IMG/VR virus record: IMGVR_UViG_3300012008_000013
Span: 1-42,772 of that record
Strand: one strand, 5' to 3'
Source: a virus
Length of the DNA: 42,772 bases
Made by a program: the position numbers and the translations under genes. The notes beneath the pieces were generated by a model. The model worked only from the letters and a program-made list of their open reading frames with translations, made no database searches and had not been told where the DNA came from. Shown here piece by piece: positions 1 through 42,772 of the stretch (position 1 is the first letter of the stretch; each line of letters starts with the position of its first letter).

Positions 1-78
1 CTTGTGCAATGCCATCGTGCGACCCTCACCGCGCTCCACCGCGAAAGTACAGCCGTCGATGCCACATTCGATGAACTC
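1..78. repeat. 78-bp coding repeat, copy A (window start)
   Basis: The first 78 bases are identical to 1085-1162 and nearly identical to the last 68 bases of the window. In all copies the minus strand reads the same peptide in the same frame, a Cys/His module ending MALHK. The window starts exactly at the repeat boundary, as expected when an assembler opens a contig at a repeat or cuts a circle there. Confidence 0.95.
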
Positions 79-345
79 GTCTCGCGGCGCTGGCTCGGCG
101 TATCCGGTGAAGTCAACGCCGGGACGTGGACGAACGGTCCCCATCCGAACGGTCGGCGCTGGCTCGGCTTGGAGGGCGGCACGGAGGGAACGCCGCGCTG
201 CCGAGATGCGGTCCATGCGCTCAACCTCGCGGTTGGGTCGCCCTTCGTCCCGCGCCGCTTGGCTTTCGATGACCCACGAGTAGGCCGGTTCGTCCTCAGC
301 GGTGAGATACGCCTCCGCCGCCGACCGCAGCCCGTCCGCGCTCAC
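1..345 (-). CDS. zinc-finger-like protein, N-terminal 115 codons (gene continues at the other window end)
   Basis: The GTG start at 345 overlaps the upstream TGA as GTGA. The reading frame is open to base 1 and continues in frame at 42704 going down to 42288 if the ends are joined, giving about 253 residues. The N-terminal ~90 residues are charged and Ala/Arg rich with no recognised fold. They are followed by a C-x4-C-x14-H-x4-H pattern (Cys in CGIDGC, His in ALHK and EDH) resembling a C2H2 zinc finger. The same module occurs in the gene at 704-1219. Function unknown; a small DNA- or protein-binding early protein is an inference. Confidence 0.7.
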   Translation of the reverse strand, partial: MSADGLRSAAEAYLTAEDEPAYSWVIESQAARDEGRPNREVERMDRISAARRSLRAALQAEPAPTVRMGTVRPRPGVDFTGYAEPAPRDEFIECGIDGCTFAVERGEGRTMALHK

Positions 346-707
346 TTGGTGTTCCCCGAGAGGCGGTCGAACCGCTCCAAGACTTGTTCCAGATAGGTCA
401 CGTCCTCACCATCGAAGCCGGGGGCGGCGTATGCGACGAACGCAGCGGCACCGTCAATCCGTGCTTGGACCTCCAAGTCCGGGGCCAAGAGCGTGTACAG
501 CGCTCCCTCCGGGTCCACAGCGGGGGACTCGACACGGATGGCGGCTTCGATGACATCCGCGTATTGACGATGCGTCTTGCCGCCCCGGAGCACGAGCAGC
601 GCGGCCTCTCGACGGGCCATCTCACACGATGCATCGCCGCAGGCATTCTCTCGCTCTGTATTGGCCCACAGTGCATTCGGGTCGTACGGGATGCGGCCCT
701 CGGTCAT
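342..707 (-). CDS. hypothetical protein, 121 aa
   Basis: No family recognised. Start ATG 707 overlaps the preceding stop (ATGA), and its own stop overlaps the next start (GTGA), so it sits inside the translationally coupled early operon. The protein is acidic and largely helical, with two cysteines near residue 23-28 (ACGDASC) and no signal peptide or membrane segment. It lies between two genes sharing a zinc-finger-like module. Confidence 0.7.
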   Translation of the reverse strand: MTEGRIPYDPNALWANTERENACGDASCEMARREAALLVLRGGKTHRQYADVIEAAIRVESPAVDPEGALYTLLAPDLEVQARIDGAAAFVAYAAPGFDGEDVTYLEQVLERFDRLSGNTK

Positions 708-1219
708 CGGTTGGCCTCCTCAACCACGCTGTCATAGGCCGCCTGAAGACGGAGATGAATGTTGGTCGGCAGGCTTTCGGAGTTCATGGCTTCCTCGACC
801 GCATCAAGCAGCGTCTCAGCCAATCCAGCCCGTGCGTCCAGCCCATCGGCTCGCGGTTCGGCACGGATGGCGGCCAGCTTGTTGCGATACTCGCCCTCGG
901 CGTCCAGCAGGCCGCTCTGGTACGCATCCGCACGGACGGCGCGCTCGATGAGGGGCCGGTGGCGGGCGAGCACCGTATCGTGCGCGGCAGGGTGACTGCG
1001 GTCTAGAGCATCTAGCAGCGCCTCCCATGCCGCCTCTGTGGTCGGTGAGGGTTCGGGGGTGACGACGGGCGCGTGGTCCTCGTCCTTGTGCAATGCCATC
1101 GTGCGACCCTCACCGCGCTCCACCGCGAAAGTACAGCCGTCGATGCCACATTCGATGAACTCATCCTCTACGGGTTCACTCACGGGGTCCTCCAGGCTCT
1201 TGGGGATGGGGTGGGTCAT
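704..1219 (-). CDS. C2H2-like zinc-finger protein, 171 aa
   Basis: Start ATG 1219 overlaps the Dcm-like stop (ATGA). Residues ~24-50 carry C-x4-C-x14-H-x4-H encoded by a DNA stretch identical to the window start, so two early genes share one duplicated zinc-binding module. A Pro/Thr/Glu linker follows, then a helical C-terminal domain of ~110 residues with no recognised family. Spacing is longer than in a classical finger, so zinc binding is inferred from residue pattern only. Confidence 0.75.
   Translation of the reverse strand: MTHPIPKSLEDPVSEPVEDEFIECGIDGCTFAVERGEGRTMALHKDEDHAPVVTPEPSPTTEAAWEALLDALDRSHPAAHDTVLARHRPLIERAVRADAYQSGLLDAEGEYRNKLAAIRAEPRADGLDARAGLAETLLDAVEEAMNSESLPTNIHLRLQAAYDSVVEEANR
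1085..1162. repeat. 78-bp coding repeat, copy B
   Basis: Identical over 78 bases to 1-78; divergence begins immediately after the shared GAACTC. It lies wholly inside the 704-1219 gene and encodes its Cys/His module. Perfect nucleotide identity, including third positions, points to a recent duplication or gene conversion rather than selection on protein alone. Confidence 0.95.
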
Positions 1220-2274
1220 GCGAGGTCCGCCAGCCGTTGACCGATCCAGAAAGACACGTCGCTCACGACGCCATTCCCGCAGCATCGGTAGCGGTGGGAG
1301 TCGAGGCCGAGCGGGAGGCCGTCTGACGGAGCGGGCTGACCGCCGACGGTGAGGTGGGCGCCGGGTTCGGTTCGGAAACCTCCGGCGTTGCCGCCGCTGT
1401 TGAGCGTTTCTGCGACCCACGGGGTGTTGTCGTAACTGTCCTCGGCTCCCGACGCTCTGCCGCCGACGCGGAGCGTGTCTGCCACCCCGTCACAATCGTG
1501 TGACCGTCCGGCCAGCCCATCAGGCGCTCGCACTCCGTCGGGGTCAGGCGACGCACTGATTGCGTAGGACTCGCCGTTTGGGTCGTACCTTCCGCTGCGC
1601 GTATGGCTGGCGCTGAGAGCGTGCGCAATGCCGCGTCCAGGTCCGCCGGCAGTTCCCGGCCCCGCTTCGATGCCCGTCGGAGGATGCCGGCGGCAGCGCG
1701 AGCCGACAGATAGAACCTCTGCGGCGCGCTCGGCTCCAGCACGTCCGCCAGGCGAGACTCCGAGGATGAACACTCGCCGTCGGCGCTGCGGCACTCCGAA
1801 GTAGCGAGCGTCAAGGATCCGGTATCCCACGCCATACCCGAGTTCGACCAGCGAACCGACGAGCGCCGCCATGTCTCGCCCGCCATGACTGGAGAGAAGT
1901 CCCGGAACGTTCTCGAGGAGGACGAACCCAGGTCGATGCTGTCCCACAAGCCCGAGGAAGGCGTAGGCGAGGTTGGAGCGGGTGCCTTCGACCATTCCCC
2001 GTCGCTTCCCGGCGACGCTGAGGTCCTGGCAGGGGAAGCCGCCGGTCCAGAGAGTGCTAGCGGTCCACGGTCCCGCGTCTTGGTCCCGTAGGTTCGGGTC
2101 AAGACGGGTGATGTCTCCGAGGTTCGGGACTCCCGGCCACCGTTGGGCGAGGACCGCCGAGGCGTACGGGTCGATCTCGGAGAATGAGACGGTCCGCCAT
2201 CCGGCTCGCTCAAGCCCAATGTCCAGTCCGCCTGCTCCTGAGAAGAAGCTGGCGTGCGTTCGCTCATCGTCCAC
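1216..2274 (-). CDS. C5-cytosine DNA methyltransferase (Dcm-like), motif IX out of frame
   Basis: A C5-cytosine methyltransferase transfers a methyl group from SAM to cytosine in DNA and could protect phage DNA from host restriction. Motif I (FSGAGGLDIGLERAG, residues ~11-25), the catalytic PCQ loop (Cys82), ENV (121-123) and QRRRRVFI (163-170) are present, and the C-terminal motif X (GNGVV) is near 333. The GTG start at 2274 places motif I at residue 11, as is usual. The conserved motif IX (RRLTPTECERLMGWPDG) lies at 1503-1556 in the +1 frame, so the present frame reads through it as unrelated sequence. Two compensating indels or a rearranged target-recognition region are likely; activity is uncertain. 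Confidence 0.85.
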   Translation of the reverse strand: MDDERTHASFFSGAGGLDIGLERAGWRTVSFSEIDPYASAVLAQRWPGVPNLGDITRLDPNLRDQDAGPWTASTLWTGGFPCQDLSVAGKRRGMVEGTRSNLAYAFLGLVGQHRPGFVLLENVPGLLSSHGGRDMAALVGSLVELGYGVGYRILDARYFGVPQRRRRVFILGVSPGGRAGAERAAEVLSVGSRCRRHPPTGIEAGPGTAGGPGRGIAHALSASHTRSGRYDPNGESYAISASPDPDGVRAPDGLAGRSHDCDGVADTLRVGGRASGAEDSYDNTPWVAETLNSGGNAGGFRTEPGAHLTVGGQPAPSDGLPLGLDSHRYRCCGNGVVSDVSFWIGQRLADLA

Positions 2275-2277
2275 CGC

Positions 2278-2445
2278 TCACCACCCCCACCTCCCCAACA
2301 CCCACCCAAGGCCCCACGCCTCCACGACGACGACGAGGGTCACGATCAGGAGCGCCACGAGGCAGGGGAGGCGGCGGCGGGGCAGGGGCTCGGGGTCCGG
2401 GTCGGATGCGGCCATCTCGCCGAGGGGCGGGCGGGGGTCGGTCAT
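2278..2445 (-). CDS. small membrane protein, 55 aa
   Basis: ATG 2445 overlaps the upstream stop (ATGA), favouring this start over ATG 2460. The N-terminal half is Pro/Arg rich; residues ~28-50 form one hydrophobic segment (CLVALLIVTLVVVVEAWGLG) consistent with a single transmembrane helix. It sits between a zinc-ribbon-like gene and the Dcm-like gene. No function recognised. Confidence 0.6.
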   Translation of the reverse strand: MTDPRPPLGEMAASDPDPEPLPRRRLPCLVALLIVTLVVVVEAWGLGWVLGRWGW

Positions 2446-2687
2446 CGGAGCACGAACCAATCGGCCGACAAGCCCAGCCCATCAGCGGCGATGCACTCCA
2501 GGCACCACTCCTCACGGGGATAGCCGCCCGGCTCACGACGACACGTCGATGGTGGGTGGAGCCGACCACAGCCCTGCTTGGCGATCCGCGTCAACGCGCC
2601 TTTCATCCGACGACTGTTCTCCTGCTCGCGTTTGGCCGCGTCCCACCCTCTCAGGTCGTTCTCCAGTTCCTTGATGGTGGCCGTCAT
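2442..2687 (-). CDS. small Cys-containing protein, 81 aa
   Basis: ATG 2687 has a good ribosome-binding site (AGGGAGG) and overlaps the previous stop. The N-terminal 30 residues are a charged helix. Residues ~40-65 contain four cysteines (GCG, TCR, WCLEC) suggesting a zinc-binding fold. No family recognised. Confidence 0.65.
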   Translation of the reverse strand: MTATIKELENDLRGWDAAKREQENSRRMKGALTRIAKQGCGRLHPPSTCRREPGGYPREEWCLECIAADGLGLSADWFVLR

Positions 2688-2866
2688 TCCGTTCCTCCCT
2701 TCGGTGCCAAAACGACGAACGACGCCATCAGCACCATCCCCACCCCGAACGCGAACCAATCGTGTCCGGGCATCGAGTAGCCCGTGGCTAGGGTGGCGGC
2801 GAAGACGAGTGCGAGGTGGAGGCGGAGCCATGGGGAGCGGAGGATGAGGTGGTAGAGGAGGGTCAC
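2684..2866 (-). CDS. small two-helix membrane protein, 60 aa
   Basis: Two hydrophobic stretches (residues ~12-30 and ~37-55) separated by a short polar loop predict a membrane hairpin. ATG 2866 overlaps the upstream stop (ATGA). Its early-operon position argues against a classical lysis holin, although a hairpin membrane protein of this size could be one. Confidence 0.65.
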   Translation of the reverse strand: MTLLYHLILRSPWLRLHLALVFAATLATGYSMPGHDWFAFGVGMVLMASFVVLAPKGGTE

Positions 2867-3471
2867 GACATCTCTGCCGTTCGATGGGCGAACTCAGCTT
2901 CGGTGATCTCGCCGCGGTAGTAGCTGAGCTGGAGAGCCTGGACATCGCGCTTGCGCCGGTCCGTCTCGGCCTTCTCTGCGGCCTTGGCGGCTGCGGCGAT
3001 CTGTCGCGGGCTGCTCCCGTTCGCTCTGCTTCCGGGTCCCCCGCTCGGCGGGGGATTAGGGGGAATGTCGCCTGACGCCCTGACGCCATGAGTATCTATG
3101 GCGTCTGTGGTAACAACGGGCGTCTTTGGTGACGGCGTTGTTACGGTCGAGTTACGTCCCGGTGACGCCCTGCGCGCCCGCATTCGGCGCATCCGGTCGC
3201 CGACCGTCATGTCGCCTTCCTGCCACTCATCCCAGCCATCGACGTAGAGACGACCATCCGGGAGGGTCACGATGTCGCCCCGTGCGATGGCCTTCGTCGT
3301 CCGGGCTCTACCGATGGCGCGGTCGAGCAAAGCCCTGTCCCGAAACCGGCCGCGCTCAGGCTGCCGGGCCGCCGCGCACATGAGGCGGATGAACGTCTCC
3401 AGGTCCGGCACCGTCTGATCGATGTTCGGATCGATGCGGAGGTAGGCACGGGGCATTCCATCGCGCGTCAC
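2863..3471 (-). CDS. putative replication-initiation / replisome-organiser protein, 202 aa
   Basis: The GTG start at 3471 overlaps the upstream TGA (GTGA); ATG 3456 is an alternative. Residues ~10-90 look like the winged-helix-containing N-terminal region of phage replisome-organiser proteins, ending in the pattern VDGWDEWQEGD that precedes a basic stretch (MRRMRARR). The middle is Pro/Thr rich and low complexity; residues ~150-200 form a charged helix. No polymerase, helicase or primase is seen in the window, so this is the best candidate for directing host replication enzymes to phage DNA. The assignment rests on context and resemblance only. Confidence 0.45.
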   Translation of the reverse strand: MTRDGMPRAYLRIDPNIDQTVPDLETFIRLMCAAARQPERGRFRDRALLDRAIGRARTTKAIARGDIVTLPDGRLYVDGWDEWQEGDMTVGDRMRRMRARRASPGRNSTVTTPSPKTPVVTTDAIDTHGVRASGDIPPNPPPSGGPGSRANGSSPRQIAAAAKAAEKAETDRRKRDVQALQLSYYRGEITEAEFAHRTAEMS

Positions 3472-3791
3472 AGCCGAGCCCGGACGAACGCGGCGAGGCG
3501 ATCCTGTACGGGCGCGCTGAGGTACCCGACGCCACCGTCGTCGTGGACCGCCTTGACGAGCGCAGCGGCGGTGTCCGTGCCAGCTACGGCGAGGGTGCGG
3601 GCGATACCGGGCTCCCACGTCACGCGGCCCGCATCGCGGAGCTGCGTCAGGTGGTACACGACTGCCGACGTTGACGCCAAGCCCACTCGCTCGCCTAGTT
3701 CCCGGACGGTCGGCCCGTAACCGTAGGTCGCGTGATAGTCCGCGATCGTCGCCACGATCATCGCGCCCCGGTCGGCGCGATGCCTCGTCAT
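3468..3791 (-). CDS. LexA-type winged-helix DNA-binding protein without peptidase domain, 107 aa
   Basis: Residues ~10-70 match the LexA N-terminal DNA-binding domain: an initial helix (MIVATIADYHATYGYGPTV), then RELGERVGL and a recognition helix with TSAVVYHLTQLRDAG, ending in the short wing WEPGIART. LexA is normally ~200-240 residues with a C-terminal autopeptidase; here only ~35 unrelated residues follow, with no Ser/Lys dyad. Start ATG 3791 overlaps the preceding stop (ATGA). It may bind phage operators or host SOS boxes, but without peptidase it should not be self-cleaved. Confidence 0.75.
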   Translation of the reverse strand: MTRHRADRGAMIVATIADYHATYGYGPTVRELGERVGLASTSAVVYHLTQLRDAGRVTWEPGIARTLAVAGTDTAAALVKAVHDDGGVGYLSAPVQDRLAAFVRARL

Positions 3792-4033
3792 GCCGCACCG
3801 TGCATGTGACAGGGGCACGGTCGCCGGGTCGGACGCTGCAACGCGTGGACCGCTTCCTGCCACACCTGCCACTGCTGGTGGACGGTGGACTCCTGGTGGA
3901 CGCGGATGGCCTCCCCGACCACATCCTCGGCCCCGGTCGCGGCCACGATCTGCTCACCGCACGCGCATTCGGCGGCGTAGTCGTCGACCCGGCGGTAGGC
4001 ATCGAACAGGGCGCGTTCGGTCAAGGCGCTCAT
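3788..4033 (-). CDS. hypothetical protein, 81 aa
   Basis: ATG 4033 overlaps the upstream stop (ATGA). Helical, with an early CxC pair (ECACGE) and a terminal CPCHMH cluster that could bind a metal. No family recognised. Confidence 0.6.
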   Translation of the reverse strand: MSALTERALFDAYRRVDDYAAECACGEQIVAATGAEDVVGEAIRVHQESTVHQQWQVWQEAVHALQRPTRRPCPCHMHGAA

Positions 4034-4218
4034 GCGTGACGCTCCCGGTATCGCTTGGATGCCTCAGCGTTCGATGTGCGTCGGAGGTCGCTGCCGATCG
4101 GTCCCATCGTTGGCCTCATGTACCCGACGGTGACGGCTGGGACCACGGAGCGGGTGAGGTGGGCGGAGGCTGGTTCCTCGATGCGCCACTCGGAGGGGGA
4201 GATGCGGACGCGGCTCAT
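4030..4218 (-). CDS. small basic protein, 62 aa
   Basis: Coupled to both neighbours by ATGA overlaps. Residues ~47-62 end in a basic helix (SNAEASKRYRERH) like those in small DNA-binding proteins. No recognised domain. Confidence 0.55.
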   Translation of the reverse strand: MSRVRISPSEWRIEEPASAHLTRSVVPAVTVGYMRPTMGPIGSDLRRTSNAEASKRYRERHA

Positions 4219-4427
4219 AGCAGTTCGATCTCGCCGTACCCGAGGCAGCGCTCGCAGGCGGGGGTGTGGTCAACTGCGACCGGCACGAGGCGGTCCTCGC
4301 CGTACTTGGCCGCGCAGCACTCACCAGTCGGCAGGACGTTGCCGCAACACTCCCAAGAGAACGTCGTCTCCAATGGTCCGTACCCGGAGCCCTCGCATTC
4401 CGGGCAGGCCATTCGCTCGGCGCTCAT
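4215..4427 (-). CDS. zinc-ribbon protein, 70 aa
   Basis: Contains CPEC, ECC, ECC and CERC clusters spaced over residues 8-62. The first and last pairs with their Gly neighbours resemble the Cys-rich repeats of DnaJ-type zinc ribbons (CxxCxGxG). Start ATG 4427 overlaps the upstream stop. Probably a small zinc-binding adaptor; partner unknown. Confidence 0.65.
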   Translation of the reverse strand: MSAERMACPECEGSGYGPLETTFSWECCGNVLPTGECCAAKYGEDRLVPVAVDHTPACERCLGYGEIELL

Positions 4428-4693
4428 AGGTTCATCCCAATAGACACGCCACCCGTCACCGGACGCTTTTCGACCACCACGTAGCCGTCCGCCCCATCGG
4501 GCCTACGTCGGCACTGCACGTCGTAACCGGCTGCACGGAGGTCCGAGATCCTGCCCGTGACGTTGACGACGTACAGGGCTTGCGTGACCTCGAGCGACGA
4601 TGCGCCCGGATGCTCTCGGAGGAAGCGCAACAGGCGGGCCGGTTGGCCGTCCGGCTTCAGGCGGGTGACGCGGGTGTCGGTGCGGGCGGTCAT
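4424..4693 (-). CDS. winged-helix DNA-binding protein, 89 aa
   Basis: Residues ~20-60 form a helix-turn-helix with wing: LLRFLREHPGASSLEVTQAL followed by NVTGRISDLRAAGYDV, the layout seen in small phage HTH proteins in which the second helix pairs with a conserved ISDLRxxGY turn. ATG 4693 overlaps the upstream stop, which excludes the longer start at 4726. Likely a regulator of early genes. Confidence 0.65.
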   Translation of the reverse strand: MTARTDTRVTRLKPDGQPARLLRFLREHPGASSLEVTQALYVVNVTGRISDLRAAGYDVQCRRRPDGADGYVVVEKRPVTGGVSIGMNL

Positions 4694-5013
4694 CGGGGAT
4701 GCCTCGCGTCGATGGACTGAACCCACCGCATCGCCACGGCGGCGACCTGGACGACTTCCTTCCGGAGCCGGATGTACGGGTCCAGGTCTTCGGGGTCGAG
4801 CGGGATGCCGGTCTGGTTGCTCCGCTTCAGCAGCGCGTCAAGCTCCGGGTTGCCGCATCGCAGAACTTCAGTCGCCGACTCGCCGACCTCTTCCATGAGG
4901 ATCGCCAGCCACCGCTCGTCGGTCGAGTCCGATTGCTCGCCGAACTTCTCTCGGGCGCGCTGGCCTTCCTCGGACACGTCCTCGAATACATCGGACAGAT
5001 AGAAGTTACTCAC
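4690..5013 (-). CDS. MazG-like nucleotide pyrophosphohydrolase, 107 aa
   Basis: The MazG superfamily hydrolyses (d)NTPs or ppGpp-like nucleotides using Mg-binding acidic residues. A helix with the EExxE signature (residues ~41-45, MEEVGES) is followed by a second helix with paired acidic/Lys residues (RKEVVQVAAVAMRWVQ). The length is typical for phage MazG-like proteins. GTG 5013 overlaps the previous TGA. Likely role: adjusting nucleotide pools or alarmone level during infection. Confidence 0.7.
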   Translation of the reverse strand: MSNFYLSDVFEDVSEEGQRAREKFGEQSDSTDERWLAILMEEVGESATEVLRCGNPELDALLKRSNQTGIPLDPEDLDPYIRLRKEVVQVAAVAMRWVQSIDARHPR

Positions 5014-5405
5014 ACAGCCACCAGCCCATCCCTACAGGTCGAACTGCACGGGTCAACATGGCTCGCGTGAACCGAGGCCGACAGGATCGCTGCGGCGTGG
5101 CCTTCGACGTGGCTCCCGTAGGCAAACGATGCCAAGAGGTCCCGGAGCCGTTCGCGGTTCAGGTGGTCAGTCGCCCACACGTAGCCCGCTCGCATGCCGG
5201 GTTCGGCGTGACCTTCGCAAACCGTCGCGAGCGAGCACGGGCACGACGGCGCCCGGTGGCTCATTCGCCCGTATCCCGGCTGGACGTGCTCCAAACGGTT
5301 ACGGCCCCAGCACTCCATGAAGGAGCCGCCGAGACGCGGGGCAACGCAGCCCTGGTCCCGGTCGAATACGAACAGGGCGACTTCGGGGGAGACGGGATCC
5401 TTCAC
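5010..5405 (-). CDS. HNH-like endonuclease, 131 aa
   Basis: GTG 5405 overlaps the RusA-like stop (GTGA). An N-terminal FDRDQGC strand pair is followed by RLEHV, where HxxP-type HNH enzymes place the first catalytic His, and a C-terminal helix region with CEGHAEPGMRAG and NRERLRDLL, similar to HNH folds of actinophage endonucleases. Additional cysteines (SCPCSLATVC) may hold a structural zinc. It lies beside the resolvase and recombination genes. HNH identity is moderately supported; the exact role is unknown. Confidence 0.5.
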   Translation of the reverse strand: MKDPVSPEVALFVFDRDQGCVAPRLGGSFMECWGRNRLEHVQPGYGRMSHRAPSCPCSLATVCEGHAEPGMRAGYVWATDHLNRERLRDLLASFAYGSHVEGHAAAILSASVHASHVDPCSSTCRDGLVAV

Positions 5406-5839
5406 GGGTAGACCTCCCAGACCGTGATGTCGACGCCCTGCCAGCCGCGGTGCTCGTCGTCCCATTCCTTGTTGGCCCAGAGCGCGACGACTTGGCTGTC
5501 GTCATCTATCGCGACGCCCGTCAGTCCGTCGAGCAATGCCCGCGCGAGCTTGTCAACGTCGAGTCGTGGATAGCGCGGGGCGCCCTTGGCGAGCGTCTCG
5601 TGGTCGGTTCGGAAGTGCGACGGCGGCCGCGACATTACGAAGGTGGCAACCACGCGCACCGGCCCATCGAACGCGGGGAGCCCGGCCATCGCAGCGCGTC
5701 CCTCGGTCGCGATGGCGTGTCGCCAGTCGGCCAGCGGCGCGGACTTCCCGACGATGATCGCTCGGTTGCCGCGCACGAACGCCTTGACGCTGCCCTGAGC
5801 AACGGGGCTACCGCGAACGGAGAACGTGACCTCGCTCAT
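5402..5839 (-). CDS. rusA: RusA-family Holliday-junction resolvase, 145 aa
   Basis: RusA resolvases cut four-way DNA junctions as dimers. The signature is visible: RLDVDKLARALLDGL (Asp94, Asp96, Lys97) followed by a strand with IDDDSQV (Asp112-114), the metal-binding aspartates and conserved Lys of the family. The length is close to the usual ~120-150. ATG 5839 overlaps the upstream stop (ATGA). It is two genes downstream of the RecT-like/YqaJ pair, forming a recombination cassette that could process replication or packaging intermediates. Confidence 0.9.
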   Translation of the reverse strand: MSEVTFSVRGSPVAQGSVKAFVRGNRAIIVGKSAPLADWRHAIATEGRAAMAGLPAFDGPVRVVATFVMSRPPSHFRTDHETLAKGAPRYPRLDVDKLARALLDGLTGVAIDDDSQVVALWANKEWDDEHRGWQGVDITVWEVYP

Positions 5840-6048
5840 GCCGGTCGCTCCGCTTCGGCCAGGATGTCGAGGTAGTGGGCCGACTGGTCCCGCGAGGGTT
5901 GGCTGATCGCGCGCATGTACGCCTTGCCCCAGCACACCTCACAGAACCCGTTGCGGGCATGCCCGTTGAGCTCAAGTCGGTCGAGCGTCTCGGCCGACGG
6001 CTCTGGACGTCCGATGTCCCGATTTCGGAGCGTATGCTCGTCGCTCAT
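5836..6048 (-). CDS. hypothetical protein, 70 aa
   Basis: ATG 6048 overlaps the RecT-like stop and the gene end overlaps the RusA start. One CxxC pair (FCEVCWGK) at residues ~36-39. No family recognised; a small accessory of the recombination cassette by position only. Confidence 0.6.
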   Translation of the reverse strand: MSDEHTLRNRDIGRPEPSAETLDRLELNGHARNGFCEVCWGKAYMRAISQPSRDQSAHYLDILAEAERPA

Positions 6049-6917
6049 TCGGCCGGCCTCAGCACCTTGCCGCCACTCTTGACGGCCTGGTCCTGCCACG
6101 AATGCGGGCCTTCGTGCATCTCAGCGAGGGTGCAGGGGACGACTGAGCCATCCTTGACTTCCAGCGCCCAGCCACAGCCACCAGAGACGGCCACGGCGGG
6201 ATCCTCGGGCGCCGGCTCGACTTCGGTGAAGGTCGCCTCATCAGCTTCGGTCGGAGCCGTCTCAGCGACCGGGTTTTCGATCGCATGACGACGCGCGGCG
6301 ATGCGCTCGGCGGCGGTCGGCTGGGACGCTGCGGCGGCGGCTCCGGCGTTCTCCGGCGGTCCCGCCTGGTCCATCTCCTCCGCGACGTAGAGGTCCGCGA
6401 GCACGTACGGGAACGCCTTGCGCAGCGCGGCGGCCTCGGCGCACTTCGCGAGCATGACGTCGGGCATCTTGGCCCACTGGAACCCCTGGTCCGGGCCGGG
6501 GTAGTAGCTGTCCCAGCGAGCCGTCGCGGACTGTTCGATCCGTCGCCCGCTGCGGAAACGGTAGACGATGACGGTGGCGCGCTCCGGGTGACGATCCTTG
6601 CCCTGACGCGTGTCCCAATCGACCGGTTCGTAGACCGGCTCGGACGAACCCTCGTATTCGGTGGTCCGCTCGGCGGTCGAGCGCAAGCCGTCGATGCCCG
6701 TCTGGAACGTGACCCGGCCCTTGCGCTTGATGGCATAGATCTGCTTCGCGAACGGGTCGAGTCCTGACCGCTGCGCCACGAGCGCGAACAGTTGGAGCTC
6801 CTGATCGCTGAGGTCCGGGGCGAGCACGTTGCGCACCGTCGCGATGCGGTTGTACGTCTCGATCGCCTCAGCGATGGCGGGGGCCGTGGTGCTTGTCTGG
6901 AGCGCGGTGCTGGTCAT
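6045..6917 (-). CDS. RecT/Bet-family single-strand annealing protein, 290 aa
   Basis: Residues ~35-190 match phage Bet/RecT annealing proteins: DLSDQELQLFALVAQRSGLDPF, then KQIYAIKRKGRVTFQTGIDG, and a distal MPDVMLAKCAEAAALRKAFP, the canonical family blocks in canonical order. The C-terminal ~80 residues are acidic and end in a Cys-containing tail. It would anneal complementary single strands made by the neighbouring YqaJ exonuclease. The start at 6917 overlaps the exonuclease stop (ATGA). Confidence 0.93.
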   Translation of the reverse strand: MTSTALQTSTTAPAIAEAIETYNRIATVRNVLAPDLSDQELQLFALVAQRSGLDPFAKQIYAIKRKGRVTFQTGIDGLRSTAERTTEYEGSSEPVYEPVDWDTRQGKDRHPERATVIVYRFRSGRRIEQSATARWDSYYPGPDQGFQWAKMPDVMLAKCAEAAALRKAFPYVLADLYVAEEMDQAGPPENAGAAAAASQPTAAERIAARRHAIENPVAETAPTEADEATFTEVEPAPEDPAVAVSGGCGWALEVKDGSVVPCTLAEMHEGPHSWQDQAVKSGGKVLRPAE

Positions 6918-7942
6918 TCGATGGGTCCTTTCACGGGTCGCAGGACGCGCGCGCCCTCGACGGTGGAGGTGTAGATGGATGTCAGCGCGTCATGCACCGC
7001 GGCGAGCCCGTCGTCGGTGGAAACGTCCATGCCTTCCAGCGAGAGGTCGGCTTCATGCGTGCGAAGCGTCGCGACTAGGGTGTCTACGGTTCGGCGATAG
7101 ACGGTCGCCAGAGACGGCCAATCCGTCCGCTTGGAGTCCTTGTTCTTGCGCCACGTCACGCGCCCTTCGATGCCGTCGGCGTCGCCGATCAGCGCCCGGA
7201 TGGCATTCCCCAACGTGTCGGCCTCGGCTTCGGCCTGGTCTTTGACGACGCGCGCGGCCATCCAATCGAAGAACACGCGATCGATCTCGGGACTCGTGGG
7301 GATGAGCGTCCCGTCGTTGTGTGGGTGCATCCGCGAAAGGGTCCGGCGGGCGTTCTCCGAGCCGTCCATCGGCGGTCGGGTGCCGGATGTGACCCAGCCC
7401 CAAAACTCGGTTTCGAGGAAGACGAGGTTGTCGATGAACGTCGCGTCGCGGGGGACTTCGTAGACCTTCGGCTCTGAGCCGCCGGTCAGGACCGCCACGT
7501 CAACGACGTCGTATCCCGTCACCCACATCTGGTGCTGGACCTGCGCCTGGACCGCGCCGGGCACGTCCTCGCCCGCATCCCAGCCCCGCCGGGTGGTCTT
7601 GATCTCCACGATGCGCTTGCCCTTGACGGTCACGCGATCGAGTGACGCGAACGCCCACGGCACATCGGGATGCACGAGCATGTTGTTGACGCGGCGGAGG
7701 GGTCGGCCAGTCGATTCCGCGTACCAGTCGGCGACGACCGGCTCGAGACGATGGCCCCACTCAAACAGCCGGGCGAGATCCTCGTCGGGCGGCTCGACTT
7801 CGATGAGTCCGGACTTCTGCGCCCAGAGCTCGACGGTCGAGCCGCGTTCCCCGGCGACGGTCGGCGCATCGGACGACCCGAGACCCGTCTTCCGCTTGGC
7901 GAGCCATTCAGCGGTCCCCTGGACGACGTCCGTGGCGATCAC
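6914..7942 (-). CDS. YqaJ-family phage exonuclease, 342 aa
   Basis: YqaJ/lambda-Exo-like 5'-3' exonucleases feed annealing proteins. N-terminal QGTAEWLAKRKTGLGSSDAP is the family hallmark; a WGHRLEPVVADWY helix, SLDRV and VEIKTT (E-x-K) provide the PD-(D/E)XK catalytic core, followed by QVQHQMWVTG. GTG 7942 overlaps the upstream stop (GTGA) and puts the hallmark near residue 8; ATG 7966 is an in-frame alternative. The C-terminal region (~200-342) is helical and less conserved. Confidence 0.93.
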   Translation of the reverse strand: MIATDVVQGTAEWLAKRKTGLGSSDAPTVAGERGSTVELWAQKSGLIEVEPPDEDLARLFEWGHRLEPVVADWYAESTGRPLRRVNNMLVHPDVPWAFASLDRVTVKGKRIVEIKTTRRGWDAGEDVPGAVQAQVQHQMWVTGYDVVDVAVLTGGSEPKVYEVPRDATFIDNLVFLETEFWGWVTSGTRPPMDGSENARRTLSRMHPHNDGTLIPTSPEIDRVFFDWMAARVVKDQAEAEADTLGNAIRALIGDADGIEGRVTWRKNKDSKRTDWPSLATVYRRTVDTLVATLRTHEADLSLEGMDVSTDDGLAAVHDALTSIYTSTVEGARVLRPVKGPIE

Positions 7943-8247
7943 AGCGAGTTCGTCCGGTGGTACCACTCGGCGGCCTTCTCAGCGGCATCCTCGTCGGCGG
8001 GCAGCGGGTCCCAACCCGTCATCCGCCCGCGTTCCTGGAACCGGCGGCGGACGCTTCCTTCGTGACCCGCGATGGCGCAGTACCCGACCCGGAGTCCTGA
8101 GGTCGAGACGAACGTGCGGACGGCCACCGTTTGACGGCAGCAGCGCGCGACGAACCCGTACTCACCCGCCGTCTGTTCGATGATCGCGTTACAGCGGAGC
8201 GTCTCGATGACCGGGGTCTCGGTGGTGGTGGGGGTCAGCGTGGTCAC
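7939..8247 (-). CDS. hypothetical protein, 102 aa
   Basis: GTG 8247 overlaps the previous stop. Several cysteines and histidines (LRCN, RCC, YCAIAGH) are arranged like a small zinc-binding fold in residues ~18-62. It immediately precedes the exonuclease. No family recognised. Confidence 0.6.
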   Translation of the reverse strand: MTTLTPTTTETPVIETLRCNAIIEQTAGEYGFVARCCRQTVAVRTFVSTSGLRVGYCAIAGHEGSVRRRFQERGRMTGWDPLPADEDAAEKAAEWYHRTNSL

Positions 8248-8501
8248 GAGTCGGCCCGGAGAGCGGCCTGCTTGGCAGCGTAGAACTCGGTGAACGGGAC
8301 CGTGGCGGCAAATGGTCCGAGTGCCCAGAAGTCGCCCTCGTTGCGCCACTCCCCGGCGTGGATGCTCGCGCCTGTCTCGTTCTCAACCTCCACGAAACGC
8401 CCGCTTTCGTGGCTCGGCGGGCCATCAAACACGATGTAGATGCCGGGCTCTCGCGGGGCCTGCGTTACCGCGACCATTTCGAGTTCGGTCAGCGTGGTCA
8501 T
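8244..8501 (-). CDS. hypothetical protein, 85 aa
   Basis: ATG 8501 overlaps the upstream stop; the end overlaps the next start (GTGA). Predicted mixed alpha/beta soluble protein with a conserved-looking EPGIYIVFDG strand-turn. No family recognised. Confidence 0.6.
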   Translation of the reverse strand: MTTLTELEMVAVTQAPREPGIYIVFDGPPSHESGRFVEVENETGASIHAGEWRNEGDFWALGPFAATVPFTEFYAAKQAALRADS

Positions 8502-8752
8502 GCCGCGGCCTCCTGCATGCGCGCCATCGCGGCGTCGCGGAGCGTGAACAGTGCGGCGGTCAGCCGGTCGGTCGTCGCGACGACATCAGCGTCGCCGCCG
8601 ACGTGGCGGACGTACACCGTCAGGTCGCCGATGTGGACCCCGATGACACGCATGTCCCCGTCCGAAGTGAGATAGTCGAACGCATCGATGCTCATGTTCG
8701 GTGACAGGAAGATCGTCGCCTGGACGCGTTCCCGATACGGTGTCGTTGCCAT
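8498..8752 (-). CDS. hypothetical protein, 84 aa
   Basis: ATG 8752 is preceded by a clear ribosome-binding site (AGGGGAG), unlike its coupled neighbours, so it may open a translational block after the 61-base gap. Mixed beta strands, then an Ala-rich C-terminal helix. No family recognised. Confidence 0.65.
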   Translation of the reverse strand: MATTPYRERVQATIFLSPNMSIDAFDYLTSDGDMRVIGVHIGDLTVYVRHVGGDADVVATTDRLTAALFTLRDAAMARMQEAAA

Positions 8753-8813
8753 GTCGTCTCCCCTGTGTAGTGGCCGCCCACCCGAGCCCCCGACCCGAGC
8801 GAGCGGCCCCGGA

Positions 8814-9329
8814 TTAGCCGGTCCTCGCGGGTCCGGCGGTCCCGTTCCCGGAACCAGCGATGAGCTCGACGCCAGCCGCCCGCAGGGGAACGGGGGTATT
8901 CGCGTCTGAGCCCATCGCTGGGGCTGGGAGAGGGGGTGGGGCGCCGCTCTCGGTAGCCGGACTCGCTACACCACAGGGATGGGTCCGGTTTATGGCCGTC
9001 TCCCGATCGGTCCCTGGGGTGCCCGCCGCACCGGCCTTGTGCTCTCCCGAGCCGTCAGCGCTGACGTTCTGCGGCGCCCCGGTCCGCAGCCCTTGATTCC
9101 TCGTGGCGGTCCGCCGGGAGCCGCTCAGTAAGTCGTGGGCTGCGGGCCTAGGAGTCGCGAGCGGACTCACAAACGGCACGCCCCGCGAGAGGTTGTCCGC
9201 GTGCCGGGCGGCGTCCTTCGGGTTCCTGTGGCTGCATCCAATGCGTCGCGGGCGACGGCCATCCGCGCTCGTGACGCAGACGAACCTGTACACGTCGTCG
9301 GTCCCGCGTTCGGTCGAGAGGGCGATCAC
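8814..9329 (-). CDS. hypothetical protein with low-complexity C-terminus, 171 aa
   Basis: ATG 9329 overlaps the upstream stop. Only residues 1-55 look folded (YRFVCVTSADGRRPRRIGCS, then a short helix AARHADNL). From ~55 to the end it is Gly/Ala/Pro/Thr rich and disordered, which may be a real tail or a sign of a frame error after the folded part. Function unknown. Confidence 0.5.
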   Translation of the reverse strand: MIALSTERGTDDVYRFVCVTSADGRRPRRIGCSHRNPKDAARHADNLSRGVPFVSPLATPRPAAHDLLSGSRRTATRNQGLRTGAPQNVSADGSGEHKAGAAGTPGTDRETAINRTHPCGVASPATESGAPPPLPAPAMGSDANTPVPLRAAGVELIAGSGNGTAGPARTG

Positions 9330-9736
9330 GAGCGTTCCCGGCCATCAAAGAGACCCGGAGACGCCGCGAGCGCCCGTTGCTCGGCCGTCGGCGGCGCCAC
9401 GGGCCGGTAGATGTTTGCCTCGTCGTACTCGTCGCCAAGGTCGGCCCGGAGATCGGATTCGCCGTACGGCCCTGTCTCGAATGACGTGAAGTGCCAGCCA
9501 TCGAGTCGCTCATGGACAACGCAAGGGCTGCCGTCCTCGCTATCGGGGCAGACGGCCTTAGTCGGGTCGGCGCACTCGCAGTCCTGAACGCTGGTCTGGC
9601 CGCGCCCCTCAAAGACGTAGACGAGGCCGGACTGGTCGGCGAGCCCCTGCCCGGCGACGTTGCGGTCCGGGAAGTCCTCGACCGAAACACACGCGTCATC
9701 GTCCTCGTTTTCGTAGGCCCATACAAAGTCGCTCAC
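9326..9736 (-). CDS. acidic Cys-rich hypothetical protein, 136 aa
   Basis: GTG 9736 overlaps the stop of the 25-codon gene upstream. Very acidic overall (pI low), with cysteines in CECADPTKAVC and PCVV that may bind zinc. Resembles acidic early phage proteins that imitate DNA charge, but that is speculation. Confidence 0.6.
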   Translation of the reverse strand: MSDFVWAYENEDDDACVSVEDFPDRNVAGQGLADQSGLVYVFEGRGQTSVQDCECADPTKAVCPDSEDGSPCVVHERLDGWHFTSFETGPYGESDLRADLGDEYDEANIYRPVAPPTAEQRALAASPGLFDGRERS

Positions 9737-9810
9737 GACGGCACCAGCCCACAAACGAGCGCCACAAAACAGATCCCAAGGAAGGCCGCGACGTGGCCGA
9801 GGCGGATCAC
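9733..9810 (-). CDS. 25-residue single-pass membrane peptide
   Basis: A GTG start at 9810 overlaps the upstream TGA and its own TGA overlaps the next GTG, so both junctions are GTGA interlocks like the rest of the operon. The product is almost entirely one hydrophobic helix (HVAAFLGICFVALVCGLV). Such a coupled gene is unlikely by chance; otherwise the gap 9737-9806 would be the only break here. Function unknown. Confidence 0.6.
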   Translation of the reverse strand: MIRLGHVAAFLGICFVALVCGLVPS

Positions 9811-10091
9811 AGCGAAGGGTCCGGTGCTGTAGGCTCCGCGGCCAGCCCGACCTCGACAGAGACGTGCCAGTCGGCGCCGCGACGCTCGGCCTTGATGCCA
9901 GCCTTCTCGACCATCTGCGCGGCGACACGAGTTTCGAGCGACCGCATCGTCAGGTCGTCCAGTTCGTCCCGGAGACTCACGATCTTGTGTTCAGCGGTCG
10001 CGATGGCCTCGCGCTTGTAGTCAATCTCCGTCGCCAAGGCGGTCACGTCGGCCCAGAGAACGGCGGCGACACCGTGCGGTTCGTGCGTCAT
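9807..10091 (-). CDS. coiled-coil hypothetical protein, 94 aa
   Basis: ATG 10091 overlaps the upstream stop (ATGA), preferred over ATG 10100. Residues ~18-60 have a heptad-like pattern (ALATEIDYKREAIATAEHKI, then VSLRDELDDLTMR) predicting a coiled coil; a short beta-rich segment follows (ADWHVSVEV). Confidence 0.65.
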   Translation of the reverse strand: MTHEPHGVAAVLWADVTALATEIDYKREAIATAEHKIVSLRDELDDLTMRSLETRVAAQMVEKAGIKAERRGADWHVSVEVGLAAEPTAPDPSL

Positions 10092-10330
10092 CGTGACCAC
10101 GGCATCCGACCCGGCTGGTGCGCCTGCGACGTCCGGGACCCGCGTTCATACAGCGGCTCGAGATAGAAGGGTTCCGTGTCCCAGCCATCGAGGTCGAGGT
10201 ATGGGTCGTCGTTGGCGTCCAAGAGGTCCGCCTCAGGGTGTCGGCTCTCCCAGGCTGCGTAGAGCCACAAGGCGATGCCGAGGGCCACGAGGGCGAGGCC
10301 GAAGAGGATGGCGGCGGTGGAGGCGGTCAT
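10088..10330 (-). CDS. membrane-anchored hypothetical protein, 80 aa
   Basis: Residues ~6-27 (AAILFGLALVALGIALWLYA) form one transmembrane helix; the rest is a polar acidic tail. ATG 10330 overlaps the upstream stop. Function unknown. Confidence 0.65.
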   Translation of the reverse strand: MTASTAAILFGLALVALGIALWLYAAWESRHPEADLLDANDDPYLDLDGWDTEPFYLEPLYERGSRTSQAHQPGRMPWSR

Positions 10331-10632
10331 GGCCGGTTCTCGATGACCGTTCGGAGGGCGAGGTACGCGGTCGATGGGGAGTCACCCCAGCCGTACAGGA
10401 CAAGGCGGAACCGGTCCTGTGCGCCCGCCCGCCATGTCCGCTCCGGGGCGGACACCTGCAACATCCGGTAGATGTCCGTCAGGTGCCAGCCGCCGCCGAG
10501 GTCTTCGTCGATGTTCGGGAGGCGGACCTCACGACATGACTGCGTCCCCTCATCGGCCGAGAGGAACTGGACGGGGCCATGGCAAACGGGGCAGGAGCCG
10601 AGGGAGACGGTGTCGAGACGTTCGGTCGTCAC
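10327..10632 (-). CDS. zinc-ribbon-like hypothetical protein, 101 aa
   Basis: GTG 10632 overlaps the upstream TGA. CPVCHG near residue 15 and a further Cys ~20 residues on suggest a partial zinc ribbon. The rest is mixed alpha/beta (WHLTDIYRMLQV, FRLVLYGWG). Confidence 0.6.
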   Translation of the reverse strand: MTTERLDTVSLGSCPVCHGPVQFLSADEGTQSCREVRLPNIDEDLGGGWHLTDIYRMLQVSAPERTWRAGAQDRFRLVLYGWGDSPSTAYLALRTVIENRP

Positions 10633-10838
10633 GAGGCCACGTCCGCGATGGCGGGCGCCTGAATCATCCGGGCGCGGTCTCGCCAACCTGACAGGCCCCG
10701 AGCGTGGTGATCACAAAGGAAGCGGACCGAACCGGGGACGCCGACCACGCGCATGTGACGGCCCCAGTCGACAGTGGCAAGTGGTGGGACGAGACCACTG
10801 TGAGCGGCATCGCAGCGGTGCTGGCCGTAGATCGTCAT
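10629..10838 (-). CDS. hypothetical Cys/His protein, 69 aa
   Basis: ATG 10838 overlaps the preceding 55-codon gene (ATGA). Contains HRCDAAH and FLCDHHA, two Cys/His clusters ~35 residues apart that could coordinate one metal. The pattern is like the short Cys/His proteins that phages use to describe 'water-lysine' type domains, but no family can be named. Confidence 0.55.
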   Translation of the reverse strand: MTIYGQHRCDAAHSGLVPPLATVDWGRHMRVVGVPGSVRFLCDHHARGLSGWRDRARMIQAPAIADVAS

Positions 10839-11002
10839 GCCGCCTTCTCCGTGACACGGGCCACGAAGACCGGATACGACTCATCGGCGGGTCGCCACGG
10901 GGTCGGGTAGATACGCGAAAGCAAAACCAGCTCGGCAACACGGTCATGGCGCGCGATGGCGATGCGGAGCTGTGCGCGGAGGCGGACGTCGAGGGGGGTC
11001 AT
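10835..11002 (-). CDS. small hypothetical protein, 55 aa
   Basis: ATG 11002 overlaps the upstream stop and its TGA overlaps the next ATG, both as ATGA, filling what would otherwise be a 160-base gap. Helical, basic N-terminus (LDVRLRAQLRIAIARHDRVA). No family recognised. Confidence 0.6.
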   Translation of the reverse strand: MTPLDVRLRAQLRIAIARHDRVAELVLLSRIYPTPWRPADESYPVFVARVTEKAA

Positions 11003-11484
11003 GCCGTCCCCCGGAAGTACCGCTGCGCGCCGCAGCCGCTACAGAACCCGCGACCGAGATCGCCGAGCATCGGTTGAGGCTCGGATGCCGGTCGGCTGCC
11101 GCAGTCAGAGCAGCGCCACTGGCCGGTCCACACGGGCGCGGAAGGTGCGGATGGCTCGATGCTCAGGAGGACGGGCGTCTCGGGCTCAGGGGCCGCTACG
11201 GGGGCTGCCGGGGCATGGCTGCGACCGGTGAAGCGGGGCTCGGCGATGGCCGGGGCGTAGCGCAGGTGGTACGTCGCCGTCTCGCCCGTGCCGCCGCGTG
11301 TCTCGATGTCCCATCTCTCGTCACGGAGCGTCCAGACGATGGCCGCGAGCCGGGTTATCGAGCACTTCCGCCCGTCGTGATAGACGAGGTTGTACAGCGC
11401 GTCATAGGTCGACAACGAGCCGTAGGCGCGGAGCAAGCGCTCGACATACGCCTTTTGGGGTTCGGGGTCGTAGCGACCGATCAT
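10999..11484 (-). CDS. winged-helix plus zinc-ribbon protein, 161 aa
   Basis: Residues 1-75 look like a winged helix: helix YVERLLRAYGSLSTYDALYN, then ITRLAAIVWTLRDERWDIET and a wing TATYHLRY. An Ala/Pro linker (~80-118) leads to a C-terminal ribbon with CSDC and CSGC. A DNA-binding regulator or modification accessory is plausible. ATG 11484 overlaps the adenine methyltransferase stop. Confidence 0.65.
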   Translation of the reverse strand: MIGRYDPEPQKAYVERLLRAYGSLSTYDALYNLVYHDGRKCSITRLAAIVWTLRDERWDIETRGGTGETATYHLRYAPAIAEPRFTGRSHAPAAPVAAPEPETPVLLSIEPSAPSAPVWTGQWRCSDCGSRPASEPQPMLGDLGRGFCSGCGAQRYFRGTA

Positions 11485-12402
11485 CGAACGCGCCGGTAGA
11501 CCGGGCCGAGTTCGGCGAACGTCTCAGCGAAGACCGCGCCATTGCCGCCGAGGTAGACGGCGGCCGAGGGGAACGGGGCCGCCGTGTCGCCGTCGGAGAA
11601 CGACAGCCGACCGTGGATGAAACACACCCACTCGGCATCCAGCACCGCCCACCAGTCGGTTTCGGTCCGGGCAGGGAGCAACGCGATGGCTTCGGTGACG
11701 CGGCCCGCCGCGTGCTCGTCGCGGAGTTTGCCGGTCCAGTCGCCGATCGAGCGGCCGTACGGCGGGTTCATGTAGACGCGGCCATTCCACGGATGAGTCA
11801 GGCCGTCATCGGCAGGGGTCAGATGCTGGGTCGCGGGGACACCCTTGGCGGGTTCGGCGCACGGGTCTAGGTCGATGGTCCCGAGCGCGCGGGCGACGGC
11901 ATCCACGACGTGGCGCGGCGTGTACCACTCGGGAGTCTCGGAGGACATGAGAGCGCCGCCGGGGTTCCACTTCGGGCGGGTCGCGTCGGGACCGATGACG
12001 ACGGCTCGGACGGCAGCGGCGGTCGGGGTCCCGGCGCTCGCTTCGACGGCCTCGGCCCACACTTCGCGGACGGCTTCGGGGCCTTGCTCGCGGAGGACGG
12101 GGGCCAGTTCGCGGGCGACCGCTTCGGACGTTGGAATAGAACCAGTTGGTTCCAATGCGCCGACGACTTCGACCGCCGACATGAGGCGCCCGGCGTGCTG
12201 CGGAGTGATTCCCCAGCGGCCCTTGCAGTACGCCTCGAACGTCGGGTAGTTGATGCGGTAGAGGCGCGAGTCGCGGACCTCCAAAGAGCGCCTGACCCGT
12301 CTCGATGAACCGCTCGAGCCCGCCTTGGATGGTCTGTTCCAGCTCGGCGAGCCGTCGGGCATCGCGCATATCGCGGGGTCCGGTCGCGGCGAGGGCGGTC
12401 AT
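11481..12402 (-). CDS. N6-adenine DNA methyltransferase (Dam-like), frameshifted near the N-terminus
   Basis: The main frame holds the phage DNA N6-adenine methyltransferase domain: WYTPRHVVDAVARAL, then DLDPCAEP and the catalytic NPPY (MNPPYGRS). The expected N-terminus (LAELEQTIQGGLERFIETGQAL) lies in another frame starting at ATG 12402, which overlaps the upstream stop as ATGA. The frames meet at a triple T (plus-strand AAA 12283-12285); removing one T gives the usual continuation ALLEVRDSRLYR and a 306-residue protein. An insertion, real or in the consensus, splits this gene. If intact it would methylate adenine in phage DNA. Confidence 0.8.
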
Positions 12403-12659
12403 GCGGCGCCCCGGCGGATCAGGGAGTGAGCGAGGGCTTCCAGCCGTCCCGCGACGTGCATCGCGATATCGGGCCGGTCGGCTCGGATGGCGAGGTCGAT
12501 GCGGCGGGACAGGGCCTCGATCTCGGTGCCGAGTGCGTCGCGTTCGGAGTGGAGAGCGGCGACCTCGTCTTGGAGGTCGCGGATGCGCTCGACGGACGCC
12601 GGCTGGCGCCCCTTGCCGGTGAGGCGGATGAGCGGCGGCGCGGCGGGCGTGGCCATCAC
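12399..12659 (-). CDS. coiled-coil hypothetical protein, 86 aa
   Basis: Starts at GTG 12659 (GTGA overlap) or ATG 12656. Residues ~25-60 form a heptad-patterned helix (RIRDLQDEVAALHSERDALG). It lies between the Cro-like gene and the Dam-like gene. No function recognised. Confidence 0.6.
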   Translation of the reverse strand: MMATPAAPPLIRLTGKGRQPASVERIRDLQDEVAALHSERDALGTEIEALSRRIDLAIRADRPDIAMHVAGRLEALAHSLIRRGAA

Positions 12660-12868
12660 GAGGCCTTCGCCCGTGGACGAATCTCGATGCCGAAGCGATC
12701 GAGCCAGCGCGACGCCGCGCCCTTGGTGATGCCGAGCGAGGTCCCGACCTGCTCGACGGTCAGACCCTTCGCGACATATAGGTCTTCGAGGATTTCAGCA
12801 ATCGGCCGACCCTGCATCGCCTCGATGCGCTGCATCTCTCGTGTCCGGAAAACAACTCGGTGTTCCAT
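12656..12868 (-). CDS. Cro-like helix-turn-helix regulator, first gene of the early operon, 70 aa
   Basis: Residues ~33-60 form an HTH (LTVEQVGTSLGITKGAASRW) with a preceding helix (IAEILEDLYVAKG). The ATG at 12868 coincides with the predicted transcription start, so the mRNA seems leaderless. It diverges from the repressor across 49 bases carrying a palindromic operator. By position it corresponds to Cro: the first lytic gene, probably competing with the repressor for the same sites. Confidence 0.7.
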   Translation of the reverse strand: MEHRVVFRTREMQRIEAMQGRPIAEILEDLYVAKGLTVEQVGTSLGITKGAASRWLDRFGIEIRPRAKAS

Positions 12869-12905
12869 AGGCGCTACTGTAGGCGCCTACACGTCGGGTT
12901 GTCAA
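12868..12905 (-). promoter_or_regulatory. leftward early promoter with embedded operator
   Basis: On the minus strand a consensus -35 TTGACA (12905-12900) is followed after 18 bases by TACAGT (12881-12876), placing +1 at or next to the ATG at 12868. A perfect palindrome GTAGGCGCCTAC (12879-12890) overlaps the -10 and spacer. A second half-site TAGGCGC (12868-12874) repeats 12 bases away, over the start codon. This is where a repressor would block polymerase. Transcription start and binding are inferred. Confidence 0.65.
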
Positions 12906-12917
12906 CAACAAAACTGT

Positions 12918-13340
12918 ATGAGTGTGAACGCGTTGTCGCTACGACTACTGTCGGGTTCGATGCCGACCGACGAGATCTATTTCAAGCGACAGGGTTTCTG
13001 GCTCCGCATGGCGCGCGAGCGTGCAGGCAAGAGCCAGAAGGGCGCTGCGTTGGAGTTGGGGTTGTCCGAGAACTCGAAATCCTCGGTCTCGGATTACGAG
13101 AGCGGGACTGGGACCCATGCTTCGCAGGACACGCTGCTTGCGCTAGCCCGCTGGTACACGGTGCCACTCTCCGTCTTCACAGATCCGCTTCCCACGTCCG
13201 ATGAGGTGATCGAACGACTGATCGACGAAGCCTCTCGGCTCGGAGCAAGCGCAGAGCGACGGGATTGGATCGAGGGACGGGATCGAGCCCGAGAAGCTGA
13301 CGACGCGCTCGGCGACGCGCCCGGTAGGTTGTCAGCATGA
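12918..13340 (+). CDS. XRE-family repressor (CI-like), 140 aa
   Basis: One of only two plus-strand genes. Residues ~25-85 hold a lambda-repressor-like HTH (LRMARERAGKSQKGAALELG, then KSSVSDYESG and TLLALARWYTVPLSVF). The C-terminal ~45 residues are a charged helix, with no LexA-type peptidase, so induction must work otherwise. ATG 12918 and ATG 12960 are both in frame and neither has a Shine-Dalgarno; the domain would be complete from either. Divergent from the Cro-like gene across the operator: the expected prophage-maintenance repressor. Confidence 0.85.
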   Translation: MSVNALSLRLLSGSMPTDEIYFKRQGFWLRMARERAGKSQKGAALELGLSENSKSSVSDYESGTGTHASQDTLLALARWYTVPLSVFTDPLPTSDEVIERLIDEASRLGASAERRDWIEGRDRAREADDALGDAPGRLSA

Positions 13341-13452
13341 GTTCAGCCTGGATCGCGTCGAGGTCGCGTGGGTCGCTGGGACGTGTGCTCTGGGACACGG
13401 AACCCCCTTGGCTGCCGTTGCGCGCTCAATGAGTACGGTACGGTGGGACGTG

Positions 13453-13458
13453 GATAAT
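13453..13458 (+). promoter_or_regulatory. possible -10 element for the plus-strand membrane gene
   Basis: GATAAT is preceded by TG and lies about 65 bases before ATG 13524 in a 180-base stretch between the repressor and that gene. No convincing -35 is seen. This would allow expression from the prophage independent of the repressor. Weak evidence. Confidence 0.3.
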
Positions 13459-13475
13459 TCGATGATGGCCGCCGG

Positions 13476-13510
13476 AAACAAAGAAGCCGCCCCGCCCGAA
13501 GGCGAGGCGG
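13476..13510 (-). terminator. intrinsic terminator at the end of the late operon
   Basis: Read on the minus strand: a GC-rich stem of 10 positions with one mismatch (13510-13501 with 13496-13487), closed by a C(UUCG)G tetraloop, followed by CTTCTTTGTTT (13486-13476). It lies beyond the last late gene (stop 13844) and should stop leftward late transcription before the repressor. Late RNA would be antisense to the whole 13524-13847 gene. On the plus strand the same stem would lie just upstream of that gene's ribosome-binding site. Confidence 0.6.
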
Positions 13511-13523
13511 TATGGGAGAAGAG

Positions 13524-13847
13524 ATGATTGCGACGCCAGGGACCGTCACGCGCAGCTACAAGGGCTCGTTACCCAAGGCGACCGAGGCGTTCCAGCGTGA
13601 TGCCGTCGCGATGGCCCAGTCCGAGTGGTTCCCGACTTCGCAGACGTACGCGCCGGGCTCGTGGGGCTGCGGTGCTTTCCTTGTCGCGCTCCTGCTGTGG
13701 GTGCTCGTGGTCGGGTTCTTCATCTTCATCTACATGCTCGTCGTGAAGCCCGATGGCCAACTCGTCGTGACGTACGAATATCGAGGCTCCCTGCAAGTCC
13801 CGGTGGCCGCCGCCGCCAACGTCGCAACCGGCGAGGGCTGGCGTTAG
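13524..13847 (+). CDS. host-like single-pass membrane protein next to the repressor, 107 aa
   Basis: ATG 13524 follows GGGAG at 4-base spacing; ATG 13512 is an upstream alternative inside the hairpin. The N-terminal ~40 residues (TRSYKGSLPKATEAFQRDA, then WFPTSQTYAPGSWGCGAF) lead into a strong transmembrane helix at ~50-72 (LLLWVLVVGFFIFIYMLVV) and a short beta-rich tail. The layout is like small chromosomal membrane proteins of high-GC Gram-positive and Chloroflexota bacteria. Same strand as the repressor, so probably expressed in the lysogen; superinfection exclusion or envelope modification is an inference. Confidence 0.65.
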   Translation: MIATPGTVTRSYKGSLPKATEAFQRDAVAMAQSEWFPTSQTYAPGSWGCGAFLVALLLWVLVVGFFIFIYMLVVKPDGQLVVTYEYRGSLQVPVAAAANVATGEGWR

Positions 13848-14005
13848 ACGGGCTTGATTCGCACCTTCAGCACCCGGCGCAGGGACGCGAGGTAAGCCGC
13901 GTCGTCGGTAGGCACGGGCTTGGCGACGAGGCGCTCGGGGACGAGGACCGCCACGGCGCCCGCGATGCCGCCCACGATCGCCAAGAGGAAGCCGCGCCGT
14001 GTCAC
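13844..14005 (-). CDS. small signal-anchored protein, last late gene, 53 aa
   Basis: GTG 14005 overlaps the upstream stop (GTGA); its TAA overlaps the plus-strand gene's stop by four bases, so the two converge end to end. The N-terminus is twin-arginine-like (TRRGFLLAIVGGIAGAVAVL), a Tat-type signal or membrane anchor, followed by a short basic tail (SLRRVLKVRIKP). Function unknown. Confidence 0.6.
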   Translation of the reverse strand: MTRRGFLLAIVGGIAGAVAVLVPERLVAKPVPTDDAAYLASLRRVLKVRIKPV

Positions 14006-14493
14006 GGGACCAGCCTCCCGATCAAGGGAAGGTGCGCCGGCGTTCCCTTCGCCGCCTGCGGGTGGTCCGGGCCGATCGTCTTGCCGTCCGCGTCGAGAGC
14101 GAGCGGCCGCTGAGGGCCGCCGACGATCGGCCGGATGTCCCGAGCCTCGGCGGCATCCGGCTCAACGGCTGCGATGGCCGCCTCGATGGCTTTCCGTTTG
14201 CGTCGATGGCCGCTCGTCTTGTGGATGAGCGCGGCGATGTGCTTCGCGCCAGACGGTCCGGCTAGCTCGACCCGGAAGTCGTGGGCGGCACCGCCGAGCC
14301 ACTCGGGCCAGACCTTGGAGCCGATCGCGTTCGAGACGTTCCAGATGTCGGTGTGCTCGCCGCCGTTGGCTTCGTGGGCCGCGAAGTCCACGAGGCCGGT
14401 CGCCTCTCCGTGCTCGTCTCGGGCCACGACGTAGTCGAGGGTGGCGATGACGTTTCCGTCGGCATCATAGGCGAGCAGCGCGTGCGGGGTCAT
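14002..14493 (-). CDS. hypothetical late protein near tail genes, 163 aa
   Basis: ATG 14493 overlaps the previous stop by one base (TGATG). The first ~55 residues are a beta sheet with YDADGNVIATLDYVVARDE, then DIWNVSNAIGSKVWPEWLGG; the middle is a basic helix (KTSGHRRKRKAIEAAIAAVE). No named family. Position after minor tail proteins suggests a tail-tip accessory or a virion-associated factor. Confidence 0.65.
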   Translation of the reverse strand: MTPHALLAYDADGNVIATLDYVVARDEHGEATGLVDFAAHEANGGEHTDIWNVSNAIGSKVWPEWLGGAAHDFRVELAGPSGAKHIAALIHKTSGHRRKRKAIEAAIAAVEPDAAEARDIRPIVGGPQRPLALDADGKTIGPDHPQAAKGTPAHLPLIGRLVP

Positions 14494-15347
14494 CAGAACG
14501 CGACCTCGGTGAGAATGAAGTATCGGTACGTCCGGGCTACCTCGGTTCCGGCGAAGATCCCCGCCGCCGTGGTCGTGGCTTGTACGAATGTCTGATTCGT
14601 GCTGACCGTCTGCACGTCCAACGAGTACGAAGCGGTGACTTGGCCTTGGGTGGCCGAGCCCATCACCGAGTCCCAAGTGAAGTAGATCCCGGACCGCGCC
14701 CCGATTCCGGTCGAGTACTGGTCCAGATAGATGAAACTCGGCGCGTAGGTCATCCCGAGCAGGAGTGTCACCGATGCCTGAGTCGTCCCCGGACGGACGA
14801 ACGCAGCCGTCTGCACGGTCCCCGAGGCGCTGATCTTGAACATATCGCTCGTGCCGTCGATGATGACGGTCGTGCCGTCCGACGAAACCACCTTGAGGCC
14901 GTAGGTCGGCGTCGCACTGATCTGGCCGAGCGTCACCCGGACGTTCGTGCCATCGCTGACCTCGACGCCCTTGTTGGTGAGTTGCGTCCCGGCGTTGGCC
15001 GCAACGACGGCCGGTGGACTGCCCCCGAGCTCGCCGCTGATCGCCCCACCCGAGACTTGGAGGCCGTAGTCGCCCGAGGCGAGATGGCCGAGCGTTGCCC
15101 GGACCACCGAGCCGTCCGAGACTTGGATGCCCTTGTCGGTGAACTGCGCGCCAGCCGTGCCCGTGACGATGCTGGGCGGTGAACCGCTGATCGCGCCGGA
15201 CAGGTTCGGCCCGTTGACCTGGAGCCCGTAGCTCCCGTTCGACAGGAGCCCGAGCTGGACGCGGGAGGCCGTCCCATCGACGACTTCGAGGCCGATGTCG
15301 TCGGTGACGTACACGCCGGGAGAGGCGATCTGCTGAGGGGTGGCCAT
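14493..15347 (-). CDS. putative tail fibre / minor tail protein with internal repeats, 284 aa
   Basis: Coupled to the upstream gene by TGATG. Residues ~15-160 contain three imperfect ~50-residue repeats, each with a DG(T/S)xxRVxLG strand followed by YGL(Q/K)V, a beta-rich layout like trimeric fibre shafts. Residues ~170-284 form a distal beta domain (SGIYFTWDSVMGSATQGQV). Role in host contact is inferred from repeats and position. Confidence 0.7.
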   Translation of the reverse strand: MATPQQIASPGVYVTDDIGLEVVDGTASRVQLGLLSNGSYGLQVNGPNLSGAISGSPPSIVTGTAGAQFTDKGIQVSDGSVVRATLGHLASGDYGLQVSGGAISGELGGSPPAVVAANAGTQLTNKGVEVSDGTNVRVTLGQISATPTYGLKVVSSDGTTVIIDGTSDMFKISASGTVQTAAFVRPGTTQASVTLLLGMTYAPSFIYLDQYSTGIGARSGIYFTWDSVMGSATQGQVTASYSLDVQTVSTNQTFVQATTTAAGIFAGTEVARTYRYFILTEVAF

Positions 15348-16528
15348 CAGGCGCCTCCGATCTTGCCGCTCAGGCGTCCGGCGTCTGCGGCGACGAACTT
15401 CCACTGCGCCTGCATGTACTTGAGGCGCGTGGTGAACAGGACGGGATCAGACCCTGCGGTGATCGTGTAGCGGCGGAGGCCTGTCCCCGCGATGACGTCC
15501 ATGTCCACGGCGGTGATGGTGAGTTGCTTCGCGGAGTACCCGAGCGGCCCGTTGGTGATGGTGATGAGCTGACCCTTCGCCCACCCGTCGTAACCCGTGA
15601 CCACGAGCGTCACCGTGAGCGCGTTCTGACGGCGCTGGAACTCGACCGTGGCCGCCTGCAGCTTCGTTGCGGCGTCGACGGACTGCGGAGCGTCGAGGAC
15701 GGCCCAGCGCAGCGGGGAGCGCGCCACCGTGCCCGTCCCGACCTGCCACGTGTAGACGGCGCCCGAACCCAGCGCGGTCCCGCCGTAGACCCAGATCGCG
15801 TCGACGTCGGTGGCGCCCTGGTCCTGGACCGAGACGCGGGCCGGGACCGTCGTCGTGTAGTCCGGCGTGTCGCTGATGTTGTACGGCGCCGCGATGTCGC
15901 CGATCGCCATCGTGTGGAGCTGGCCGAGGTTGTCGACGTAGGCGACCGCGCCCTGGATGCCGGTCGCGGCGAGCACTTGGTCGATCGCGTTGCGCAGCGT
16001 CGTCCGGTCGTTCGGGATGCTCGCCGGCATGCCCGCATTCAGCACTTGGATGAAGCCGCCCGAGCCGAGTGCGCCGTCCTGCGCGAAGTTGGCCAGCAGC
16101 GACATGATCTCGGCCTGGTCGCTGCTGCCGTGGGCCCCGCTGTCCCAGGTCGTGATGGGCATCGCGAAGTCGAGCGATTCGCCGATGTGCGTGCACGTGA
16201 CCGCGATGTCGACCCACGGCCCGACGGTCGTCATGGCGAGGTTCTTGATGAACCCCTGGAAGAGGTAGCGGCCGCCGACCGAATCGACCCACAGGACGCG
16301 CTGCTGCTTGGCGATCCACGGCCGGACGGCGTTCGTGTGGTCATGGATGGTGAAGTCGAACGTCTGCGGGCCGCTGAAACCGGGATCGCGGAGCCGGTAC
16401 GTCTTCGCGTCCGCGCCCGACACGCCCCCGCTGACCTCGTTGCCGTTGATGAACAGCGGGAAGGGGAGCTGCGCGTTGGTCAGCGGGACCGAGAGCGCGA
16501 GTGGCTGCGCGAGGCCGAGGACGCCCAC
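15347..16528 (-). CDS. minor tail protein / baseplate hub-like, 393 aa
   Basis: GTG 16528 overlaps the upstream TAG (TAGTG). Begins with a beta-rich region (LPFPLFINGNEVSGGVSG), an OB-like stretch (RVLWVDSVGGRYLFQGFIKN), and later VTGYDGWAKGQLITITNGPL and RRYTITAG, patterns of siphovirus distal-tail/hub proteins. It follows the tape measure by one gene, where distal tail and hub proteins normally lie. Confidence 0.75.
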   Translation of the reverse strand: MGVLGLAQPLALSVPLTNAQLPFPLFINGNEVSGGVSGADAKTYRLRDPGFSGPQTFDFTIHDHTNAVRPWIAKQQRVLWVDSVGGRYLFQGFIKNLAMTTVGPWVDIAVTCTHIGESLDFAMPITTWDSGAHGSSDQAEIMSLLANFAQDGALGSGGFIQVLNAGMPASIPNDRTTLRNAIDQVLAATGIQGAVAYVDNLGQLHTMAIGDIAAPYNISDTPDYTTTVPARVSVQDQGATDVDAIWVYGGTALGSGAVYTWQVGTGTVARSPLRWAVLDAPQSVDAATKLQAATVEFQRRQNALTVTLVVTGYDGWAKGQLITITNGPLGYSAKQLTITAVDMDVIAGTGLRRYTITAGSDPVLFTTRLKYMQAQWKFVAADAGRLSGKIGGA

Positions 16529-17157
16529 TAGAACGGCCGCTCGACCCACTCGACGAACCCGGTGACGGTGTTACCCGCGCCGCCAGCGACGAGCAGCTTG
16601 AGACACATCCCGTTGGCCGTGCCGGATGGGACGCGGAATGACTTCTGACCTTGATTCGGGAAGCGGATGTCGAGGACGTTCCCGTCAGGATTGGACAACG
16701 CCGTCGTCCCCGTTGCACCAAACACCATGACCCACTGGTGAAGCGACGCGGCCTCGGCGCCCTTGGTGGAGGGCAGGGTCATGACCGTGCTGCCGGCCGC
16801 CGCGTCTCCGCTATCGAGGGCAGCCGGCGTCCTAACCGTGCCGCCGGAGCCGCCGCTCGTCAGGCGGGCGAGGTTGAGGACCGTGCCTTGCGTCGTGGAA
16901 TATCCCTGCTGCGCGATGTAGATATGGCGAATGTAAACCTGGAGGGTATTGGGGGCCATCAACTCGAAGAGGTGGTCGTTCAGCGTCGCCACGGATACGC
17001 CGTTCCACGACGCGACGTAGGTCGCCTCGTACGGCTCGCCGAGCAGGACTTTCTCGTCCTGCGTGACATTGCCGTTCTCGGTATAGGTCGGGCCGGTCGC
17101 GAGTTTGGCGCCAGCGCCGGGGGTAACGCCGATGAACGAGCCGGGGCCGATAGGCAT
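16528..17157 (-). CDS. minor tail / virion protein, 209 aa
   Basis: ATG 17157 directly abuts the tape-measure stop, with GGGGAG inside that gene's end as ribosome-binding site. Beta-rich throughout (VYIRHIYIAQQGYSTTQGTV, ...WVMVFGATGTTAL). Length and position fit a tail-tip structural protein; no named family. Confidence 0.65.
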   Translation of the reverse strand: MPIGPGSFIGVTPGAGAKLATGPTYTENGNVTQDEKVLLGEPYEATYVASWNGVSVATLNDHLFELMAPNTLQVYIRHIYIAQQGYSTTQGTVLNLARLTSGGSGGTVRTPAALDSGDAAAGSTVMTLPSTKGAEAASLHQWVMVFGATGTTALSNPDGNVLDIRFPNQGQKSFRVPSGTANGMCLKLLVAGGAGNTVTGFVEWVERPF

Positions 17158-19080
17158 CTAGATACTCCCCATGCCGGTGGACGTGCCGCGAAGGTTCAGG
17201 CGGTTGCCGAGATGCCGCTCGACGATGTCTGCGATGACGGACCCGTCGAGGTAGATGTGCGTGTGGACCGTGGTCGAGGATGAGCCCCCGACGCTGCCCA
17301 TCTTCGATTCCGGGATGACCCACTCGCGTTCGCCGGCCTCGCCGATGATCGCCAGCGTGCCGCCGGGACGAGGTTCGACGACGCCGCCGGATGCGTACTT
17401 CTTGTAGAGGTCCTGGTTGCCGACATAGCCGAGCTTCTTTGCCCCCGCGGTGAGGGCACGGGCCGGGACCGCGTTGATGGTCGCGGCCAGCGTCATCCAC
17501 GCGGCGATCTCCGTGTCGAGGGCCTTCTTCTCAGCGCCGTGAGCCGACGCCTCCTCCTTCATGAGGAGCTTGACGGTGTCCCCGACCGTCTTGGAGCCGG
17601 TGTCACCCGCCTGGGCCAGCCCGAGCAGGTAATCGGCCTGCGTCTTCTCCAGCGCCGGGAGCGCGGCCTTGGCGTCGGCGACCTGCTGTTTGGTCGACTT
17701 CGACGACGCGATGATCATCCGTTCCTTGGCGATCTCGGCGTTCGTGGCCATCAGGTTCTGGCCGGTGATGATCTTGTCGAAGGCGGCGTCCACGATGGTC
17801 TTGGCATCGCCGACGAGCTTGTCGCGGAAGGTGGCGAAGGCCCGTGCCGCGTTGGCGGCGCTGAGGATGATCTTGTTGGCCATCGACAGTTGTGCCGCGG
17901 CGACGTCCATGGACGACTGCACGACGCTGTCGGAGCCCGTGACCATGTCGTCGCGGGTCTTGCCCCGCAGGTGGTCCGCGGCGACACCGACGGCGGTCAA
18001 GTCGTCCGTCATCTTGCCGGTCGCGGTCTCGGTGGTGGCCGCCGTGCTGGTCATCGCAGACGAGATCCCGGCCGCCACCACGCCGACACCCTTGACGAGA
18101 TTGCCGAAGACGTCTCCGACGAACCCGATAGCGTTGGCGGCCTGCCCGACGAGGTTGCCGATGGCGTCGAACGCCGGGCCGAGGACGGTCCCGATGACCC
18201 CCGCCAACGTCGACGCGACGTCGATGACCGTGCCCAGGGTCCCGATCAGGAACGTGAAAAAACCCTCGACCACGGGACCGACGACCGTTGACAGCTTCTC
18301 CCACGCATCGCTGAGCTTGGCCTGCGTGGCCGCCAGCGGCGTCGTCGCCTTGCCGGTGTCACCGAGGGACGCGGCGAGCTTCTGGTTGAGGAGCGTCTGC
18401 CGCTCCGTCATGTCGCCGCCGGCCTTCTGTTCCTTGGTCAGCACCGGCATGATGATGCCGAGATCCTTGACCGCGCGCTGGTTGCCCATGATGGCCAGTT
18501 CGTACTGGCGGGCGGCGTCCGCGAGGCTGAGGTTGTGCGCCTTGGCGAGGCCCATGATGGGGTCGAGGGCGGTCTGCTGCGTCGCCAGATTCATGCCGGC
18601 TTCGGTCATCTTGACCGTGGCGTCGCGGTAGTCAGCGAGGGTGAAGCCGGCGGCTTCGAGAGTCGAGCGGTTGTCGTCGATGTGCTTGTTGAGGGCTTCG
18701 AGCGAGATGCCGTGCGCGTCACCCGCGGCCTTGAGCAGGGCCTCGGACTTGGCGACGTCCTGGTACGTCCGCTCGAGCAGCATCGCGCCGGCTCCGACCG
18801 CAGCGAGTGCTCCGATCACGATCATCACCGGGCCGCCGGCGAGGGACAGCATCCCCGAGGCGAGCCCCGCGATGCCGCCGCCGCCCTTGTTGCCGGCGAG
18901 CTTCGCGGCATCTGCCTCGGCCGTCTTGGTGGCCTTGGAGAAGCCGCCCATGTTCGTCGCGTTGGCGGTGCCTTCGAGGTGCTTGAGGTTGCCTTCCAGT
19001 TTGTGAAAGCCCTCGGATGAGAGGTCCTTCAGCGCGACGATGATCTCGAGCGCGTCGCCGCCGGCCAATCCTGCAAGCAT
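17158..19080 (-). CDS. tape measure protein, 640 aa
   Basis: Sets tail length and later enters the host envelope. N-terminal coiled-coil (residues ~15-70), a Gly-rich hydrophobic segment (LASGMLSLAGGPVMIVIGAL, ~95-125), a second hydrophobic block with Gly/Val runs (~290-360), alternating helical rich regions, and a C-terminal beta stretch. ATG 19080 overlaps the chaperone stop (TAATG); an upstream ATG at 19140 would read into the chaperone and is rejected. By the ~0.15 nm per residue rule the tail would be near 95 nm. Confidence 0.9.
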   Translation of the reverse strand: MLAGLAGGDALEIIVALKDLSSEGFHKLEGNLKHLEGTANATNMGGFSKATKTAEADAAKLAGNKGGGGIAGLASGMLSLAGGPVMIVIGALAAVGAGAMLLERTYQDVAKSEALLKAAGDAHGISLEALNKHIDDNRSTLEAAGFTLADYRDATVKMTEAGMNLATQQTALDPIMGLAKAHNLSLADAARQYELAIMGNQRAVKDLGIIMPVLTKEQKAGGDMTERQTLLNQKLAASLGDTGKATTPLAATQAKLSDAWEKLSTVVGPVVEGFFTFLIGTLGTVIDVASTLAGVIGTVLGPAFDAIGNLVGQAANAIGFVGDVFGNLVKGVGVVAAGISSAMTSTAATTETATGKMTDDLTAVGVAADHLRGKTRDDMVTGSDSVVQSSMDVAAAQLSMANKIILSAANAARAFATFRDKLVGDAKTIVDAAFDKIITGQNLMATNAEIAKERMIIASSKSTKQQVADAKAALPALEKTQADYLLGLAQAGDTGSKTVGDTVKLLMKEEASAHGAEKKALDTEIAAWMTLAATINAVPARALTAGAKKLGYVGNQDLYKKYASGGVVEPRPGGTLAIIGEAGEREWVIPESKMGSVGGSSSTTVHTHIYLDGSVIADIVERHLGNRLNLRGTSTGMGSI

Positions 19081-19325
19081 TAGTTCGGCCTCCCGTTCAG
19101 GGCACGCTGCATCTCGAAGTCGTTGACGGACTGCTGCCATTCATCGAAGAGCGCATCGGCGGCGGCGTAGCGCAGCCATGTCAGCACCACGCTGCGCGGC
19201 TTCGAGCGGATGAGGTCCGGGTCGAGGTTCATCCGGAGCGCGAGCCGCCAGAGCGCGTAGTCCGCTGGGACCGGGAGCGCGGCGATTCGCGCCCGGACGA
19301 GCTCGCCGGCGTCTTCGGCAAAGGG
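19080..19325 (-). CDS. tail assembly chaperone, -1 frameshift extension (gpT-like)
   Basis: This frame has no start of its own. It is entered by a -1 slip at CCCTTTG from the gene at 19229-19648, adding 79 residues for a 189-residue fusion (110 from the upstream frame). The extension reads RRPFAEDAGELVRARIAALP in the -1 frame and ends at TAA, overlapping the tape-measure ATG. Such G/GT pairs in the same place coat the tape measure during tail assembly in most siphoviruses. Confidence 0.85.
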   Translation of the reverse strand, partial: PFAEDAGELVRARIAALPVPADYALWRLALRMNLDPDLIRSKPRSVVLTWLRYAAADALFDEWQQSVNDFEMQRALNGRPN

Positions 19326-19648
19326 TCGGCGGGTGCGCCGCCTTCGTCGTTCTGGGCCGCCGTGATGGCCGCCGTGATGCTACGGATGAGCTTCGCGCCC
19401 ATGTTCGCGGCCACCCACGGCTCCAGCGGCGCGCCGTCGCGGTCGGTCAGGTTGTGGGCCGCCACGAGCGGTCGCATCGAGCTGATGAGTGCGGACATCG
19501 ACGCCTCATCCGGGCGTGCCAGGGCGACCGACGAAGCTTTCTGCATGTCGATGTAGATGCCCATCGGCGGGTCGAGGTAGACCTCGACCCAGAAGTCCTG
19601 CCACGGTTCGTCGAGCGTGATCCGCCGGACCGCATCCCAGCCGCTCAC
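19229..19648 (-). CDS. tail assembly chaperone (gpG-like), 139 aa
   Basis: GTG 19648 overlaps the major tail protein stop (GTGA), giving MSGWDAVRRI as the start; ATG 19675 would overlap more. Residues ~1-90 form an alpha/beta domain (WQDFWVEVYLDPPMGIYIDM) typical of gpG-like proteins; residues ~90-105 are a Gln/Ala helix. After CCCTTTG the zero frame becomes Ser/Arg rich low complexity, as expected when the -1 product carries the functional C-terminus. Confidence 0.8.
   Translation of the reverse strand: MSGWDAVRRITLDEPWQDFWVEVYLDPPMGIYIDMQKASSVALARPDEASMSALISSMRPLVAAHNLTDRDGAPLEPWVAANMGAKLIRSITAAITAAQNDEGGAPADPLPKTPASSSGRESPRSRSQRTTRSGGSRSG
19319..19325 (-). promoter_or_regulatory. programmed -1 ribosomal frameshift site CCCTTTG
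   Basis: The heptamer fits X XXY YYZ exactly, with zero-frame codons CCT TTG and -1 codons CCC TTT. It lies at the point where the zero frame turns to low complexity and the -1 frame has a sensible protein reaching the tape-measure start. Confidence 0.85.
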
Positions 19649-20637
19649 ACCAATGTCGCATTCGACGTGGCACATGCGACTGCCCAGTCGAAGCCGGCCG
19701 TCGTGTCGTACTGGCTCTCGCCGACGAGCTTGACCGCGCGGATGGCCTTGTTCGCCTGGAAGGCGCCATCGAGGTGGAAGCCGTAGAAGTCGGCCTTGAC
19801 CGACTCGGGCACGCTGCCCGTGGAGCCTGCGATGGTCGGCCCGGTGAACTGCACCCGGATGAGTCGCTCGGCGTCGGATGTCACGGTCGCGAGCTCGGTC
19901 TGGGAGTTGTAGTGGAGGTCGAGTTCGATGGCCAGCGAGCGGACCTCGCGGACCGCGTCGTCGTAGTAGAGGTTGCCCTTGTTGTGGGTGACCGGCATCC
20001 AGTTGTTCGTCCAGGTGAGCTTCCCGGACAGCACGTTGACGGCGGGCGTGGTGCCCATCGTGCCGCCGCCGGTGTCGATGAAGACCTGGGCCGTCGTCCC
20101 GGCGAGCGCGTTGAGCCCGGTCCGGTCGCCGATCGCCGCGGTGACGGCCTGCGGGATGGCCTGCTGGGCCGTGAGGTCGGCCGCGAAGCGCACCGCCTGG
20201 CCGGCCTGCCAGCTGATCTCGAACTTCTCGCCGAGACAGAACGGGAGCTGCCAGCCCTGGGTATCGGTCTGCACCTCGAAGGTCGGCGTCTTGAGGTCAT
20301 CGGTGGCCACGGTCGGGCTGAACGAGTAGGTGTAGACGGTCACGGCCGACAGGACGCCAGTCACACCGCCCTTCCAGAAACTCTGGCCCCACCACGCGAG
20401 GTCCGAGGCCGTGACGTAGCCCGGGATGGTGAGGTTCGCCGCGACGCCGGTGACGACGTGGCGATAGTTCTTGATGTAGGAGCTCATCGACTCGCCGAGG
20501 AATTCCTTGGTGACCGTCGGGTCGAAGAACGCGCTCCCACGCTCCCCGTAGACCCGCCGAGTGGCGGGTACGGGCGTGCCGCGGACCGCCTCGAGGCCCG
20601 CCTGGAGTCGTTCTGCCGCGATCGCGCCGGTAGCCAT
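19645..20637 (-). CDS. major tail protein, 330 aa
   Basis: Forms the hexameric tail-tube rings. Directly precedes the tail chaperones, the canonical position. Residues ~1-60 are the usual N-arm and first strands (YGERGSAFFDPTVTKEF), a large beta-rich core follows (FSPTVATDDLKTPTFEVQTD; ...KLTWTNNWMPVTHNKGNLYY), ending in helix ATSDAERLIRVQF and a beta tail. ATG 20637 overlaps the upstream stop (TAATG). Confidence 0.85.
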   Translation of the reverse strand: MATGAIAAERLQAGLEAVRGTPVPATRRVYGERGSAFFDPTVTKEFLGESMSSYIKNYRHVVTGVAANLTIPGYVTASDLAWWGQSFWKGGVTGVLSAVTVYTYSFSPTVATDDLKTPTFEVQTDTQGWQLPFCLGEKFEISWQAGQAVRFAADLTAQQAIPQAVTAAIGDRTGLNALAGTTAQVFIDTGGGTMGTTPAVNVLSGKLTWTNNWMPVTHNKGNLYYDDAVREVRSLAIELDLHYNSQTELATVTSDAERLIRVQFTGPTIAGSTGSVPESVKADFYGFHLDGAFQANKAIRAVKLVGESQYDTTAGFDWAVACATSNATLV

Positions 20638-20828
20638 TACTTAGCCGCCTTCGTGTGGGTGCCGTGCGCGATGGCTTCGGCGAGTTGGGCCTTCGACAGC
20701 CCATCGGCTGCGGTCACGTCCCGGTTGGGGATGCCGTTGGTGAACACGGACTCGTCGCCGAGCCAGTGCAGGACTACGGAATCGGAAGGCTCCTGCGGCC
20801 CGGTGGTCGTTCCGTCTTTCTCAGCCAT
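20637..20828 (-). CDS. small acidic late protein, 63 aa
   Basis: ATG 20828 has AGGAG in front (9-base spacing). Polar, disordered N-terminus and a short C-terminal helix (LSKAQLAEAIAHGTHTKAAK). It sits directly before the major tail protein; a connector-side or chaperone peptide is possible, but no family is recognised. Confidence 0.6.
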   Translation of the reverse strand: MAEKDGTTTGPQEPSDSVVLHWLGDESVFTNGIPNRDVTAADGLSKAQLAEAIAHGTHTKAAK

Positions 20829-20829
20829 G

Positions 20830-21411
20830 TCAATCTCCTGCGTTGGGATCCGGTACGCCTTTGAACAGAACCTCGCCAGCGATCGTCTTGGCTTCCATGC
20901 CGGCCAGCTCGCGGGTTCGGTGGATGAAGTCGTTGGCCGGCATCGGCCCCGGTTTGGATGACGCCCGGAAGAACGCCTCGCCGCCCGAACTCATGGACAG
21001 CGCCTGCGCCTCGCCGGCCGGGCCGACCATGCCCCGGGCGTGGGCCTTGATCTGCCGCCGCCCCGCGAGCGTCATCTGGTGTGTCTGCCCGCCCGCGCCG
21101 CCGACCGTCTCCGTCTGGCCGCGCGACGCGCCCCGGACGACGAGGTGAGCGAGCGGCGAGGCAGGGCCGACGGCGTAGCCGGTCAGCGTCTTGCGGACCC
21201 GGATGGTGGCGCGGAGGTGGCGGACGCGGGCCTTGTTGCGGGTGACGTCGCGCTTCGTCTGGTATGGCGCCTCGCGGCGCATGGCGACCTTGAGCACGTT
21301 GGCCGCAGCCTTCGTGGCCCGGTCGTGCTCGCGCTCGATGCGAAGCTGCTCCGCTTTGATGCGCTTCTGGACTTCTGCGAACCCGTGGGAGACGACCTCG
21401 ATCGTGCTCAT
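20830..21411 (-). CDS. HK97 gp10-like head-tail joining protein, 193 aa
   Basis: N-terminal helix (VSHGFAEVQKRIKAEQLRIE), then an alanine-rich helix (ATKAAANVLKVAMRREAPYQ) followed by a TGxLRxSIRV-like strand (RHLRATIRVRKTLTGYAVGP), the pattern of HK97 gp10-family proteins. Residues ~125-170 are longer than usual. ATG 21411 overlaps the previous stop (TGATG). It binds between connector and tail in related phages. Confidence 0.7.
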   Translation of the reverse strand: MSTIEVVSHGFAEVQKRIKAEQLRIEREHDRATKAAANVLKVAMRREAPYQTKRDVTRNKARVRHLRATIRVRKTLTGYAVGPASPLAHLVVRGASRGQTETVGGAGGQTHQMTLAGRRQIKAHARGMVGPAGEAQALSMSSGGEAFFRASSKPGPMPANDFIHRTRELAGMEAKTIAGEVLFKGVPDPNAGD

Positions 21412-21836
21412 CAGGGCGTGTATGCGGCCGGGGCGTCGACCTCGACGCTCACGAGGAACTCGATGAGCTGGTAGGACTCGCTGCCGACGTCCTGCACCTT
21501 GTTCGTGTCCCACGAGGCGATGACGGCCTCGACCACGCCCGGGACGCTCAGGCTGATGTTCAGCCTGAAGGCCGCGATGACCAAGTCCAGCAGGTCGTTG
21601 ATGGCGACCTGATCGCGGTCGGCCGAAGAGATGCGGGCATAGAACAGGTGCATCGGGAAGACGATGAACATCCGCTCCCAGTTGCTCGGCGTGAGCTGGC
21701 CGCGCGGCGGCCCGATGACCACGAAGGGCGTGCCCGAGAGGCTGTCGAGCGGCGTGGCGCTGCCGCCGGCCATGCCCGAGACCGCCGCTGCCTTCGCGGC
21801 GAGCGCCGTGGCGATGAGGTTGTGCAAGCCCGCCAT
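21411..21836 (-). CDS. tail terminator-like protein, 141 aa
   Basis: Length and secondary structure fit tail-completion proteins: N-terminal helix (MAGLHNLIATALAAKAAAVS), a beta pair with Arg/Phe (WERMFIVFPMHLFYARISSA), a long helix (DLLDLVIAAFRLNISLSVPG), then strand EFLVSVEVDAPA. It lies between the connector and the gp10-like gene, with TGATG overlaps on both sides. Confidence 0.65.
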   Translation of the reverse strand: MAGLHNLIATALAAKAAAVSGMAGGSATPLDSLSGTPFVVIGPPRGQLTPSNWERMFIVFPMHLFYARISSADRDQVAINDLLDLVIAAFRLNISLSVPGVVEAVIASWDTNKVQDVGSESYQLIEFLVSVEVDAPAAYTP

Positions 21837-22684
21837 CAAATAATCCCGATGGATTTGTCGGTGTAGCGCTGAATGGTCCGCCAGTCGTTCGCGTCGAGCA
21901 GCAGCGAGATGGTCCGCGTGCCGTCCGAGCCCGTCGTCATCGAATCGCCACCGCCACCGACCCCGCGCCGGCGGTACAGCGTCGTGACGAGGTTGAGCGC
22001 GAGCGAGCTGATCTCGTCGGGGATGGCGGGCCAGCCGGGAGTACACGCCAGCCGGACATTGGCGAAGCCCGAAGCGAACGTCGTCGAGACGGCGCCCGAG
22101 GTCGGGAAGTTCGTCATCCACAGTTCGGTCGCGGGCCAGCCCGGTTCCGCGCCGCTCTGCGGCGTGGGCCGCAGATACCAGTCGGTGGTCGGGATGAGGC
22201 CGTAGTCGCCCCTCGTGTAGAAGGCGATCTCGAGCGAGGTTGCGGTCACGATGCCATCGGAGAGCGGCATCATCCGGCCGCCCTCCAGCGCGTCCCAGCC
22301 GTCGAGCACCAGGACGCGGCTGACGGCGGTGGCGTTGGCGTATGCCGCCACGAGCGGCGACTGCGGCGTGACGACGTTGCCCGCGATGGCGGCGACCGTG
22401 ATGTGCTCGTGCGTGCCGGTGACCGGCCCGAGCATGAGGTTGTCCCGCAGGTTCACACCCGCAGTCGAGGCGAGCGTGACCGCCGTGGATCCCGCCGTGC
22501 CGCCGGCGGTGACCGTCGTGGCGATCGCCGGGTATGGCGCGAGGACGCGGCCCGTCTTGGACTCGATCCAGCCGTTGACCTGGTTACAGAACGACTGGAG
22601 CAGCGAATCGTCGGCGGTGTTCGTGATGTTCAGCCGTTCCTTGGCTGGGAGCACCGCGGCGTATTGTCCGATGGCCGTGGGCAT
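21836..22684 (-). CDS. head-tail connector (gp6-like), 282 aa
   Basis: Begins with helices typical of connector adaptors (LPAKERLNITNTADDSLLQS, CNQVNGWIESKTGRVL) and ends with a helix plus strand carrying LNLVTTLYRRRG and DWRTIQRYTDKS, as in gp6/gp15-like connectors. An inserted beta domain at ~60-130 (GGTAGSTAVTLASTAGVNLR) makes it about twice the family's usual ~110 residues. Confidence 0.7.
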   Translation of the reverse strand: MPTAIGQYAAVLPAKERLNITNTADDSLLQSFCNQVNGWIESKTGRVLAPYPAIATTVTAGGTAGSTAVTLASTAGVNLRDNLMLGPVTGTHEHITVAAIAGNVVTPQSPLVAAYANATAVSRVLVLDGWDALEGGRMMPLSDGIVTATSLEIAFYTRGDYGLIPTTDWYLRPTPQSGAEPGWPATELWMTNFPTSGAVSTTFASGFANVRLACTPGWPAIPDEISSLALNLVTTLYRRRGVGGGGDSMTTGSDGTRTISLLLDANDWRTIQRYTDKSIGII

Positions 22685-22974
22685 CAGATGACCACCGACG
22701 GCAGAACCGTGAAGAAGGCCTCAGCATCCGACGCCGCCGTCCCGGTCGACTGCCAGCCGTAGAACCATGAGCCCGCGGTGGTGGGTGTCAGGTCGAAGTG
22801 GTAGTTGCCGATGGAATCCTTGACCACCTGCGAGCCCGCGTACGTGTAGGTCGTCTTCGTGCCGTTCGGGTCCTTGACCGTCAGTGCGATCGTCGAAGGG
22901 TCGGTGGCGGTGCCGGTGACCGTGAAGGCGACCGACATGCGGACCGGCTGGTTCGGGCTGTAGGCATTAGCCAC
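22684..22974 (-). CDS. small Ig-like virion protein, 96 aa
   Basis: GTG 22974 abuts the fibre-like gene's stop, with GGAGAT as ribosome-binding site. One beta-sandwich-like sequence (IALTVKDPNGTKTTYTYAG, then WFYGWQSTG), similar to phage proteins annotated as Ig-like or BppU-like. May decorate the capsid or support the adjacent fibre. Confidence 0.65.
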   Translation of the reverse strand: MANAYSPNQPVRMSVAFTVTGTATDPSTIALTVKDPNGTKTTYTYAGSQVVKDSIGNYHFDLTPTTAGSWFYGWQSTGTAASDAEAFFTVLPSVVI

Positions 22975-25725
22975 TTAGGAATCTCCCGGCTTGGCGGTGG
23001 TGGGTCCGGTATCGCTGATGCCGCCCGAGGCGGTCTTGGCGTCGGAGATGCCACCTGTGGCGGTCCCGACGTCGGAACCGACGGCGCTATTGATCCGCGA
23101 GTCGATCGCGACGGCGAGATTGACCGCGAAGTCGCGGATGGCGGCGAGGCCCTTGATGACGTGATCGGACGCCGTGACGGTCGGGTCCCACGCCTGCCCT
23201 GTACCTGCCGCCATGCCTGCGGCGAGCTTGAGGTGGAGCGCCGGGCTGAACGCCTGCGCGCTGCCGAGGGCCGCGATAACGTCGATCAGCTTGGCCCGTG
23301 CCACCGTCGGCTGGTTCGCTGCACCCGTTCCGGTCGCTGCTGTGACGGGGACGCCGGCGGAGACCGTGGGCTGAGTGGCGGAACCTGTGCCCGTTGCGCT
23401 GCCCGGAGTCGCGGCGACCTTGGCGGCGGCGGCGTAGGCCGCCCCGATCGCGGCCGCTGCCTGCACGTTGACGTTGGTCGCTGCCGAGGTCGAAACGGTC
23501 GGCTGGTTGGCGCTGGCCGTGCCTGTTGCGGCGATGGGCGTGATCGCAACCTTGGCGCTCGGGCTATTGGCCGTGCCTGTTGCTGCGGCTGCGCCCACGG
23601 ACAACGACGGACCGGCGCTCGGCTGATTCGCTGTCCCGGTAGCGGTCGCGACGCCGGACGTTGCCGCGACCTTGGCCGAGGGCTGGGCGGCGACGCCCGT
23701 GCCTGTCGCAGCGGTGACGGCGACATTGGTCCCGGACGACGTGTTGACCGTCGGCTGATTCGCCGCGCCTGTCCCGGCGGAGGCTTGCGGGGTTGCAGCG
23801 ATCGTCGGCGCGGCATTCGCAGCGACACCCGTTGCCGTTGCCGCTCCGACGCTTGGCATCAGCTTCGCGCTCGGTTGGCTGGCGATTCCTGTTCCAGTGG
23901 CCGTCGGGACAGGGACGCTGGCCGAACCCGTGACGCCTGGCTGATTGGCCGTACCGGTCCCTTGGGCTGCCGTGACCCCAGCGGCGATCTTCGTGGCGGC
24001 ATTGGTGGCCGCGCCCGTCCCCGTGGCGACACCGACCGACGGCATCGGCGTGGCAGTGGGCGCCTGGGCCGTGCCGATCCCGCTGGCGGACCCGACCGGA
24101 GCCGCGATCCCGATCGCAGGACTCGTGGCCGCTCCGGTGGCAGCGGCGGCGGCAACGTTGACCGTCGTGGCTGCGGCGGTCGAGACGGTCGGTTGATTGG
24201 CCGCGCCTGTCCCAACGGCTACCGCGACGGGGGCGGCCACCTTGGTCGATGGCCCGAGCGCGCTTCCCGTGCCCGTGGCGACCCCTACAGACGGCGCAGG
24301 GGCAACCGTCGGACCCGCTGCCGCTCCGGTGCCGCTGGCGGCTTGCACCACGGGCGACTGGCTCGTGGAAATACCGGGCTGGTTCGCGGTACCTGTTCCC
24401 GTGGCGACGGCGGCGCTCGGCTTGACGCTCGCGGCGGGATTGACGGCAGCCCCGGTTCCCGCGGCAGCGGTGACCGCCACGTTGGTCCCGGTGGCGGCGG
24501 ACCATGTCGGCTGGTTCGCGGCACCCGTGCCTGTGGCGCTGCCGACCATGATCGAGACGCTGACTCCGGGCTGCCCGGCTGCGCCTGTTCCGGCGGCGAC
24601 GGTGACGGTGACGTTGACGCCCGCGACCGGTGTCCACGCGACGACCATCCCCATGAAACAGACATCGGCGATGCGGGTCGAGGCCGTGACTTGCGTCACG
24701 CGCATGACTGGAGCCGTGCCGAGCGTCACCGATGGGCTGGTCGTCAGTGTGCCAAAGGAGGTCTTCCAGCCCGTCGGAAACGTCCCCCCGGCGGCGCCGG
24801 ACCAGAACGCTCCTGCCGTCCCACCGGCTCCAAGGGCGATGTTGGTGATGGTCGGGTTGCTCGCGACGCCGACCGTGCCATGCTTCGATGAGGTCGTGAC
24901 CGGGGCGGCCGTGGCGATGACCGGCTGGACGGCGAGCACCGTATCGCCCGCGCCGACGCCCGCTGCGCTGTAGGTCGTCATCGTGGCGTCGTAGTTCGAA
25001 CTCGCCGCCGAGGTGGCGTTGCGTATCTGGCTGGTGTTCGTGCCGCCGTCCGCGACGCCGACCGGCGGCTTGTTGTCCACTGCTGCGAACAGGCTCGACG
25101 TTCCGCCTGCTCCGCCGACCCAGCCCGTCCCGATGGCGCTGTCCGCTGTCGGGACGAGCATGGCGACCTTGGACGGGGCGAGGAAGCCCGCGCTGTCCAC
25201 GATGATGTCGTCGATGTAGATGTCCGCCGCCGAGGCTTCGGTTCCGCTGAAGCCATAGTTCCCGGCGCTCGCTACTGCGACCGTCCCGTTGACTGCGGTC
25301 GCACCGTTGATCTGGAGGACATCGACGGATGTCCCCGCTGTCTGTCGCCAGCCGACCCAATACCACTGCCCGGTCGAAAGAGCCGCCGATGCACCAAGAG
25401 AAGTCGCGCCACTGAAGACTTCCAAGGTGCCCGAGGGATTGAGCTTGACGTTGCATCCGCTACCCGACACACCGAAGATGACCCGCGCGACCGATGGCAA
25501 GGTCGCGATATAGAGTCCACAGTGCCCGAACGCAAAGGTCGCATTATTCGACTGTGCGGACCCACTCGCGCCCGAGGCCGGATTGCAGCGAAGTGAGGAT
25601 GTCCCTGTCCGTGCCTGCGTCTGGCTGATAGCAGCCGTCCCATTGAGGACGACGAACTGGGCGGTGACCGCTTGGTCGAGGAGGATGCTCCGACCCTCGA
25701 ACCCGGTCATCAAGGTGACAGCCAT
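22975..25725 (-). CDS. repetitive fibre-like virion protein with N-terminal lectin-like domain, 916 aa
   Basis: Largest gene in the window. Residues ~1-190 resemble a LamG/concanavalin-like lectin (TLPSVARVIFGVSG, QWYWVGWRQTAGTSVDVLQI, then IYIDDIIVDSAGF). A second beta region follows (~190-365) with MLVPTADSAIGTGWV. Residues ~365-850 are 23 imperfect ~21-residue repeats built on ATGTGxAxQPTV, very Ala/Thr/Gly rich. The last ~65 are a helical/Gly tail (IRDFAVNLAVAIDSRINSAV). It is encoded between the capsid and the connector, not with the tail-tip genes, suggesting a head fibre or capsid-surface adhesin. A tail appendage is possible. Confidence 0.75.
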   Translation of the reverse strand: MAVTLMTGFEGRSILLDQAVTAQFVVLNGTAAISQTQARTGTSSLRCNPASGASGSAQSNNATFAFGHCGLYIATLPSVARVIFGVSGSGCNVKLNPSGTLEVFSGATSLGASAALSTGQWYWVGWRQTAGTSVDVLQINGATAVNGTVAVASAGNYGFSGTEASAADIYIDDIIVDSAGFLAPSKVAMLVPTADSAIGTGWVGGAGGTSSLFAAVDNKPPVGVADGGTNTSQIRNATSAASSNYDATMTTYSAAGVGAGDTVLAVQPVIATAAPVTTSSKHGTVGVASNPTITNIALGAGGTAGAFWSGAAGGTFPTGWKTSFGTLTTSPSVTLGTAPVMRVTQVTASTRIADVCFMGMVVAWTPVAGVNVTVTVAAGTGAAGQPGVSVSIMVGSATGTGAANQPTWSAATGTNVAVTAAAGTGAAVNPAASVKPSAAVATGTGTANQPGISTSQSPVVQAASGTGAAAGPTVAPAPSVGVATGTGSALGPSTKVAAPVAVAVGTGAANQPTVSTAAATTVNVAAAAATGAATSPAIGIAAPVGSASGIGTAQAPTATPMPSVGVATGTGAATNAATKIAAGVTAAQGTGTANQPGVTGSASVPVPTATGTGIASQPSAKLMPSVGAATATGVAANAAPTIAATPQASAGTGAANQPTVNTSSGTNVAVTAATGTGVAAQPSAKVAATSGVATATGTANQPSAGPSLSVGAAAATGTANSPSAKVAITPIAATGTASANQPTVSTSAATNVNVQAAAAIGAAYAAAAKVAATPGSATGTGSATQPTVSAGVPVTAATGTGAANQPTVARAKLIDVIAALGSAQAFSPALHLKLAAGMAAGTGQAWDPTVTASDHVIKGLAAIRDFAVNLAVAIDSRINSAVGSDVGTATGGISDAKTASGGISDTGPTTAKPGDS
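23180..24600. repeat. 23 tandem degenerate repeats (~63 bp units)
   Basis: On the minus strand the units encode ATGTG(T/A)ANQPTV-like peptides at regular spacing of about 21 codons. Unit boundaries are diverged at DNA level, so this is an old expansion rather than an assembly artefact of identical repeats. Recombination between units could change fibre length. Confidence 0.85.
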
Positions 25726-26118
25726 CTAGCCGACCAGGAACGGCGCTGTCTGGTCGAGCAGGTCTGAGGGACCGGGGTAGACGTACAGGTACGCCGTACA
25801 GGTCGCCGGGGCGAGATAGTCGGGGTCGTTCGGGTCGATCCACGGCGACGAGCCGCCGCCGAGGATGAACGTGTCGCTCGGCAACGCGAGTTGCCCGTAG
25901 ACCGTTCGTCCATCGACGACGCACGCGAGGTAGACCAGCGGGTACTGGTAGCCCTTCAGGTTGGCGGTGGTGGCGCTGAACGTGACCGCGCCGCCGATGG
26001 TGGCGTCGAGACTCGTGATGGTGAGCGTGCCGGTCGGTGTCTTGGGCGCCGCCGAGACCGGCGAGGCGATGAGCAGAGCGAGCGCGAGGCCCGCGAGGAT
26101 GGCGCGCATGGTGTTCAC
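25726..26118 (-). CDS. secreted Ig-like protein with signal peptide, 130 aa
   Basis: GTG 26118 (GTGA overlap) or ATG 26109. Residues ~4-23 are a classic signal peptide (MRAILAGLALALLIASPVSA) followed by APK, a likely cleavage. The mature part is a single beta sandwich (LTITSLDATIGGAVTFSATT, YPLVYLACVVDGRTVYGQLA) with two Cys that could form a disulfide. A secretion signal in the middle of a virion operon is unusual. Confidence 0.65.
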   Translation of the reverse strand: MNTMRAILAGLALALLIASPVSAAPKTPTGTLTITSLDATIGGAVTFSATTANLKGYQYPLVYLACVVDGRTVYGQLALPSDTFILGGGSSPWIDPNDPDYLAPATCTAYLYVYPGPSDLLDQTAPFLVG

Positions 26119-26597
26119 AGCGTGATGGCCGCCAGCCCGGTACCCGCCCAGACCAGCGTCAGCGTGCCGAGGGTCACGGACTGCGTGCCACCGAAGTACA
26201 GGTAGCAGATGCCCTGCTTGGCGACCGGGGTGGCGATGGTGTCGCTGTAGATCAGGGTCCCGAAGGCCGCCGCGATCGTGGTCACGGCGTTGGCCGAAAC
26301 GGTATCGACCGCATCGAAGGTCACGACGTTGGTCGCAAACGTGCAGGCCGGGGTGACCAGCGGACGGCCGACGGTCGGCCAACCGACCGGGGCCGAAGTG
26401 CCGGTGTCGGTCAGGTGACCGGCCGCCCAGACACCGACGCCGTACGCGCTCGAGGCCGAGGCCACGGTCTGATCCGGAGTCACCGACGTGTCAAACAGCG
26501 CGGCGTTCATCGTGTCCGCGTTGATGTCCATCAGGGTCGTCTTGGCGAGTGAATCCGTGATGAATGAGGAGAAGATCTTCGAGGCGGTCCACGCCAT
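26115..26597 (-). CDS. putative virion structural protein, 160 aa
   Basis: ATG 26597 follows AAGGGA. N-terminal helix (SKIFSSFITDSLAKTTLMDI), then beta strands (WPTVGRPLVTPACTFATNVV; GICYLYFGGTQSVTLGTLTL). Proteins of this layout recur after capsid genes in actinophage-like genomes. Probable capsid decoration or head completion protein. Confidence 0.6.
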   Translation of the reverse strand: MAWTASKIFSSFITDSLAKTTLMDINADTMNAALFDTSVTPDQTVASASSAYGVGVWAAGHLTDTGTSAPVGWPTVGRPLVTPACTFATNVVTFDAVDTVSANAVTTIAAAFGTLIYSDTIATPVAKQGICYLYFGGTQSVTLGTLTLVWAGTGLAAITL

Positions 26598-26599
26598 GG

Positions 26600-26827
26600 C
26601 TAGTTCCCTTTCTGGGCTGCGCGCTCATCGGCGAGCGCCTGCTGTGCCCCGGCGAGGAACTCGCGGGCCTTTTGGACCTTGGCCTCGTGGGCCTCGATCC
26701 GGCGCTGCGGCTCGAGGGCGAGGTCGCGGTCGCGGGCGGCGGCCAGCATCTCGGTCAGTTCCGCGGTCGAGAAGGTCGGGTCGTTGGCCGACCCCACCCC
26801 CGAGGCCTGCTGCGGGGCGTTCGACAT
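26600..26827 (-). CDS. small acidic coiled-coil late protein, 75 aa
   Basis: ATG 26827 follows a weak GGAGAT; ATG 26893 upstream would read through Pro-rich sequence of the previous gene's region and is rejected. Residues ~20-60 form one charged helix (LTEMLAAARDRDLALEPQRR, then EAKVQKAREFLAGAQQALAD). Confidence 0.55.
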   Translation of the reverse strand: MSNAPQQASGVGSANDPTFSTAELTEMLAAARDRDLALEPQRRIEAHEAKVQKAREFLAGAQQALADERAAQKGN

Positions 26828-26831
26828 GGCG

Positions 26832-27149
26832 CTACATCTCCTTGGCGGTGGCGGTGGCGGTGGGCACGAAGACCCGGGCATCCGTGCCCTCATCTCGCGT
26901 GGTGACGATGGACATGACCGGCCGCCCGAGCTCGGGGTCGAGCTGCACGAGGTCGGTCCCGACGTAGTCCTCGCGCTCGCGCAATTCGACCTTGGCCGCG
27001 GTGCCCGCGACGACCATCGGAGCCATCAGGCCGCGCAGCCGGGGGCACGGGTGCAGTGGGACCGCGATCCGCGGGTCGTTCGTCTGGTGGGTCAGCCCGC
27101 AGTTCGGGCAGAACCAGTCGCGCACGGGGGGGGCGAGGATGGGGGTCAT
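26832..27149 (-). CDS. zinc-ribbon-like late protein, 105 aa
   Basis: FCPNCGLTHQ near residue 14, then a second Cys ~20 residues on, gives a zinc-ribbon-like N-terminus. The remainder is a beta-rich stretch (MAPMVVAGTAAKVELRERED). No family recognised; in the head module by position. Confidence 0.55.
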   Translation of the reverse strand: MTPILAPPVRDWFCPNCGLTHQTNDPRIAVPLHPCPRLRGLMAPMVVAGTAAKVELREREDYVGTDLVQLDPELGRPVMSIVTTRDEGTDARVFVPTATATAKEM

Positions 27150-27250
27150 CTGGCGTGCCGCCCCAAGGGGTGGTTCATGGGGCGGACTCCTGTGAGGGAG
27201 CCCCGGACGCTGGAGGAGCGAGCGCCCGGGGTTCGGGGATTGCGGACGGG

Positions 27251-27652
27251 CTACGTCGTGGTCTTGGTGACCGTTGTCGTGGTCGTGGGCTTGGCGGGCT
27301 TGCGGGTGTCCTTGGGCGCCGGGTGCTTCGCGGTGGACTGGTCGGACACCAGCGCGTCGCTGGAGATGACGCCGCCGAGCGGCGGATAGGCGTCGGCGGT
27401 GGGGTTCACCTGCTCGTCGGCGTCGACGACCGCGATCGGGCCGAGGTTGCCCGCGTCCTCGATCGACAGGTTGTCGCCCGGCTTGCGACCGGCCAGCGGT
27501 CCCTTCTCGGGATAGCCGGCGAGCCGGAAGCCCGCCTCGGCCGCCGCCGGATCGATACCACGGGTGTGGTACGGGTCCTCGGTCGGATCGTTGGGCGCGC
27601 GCAGCTTGTCCGCGCTGGTGGTGAGCTTGTTTTCGTCCTTGGTGTCGGCCAC
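27251..27652 (-). CDS. hypothetical head-module protein, 133 aa
   Basis: GTG 27652 has AAAGGAG upstream, clearly fixing the start. Polar and disordered (TKDENKLTTSADKLRAPNDP), ending in a Lys/Thr tail (PAKPTTTTTVTKTTT). It immediately follows the capsid gene beyond a strong hairpin, where decoration or head-completion proteins usually lie. Function unknown. Confidence 0.6.
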   Translation of the reverse strand: MADTKDENKLTTSADKLRAPNDPTEDPYHTRGIDPAAAEAGFRLAGYPEKGPLAGRKPGDNLSIEDAGNLGPIAVVDADEQVNPTADAYPPLGGVISSDALVSDQSTAKHPAPKDTRKPAKPTTTTTVTKTTT

Positions 27653-27687
27653 GGGATGCTCCTTTGGGGGGGCAGATGGGGAGGGGC

Positions 27688-27719
27688 GCGACCGGGCCGG
27701 GAGGACTCGGCCCGGTCGC
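27688..27719 (-). other. strong hairpin just after the capsid gene
   Basis: Perfect 12-bp inverted repeat (27688-27699 with 27708-27719, 8-base loop) starting six bases past the capsid stop. No T-run follows on the minus strand, so a partial terminator, RNase-protection stem or processing site is more likely than a classic terminator. Confidence 0.7.
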
Positions 27720-27725
27720 TGGAGG

Positions 27726-29162
27726 CTACGGCCGGATACCGACCCAGACTTCGACGGCGGTCGGCTGCAGCGCGACGATCGCGGCGCGTCCGATGGCGCG
27801 GGCGGCGGTCTGGTCGGAGTTGAACGCGACGTGCTCGCTGTACGCCACCTCGATGCCCTGCCGCTCGATGATGAGCAGGTTGGCCCGGTTGGTGATGACA
27901 AGGTCCGTCGTGTCGGCCGAGGTGCCGACGGTGCGCGTGGTCAGCATCTGGTTGCTGAAGAAGAAGTCGATCTGGCCGAGCAGCACGGCATTGGGACCGG
28001 TTGCCGCGCCGCCGAACTGGCCGGCGATCTGACCGTTGTAGAGGCGCGGGGCGTTGTAGCCGCCGGCCGCCCACAGGATGTAGTTGTTGGTGGTGTCCTT
28101 GATCTTCGACAGCGTCTGCATCGTGCGCGGGGCGCCGTAGGCGATGTCCGGCTCGACGTTCACGCCGCGCAGGAGGTAGGTCGAGTCGATGACGTTGTCG
28201 ATGGTTGGGGTGCCGCCGTTGGCGCCCATCGCGGGTCCGGCTGTGACGCCGGCGTAGTTGATCAGCCCGGTGATCTCGTTGCCGGTGCCGACGCCTTCGA
28301 GGAACTGCTGGTCCTGCTTGAGGGCCACGTCCCGGACCAGGGTGTTGGCGAGGAACTCGTTCCACGCCGGCGTGGCGTCGGCGAGCAGCTCGTTGCTGTA
28401 CAGCCGGTAGCCGTACTGCTTCTTGATGGTGATGGTTTGCTGGGCGAGGGTCGCGTCCTGCGGCGTCAGGGTGCCCGCTTCTGCGGCCACCGAGCCACCG
28501 GCCGGGACGGACTCACGCGGCATGACCACGATGTTCGACGCGGCCGGCATCGACTCGACACCGGAGCGACGGACGGCGGTCATGCTGACCAGCGCGTACT
28601 GGAACTTGTCCTGCATGTACTGGGTCGGCACGAGCGCGCCGCCGGCACCGACCGACGCCTCGCTCATGGCCCGGACGCCGGATTCGATGCGGGCGAGGTA
28701 GGTCGCCTCGCGCGCCGCGGGCTTCTCACCCATGGCGTCGAGGACCTCGATCATCTCTTCGCGGGTCTTGGGCCAGATCAGCGAACGGGTGGACTTGCCA
28801 CCGCTGCTTTCGAGGAACGGGTCCTTCTCGTCGTCGCCGTCGTTGCCGGCCTTGTCATAGCCGAAGACGGACCGCGCGGCCTCACTGAAGTCGCGCTCGA
28901 ACTCCTGTGACTTGCGAAAGCCGCCGCCGTAGGTGGCCCGCATCGCCGTGCCGAGGCGCGGCAGGCCGTAGCGCTGGCGGTTGTACGCCGGCACTTCCAC
29001 GACGCCACCAGGGCGCGCGGCGGCATCGACGGTGTTGAGGGCGCGGACGGCCGAATCGGCCGCCTGCCGGTTGCTCTCCTCGATGAACGCCCGGACGGTC
29101 GGGTTGGCGAGGAGCTGGTCGGGGGTGAGTTCGGTACCGCTCTGCGCGGCTGCTTCGGGCAT
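27726..29162 (-). CDS. major capsid protein, HK97 fold, 478 aa
   Basis: ATG 29162 follows GGAGAC; a longer in-frame start (29195) lacks one. Residues ~1-120 are a helical scaffolding-like delta domain with Ala/Glu runs (EESNRQAADSAVRALNTVDA). The HK97-like core begins near ~160 (SGGKSTRSLIWPKTREEMIE) with typical N-arm, then spine and A-domain strands (ITIKKQYGYRLYSNELLADA; GVGTGNEITGLINYAGVT). Ends in a conserved DTTDLVITNRANLLIIERQG strand set. Immediately preceded by the protease gene, as in HK97-type heads. Confidence 0.92.
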   Translation of the reverse strand: MPEAAAQSGTELTPDQLLANPTVRAFIEESNRQAADSAVRALNTVDAAARPGGVVEVPAYNRQRYGLPRLGTAMRATYGGGFRKSQEFERDFSEAARSVFGYDKAGNDGDDEKDPFLESSGGKSTRSLIWPKTREEMIEVLDAMGEKPAAREATYLARIESGVRAMSEASVGAGGALVPTQYMQDKFQYALVSMTAVRRSGVESMPAASNIVVMPRESVPAGGSVAAEAGTLTPQDATLAQQTITIKKQYGYRLYSNELLADATPAWNEFLANTLVRDVALKQDQQFLEGVGTGNEITGLINYAGVTAGPAMGANGGTPTIDNVIDSTYLLRGVNVEPDIAYGAPRTMQTLSKIKDTTNNYILWAAGGYNAPRLYNGQIAGQFGGAATGPNAVLLGQIDFFFSNQMLTTRTVGTSADTTDLVITNRANLLIIERQGIEVAYSEHVAFNSDQTAARAIGRAAIVALQPTAVEVWVGIRP

Positions 29163-29183
29163 GTGGGTCTCCTGGGAATCAAA

Positions 29184-29209
29184 GAACCCGGCCAACGGGG
29201 ACCGGGTTC
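29184..29209 (-). terminator. hairpin between protease and capsid genes
   Basis: Stem GAACCCGG/CCGGGTTC (8 bp, 10-base loop) followed on the minus strand by TTTGATT, 22 bases before the capsid ATG. Resembles a weak intrinsic terminator or attenuator. Together with the stem at 27688-27719 it isolates the capsid transcript. Confidence 0.45.
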
Positions 29210-29231
29210 GGGGGTGGGGAGGTGGTGACGG

Positions 29232-30290
29232 TCAGCCGGTCAGTCGCTTCGCAGCGGCCTCGCCAGCCTTCCGGGCGCTTTCGAGCAGCTCGGCGCGCAA
29301 CGCCACGGGGTCGGCGCGTTCCTCGCCCGACACGAGTCGGAACGCGGGCAGCGGGTCACCTGAGCGGGCAGCGTCTTCGCTGTCGTTCGTTTGATCATTG
29401 GCGTGAGCGGCAGGGCCGAGCGCCGCGATGTGGTCATGGGCGGCGTCGATGTGGCCCTGGTCGGTCGCGCTGTTGCGGGCACCGGCACGGGTGCCGGACA
29501 TGTAGCCCATGCCCATCGTCGAGTCGTCCTCGTCGTCGGGTGTCCCGACCTCGGCACGTTCGGCCGTGATCCACTCGGACAGGCTGTCGATGGACGTCTG
29601 GATCATCGCGACCTGATCGGGTTCGTCCGCCTCGGCCGACAGGAGATAGAGCAGCGTGCCGAGGGCCCCGGCGCCCATCGCGGCATCACTCGCGGCCTCG
29701 GAGTAGGCGCGCACCGCCGGCTCGACGACCGCGTCCAAGGGCTTCGTGGCCAGCGCCGCGACGATGCGCAGCGATGCCCCGGTATCGGCGGCGCGGGTGG
29801 CAACCTGGGCGAGCGGGTTGGATTCGGTCGGCGTCAGCGCCAGTTCATAGGCTGGCCAGTCGAGGATCTCGCCGGTGTGGTTGTCGATGCGCACCGAGTG
29901 CTCGGCCGAACCGCCCGACAGACCGAGGTGGCCGCCGTCGAGGAGCGGCTTGAGCCGCGTCTCGTAGTAGGCGCCGCGCTTGTCGATCTGCGCCTGGACC
30001 CACACGCCGTCGGCGTCCATCCGCACGGGCGACCAGCCGCCGACCCGCGCGAGGCCGATCTCCGGGTCGAAGCCGTGGTGGAAGGTGTTGGGCCGGATGA
30101 ACAGCGGCGATTCTGCCCGGGTGGCGCCCGGTGTCACGTCGGGGAACATGTCCCAGTGGAAGTCGGTCCGGGTCGAGTAGAAGGTGCCGTACGTGTCGCG
30201 ACTCTTGAAGGGGAACGCAAGGCCCTCGATCGTGCGCACGTCGTCGGTCTCGGCCACGGTGCGGACCGCGGACGGCTTCTGCTTGGTCAT
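29232..30290 (-). CDS. prohead protease (capsid maturation), 352 aa
   Basis: HK97-family serine protease. Motif order is right: IEGLAFPFKSRDTYG, later RPNTFHHGFDPEIGLARVG (putative His), and GHLGLSGGSAEHS with the conserved Ser region, then WPAYELALTPTESNPLA. The C-terminal ~140 residues are acidic and helical, possibly a fused scaffold. ATG 30290 overlaps the portal stop (ATGA). Confidence 0.88.
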   Translation of the reverse strand: MTKQKPSAVRTVAETDDVRTIEGLAFPFKSRDTYGTFYSTRTDFHWDMFPDVTPGATRAESPLFIRPNTFHHGFDPEIGLARVGGWSPVRMDADGVWVQAQIDKRGAYYETRLKPLLDGGHLGLSGGSAEHSVRIDNHTGEILDWPAYELALTPTESNPLAQVATRAADTGASLRIVAALATKPLDAVVEPAVRAYSEAASDAAMGAGALGTLLYLLSAEADEPDQVAMIQTSIDSLSEWITAERAEVGTPDDEDDSTMGMGYMSGTRAGARNSATDQGHIDAAHDHIAALGPAAHANDQTNDSEDAARSGDPLPAFRLVSGEERADPVALRAELLESARKAGEAAAKRLTG

Positions 30291-31828
30291 GCTGGTACCT
30301 CGATGCGCGCCGCGATGGTGGCGGCCGAGTCACGCCGACGCAGGCCGGCCTCGATAAGGGATTGGATGGGCTCGGGAACGTCGCTCCCCACGAGGAGCGG
30401 CACGTCGAGCGGCCGGGAGGGGTCGTTGACCCATGCCTTCACGGCGGGGTGGCGATACAGCGCCTTGCCCCACGCCCGGAGCGAATCGGGAACGGCCGTG
30501 CCGTCGCCGTACTGCTCGCCGGTCGCGCCCTCGATCGGTTCGAGGCCGGCGTTCAGCGACGGGTCCAGCGCCGAGAGCGCATTCGGATCGAGCGATGCCG
30601 GGTCCGGCCGGATGGCGACCGCCGTGCGCGGGATCGGCCGGTCGCCCCACGGGACGTCCTTGCCGAGGCGGAAGTGGCGGCGCATCTCGTTGGGCACCAC
30701 GGCCTGCGCGTAGATGCCCGCGAGCCATGCGTTCCATTCGACGTCCCACGCTGGGCGCAGGGCCTCGATATCGCTGTAGTCGAACGCCACCACGAGGCGG
30801 CGGCGGGTCGGGTCGAAGTCGGGGACGAGCCAGTTGTTGAGTGTGTCGGCATAGGCGTCGAGGTCCGGGATGACCGTGCCGCGCCAGAACAGCCGCTCGG
30901 CTTCGCGCAGGTTGCCATAGACCGTGTTCTTGTCATCGTCGCCGGCGAGGACGAGCGGTACGCCGAGCGCGGCGCAGATCGCCATCCGGCTGACCTTGCC
31001 CGTGGCGAGCATCTCCGACGCCTGCGGTGTCAGCGAGATGCCCTTGAACTCGAGGCCCGCCGGCATGACCGGGACCTTGCCCTTCTGCTTGGGTCCCCGG
31101 AGCGCCCGCAGGGTGCGCCGGACGAGGTTCTCGTCCTGCTTGGCGAACTCGGCATCCTTGGGGATCTGCCAGTAGCCGGGCGGGACGCTGTCGTTGTAGA
31201 CGAAGGCGTTGGTCCGGTCGGCCCACGCCTTCGAGGTGCTGATCTGCGCCCCGATCGACGACAGTGGCGACAGGCCGCGCAACGGGTTCTGCATGTTGGG
31301 CGTCTTGAAGTGGACGATGTCGCGCGGCTTGTAGACCTCCTTGGCCGAACCAGCAGGCTGGTGCTCGTAGGTGGTGACCATGCGGCCGTTGTCGCTCTTG
31401 ACATCGACGTCGGGCGCCCGCAGCCAGTACAACTCCTGCGGCGGGCCGCCCAGCCGGCCGCGCACCTTCCGATAGAAGCACTCGCCCCACACCGCGCTCG
31501 ACGCCGCGGTGTACGCCTTGAGGTCGGCGCCGGTCATGTCCACCGGGTTGACGTAGTCGAGCAGGTATTGGAGGTCGTCGCCTTCGGGCGAGGGCTCGTC
31601 GGTCGCGGGGATGAGCTCCTTGCCCGCCTTGACGTAGACCTTGAGCGGTGTCCCCTGGGCGGCCTGGTAGCGCCGGCGGACGCACGAGTAGACCCACGCC
31701 TCGTCGGCCGGCGCCTTGGCGAACTCGATCGCGGTCCGGTAGCTCGAGGGCGTGTCGCGGTCGATGCCCATGAACGCGAACCACTGAGCGCTCATATCTC
31801 GGTATGCGGGCAATCCGTCAAAGGTCAT
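30287..31828 (-). CDS. portal protein, 513 aa
   Basis: Dodecameric DNA entry ring. Residues ~40-75 (AKAPADEAWVYSCVRRRYQA) begin the portal clip domain; WGECFYRKVRGR, YWLRAPDVDVKSD and the loop DIVHFKTPNM are characteristic, and the stem helices with NLREAERLFWRGTVIPDLDA occur at ~330. The length is typical (~450-520). ATG 31828 overlaps the previous stop. Immediately downstream of the terminase, upstream of the protease. Confidence 0.92.
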   Translation of the reverse strand: MTFDGLPAYRDMSAQWFAFMGIDRDTPSSYRTAIEFAKAPADEAWVYSCVRRRYQAAQGTPLKVYVKAGKELIPATDEPSPEGDDLQYLLDYVNPVDMTGADLKAYTAASSAVWGECFYRKVRGRLGGPPQELYWLRAPDVDVKSDNGRMVTTYEHQPAGSAKEVYKPRDIVHFKTPNMQNPLRGLSPLSSIGAQISTSKAWADRTNAFVYNDSVPPGYWQIPKDAEFAKQDENLVRRTLRALRGPKQKGKVPVMPAGLEFKGISLTPQASEMLATGKVSRMAICAALGVPLVLAGDDDKNTVYGNLREAERLFWRGTVIPDLDAYADTLNNWLVPDFDPTRRRLVVAFDYSDIEALRPAWDVEWNAWLAGIYAQAVVPNEMRRHFRLGKDVPWGDRPIPRTAVAIRPDPASLDPNALSALDPSLNAGLEPIEGATGEQYGDGTAVPDSLRAWGKALYRHPAVKAWVNDPSRPLDVPLLVGSDVPEPIQSLIEAGLRRRDSAATIAARIEVPA

Positions 31829-31932
31829 TCGTCATCCTTCACGGGTCGCCGACATCGCCAGCAGTAGTCGTCGTCTTCGTCGAACAGGCCCACGTCGCTA
31901 TCGAGGAGGGGTTCGGGACAGGTGCAGGTCAG
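31825..31932 (-). CDS. possible small zinc-ribbon peptide, 35 aa
   Basis: A frame with LTCTCPEPLLDSDV and YCWRCRRPVKDDE (CxC plus CxxC) is open between terminase and portal; its TGA overlaps the portal ATG (ATGA). The only start matching the usual overlap is CTG at 31932 (CTGA); otherwise ATG 32028 would overlap the terminase by ~100 bases. The Cys pattern supports a real gene; the start is uncertain. Confidence 0.4.
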   Translation of the reverse strand: MTCTCPEPLLDSDVGLFDEDDDYCWRCRRPVKDDE

Positions 31933-33491
31933 GCTGCGAACGCCCAGCCTCCCTTTTTCGTCGATGGCGGCGGCATCGTCATCGCGGCTTCGTAGGCCAG
32001 CGCGTCCGCCAGGGCTCCGTCGATCCATCCTCGACCCTCGCCCTTCACCAGTACATACATCGTTCGGCCGTCGTCTTCGAGATCACCGAGGCGAACCTTG
32101 CGGAGATGGGTGGCGTAGACATGGCGCGTGGTCGCCTCATCGCCGTCGTGGGTATGGGCGCCTTCGCGGATCGCGGTCAGCCAGCGGTTGGTGATCGGCG
32201 CGAACCGGCGCGGCTGGTTGGTGTCGAGTTTGAGCACGACCTCTTCGCCGTACTGGCCGGCCCATTCGTCGATCTCATCGGCCCAGTACGGCGGGTCGCA
32301 CAGCATCAGCCCGACCTTGTACCGGGCGAAGGTGTCGGCCACCACCCGCTTGACGTCGGCCCGCGGGACGCGCCAGCCGTCCTCGGCTCCGATCGGTCGC
32401 TCCCAGATCCCGAGCAGGAAGCTGTAGCCGTCGGCCGTGCAGGCCCGCAGGACCGTGGCGTCACGAGAGACCGAGCCGTCGAAGCCAACGCCGATATACG
32501 TTCCGGCGGGCACATCGCGCGGCTTGGCGAGGAGCGCCCAGACCTTCGGGTCGACGGCCCGGTCGACGCCCGCCCGGCGAAGGTTGAACCAGTAGCGGAG
32601 CGCATCGTCCCAGGTGTTGGCCGGGTCGCGCATCTCGCGGACCAGACGGGGCGGGTCGGACCACGGCACGTCGTCGTAGACGTAGCGGAGCTCGGCGATC
32701 AGCTGCTCATCGGGCCACTCGGGTGACGGTTCGACCCGAGCGCGGCGGGCGTAGTGCAGGACGCCCGACTGCGGGACATCGGGATCGGTCTGCTCGGCCA
32801 CCGAGCGCTCACCGAGGACCGGCGCGTTCGTCGTCTCGACCGAACGGCCACCCATCTTGGCAACGTTCCGACGCAGCGTTCGGGCGAGCTTGACGCCGCC
32901 GTTGGCTGGCTTCCAGAGATGGGTCTCATCAAGCGTCGCGTTGGTCAGCCGCTGCCCTTCGCGGGATCCTGCGGCGGCGGTGACAGGTTCGAGCACTGCG
33001 GCGGGGTTATGTCGAAGGTACAGCCGGGTCCGGCCGAGGTCGATGTCGAGCGCATCGGCGATCTTGCCGTCACGCGCCGCGAGCATCGCGTACATCGCGC
33101 CGTAGGTGTTGTCGGTCTGGTCCTCGGACACAGCCGCGATCTGGACCCACGGCGGCGGGCGCTTGCCGGTGCCCCACGGCACGCCGACCGGCTGACCTTG
33201 CGCGTCCCAGCCGTCGAAGCACACGGGACCGGCGAACTCGGCGAGGCTCAGCGAGCCTGCGAACGGCGACTTACCGTAGCCCTTGGCCTCTTCGAGCACC
33301 ATCCGCAGATGGACGAACTGCCCGGACACCGGGTGGAGCTCATACCAGCGGATGATCCGGCGGGCCTGCTCTTCGGTGTAGATCAGCGGCTGGGCGTCAT
33401 CGGTCGGCGATGGCAGGTAGGTATAGGTCCAGTCGAGGACGCCCCAGCCGAGCGAAGGGAATGGTCGCTCGGGCGTCGCGCGCCACGGCAT
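31929..33491 (-). CDS. terL: terminase large subunit, 520 aa
   Basis: DNA-packaging motor. A Walker-A-like loop EAKGYGKS is at residues ~68-75; a Walker-B-like acidic pair occurs in TNATLDETHLW (~185); the RNase-H-like nuclease begins with GVGFDGSVSRDATVL (~334) and continues DPPYWADEIDEW (~390). The start at ATG 33491 puts motif I where it is usual; the small subunit ends one base before. Headful or cohesive packaging cannot be told from this alone. Confidence 0.92.
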   Translation of the reverse strand: MPWRATPERPFPSLGWGVLDWTYTYLPSPTDDAQPLIYTEEQARRIIRWYELHPVSGQFVHLRMVLEEAKGYGKSPFAGSLSLAEFAGPVCFDGWDAQGQPVGVPWGTGKRPPPWVQIAAVSEDQTDNTYGAMYAMLAARDGKIADALDIDLGRTRLYLRHNPAAVLEPVTAAAGSREGQRLTNATLDETHLWKPANGGVKLARTLRRNVAKMGGRSVETTNAPVLGERSVAEQTDPDVPQSGVLHYARRARVEPSPEWPDEQLIAELRYVYDDVPWSDPPRLVREMRDPANTWDDALRYWFNLRRAGVDRAVDPKVWALLAKPRDVPAGTYIGVGFDGSVSRDATVLRACTADGYSFLLGIWERPIGAEDGWRVPRADVKRVVADTFARYKVGLMLCDPPYWADEIDEWAGQYGEEVVLKLDTNQPRRFAPITNRWLTAIREGAHTHDGDEATTRHVYATHLRKVRLGDLEDDGRTMYVLVKGEGRGWIDGALADALAYEAAMTMPPPSTKKGGWAFAA

Positions 33492-33492
33492 C

Positions 33493-33912
33493 TTAGGCCG
33501 TCTTGACGACGCGCAGTCCGGCATACGGACCGGCCGTTACATCGGCCGGCGGCTTGATCGCCTCGGCCTTCGGAGCCGTCCAACGGCGGTCCTGCTGACC
33601 CTTGAACGAGGCGCCGATGCCGTCCATCGCCTGGCGCAGCTCGGTGGCGTCGCGCAGATTGCCGCGGCCGACCGAATCGTAGAGACGGATGGCGACCGTG
33701 ATCTGCGAGAGGTACTCCGGCGTCCAATAGGACGCCCACCACGACGCGAACCAGTCGCGCCACACGACGGCGGTCTCGGGCATCAGTCCATCGGGGGCCT
33801 TTGGGACGGCACCATGCTGCCAACCTGAGCCGGGCGCTGGCGACCAATCCCCGCGGACTGGCACATTGCGCCGACGGCGCGTCTTGGCGGGCGCTGGGCC
33901 TGTTCCTGGCAC
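33493..33912 (-). CDS. terS: terminase small subunit, 139 aa
   Basis: GTG 33912 follows AAAAGGAG. N-terminal basic/Pro tail, then WRDWFASWWASYWTPEYLSQ, a helix (ITVAIRLYDSVGRGNLRDAT) and LRQAMDGIGASFKGQQDRRW, a pattern common in small terminases of actinophage-like genomes. Directly before the large subunit. Confidence 0.75.
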   Translation of the reverse strand: MPGTGPAPAKTRRRRNVPVRGDWSPAPGSGWQHGAVPKAPDGLMPETAVVWRDWFASWWASYWTPEYLSQITVAIRLYDSVGRGNLRDATELRQAMDGIGASFKGQQDRRWTAPKAEAIKPPADVTAGPYAGLRVVKTA

Positions 33913-34020
33913 GTTCGGGACTCCTTTTCAGCCCAGGGTGTGACCCGTACGCATCGCGTGTGTGGGCAACTGGTCTACGTTCCCCGCGGCCTCGCCTGCA
34001 AAAAGGGGCGGGTCGATGCT

Positions 34021-34321
34021 CTAGCGAAGCGTCGGGACAGCGCGACCGTCGCGTTCGGCGTTGGTCTTGCGGCGATGGCACGTGGCGCACAGCGACTGCA
34101 GGTTGGTAGGTGTGTGAGAACCGACCATCACGCAGCCGAATGATGTGGTCGACCTCCGTGGCGGGTACCCCGCAAGAACCACAGAGGGGGTGGGTCAGAA
34201 GCTGGCGTGCCCTGATCGCTGGCCAGTCGCCGTTGTAGTCACGCACTGCGCGCCACTCAGCCTCATGCTGCTCGCAGCGTGTCTTCGGTGTCGGTGTGCC
34301 ACAGATGAGGCAGGGACGCAC
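34021..34321 (-). CDS. HNH endonuclease beside terminase, single-base frameshift
   Basis: HNH proteins next to terminase assist packaging cleavage. In the frame from GTG 34321: CLICGTP, CGSCGVPATEVDHIIRLRDG. One base later the canonical tail is in another frame: TPTNLQSLCATCHRRKTNAE to TAG at 34021. Deleting plus-strand base 34124 merges them into LRDGGSHTPTNLQSLCATCH and gives a 99-residue protein. It lies directly upstream of terS, the standard position. The long frame reading on to 33383 is therefore a by-product of the insertion. Confidence 0.75.
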
Positions 34322-34632
34322 TAGCCCGCGCGACTGCCGTCGAGCATGACGATGCGTGACTTCGGCTGGGCGTTGCGGACCTGTTGGGCTGCTGCCAGAT
34401 ATGCGCCTACACCCGCCAATATCTCGGCCTCGGTCACGTCCACTGGAAGCGTGAAGATGATGGGCCGACCCGTAGGCAGGGCCATCTGCAGCTGCATCAT
34501 CTGGATGGTGCTCTCGGCCGCTGCGATGGCCGCATCGAGTGGATCCGGCGTCGCTGAACCATTCATTCGGCCTTGTGGCGCATCGGCCGCGCGCCCCGGG
34601 TTCACGATGCCCGGATCGGGTTTCGGTTGCAT
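34321..34632 (-). CDS. hypothetical protein, 103 aa
   Basis: ATG 34632 follows AGGGAG; the stop overlaps the HNH start (TAGTG). Helix (LDAAIAAAESTIQMMQLQMA), then a beta strand and helix (GRPIIFTLPVDVTEAEILAG, ...YLAAAQQVRNA). Function unknown. Confidence 0.6.
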   Translation of the reverse strand: MQPKPDPGIVNPGRAADAPQGRMNGSATPDPLDAAIAAAESTIQMMQLQMALPTGRPIIFTLPVDVTEAEILAGVGAYLAAAQQVRNAQPKSRIVMLDGSRAG

Positions 34633-34640
34633 GGTACTCC

Positions 34641-35222
34641 CTACGCTGCGTTGGTCCTCACGCTTCGTGCTGGCGGTTCGACTTCGTATCGGTCCCACAA
34701 GCGTTGCAGGGCGACCTCGATGTAGACCTTGCGGACGGGTTCGGTGATGCCCATCGAGGCGCACGCACCATCCCAGTCGCCGTCACGGAGCGCCGTTCTG
34801 TAGAGGACGCGGGCCATGAACGGGTACGGATCGGTGTCACGGCCGCGACCGGCGAGGGTCGCGATGGCGGCGCGGAGCGGGAGCCTGTAGTGGGCGACCT
34901 GGTCCTTGTGGCCTTCGTATTCGGCGTATTCGGTCGCGAACGGTCCGTCCTCGATGAATCGGCGGAAGTCGCCGAGGGCATTGGGTGAGCCAAGGACGGA
35001 TCCACCGACGAGCTCGGCTGGCTTGCTGTCGCGGGCCCAGAGGGTCTTGCGACCAGGCCGGTCCGGCTGTCCGACGAACACGCCGTGGCCCTCGGTCTCG
35101 ACTGGCAGTTCCGCGCGGAACGCCTCCATGAACCACCCGAGCAGGTCGCGCGGCGGCAGCGCCTTGCGGGCGAGGCTGCCGGCATGCTCGGCGTGGTAGG
35201 GCTCGGATCGGTAGGCGCTCAT
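34641..35222 (-). CDS. putative late-gene regulator or terminase-proximal protein, 193 aa
   Basis: ATG 35222; no membrane segments. The C-terminal half (RDGDWDGACASMGITEPVRK, then VYIEVALQRLWDRYEVEP) resembles a sigma-like HTH, and ArpU/RinA-type late activators occupy this spot before terminase in other phages. The N-terminal half (~1-100) is unfamiliar (LLGWFMEAFRAELPV). Role inferred from position and weak resemblance. Confidence 0.45.
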   Translation of the reverse strand: MSAYRSEPYHAEHAGSLARKALPPRDLLGWFMEAFRAELPVETEGHGVFVGQPDRPGRKTLWARDSKPAELVGGSVLGSPNALGDFRRFIEDGPFATEYAEYEGHKDQVAHYRLPLRAAIATLAGRGRDTDPYPFMARVLYRTALRDGDWDGACASMGITEPVRKVYIEVALQRLWDRYEVEPPARSVRTNAA

Positions 35223-35227
35223 TCCGT

Positions 35228-35446
35228 TCAGGTCGGTGGCGGACTGGTGAAGTGACCTAGGAACCAGCCAGCGATGAGGAAGAGGACCGCGACGATGCCG
35301 GCGAGCAGTTGGATCCCGATCGCGGCACTGAACCGCTGGACGTCCTCACTGATGGTCGGGATATGCCGACGAACGGCCCAGATCTCGATGGCGAAGAGCG
35401 ACGCCGCAGCGACGAGGACCACGACGAGCGCGAGTTCGGCGGCCAT
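35228..35446 (-). CDS. two-helix membrane protein, holin-like, 72 aa
   Basis: Two transmembrane helices (MAAELALVVVLVAAASLFAI, residues ~1-22; IGIQLLAGIVAVLFLIAGWF, ~46-65) with a charged loop. Overlaps the upstream nuclease stop (TGATG). Size, topology and place in the lysis cassette fit a class II holin or holin accessory. Confidence 0.6.
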   Translation of the reverse strand: MAAELALVVVLVAAASLFAIEIWAVRRHIPTISEDVQRFSAAIGIQLLAGIVAVLFLIAGWFLGHFTSPPPT

Positions 35447-35823
35447 CAGGGGTACTTCACGGCGAAGCCGTCCGCCAGCATCGTCTCGTTGACCGATGGC
35501 GCCGTGACCACAAACTCGTTGTCGGGGCCCCACGTGCCGGCCGATTCGAGCCAGACATTGCCGTCCCAGCGCTCGCCGTACTTGTCGGCGGCGTCCCGGA
35601 TCGTGCGGATGACCAGCGCCACGGGATACGTGCCGCCGAGCAGCCCAAGCAGATGCGCCCGGGCGAGCTTGCCCGCGTCGGTCGAGAGCTCCGGCGCGTT
35701 GATCCCGTAGAAGCGGATTGCCATATCGCGGAACTCGCGGAGCCCTTGATCACATAGGACACGCACAGTGTCACCGTCTGTGACGTCACGGCTGGTCCGG
35801 ATCACGGCCTTGTATTCGTAAAT
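35446..35823 (-). CDS. SNase-like (micrococcal-type) nuclease, 125 aa
   Basis: SNase fold (OB-fold nuclease): VTDGDTVRVLCDQGLREFRD starts the first sheet, then RFYGINAPELSTDAGKLARA with the conserved Ile-x-Ala-Pro-Glu turn and following helix. Nothing else in the window is similar. The best start is ATT 35823, with GGGAGG five bases upstream and the family N-terminus YEYKAVIRTS; GTG 35805 has no such site. A nuclease between holin-like genes could degrade host DNA at lysis, or act outside the cell. Confidence 0.75.
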   Translation of the reverse strand: MYEYKAVIRTSRDVTDGDTVRVLCDQGLREFRDMAIRFYGINAPELSTDAGKLARAHLLGLLGGTYPVALVIRTIRDAADKYGERWDGNVWLESAGTWGPDNEFVVTAPSVNETMLADGFAVKYP

Positions 35824-35824
35824 G

Positions 35825-36196
35825 TCAGCCTCCCGGAACGACGGGCGTCGCGTCGGCCTTCAGCGTCACGACGGCATCAGCCGGAGGCGTGTCCCCGGTA
35901 CCAGCCACGAGGACCGGCGTACCAACTGCGAGGGTCGGCGCGACCAGGGGCGTCACGAAGTGGCGGATCGTCTCGATGGCCGGCACGATGAACGCGATGG
36001 CGACGCCGGCCAGGGTGAGCGCGTCAGTCAGGCTGATGTCGGCGCCCAACCGGGTGAAGCCGAGTGCGTTGGCGAGCGCGACCACGCCGACGATGACGAT
36101 GGCGGCGCCGTAGCCGATAAAGCGGGCAGGCTCGCCACTCAGCAGGTCGTCGATCTTGGCGAGGAGGTCGGTGAGCTTGGCGAGTAGGGCGGTCAT
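35825..36196 (-). CDS. holin-like membrane protein, 123 aa
   Basis: N-terminal amphipathic helix (MTALLAKLTDLLAKIDDLLS), then two transmembrane helices (RFIGYGAAIVIVGVVALANAL; LTLAGVAIAFIVPAIETIRH). The C-terminus is Pro/Ala rich. ATG 36196 overlaps the upstream stop (ATGA). Length and two-pass topology agree with actinophage holins. It lies two genes downstream of the endolysin. Confidence 0.65.
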   Translation of the reverse strand: MTALLAKLTDLLAKIDDLLSGEPARFIGYGAAIVIVGVVALANALGFTRLGADISLTDALTLAGVAIAFIVPAIETIRHFVTPLVAPTLAVGTPVLVAGTGDTPPADAVVTLKADATPVVPGG

Positions 36197-36396
36197 GCGT
36201 TCGCTCCCTGATGCGTTACACGCTCGGCCTGCACGTGCTCGACCGTGGGATTGCACCAACAGGCAACGGTCAACATGTGAGGGCGGGCTTTCTTCGATGC
36301 GGTGGATGGGATGTCATGGATGGGCGAGCCTGCGAACACGTCTTCCCGCCCTGCGTCATACAACGCGCGATCAGCGACGGCGGTGTCGGAGGTCAT
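36193..36396 (-). CDS. hypothetical protein, 67 aa
   Basis: ATG 36396 follows AAAGAGGA. A polar N-terminal half and a CWCNPTVEHV motif near residue 46 with nearby His, possibly metal-binding. Between two lysis-cassette genes. Unknown. Confidence 0.5.
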   Translation of the reverse strand: MTSDTAVADRALYDAGREDVFAGSPIHDIPSTASKKARPHMLTVACWCNPTVEHVQAERVTHQGANA

Positions 36397-36397
36397 G

Positions 36398-36625
36398 TCA
36401 GTCCTCTTTCTCTACGGTGAGTGCGTCGGGAGCCTCGGAGACGGGTTCCTCGACTGGTTCGGGTTGGGCGACGAACGCTGCGAACTCCGCATCGGTCATG
36501 GCGGCGAGCTCGGTTCCCGTGGGGCGCGGGTCGCCGTCCACAAAGCCGAGCCAATGGATGTCGCCCGAGCACTTGTCGTTGCAGCCGTGGTCGAGATGGA
36601 CGAACGGCACGAACAACGGGCTCAT
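36398..36625 (-). CDS. small Cys/His protein with acidic tail, 75 aa
   Basis: ATG 36625 overlaps the corrected endolysin stop (ATGA), which fixes this start. PFVHLDHGCNDKCSGDIHWL (His, Cys, Cys, His) is a plausible metal site; the C-terminus is acidic and Pro rich (QPEPVEEPVSEAPDAL). Unknown; in the lysis cassette. Confidence 0.55.
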   Translation of the reverse strand: MSPLFVPFVHLDHGCNDKCSGDIHWLGFVDGDPRPTGTELAAMTDAEFAAFVAQPEPVEEPVSEAPDALTVEKED

Positions 36626-37513
36626 CCCCACGTCACCCGAGCCTTCGCGCGGTCAGCCGCCACGGCAGCCGCCACGTCCACCAGCCGCCGTCGGCGTGAA
36701 CACCCCGTCGGTCTCGAGCAGCATCGCGGCCATCGACACGTCCGGCGTCGATCCGGGGATGTTGCCCACGAGATAGCCCTTGGTGCCCGGTGGACGGTTC
36801 GCGACCACGGCAAGCGTCACGATCCGCGCGGCGACCTCACGAACCTGTCCGCCTGGGACGTTGACGAAACCCAGGTTGTCGACCCGGATGAGCGAGTGCC
36901 CCGGACCCGAGACCGTGACGGTGCCCGAGACGCGTTCGGTGATGCGGAATGCCAAGCCCATGGGAACCTCCGTGGATGTGTCGGGAGCGAGCGGGATGCC
37001 GGCGAGTGCGTCGAGCTGCGCGCGGGTGCCGTTGAAGCGGTCGCGGTCGTACGGCGTGCTGGTGTACTGGTGGAACGAGCCCGGCTTGGTGTGGGAGACA
37101 CCCGCCCGGTAGTCGGCGATCCAGTCGAAGTCCTGCCCTGCGTCGAAGAACACCGACGCCGACATGTACAGCCCGACCTTGCGGCGTAGCGAATCGGCCG
37201 CCTTGATGGCAAGGATCAGCGCGCGGGCCTGCGCCAGCGTCATGCGGTATCCACCCTCGTTGTCAACCGCGAGAAGACTCGCGCCGACCGCCGTCTTGAC
37301 GAAGAACGCGGCCTGCGCCGCGATGGACACGTCGTCACGGGCAAAGCAATAGGCACTCGTGACCAAGCCCGCCGCCTTGCCGTTGGTCATGTGCATCCCG
37401 TACCTGGGATCGGCTGTCAGCCCCTCGCTCGCCTTCACGAACAGGAAGTCGAGGCCCGTGAGACTCGGCGTCGAGGTCTGCCAGACCGAAAAATCAGCCC
37501 CCTCGATCGTCAT
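36622..37513 (-). CDS. endolysin, GH25 muramidase, frameshift near C-terminus
   Basis: Cuts the MurNAc-GlcNAc bond in the host wall. GH25 signature: N-terminal ADFSVWQTST (Asp7), then LAVDNEGGY with the DxE pair (Asp84/Glu86), and WIADYRAG. The frame from 37513 otherwise stops at 36653 in Gly/Arg-rich sequence. One base less near 36684-36690 continues it as TPTALVDVAAAVAADRAKAR and ends at 36622, overlapping the next ATG as ATGA, giving 296 residues. The C-terminus has an unrecognised cell-wall-binding region. ATG 37513 overlaps the upstream stop. Confidence 0.85.
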
Positions 37514-37737
37514 GACGCACCGTCCCCACGGACTTCCGCTGCGGTCAGCTTGAAGGCATTCACCCGTGGGCGGATGTGCTCGGTCGGGTTCTCACCGAGG
37601 TCGTCGCTGCCGTACACCCAGCCCTGCACCGGCTCGCCGACCAGCCCGTCGAAGATCGCCACGACTTGCCGGAATGCCTCCCGGAACGTGGCCGCGTCGG
37701 CGATGTCGCTGGGCAGGACCAGCTCGATGTGGGTCAC
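37510..37737 (-). CDS. hypothetical protein upstream of endolysin, 75 aa
   Basis: GTG 37737 overlaps the upstream TGA; the end overlaps the endolysin ATG. Helix (IADAATFREAFRQVVAIFDG) then strand (GEPVQGWVYGSDDLGENPTE). No family recognised; possibly a lysis accessory. Confidence 0.55.
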   Translation of the reverse strand: MTHIELVLPSDIADAATFREAFRQVVAIFDGLVGEPVQGWVYGSDDLGENPTEHIRPRVNAFKLTAAEVRGDGAS

Positions 37738-37943
37738 GCGGAGACCCGCCACGAGTAGCCGTCCACTTCGCAGGCTGGGCACTCGATACCGAGCGGCGGC
37801 TTGTCGCCTTTACGGCTTCTGACAACGAAGCGCGCGCCGCAGTTCAGGCACCGACCGGGGAGGTCATACATCGCCGTGGTCCGCGACGTGCATCGCTCGC
37901 ACGAACACGACGTGTCGATGATCGGGAGCACGTCCGTCGTCAC
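37734..37943 (-). CDS. zinc-ribbon protein, 69 aa
   Basis: Three Cys clusters: CSCERC, CLNCGARF and CPACEVDG. Two CxxC knuckles form a typical zinc ribbon, with the first cluster extra. GTG 37943 overlaps the upstream stop (GTGA). Unknown function. Confidence 0.6.
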   Translation of the reverse strand: MTTDVLPIIDTSCSCERCTSRTTAMYDLPGRCLNCGARFVVRSRKGDKPPLGIECPACEVDGYSWRVSA

Positions 37944-38383
37944 GAGTGGACTTCCTGTAGACCGGGCTCGAACGGACGGGCGAGGCGGTATTGCTCGGTG
38001 TTGGCGTGGTCCCAGCAGAACGTCCCGCGGACCCAGCCGCCGCCGTAGGCTGTGAACGCGCTCCAGTTGGGGCATTCCGGGAAGTCGCAACGCTGCAGCG
38101 TCCGGGTCATCTTCTGATCGATTTCGCGCCAGTCGAGCGATGCCGATTCATGCTCCCAGTGATGCCGCTCAGCTTCCTCTTGCGTGTCGTGGTCGCAACG
38201 CTCGCGGCCGGTCGGTGCCCAGCCGGTGTATTCCAACTTCACCACGTCGAACGGCGGACGGACGTAATCCGGCCAGTCACACGGAGCCGAGGTCCAGATA
38301 TGGTCATCTCGACGCGTGGACCAGTTCCATTTGCCGGGAGCGTCGCTATCGGGGCCGAGTGCTCGGGCCTGTTCGTAGTTCAC
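37940..38383 (-). CDS. hypothetical Cys/His-rich protein, 147 aa
   Basis: GTG 38383 overlaps the LuxR-type gene's stop (GTGA). Contains WCDWPDY-like aromatic stretches, HHWEHES and two Cys pairs (RCDFPECPN; FCWDHA) in a beta-rich C-terminus. Unknown; possibly metal-binding. Confidence 0.55.
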   Translation of the reverse strand: MNYEQARALGPDSDAPGKWNWSTRRDDHIWTSAPCDWPDYVRPPFDVVKLEYTGWAPTGRERCDHDTQEEAERHHWEHESASLDWREIDQKMTRTLQRCDFPECPNWSAFTAYGGGWVRGTFCWDHANTEQYRLARPFEPGLQEVHS

Positions 38384-38649
38384 GAGCCGCCCGCCATCCG
38401 CTCTAGGTCGTGCCGCAGCTCCCACACCGCGTGGGTGACGTTGTGGAAGGGGCCCCTCGCATACAGGGCGCTCAGGTGGTTCCTCACGGTCTTCACCTTG
38501 ATCCCGAGCTTCCGCGCGGCCTGCGCGTTGCCGTGTTCCATGACGACTGCGAACAGGACTTCCAGTTGACGCGGGGTCGGCGGGAGTCCGCGTTGAGGGG
38601 TCGCCCAGTGGTCGTCGACCGATTCGCGGGCAACGACGGCATCGTCCAT
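38380..38649 (-). CDS. LuxR/GerE-type helix-turn-helix regulator, 89 aa
   Basis: Residues ~25-80 match the GerE domain: PTPRQLEVLFAVVMEHGNAQ, then AARKLGIKVKTVRNHLSALY, the recognition helix with VRNHL typical of the family, and a final helix HAVWELRHDLERM. ATG 38649. Likely binds late promoters or a nearby operator. Confidence 0.7.
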   Translation of the reverse strand: MDDAVVARESVDDHWATPQRGLPPTPRQLEVLFAVVMEHGNAQAARKLGIKVKTVRNHLSALYARGPFHNVTHAVWELRHDLERMAGGS

Positions 38650-38650
38650 G

Positions 38651-38920
38651 TCACGAGCGGGTCAGCCGATATACGTGGAACACGAGCGGGCCGGGAAGTT
38701 GCGCGGTCCCGATGTAAGCCGAGTCGTCACCGGGCGCATCCTGTCCGGTCGGAACGGCGACAAAGCGCGTGATAACACCGTCACCAATGGACGCCTCGGC
38801 CCACAGCACGATGTCATCACCCTGAACCCCGACGGCAAGACAGCGCGGCTCGTCGGCCGTGATGACGTTCGTCCACGGCCCGAGCGTGAACTTGAGAATG
38901 CGTCGCGTCCGCTCCGTCAT
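38651..38920 (-). CDS. DUF7352-like hypothetical protein, 89 aa
   Basis: ATG 38920 overlaps the upstream stop (ATGA). Beta-rich with RRILKFTLGPWTNV, VGVQGDDIVLWAEA, YIGTAQLPGPLVFHVYRLT, a layout of short proteins found in many actinophage early/late boundary regions. Function unknown. Confidence 0.6.
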   Translation of the reverse strand: MTERTRRILKFTLGPWTNVITADEPRCLAVGVQGDDIVLWAEASIGDGVITRFVAVPTGQDAPGDDSAYIGTAQLPGPLVFHVYRLTRS

Positions 38921-39177
38921 GCCCGTTCTCCGCGGAAACCGTGGTCCCATGCCGGGCGTTCGTAGAACGTGGCGGGCATGACGCGCCGGTTATCCGGGCG
39001 GGCCTCGGCGTCACGTGCTCGGACGAGGTACAGGACGAGCTGGTGGGCCTCTGTCGCGTCGGCGTAGAGCCCCTCGTCGGTCAAGTCCAGTTCGCGCTGA
39101 CTCCAGTAGTCGAGCCGTTCGTCGATACGGGCGATGACGGCGGCTTGGGCGGGGGTGCGGAAGATGGCGGTCATCAC
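38917..39177 (-). CDS. hypothetical protein, 86 aa
   Basis: Starts at GTG 39177 (GTGA overlap) or ATG 39174. Helical (AAVIARIDERLDYWSQRELD, ADATEAHQLVLYLVRARD) with a C-terminal aromatic turn. Unknown. Confidence 0.55.
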   Translation of the reverse strand: MMTAIFRTPAQAAVIARIDERLDYWSQRELDLTDEGLYADATEAHQLVLYLVRARDAEARPDNRRVMPATFYERPAWDHGFRGERA

Positions 39178-39734
39178 AGCCCCGCCTTGATGAGCTGCTC
39201 GACGATGAAGACGACGACGCCACCAACGAGGAGCGCGATCGTCATCAGCATCGGCTGGCTGATACCGCGCCGGCCCGCGTTCTCATAGCGACTCTGCTCG
39301 AGCGGCACGATGCGCTCGCCGAGCGCCTTGGCGGTGGCTTCCACGGCGATGGCGGCGGCCTTGGCGGTGAGTTCGACCTGAGCCGCGAGGGCCTTGGCTG
39401 AGGTATCGACGCGTTCGGCGAGCGCCGCCGCCGTGATCTCGGCCCGGGAGGATGCGAGACTCACCGCGCTCGCCGCCGCCGTCAGGAGTGCGTCGATCCG
39501 CTTGGCCTCCGCGATCATCATCGCGTCGATGCGCTTGGCCTCCGCGATCATTTTCGCGTCGAAGCTGTTGCTGTCCGCCTTGCGCCGGTCGGCGGCCCTG
39601 CTCTCGTGGTCGAGCATCACCCGGTCGACACGGGAGTCGATGGCGTGCAGCGCATCCAGGACGCGCTTTTCGGAGTCGCCGACCGCCTCGTACACGTCTC
39701 GCCATGAGAGCGCACCCGAGGGCGTGGCTGGCAT
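39174..39734 (-). CDS. coiled-coil membrane-anchored protein, first late gene, 186 aa
   Basis: ATG 39734 (GTG 39743 is an alternative). Residues ~15-140 are a long heptad-patterned coiled coil with repeated EAKRIDA(M/L) units, and a C-terminal transmembrane helix (LMTIALLVGGVVVFIVEQLI). Such proteins are often called spanin-like or tail-associated holins; a lysis or membrane-tether role is inferred. Nearest gene to attP. Confidence 0.6.
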   Translation of the reverse strand: MPATPSGALSWRDVYEAVGDSEKRVLDALHAIDSRVDRVMLDHESRAADRRKADSNSFDAKMIAEAKRIDAMMIAEAKRIDALLTAAASAVSLASSRAEITAAALAERVDTSAKALAAQVELTAKAAAIAVEATAKALGERIVPLEQSRYENAGRRGISQPMLMTIALLVGGVVVFIVEQLIKAGL

Positions 39735-39810
39735 GTCGGTCACGGTGCCGAACGAGGGGCCGGGGACAGGGCGGGATGCGAGGCAGAGTCCACGAACTGA
39801 ATCGTATGCG

Positions 39811-39832
39811 ACAGTCACCGTGTAGTCACGGC
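39811..39832. repeat. candidate left integrase arm-type site
   Basis: A(C)AGTCACCG followed at once by TGTAGTCACGGC. The same ~21-base pair occurs right of the core (40019-40042). It is ~90 bases from the tRNA core, a normal arm-site distance. Confidence 0.55.
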
Positions 39833-39920
39833 ATCCGTGGGCGAGAGTGGGTGACAGGGGGTATCGGTGGCTAGAAGGTGCTCAGATGACCACCTTTAGA
39901 CGACCAACTGAGCCCTGCCG

Positions 39921-39970
39921 TTAGGTTGCGGACCTAAAGGTCGTGGGTTCGAGTCCCGCCGGGCGCGCCA
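39921..39970 (+). other. attP core: 3' half of a tRNA-Arg (GCG), from anticodon stem to CCA
   Basis: TTAGG/CCTAA make a 5-bp anticodon stem closed by TTGCGGA (T33, anticodon GCG at 39928-39930, G37 as in Arg tRNAs). Variable AGGTC, T-arm GTGGG TTCGAGT CCCGC, acceptor half CGGGCGC, discriminator G and CCA follow in order. No matching 5' acceptor (GCGCCCG) or D-arm is upstream, so it is not a working tRNA but the stretch a temperate phage carries to restore a host tRNA-Arg after integration. The integrase gene lies 263 bases downstream. Confidence 0.8.
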
Positions 39971-39985
39971 GTTTTCACGAGGGAA

Positions 39986-40237
39986 TCAGGAGTCGGTGGT
40001 CGACTCGGGCGGCGGTTCTGTAGTCACCGATGTAGTCACGGCGTTCCAAGCGAACCATTCCGCGGGCGGAACGGGTGGTCGTCCGTTGGCTACCGTGAGG
40101 CATCCTGAACACTGATAAAAGCGCTCGCCTCGCCGGAGATCCCAACGGTTCAGGTCTTCCTCCATGAGTCCGCAAAGCGTCTGCGGAAAGGCGTCCTGCA
40201 TGATGTGGATGATGTGCGGGTCCAGTTGCGGGTTCAC
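39986..40237 (-). CDS. small protein between integrase and attP, 83 aa
   Basis: GTG 40237 overlaps the integrase TGA. Helical first half (HIIHIMQDAFPQTLCGLMEE, LNRWDLRRGERFYQC), two CxxC-like Cys, polar tail. It is the last gene before attP. Could be a recombination-directionality or toxin-like small protein, but no family supports either. Confidence 0.5.
   Translation of the reverse strand: MNPQLDPHIIHIMQDAFPQTLCGLMEEDLNRWDLRRGERFYQCSGCLTVANGRPPVPPAEWFAWNAVTTSVTTEPPPESTTDS
40019..40042. repeat. candidate right integrase arm-type site
   Basis: TGTAGTCACCG followed by ATGTAGTCACGGC, matching the pair left of the tRNA core. Two tandem TGTAGTCAC(C/G)G half units on each side bracket the core like arm-type sites of tyrosine integrases. 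This stretch is also inside the small gene at 39986-40237. Confidence 0.55.
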
Positions 40238-41352
40238 CCCAGCGCCTCATCTAACGCCCGAGCCGCTGCCCGGTCAGGTCCCTCGGTCGCGTGCGCGTAG
40301 CGCCGCGCCATGCCCGTCGTCGTGTGACCCATCCGGCTCATCCTGACATCTTCGGGGACGCCCATGTCGCGCAGGATCGTGGCGGACGTGTGCCGGAGCC
40401 CGTGGAACGTAACGGCTACGCCAGCGGCATCCGCGATCGCACGCCAGCGATGGGACACCCAGCCGCCGTTCAGCGGGCGACCGCCGATACCTTCCGGGTC
40501 CTGCTTGCTCCGATGGCCCGGAGCCGTCACGAACACGAGCCCTTCGTGTGTCGGCTTGCCGAGCCCAATCCGCTCCTCTCGCTGCCGAGCCTTGTGCGAT
40601 CGAAAGGCTGCGACCACGAACGCTGGGAGTGCCACGGGGCGCCGGCTGCGGGCCGTCTTCGGCTCGTCCATTCCGTAGGCGCCGTCTGCCCGAACCAAGG
40701 CATACGTCACGACGAGCGACTCGGCACCCAGGTCGACGTCAATCCAGCGCAGTCCTAGCAGCTCGCCCTGCCGGAGTCCCGTTCCGAGTGCCGCAAGCCA
40801 CAACGCTTCCAGCCTATCCCCTCGCACGGCGGCGATGATCCGCTTCGCATCGGTGGGCGTCAGGATGCTCGGCTCCTCGCCCGAGCCACGCGGCGGTTCC
40901 ACGAGCCGAGCGGCGTTGCGCAGGACGTGACCGCGAGACAAGGCCACGTCCAGCACGCGCCCGAGGAAGCCGAGCACGTTCCGCTGGCCCTTCGGCTCCA
41001 GGTCCATCCCGACGAGCATCGTGTCGACGTGCTCCGCAGTCAGCCGGGCGAGGGTCACGTGACCGATGGCCGGGTCGATGTGCAACCTGAGCGCGACGTC
41101 ATACGTCCGCCACGTCGACGCTTTGAGGCTTCGCTTTCCGGCGGTGTCCAGCCACGATCGGAGGTATTGCCCAACGGTCGTCCGCCCGCTGCCCACGACC
41201 GGCCTTGCGAGCCGTTGGAGCTCGTCGAGCAGCACCCGCGCCTCGGCCCTTGTCTTGGCGTACCGAACCATCGTCGTGCGGTTGCCCCGCGGACCCGTCG
41301 AGATCGCGGCCACCCATCGACCGTCCGCCTTGCGTCGGTAGATCGACCCCAT
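40234..41352 (-). CDS. int: tyrosine-type integrase, 372 aa
   Basis: Catalyses recombination of attP with a host tRNA gene. SAM-like core-binding domain with TTVGQYLRSWLDTAGKRSLK, then catalytic domain: Arg194 in GTGLRQGELLGLRW, His317-x-x-Arg320 in FHGLRHTSATI, His343 in MGHTT and nucleophile Tyr352 in RRYAH. An N-terminal arm-binding Cys-free segment (GSIYRRKADGRWVAAIS) is intact. ATG 41352 is preceded by GGAGG at 9 bases; ATG 41370 is in frame. Directly adjacent to attP. Confidence 0.93.
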   Translation of the reverse strand: MGSIYRRKADGRWVAAISTGPRGNRTTMVRYAKTRAEARVLLDELQRLARPVVGSGRTTVGQYLRSWLDTAGKRSLKASTWRTYDVALRLHIDPAIGHVTLARLTAEHVDTMLVGMDLEPKGQRNVLGFLGRVLDVALSRGHVLRNAARLVEPPRGSGEEPSILTPTDAKRIIAAVRGDRLEALWLAALGTGLRQGELLGLRWIDVDLGAESLVVTYALVRADGAYGMDEPKTARSRRPVALPAFVVAAFRSHKARQREERIGLGKPTHEGLVFVTAPGHRSKQDPEGIGGRPLNGGWVSHRWRAIADAAGVAVTFHGLRHTSATILRDMGVPEDVRMSRMGHTTTGMARRYAHATEGPDRAAARALDEALG

Positions 41353-41545
41353 ACCCGGCGTCCTCCGCATCGGCTGAGTCTAGCCACGCCGCCAAGCGGG
41401 CGGGCGAGATCAGCCATATCCCGCCGACCTTCCGCCCGGGCAGCTTTCCGGTCGCGAGCCAGCGCCAGACCGTGTTGACGTGCAGCCCGAGTTTCGTCGC
41501 AACCTCAAGTGGACTCAGGACCAGCGGCTCGCGCGTCGGCTCCAC
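41099..41545 (-). CDS. xis: excisionase-like (Xis) HTH protein, C-terminus overlapping integrase
   Basis: Residues ~8-55 are a MerR/excisionase-type HTH (LSPLEVATKLGLHVNTVWRW, then GKLPGRKVGGIWLISPARLA). Xis is usually 60-80 residues; this frame stays open for 148 and overlaps the integrase by ~250 bases. Either the tail is real low complexity or an insertion removed the original stop near 41370. GTG 41545 is the start; an 18-bp repeat lies just upstream. Confidence 0.65.
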   Translation of the reverse strand: MEPTREPLVLSPLEVATKLGLHVNTVWRWLATGKLPGRKVGGIWLISPARLAAWLDSADAEDAGYGVDLPTQGGRSMGGRDLDGSAGQPHDDGSVRQDKGRGAGAARRAPTARKAGRGQRADDRWAIPPIVAGHRRKAKPQSVDVADV

Positions 41546-41548
41546 CCC

Positions 41549-41566
41549 GGTCTACCGCTCTACCTG
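41549..41566. repeat. 18-bp direct repeat, copy 1
   Basis: GGTCTACCGCTCTACCTG on the plus strand. On the minus strand it encodes QVER-stop of the upstream gene and ends six bases before the excisionase start. Identical to 41768-41785. Confidence 0.85.
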
Positions 41567-41764
41567 AGCACACGATGGACACGGAGGAAGCGAACGACGG
41601 CCCCGAGGAACGACGCCCCAAGCGAACCGGATGCCGCAGACGGTGAGCGCGATACGGTGCGGCTCCCATCCACGGGCGAGCATGTCGGCGCGGGCGATAC
41701 CGTCCTGTGGCGCGAGCCGGTGCCTCAGCCCCGAGAGCGGTCCCACGGCGAGTCGGATGGTCAT
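41552..41764 (-). CDS. hypothetical protein, 70 aa, ending QVER
   Basis: ATG 41764, six bases past the previous TAG. Helical beginning (MTIRLAVGPLSGLRHRLAPQ), later two Cys near the end. Last residues QVER followed by TAG lie in the 18-bp repeat. Unknown; directly upstream of excisionase. Confidence 0.5.
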   Translation of the reverse strand: MTIRLAVGPLSGLRHRLAPQDGIARADMLARGWEPHRIALTVCGIRFAWGVVPRGRRSLPPCPSCAQVER

Positions 41765-41767
41765 CGG

Positions 41768-41785
41768 GGTCTACCGCTCTACCTG
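41768..41785. repeat. 18-bp direct repeat, copy 2
   Basis: Identical to 41549-41566; also ends the gene at 41771-42016 with QVER-stop and sits six bases before ATG 41764. Confidence 0.85.
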
Positions 41786-42016
41786 GAGAGGGGAACGAGA
41801 TTGCTTCCGAACCCAGACTGCGAACAAGCCGCACGGAACGTGTCGCCGCTGGGAATGAGTCGCCGTCATCTTCATCGCCCAGTGGTGCCACGCCATGTAA
41901 CTGGCAGGGGCGGGCGTGTGCTCGGCGCGCTTCGGGCAGTTGGTCCGGGTGTCCGGCACGACGACTCCCTCGTCAGTCGGGCAGAGCCAACCAGTCAGGC
42001 GGGTCTTGCGCGTCAC
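41771..42016 (-). CDS. Cys/His-rich hypothetical protein, 81 aa
   Basis: ATG 42016 overlaps the upstream stop. WLCPTDEGVVVPDTRTNCPK and a His-rich stretch (MAWHHWAMKMTATHSQ) may form a zinc site. Ends in QVER within an 18-bp repeat shared with the next gene. Confidence 0.55.
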   Translation of the reverse strand: MTRKTRLTGWLCPTDEGVVVPDTRTNCPKRAEHTPAPASYMAWHHWAMKMTATHSQRRHVPCGLFAVWVRKQSRSPLQVER

Positions 42017-42291
42017 GGCTTCGGTTCCAAGAGACGCAGGACGGCGGCAACGTAGACGGCGTTCGGGTCATACACGCCGAGATGCTGCGGCGCCCCGTCG
42101 TCGTCGTCCGTCAACGTGTCGAGCGTCTCGTCGTACCGCGGCAGTCCCCCGACCGCTGCTCGCAGTTCCGCCAGCTTGGCTTCGACGGCGGCGCGTTCCA
42201 AATCCACGAGCAGGCCGAGCACCGGGTAGTCCTCGCCAACGCGCTCCAGAATCGCGGCCCTAATCTCGGTCAGCCCGCGCGGCTCCGTCAC
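42013..42291 (-). CDS. hypothetical protein, 92 aa
   Basis: GTG 42291 overlaps the upstream TGA. Helical (LTEIRAAILERVGEDYPVLG, LAELRAAVGGLPRYDETLD) with an acidic loop and a short terminal helix. Unknown. Confidence 0.55.
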   Translation of the reverse strand: MTEPRGLTEIRAAILERVGEDYPVLGLLVDLERAAVEAKLAELRAAVGGLPRYDETLDTLTDDDDGAPQHLGVYDPNAVYVAAVLRLLEPKP

Positions 42292-42772
42292 CTCGCACTC
42301 TCATGGGTAGCGTCTTGGGGCGCAACGACAAGGACGGCGGCTCGCACGGCGGTGAACCCGAGTGCCGGAAGGGTATTGCCGAGCGCGGATGCCGCGACAA
42401 ACACGATGTCTTTGTCCTTCGGCACCGCGTCGCTTCGGTGAATGACGATGCCGATGGTGCCGCCGAGGGGGATGAGCGTCACGCACATGACGGGGTCTTC
42501 GGCGTAGGCATCGATTTCCCGCAGGGTTATCGAGTCCACCTGATGGGCGTTCATGCCGAAGCCCTTGGCGAGCAAGCGTTGGGCCGCCGCAACAGTGCCC
42601 TCAGGATGGTCTAGTTCGTCGTCACTCACGCTCCGTCTCCGGCTCTTGATCCTCGGGGACGGAGGCGAGACGGGCGGGGTCGGCGCTGGCTCGTGATCCT
42701 CGGACTTGTGCAATGCCATCGTGCGACCCTCGTCCGCGCTCCACCGCGAAAGTACAGACGTCGATGCCACTT
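42288..42772 (-). CDS. zinc-finger-like protein, C-terminal part (continues from 345-1 across the window ends)
   Basis: Frame is open to the window edge and enters at MALHK, the same residues that end the fragment at base 1. The Cys/His module is completed here (ALHKSEDH). A linker (EPAPTPPVSPPSPRIKSRRR) leads to an alpha/beta domain (VSDDELDHPEGTVAAAQRL; FVAASALGNTLPALGFTAVR). The terminal bases differ from copies A and B by small indels (an extra base in GCGCGGACGAGG), so the last ~30 codons of sequence here are error-prone. Confidence 0.65.
   Translation of the reverse strand, partial: VASTSVLSRWSADEGRTMALHKSEDHEPAPTPPVSPPSPRIKSRRRSVSDDELDHPEGTVAAAQRLLAKGFGMNAHQVDSITLREIDAYAEDPVMCVTLIPLGGTIGIVIHRSDAVPKDKDIVFVAASALGNTLPALGFTAVRAAVLVVAPQDATHESAR
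42705..42772. repeat. coding repeat, copy C (window end), with small differences
   Basis: Matches 1-69 except an inserted/substituted base near 42731 and a few changes at the last ten bases. Joining this to base 1 closes the molecule at about 42,704 bp. Differences look like end-of-contig noise. Confidence 0.85.

Follow-up and report, generated by a model that had tools for sequence, protein, structure and literature searches.

A lectin-plus-repeat protein encoded in the head module of an uncultured phage as a candidate capsid-anchored fibre

Capsid fibres have mostly been noticed by microscopy, and the genes that encode them are hard to name. The locus considered here raises the question of what a 916-residue protein, combining a lectin-like N-terminal part with a long tract of repeats, is doing among the head genes of a phage, and where on the virion it would act. 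An earlier note on this DNA had proposed a head fibre whose length varies by recombination between repeats. We used structure prediction, profile searches and comparative genomics to investigate this proposal. We favour a capsid-anchored adhesive fibre as the probable, though far from secure, identity of the protein.

The locus and its gene order

The window, by which we mean the whole stretch of 42,772 bases that was analysed, is a complete IMG/VR viral record (IMGVR_UViG_3300012008_000013). Its structural genes run in the order portal, 352-residue protein, major capsid protein, several small genes, the 916-residue gene, a 96-residue Ig-like protein, adaptor and tail genes. The features that bear on the argument are as follows (labels of the type L024 denote related viral contigs, described below):

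30287-31828, minus strand: portal protein (PF04860, E 2.2e-46)
Between the portal and major capsid genes, in the usual protease slot: 352-residue protein with no family match
27726-29195, minus strand: major capsid protein (Phage_capsid, PF05065, E 4.5e-28)
26115-26597, minus strand: 160-residue protein, 54% identical to L024:2721-3194
25726-26109, minus strand: 127-residue ORF with an apparent Sec signal peptide by hydropathy, directly upstream of the candidate fibre gene
22975-25725, minus strand: 916-residue lectin-plus-repeat protein, candidate head fibre (ORF, structure prediction)
25171-25725, minus strand: residues 1-185 of that protein, ConA-like jelly roll (AlphaFold2 pLDDT mostly 80-97; VIA matches)
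24628-25170, minus strand: residues 186-366, second beta domain, proposed virion anchor (structure model, conservation)
23149-24597, minus strand: residues 377-859, 23 repeat units, proposed shaft (consensus around AxGTGxANQPtv)
22975-23148, minus strand: residues 860-916 and stop codon, C-terminal tail (structure model)
22684-22974, minus strand: 96-residue Ig-like protein (phrog_442, E 0.014; phrog_17896, E 7.6e-6)
21836-22684, minus strand: head-tail adaptor/connector, 282 residues (Phage_connect_1, PF05135, E 5.6e-5; phrog_442, E 8.3e-9)
17158-19140, minus strand: presumed tape measure, 660 residues, named by position and appearance only
14493-15404, minus strand: tail-fibre candidate, 303 residues, with repeats of about 54 residues (phrog_35697 tail fibre, E 0.0027; repeat z=13.4)

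The 916-residue ORF is real: it opens with an ATG and occupies exactly the interval given above on the minus strand, a strand that the earlier note had left out. Both neighbouring genes abut it, with a TAG followed by its ATG on one side and its TAA followed by a GTG on the other. Its placement between capsid and connector was also described correctly, given the PF05065 capsid gene on one side and the Phage_connect_1/phrog_442 adaptor on the other. An antisense open frame of 697 codons (22798-24891, plus strand) crosses the repeat tract and probably arises as a side effect of GC-rich codon usage; of the two, it is the minus-strand protein that has homologues.

Searches of Pfam, PHROGs, NCBIfam and PDB yielded no sequence-family match for the 916-residue protein; phrog_14065 and phrog_2448, both of unknown function, match 12 and 11 of 24 family members, respectively, and not the window protein. 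L024:2721-3194, to which the 160-residue protein is similar, likewise matches a family of unknown function (phrog_644). As no relative was recovered by tblastn with the window protein against GenBank phages (E up to 10), and none of 49 pattern matches in 84,980 bacterial and archaeal genomes was confirmed, no host is assigned. The best cultured-phage matches of the portal, among the matches listed, are less than 30% identical, placing the window phage in a deep uncultured lineage.

The 96-residue Ig-like protein is similar to the N-terminal portion of head-tail adaptor family members. The adaptor thus seems to be carried in two genes, the 96-residue product corresponding to the N-terminal and the 282-residue product to the C-terminal part of phrog_442, and in L013 and L021 a single gene spans both. 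Further downstream, the tape-measure profiles PF20155 and PF10145 have no match in the window. The tail-fibre candidate lies downstream of the presumed tape measure, and its match to a tail-fibre PHROG is weak.

A predicted jelly-roll domain, a second beta domain and a repeat tract

AlphaFold2, run on the full 916-residue chain with 23 relatives, gave a confident structure over much of residues 1-366 and none over the repeats. In the predicted model, residues 1-185 match Cip1 (VIA Z 17.1, rmsd 2.5, 172 residues aligned) and the lectin domains of trans-sialidases (VIA Z about 15.5), with Foldseek E-values down to 5e-7. This region is therefore predicted to belong to the ConA-like class of two-sheet jelly rolls, and "lectin-like", the term used in the earlier note, holds at the level of the fold. 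Among the structural matches of the full model are also glycan-binding domains from bacterial toxins and from several enzymes unrelated to one another; such matches reflect the common jelly-roll fold and hence say nothing about function.

The repeat tract was delineated by scanning the protein with a position-weight matrix. This located 21 regularly spaced cores at residues 377-839, a stray match at residue 259 in the lectin part being left out. Degenerate units, at 757 and 819, occupy two gaps of double length, so that the earlier count of 23 units of about 21 residues was borne out. Spacing between units is 20, 22 or 24 residues, once 18, with a mean of 21.0. Identity at lag 84 within the repeat part reaches 0.33 (z=21 versus shuffles of the same residues), and at lags 20, 44, 64 and 84 it is 0.27-0.30, the highest of 200 shuffles being 0.20. 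Units in register share a mean amino acid identity of 40%, versus 15% in random phase. Among 14 ORFs of the window that were tested, periodicity with z>6 was seen in just two, namely this gene and the tail-fibre candidate.

Mean DNA identity between units is only 49%, and Tandem Repeats Finder reported no DNA array over the tract; thus the tract appears old and shows no sign of recent expansion, an option that we accordingly rejected for the window. The earlier suggestion of length variation by recombination stands in part. Unit number does differ between the window (23) and L008 (17, likewise of the ATGTGAA type), and the near-identical contigs L005 and L006 differ completely in the first part of their separate repeat gene, but the window units are too diverged in DNA for recent unequal crossing-over.

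The repeats are rich in alanine, threonine and glycine and poor in bulky residues. They yielded no confident monomer model, pLDDT being about 33 in the full chain and 47 for five units alone, a prediction made from an alignment with six other repeat segments. In the five-unit model short strands pair up within several units, at a low confidence, and we do not trust this model. The term "shaft" accordingly rests on sequence. By inference from these models, the tract may be flexible or may fold only as an oligomer. A collagen-like fibre was discarded as a candidate, since the window units are about 20 residues long and do not follow a Gly-X-Y pattern. A helix is predicted at residues 852-883 (pLDDT about 63-76), starting just ahead of the C-terminal tail, and helix and tail might serve as an oligomerisation part.

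A lectin-repeat cassette in related phages

A profile-guided search recovered 26 related viral contigs. Merging of identical or near-identical contigs (L010/L011/L012, L016/L027 and L005/L006) left 23 distinct loci including the window; as L014 and L015 end no more than 935 bases from the lectin, 21 of these are informative for what lies beside it. A tract with a period of 18-22 residues (the best lag being 18-22 or one of the multiples 40 and 44) is fused to the lectin or lies just downstream of it in 20 of these 21. Fusion is seen in the window and L008, and the remaining 18 loci have a separate downstream repeat gene. Joining the lectin and repeat ORFs of L005 in frame was considered and rejected, as a plain TAA is followed by a GTG start. 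Across loci the repeat sequences vary widely and the period varies little. The sole exception, L007, has instead an 885-residue collagen-like gene just upstream (L007:3380-6037, a Gly-X-Y protein between portal and lectin), which apparently stands in for the repeat protein; no other contig carries an adjacent Gly-X-Y gene. No match in GenBank phages was found for the L004 repeat gene or the L009 and L014 lectins.

The two N-terminal domains diverge at different rates. In 20 aligned lectins mean pairwise identity is 30% for the jelly roll and 53% for the second domain, the latter showing the higher similarity in 182 of 190 pairs. Comparisons of the window with L004, L016 and L020 show the reverse, the jelly roll being more similar than the second domain, as expected if the two domains have been shuffled. 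L005 and L006 share 98.4% identity across the 5.7 kb that close with the lectin gene, and 94.7% beyond position 9298 of L005, with no long match in between. In L006 this unmatched stretch holds a small gene together with the opening part of the repeat gene, whereas the L005 repeat gene starts directly behind the lectin stop codon; both contigs are metagenomic, so that an assembly error is possible.

Two further kinds of gene accompany the cassette. In 14 of 27 loci (13 of the 26 related contigs and the window), or 10 of the 23 distinct ones, the lectin gene is immediately preceded by a small Sec-signal-like ORF, as counted by a hydropathy test that takes the start codon of highest hydropathy and was run without a shuffled control. 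Examples include L003:6780-7121, L005:6726-7124, L008:4557-5003, L010:3913-4296, L016:5584-5991, L020:9656-9997 and L024:3194-3541, among others, and that of L020 has a weak Ig-like match (Big_3_5, E 0.002). T5 Llp masks the receptor of its phage, and receptor masking is one idea for a secreted protein encoded amid head genes. By eye, several genes resembling glycosyltransferases or nucleotide-sugar enzymes adjoin the lectin cassette in or near the structural block of L004 (969-9488) and L003 (5384-6121 and 13380-14615), making glycosylated virion proteins possible.

Cultured relatives were reached by tblastn with the L003, L004 and L026 lectins, which match the Streptomyces phages Hiyaa, Keanu, Galactica and Spocter. 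In all four of these phages (here called Hiyaaviruses) a homologue of about 1,100 residues is encoded between the major capsid protein and the head-to-tail adaptor; alignment of the lectin family with those of Hiyaa, Keanu and Galactica by hhalign gave a probability of 99.9 and E 5e-31. Hiyaa gp13, like Keanu gp13, Galactica gp11 and Spocter gp13, thus occupies the same head slot and has a homologous N-terminal lectin. It is 1,110 residues long, and its repeats of about 20 residues are C-terminal as in the window protein (lag-20 identity 0.19), but extra sequence lies between lectin and repeats. An alignment of the Hiyaa and window repeats made by eye was discarded, as the best score of the window/L008 repeat matrix was negative; only the 20-residue period is shared. 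Homologues in this group are annotated as minor tail protein (Hiyaa gp13 and Galactica gp11) or hypothetical. In open-access literature we found no paper on this lectin-repeat family by title or abstract, and none naming Hiyaa together with "Streptomyces phage".

A more distant branch of the lectin occurs in tail modules, namely in the Sphingomonas phages Kharn and Lucius, the Lucius protein being annotated "putative tail fiber"; Brevundimonas phage Delta has a protein similar to that of Kharn, also in its tail module. The top BFVD structural match, A0A6M3T9Z9 (about 400 columns, TM by target 0.48), is likely the Kharn protein QJD54523, both being 527 residues long. The jelly roll of QJD54523 is related by profile to the present one (probability 88, E 3e-6), but its gene lies at the end of the tail module and no such repeats were seen in it. 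Setting the Hiyaaviruses against Kharn, Lucius and Delta, the lectin module appears as an adhesin-type part that is placed in either a head or a tail setting; in the present family that setting is the head block.

A probable capsid-anchored fibre and its alternatives

The positions of the cassette bear on where the protein would assemble. The adaptor (phrog_442) was detected in eight of 18 contigs searched, window included, and in each of the eight the lectin gene precedes the adaptor gene on that strand. A tape measure was detected by PF10145 in four of the 18, again with the lectin upstream in every case, and by PF20155 in none. The gene is in the head module in the window and in all four Hiyaaviruses, and a place behind the tape measure, in the tail-tip module, was found neither in the Hiyaaviruses nor in the four contigs. 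Portal genes were detected in 21 of the 26 related contigs and capsid genes (PF05065) in 11, the lectin preceding the capsid gene in eight and following it in three; in L014 and L019 a PHROG major head protein precedes the lectin. The exceptions are L026 (by profile) and L022 (by eye), where the cassette is just upstream of the terminase gene and not between portal and adaptor, and L023, where no head gene was recognised near it.

These positions weigh on the view that the protein is a receptor-binding lectin that assembles on the tail or tail tip, its gene merely sitting in the head module. The tail modules of Kharn, Lucius and Delta and the tail annotations in Lucius and Hiyaa speak for such an adhesin, but the closer relatives, at 31-62% identity, and the Hiyaaviruses have the gene upstream of adaptor and tape measure wherever these were detected, and a gene resembling a tail fibre is already present at the customary position in the window; we regard it as unlikely, though the most serious of the alternatives. 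A fibre of the neck or collar (whisker), at the head-tail joint beside the adaptor, would fit the window and the Hiyaaviruses, where the next gene downstream is the adaptor or the split-off N-terminal part of it, as well as L013, L017, L020 and L021, where the adaptor follows the cassette. Since the cassette precedes the capsid gene, and so stands apart from the adaptor, in eight of the 11 contigs with a detected capsid, the adaptor neighbourhood is not conserved and a neck fibre seems improbable. Slightly less probable still is that the protein is no fibre and that its repeats form a disordered, Ala/Thr/Gly-rich extension of the capsid surface with little adhesive role, for instance in stability, hydration or as a decoy. 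The paucity of bulky residues, the failure of modelling and the free change of repeat sequence between phages agree with this, but a plain linker would need no period, and one of about 20 residues has been kept in 20 of 21 loci despite the sequence change; moreover, the repeats are linked to a lectin-type domain.

We therefore return to the capsid-anchored adhesive fibre. The head fibre of the earlier note gains from the conserved head-module position in distant relatives, including cultured Streptomyces phages, from the carbohydrate-binding-type fold of the N-terminus and from the presence of a distinct gene resembling a tail fibre downstream of the presumed tape measure; it loses from the distant lectin relatives in tail modules, and the head location is something we infer. 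Counted in its favour are the adaptor and tape-measure order, the Hiyaavirus slot, the lectin fold, the lectin-repeat linkage, the faster divergence of the jelly roll, the L005/L006 difference and the separate tail-fibre candidate; counted against it are the "minor tail protein" annotations, the tail modules of Kharn and Delta, the positions in L022, L023 and L026 and the unmodelled repeats. In such a virion component the conserved second domain would fix the protein to the surface of the head, a glycan on the cell or in the environment would be bound by the jelly roll or by the distal end of the shaft, and the 23 repeats would form that extended shaft, probably oligomeric or flexible. The fibre might thereby let the phage make an initial, reversible contact with the cell or its environment, ahead of commitment by the tail tip. 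Most relatives would build it from two genes of one cassette, lectin and shaft, which are fused in the window phage and L008.

A broader reading, which we offer as a long shot, is that these loci represent a widespread and undescribed adhesion cassette of exchangeable parts: a glycan-binding domain, a shaft with a period of about 20 residues and, in about half of the loci, the small Sec-exported upstream protein. Lectin and shaft would have been repeatedly fused, split and swapped, with the shaft sequence free, its period fixed and its fibre fold so far unsolved, and the exported protein could mask the same receptor outside the infected cell, in the manner of T5 Llp. More immediately, a cassette of lectin and 20-residue repeats among head genes offers a sequence signature by which candidate capsid fibres might be recognised in phages that have not been cultured, and through the cultured Hiyaaviruses it is open to tests on laboratory Streptomyces.

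A review covers head fibres and decoration proteins with a role in attachment (PMC7602432), which are mentioned elsewhere as well (PMC7150772). In phage 7-7-1, capsid fibres reportedly make the first contact with flagella, the proteins composing them being reported as unknown (PMC12796354). The phi29 gp8.5 head fibres, SPP1 gp12 and T4 Hoc are located on the capsid surface and believed to help the phage attach to cells or carbohydrates; they differ from the window protein in having other folds (helical, collagen-like, Ig-like), and the passages describing them mention no ConA-like lectin (PMC7602432). The collagen-like nature of SPP1 gp12 (PMC7602432) recalls L007, in which a collagen-like gene apparently stands in for the repeat gene. 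A precedent is gp76 of the Caulobacter phage phiCbK, which has been put forward as the head filament that attaches to the host ahead of the tail (PMC3556154). While gp76 is 2,799 residues long, with a central lectin, and would form one filament at the apical vertex, it resembles the window protein in setting a ConA-like lectin within a long, Gly/Ala-rich repetitive protein, and its gene, as in the window, is nearer to the head than to the tail genes (PMC3556154).
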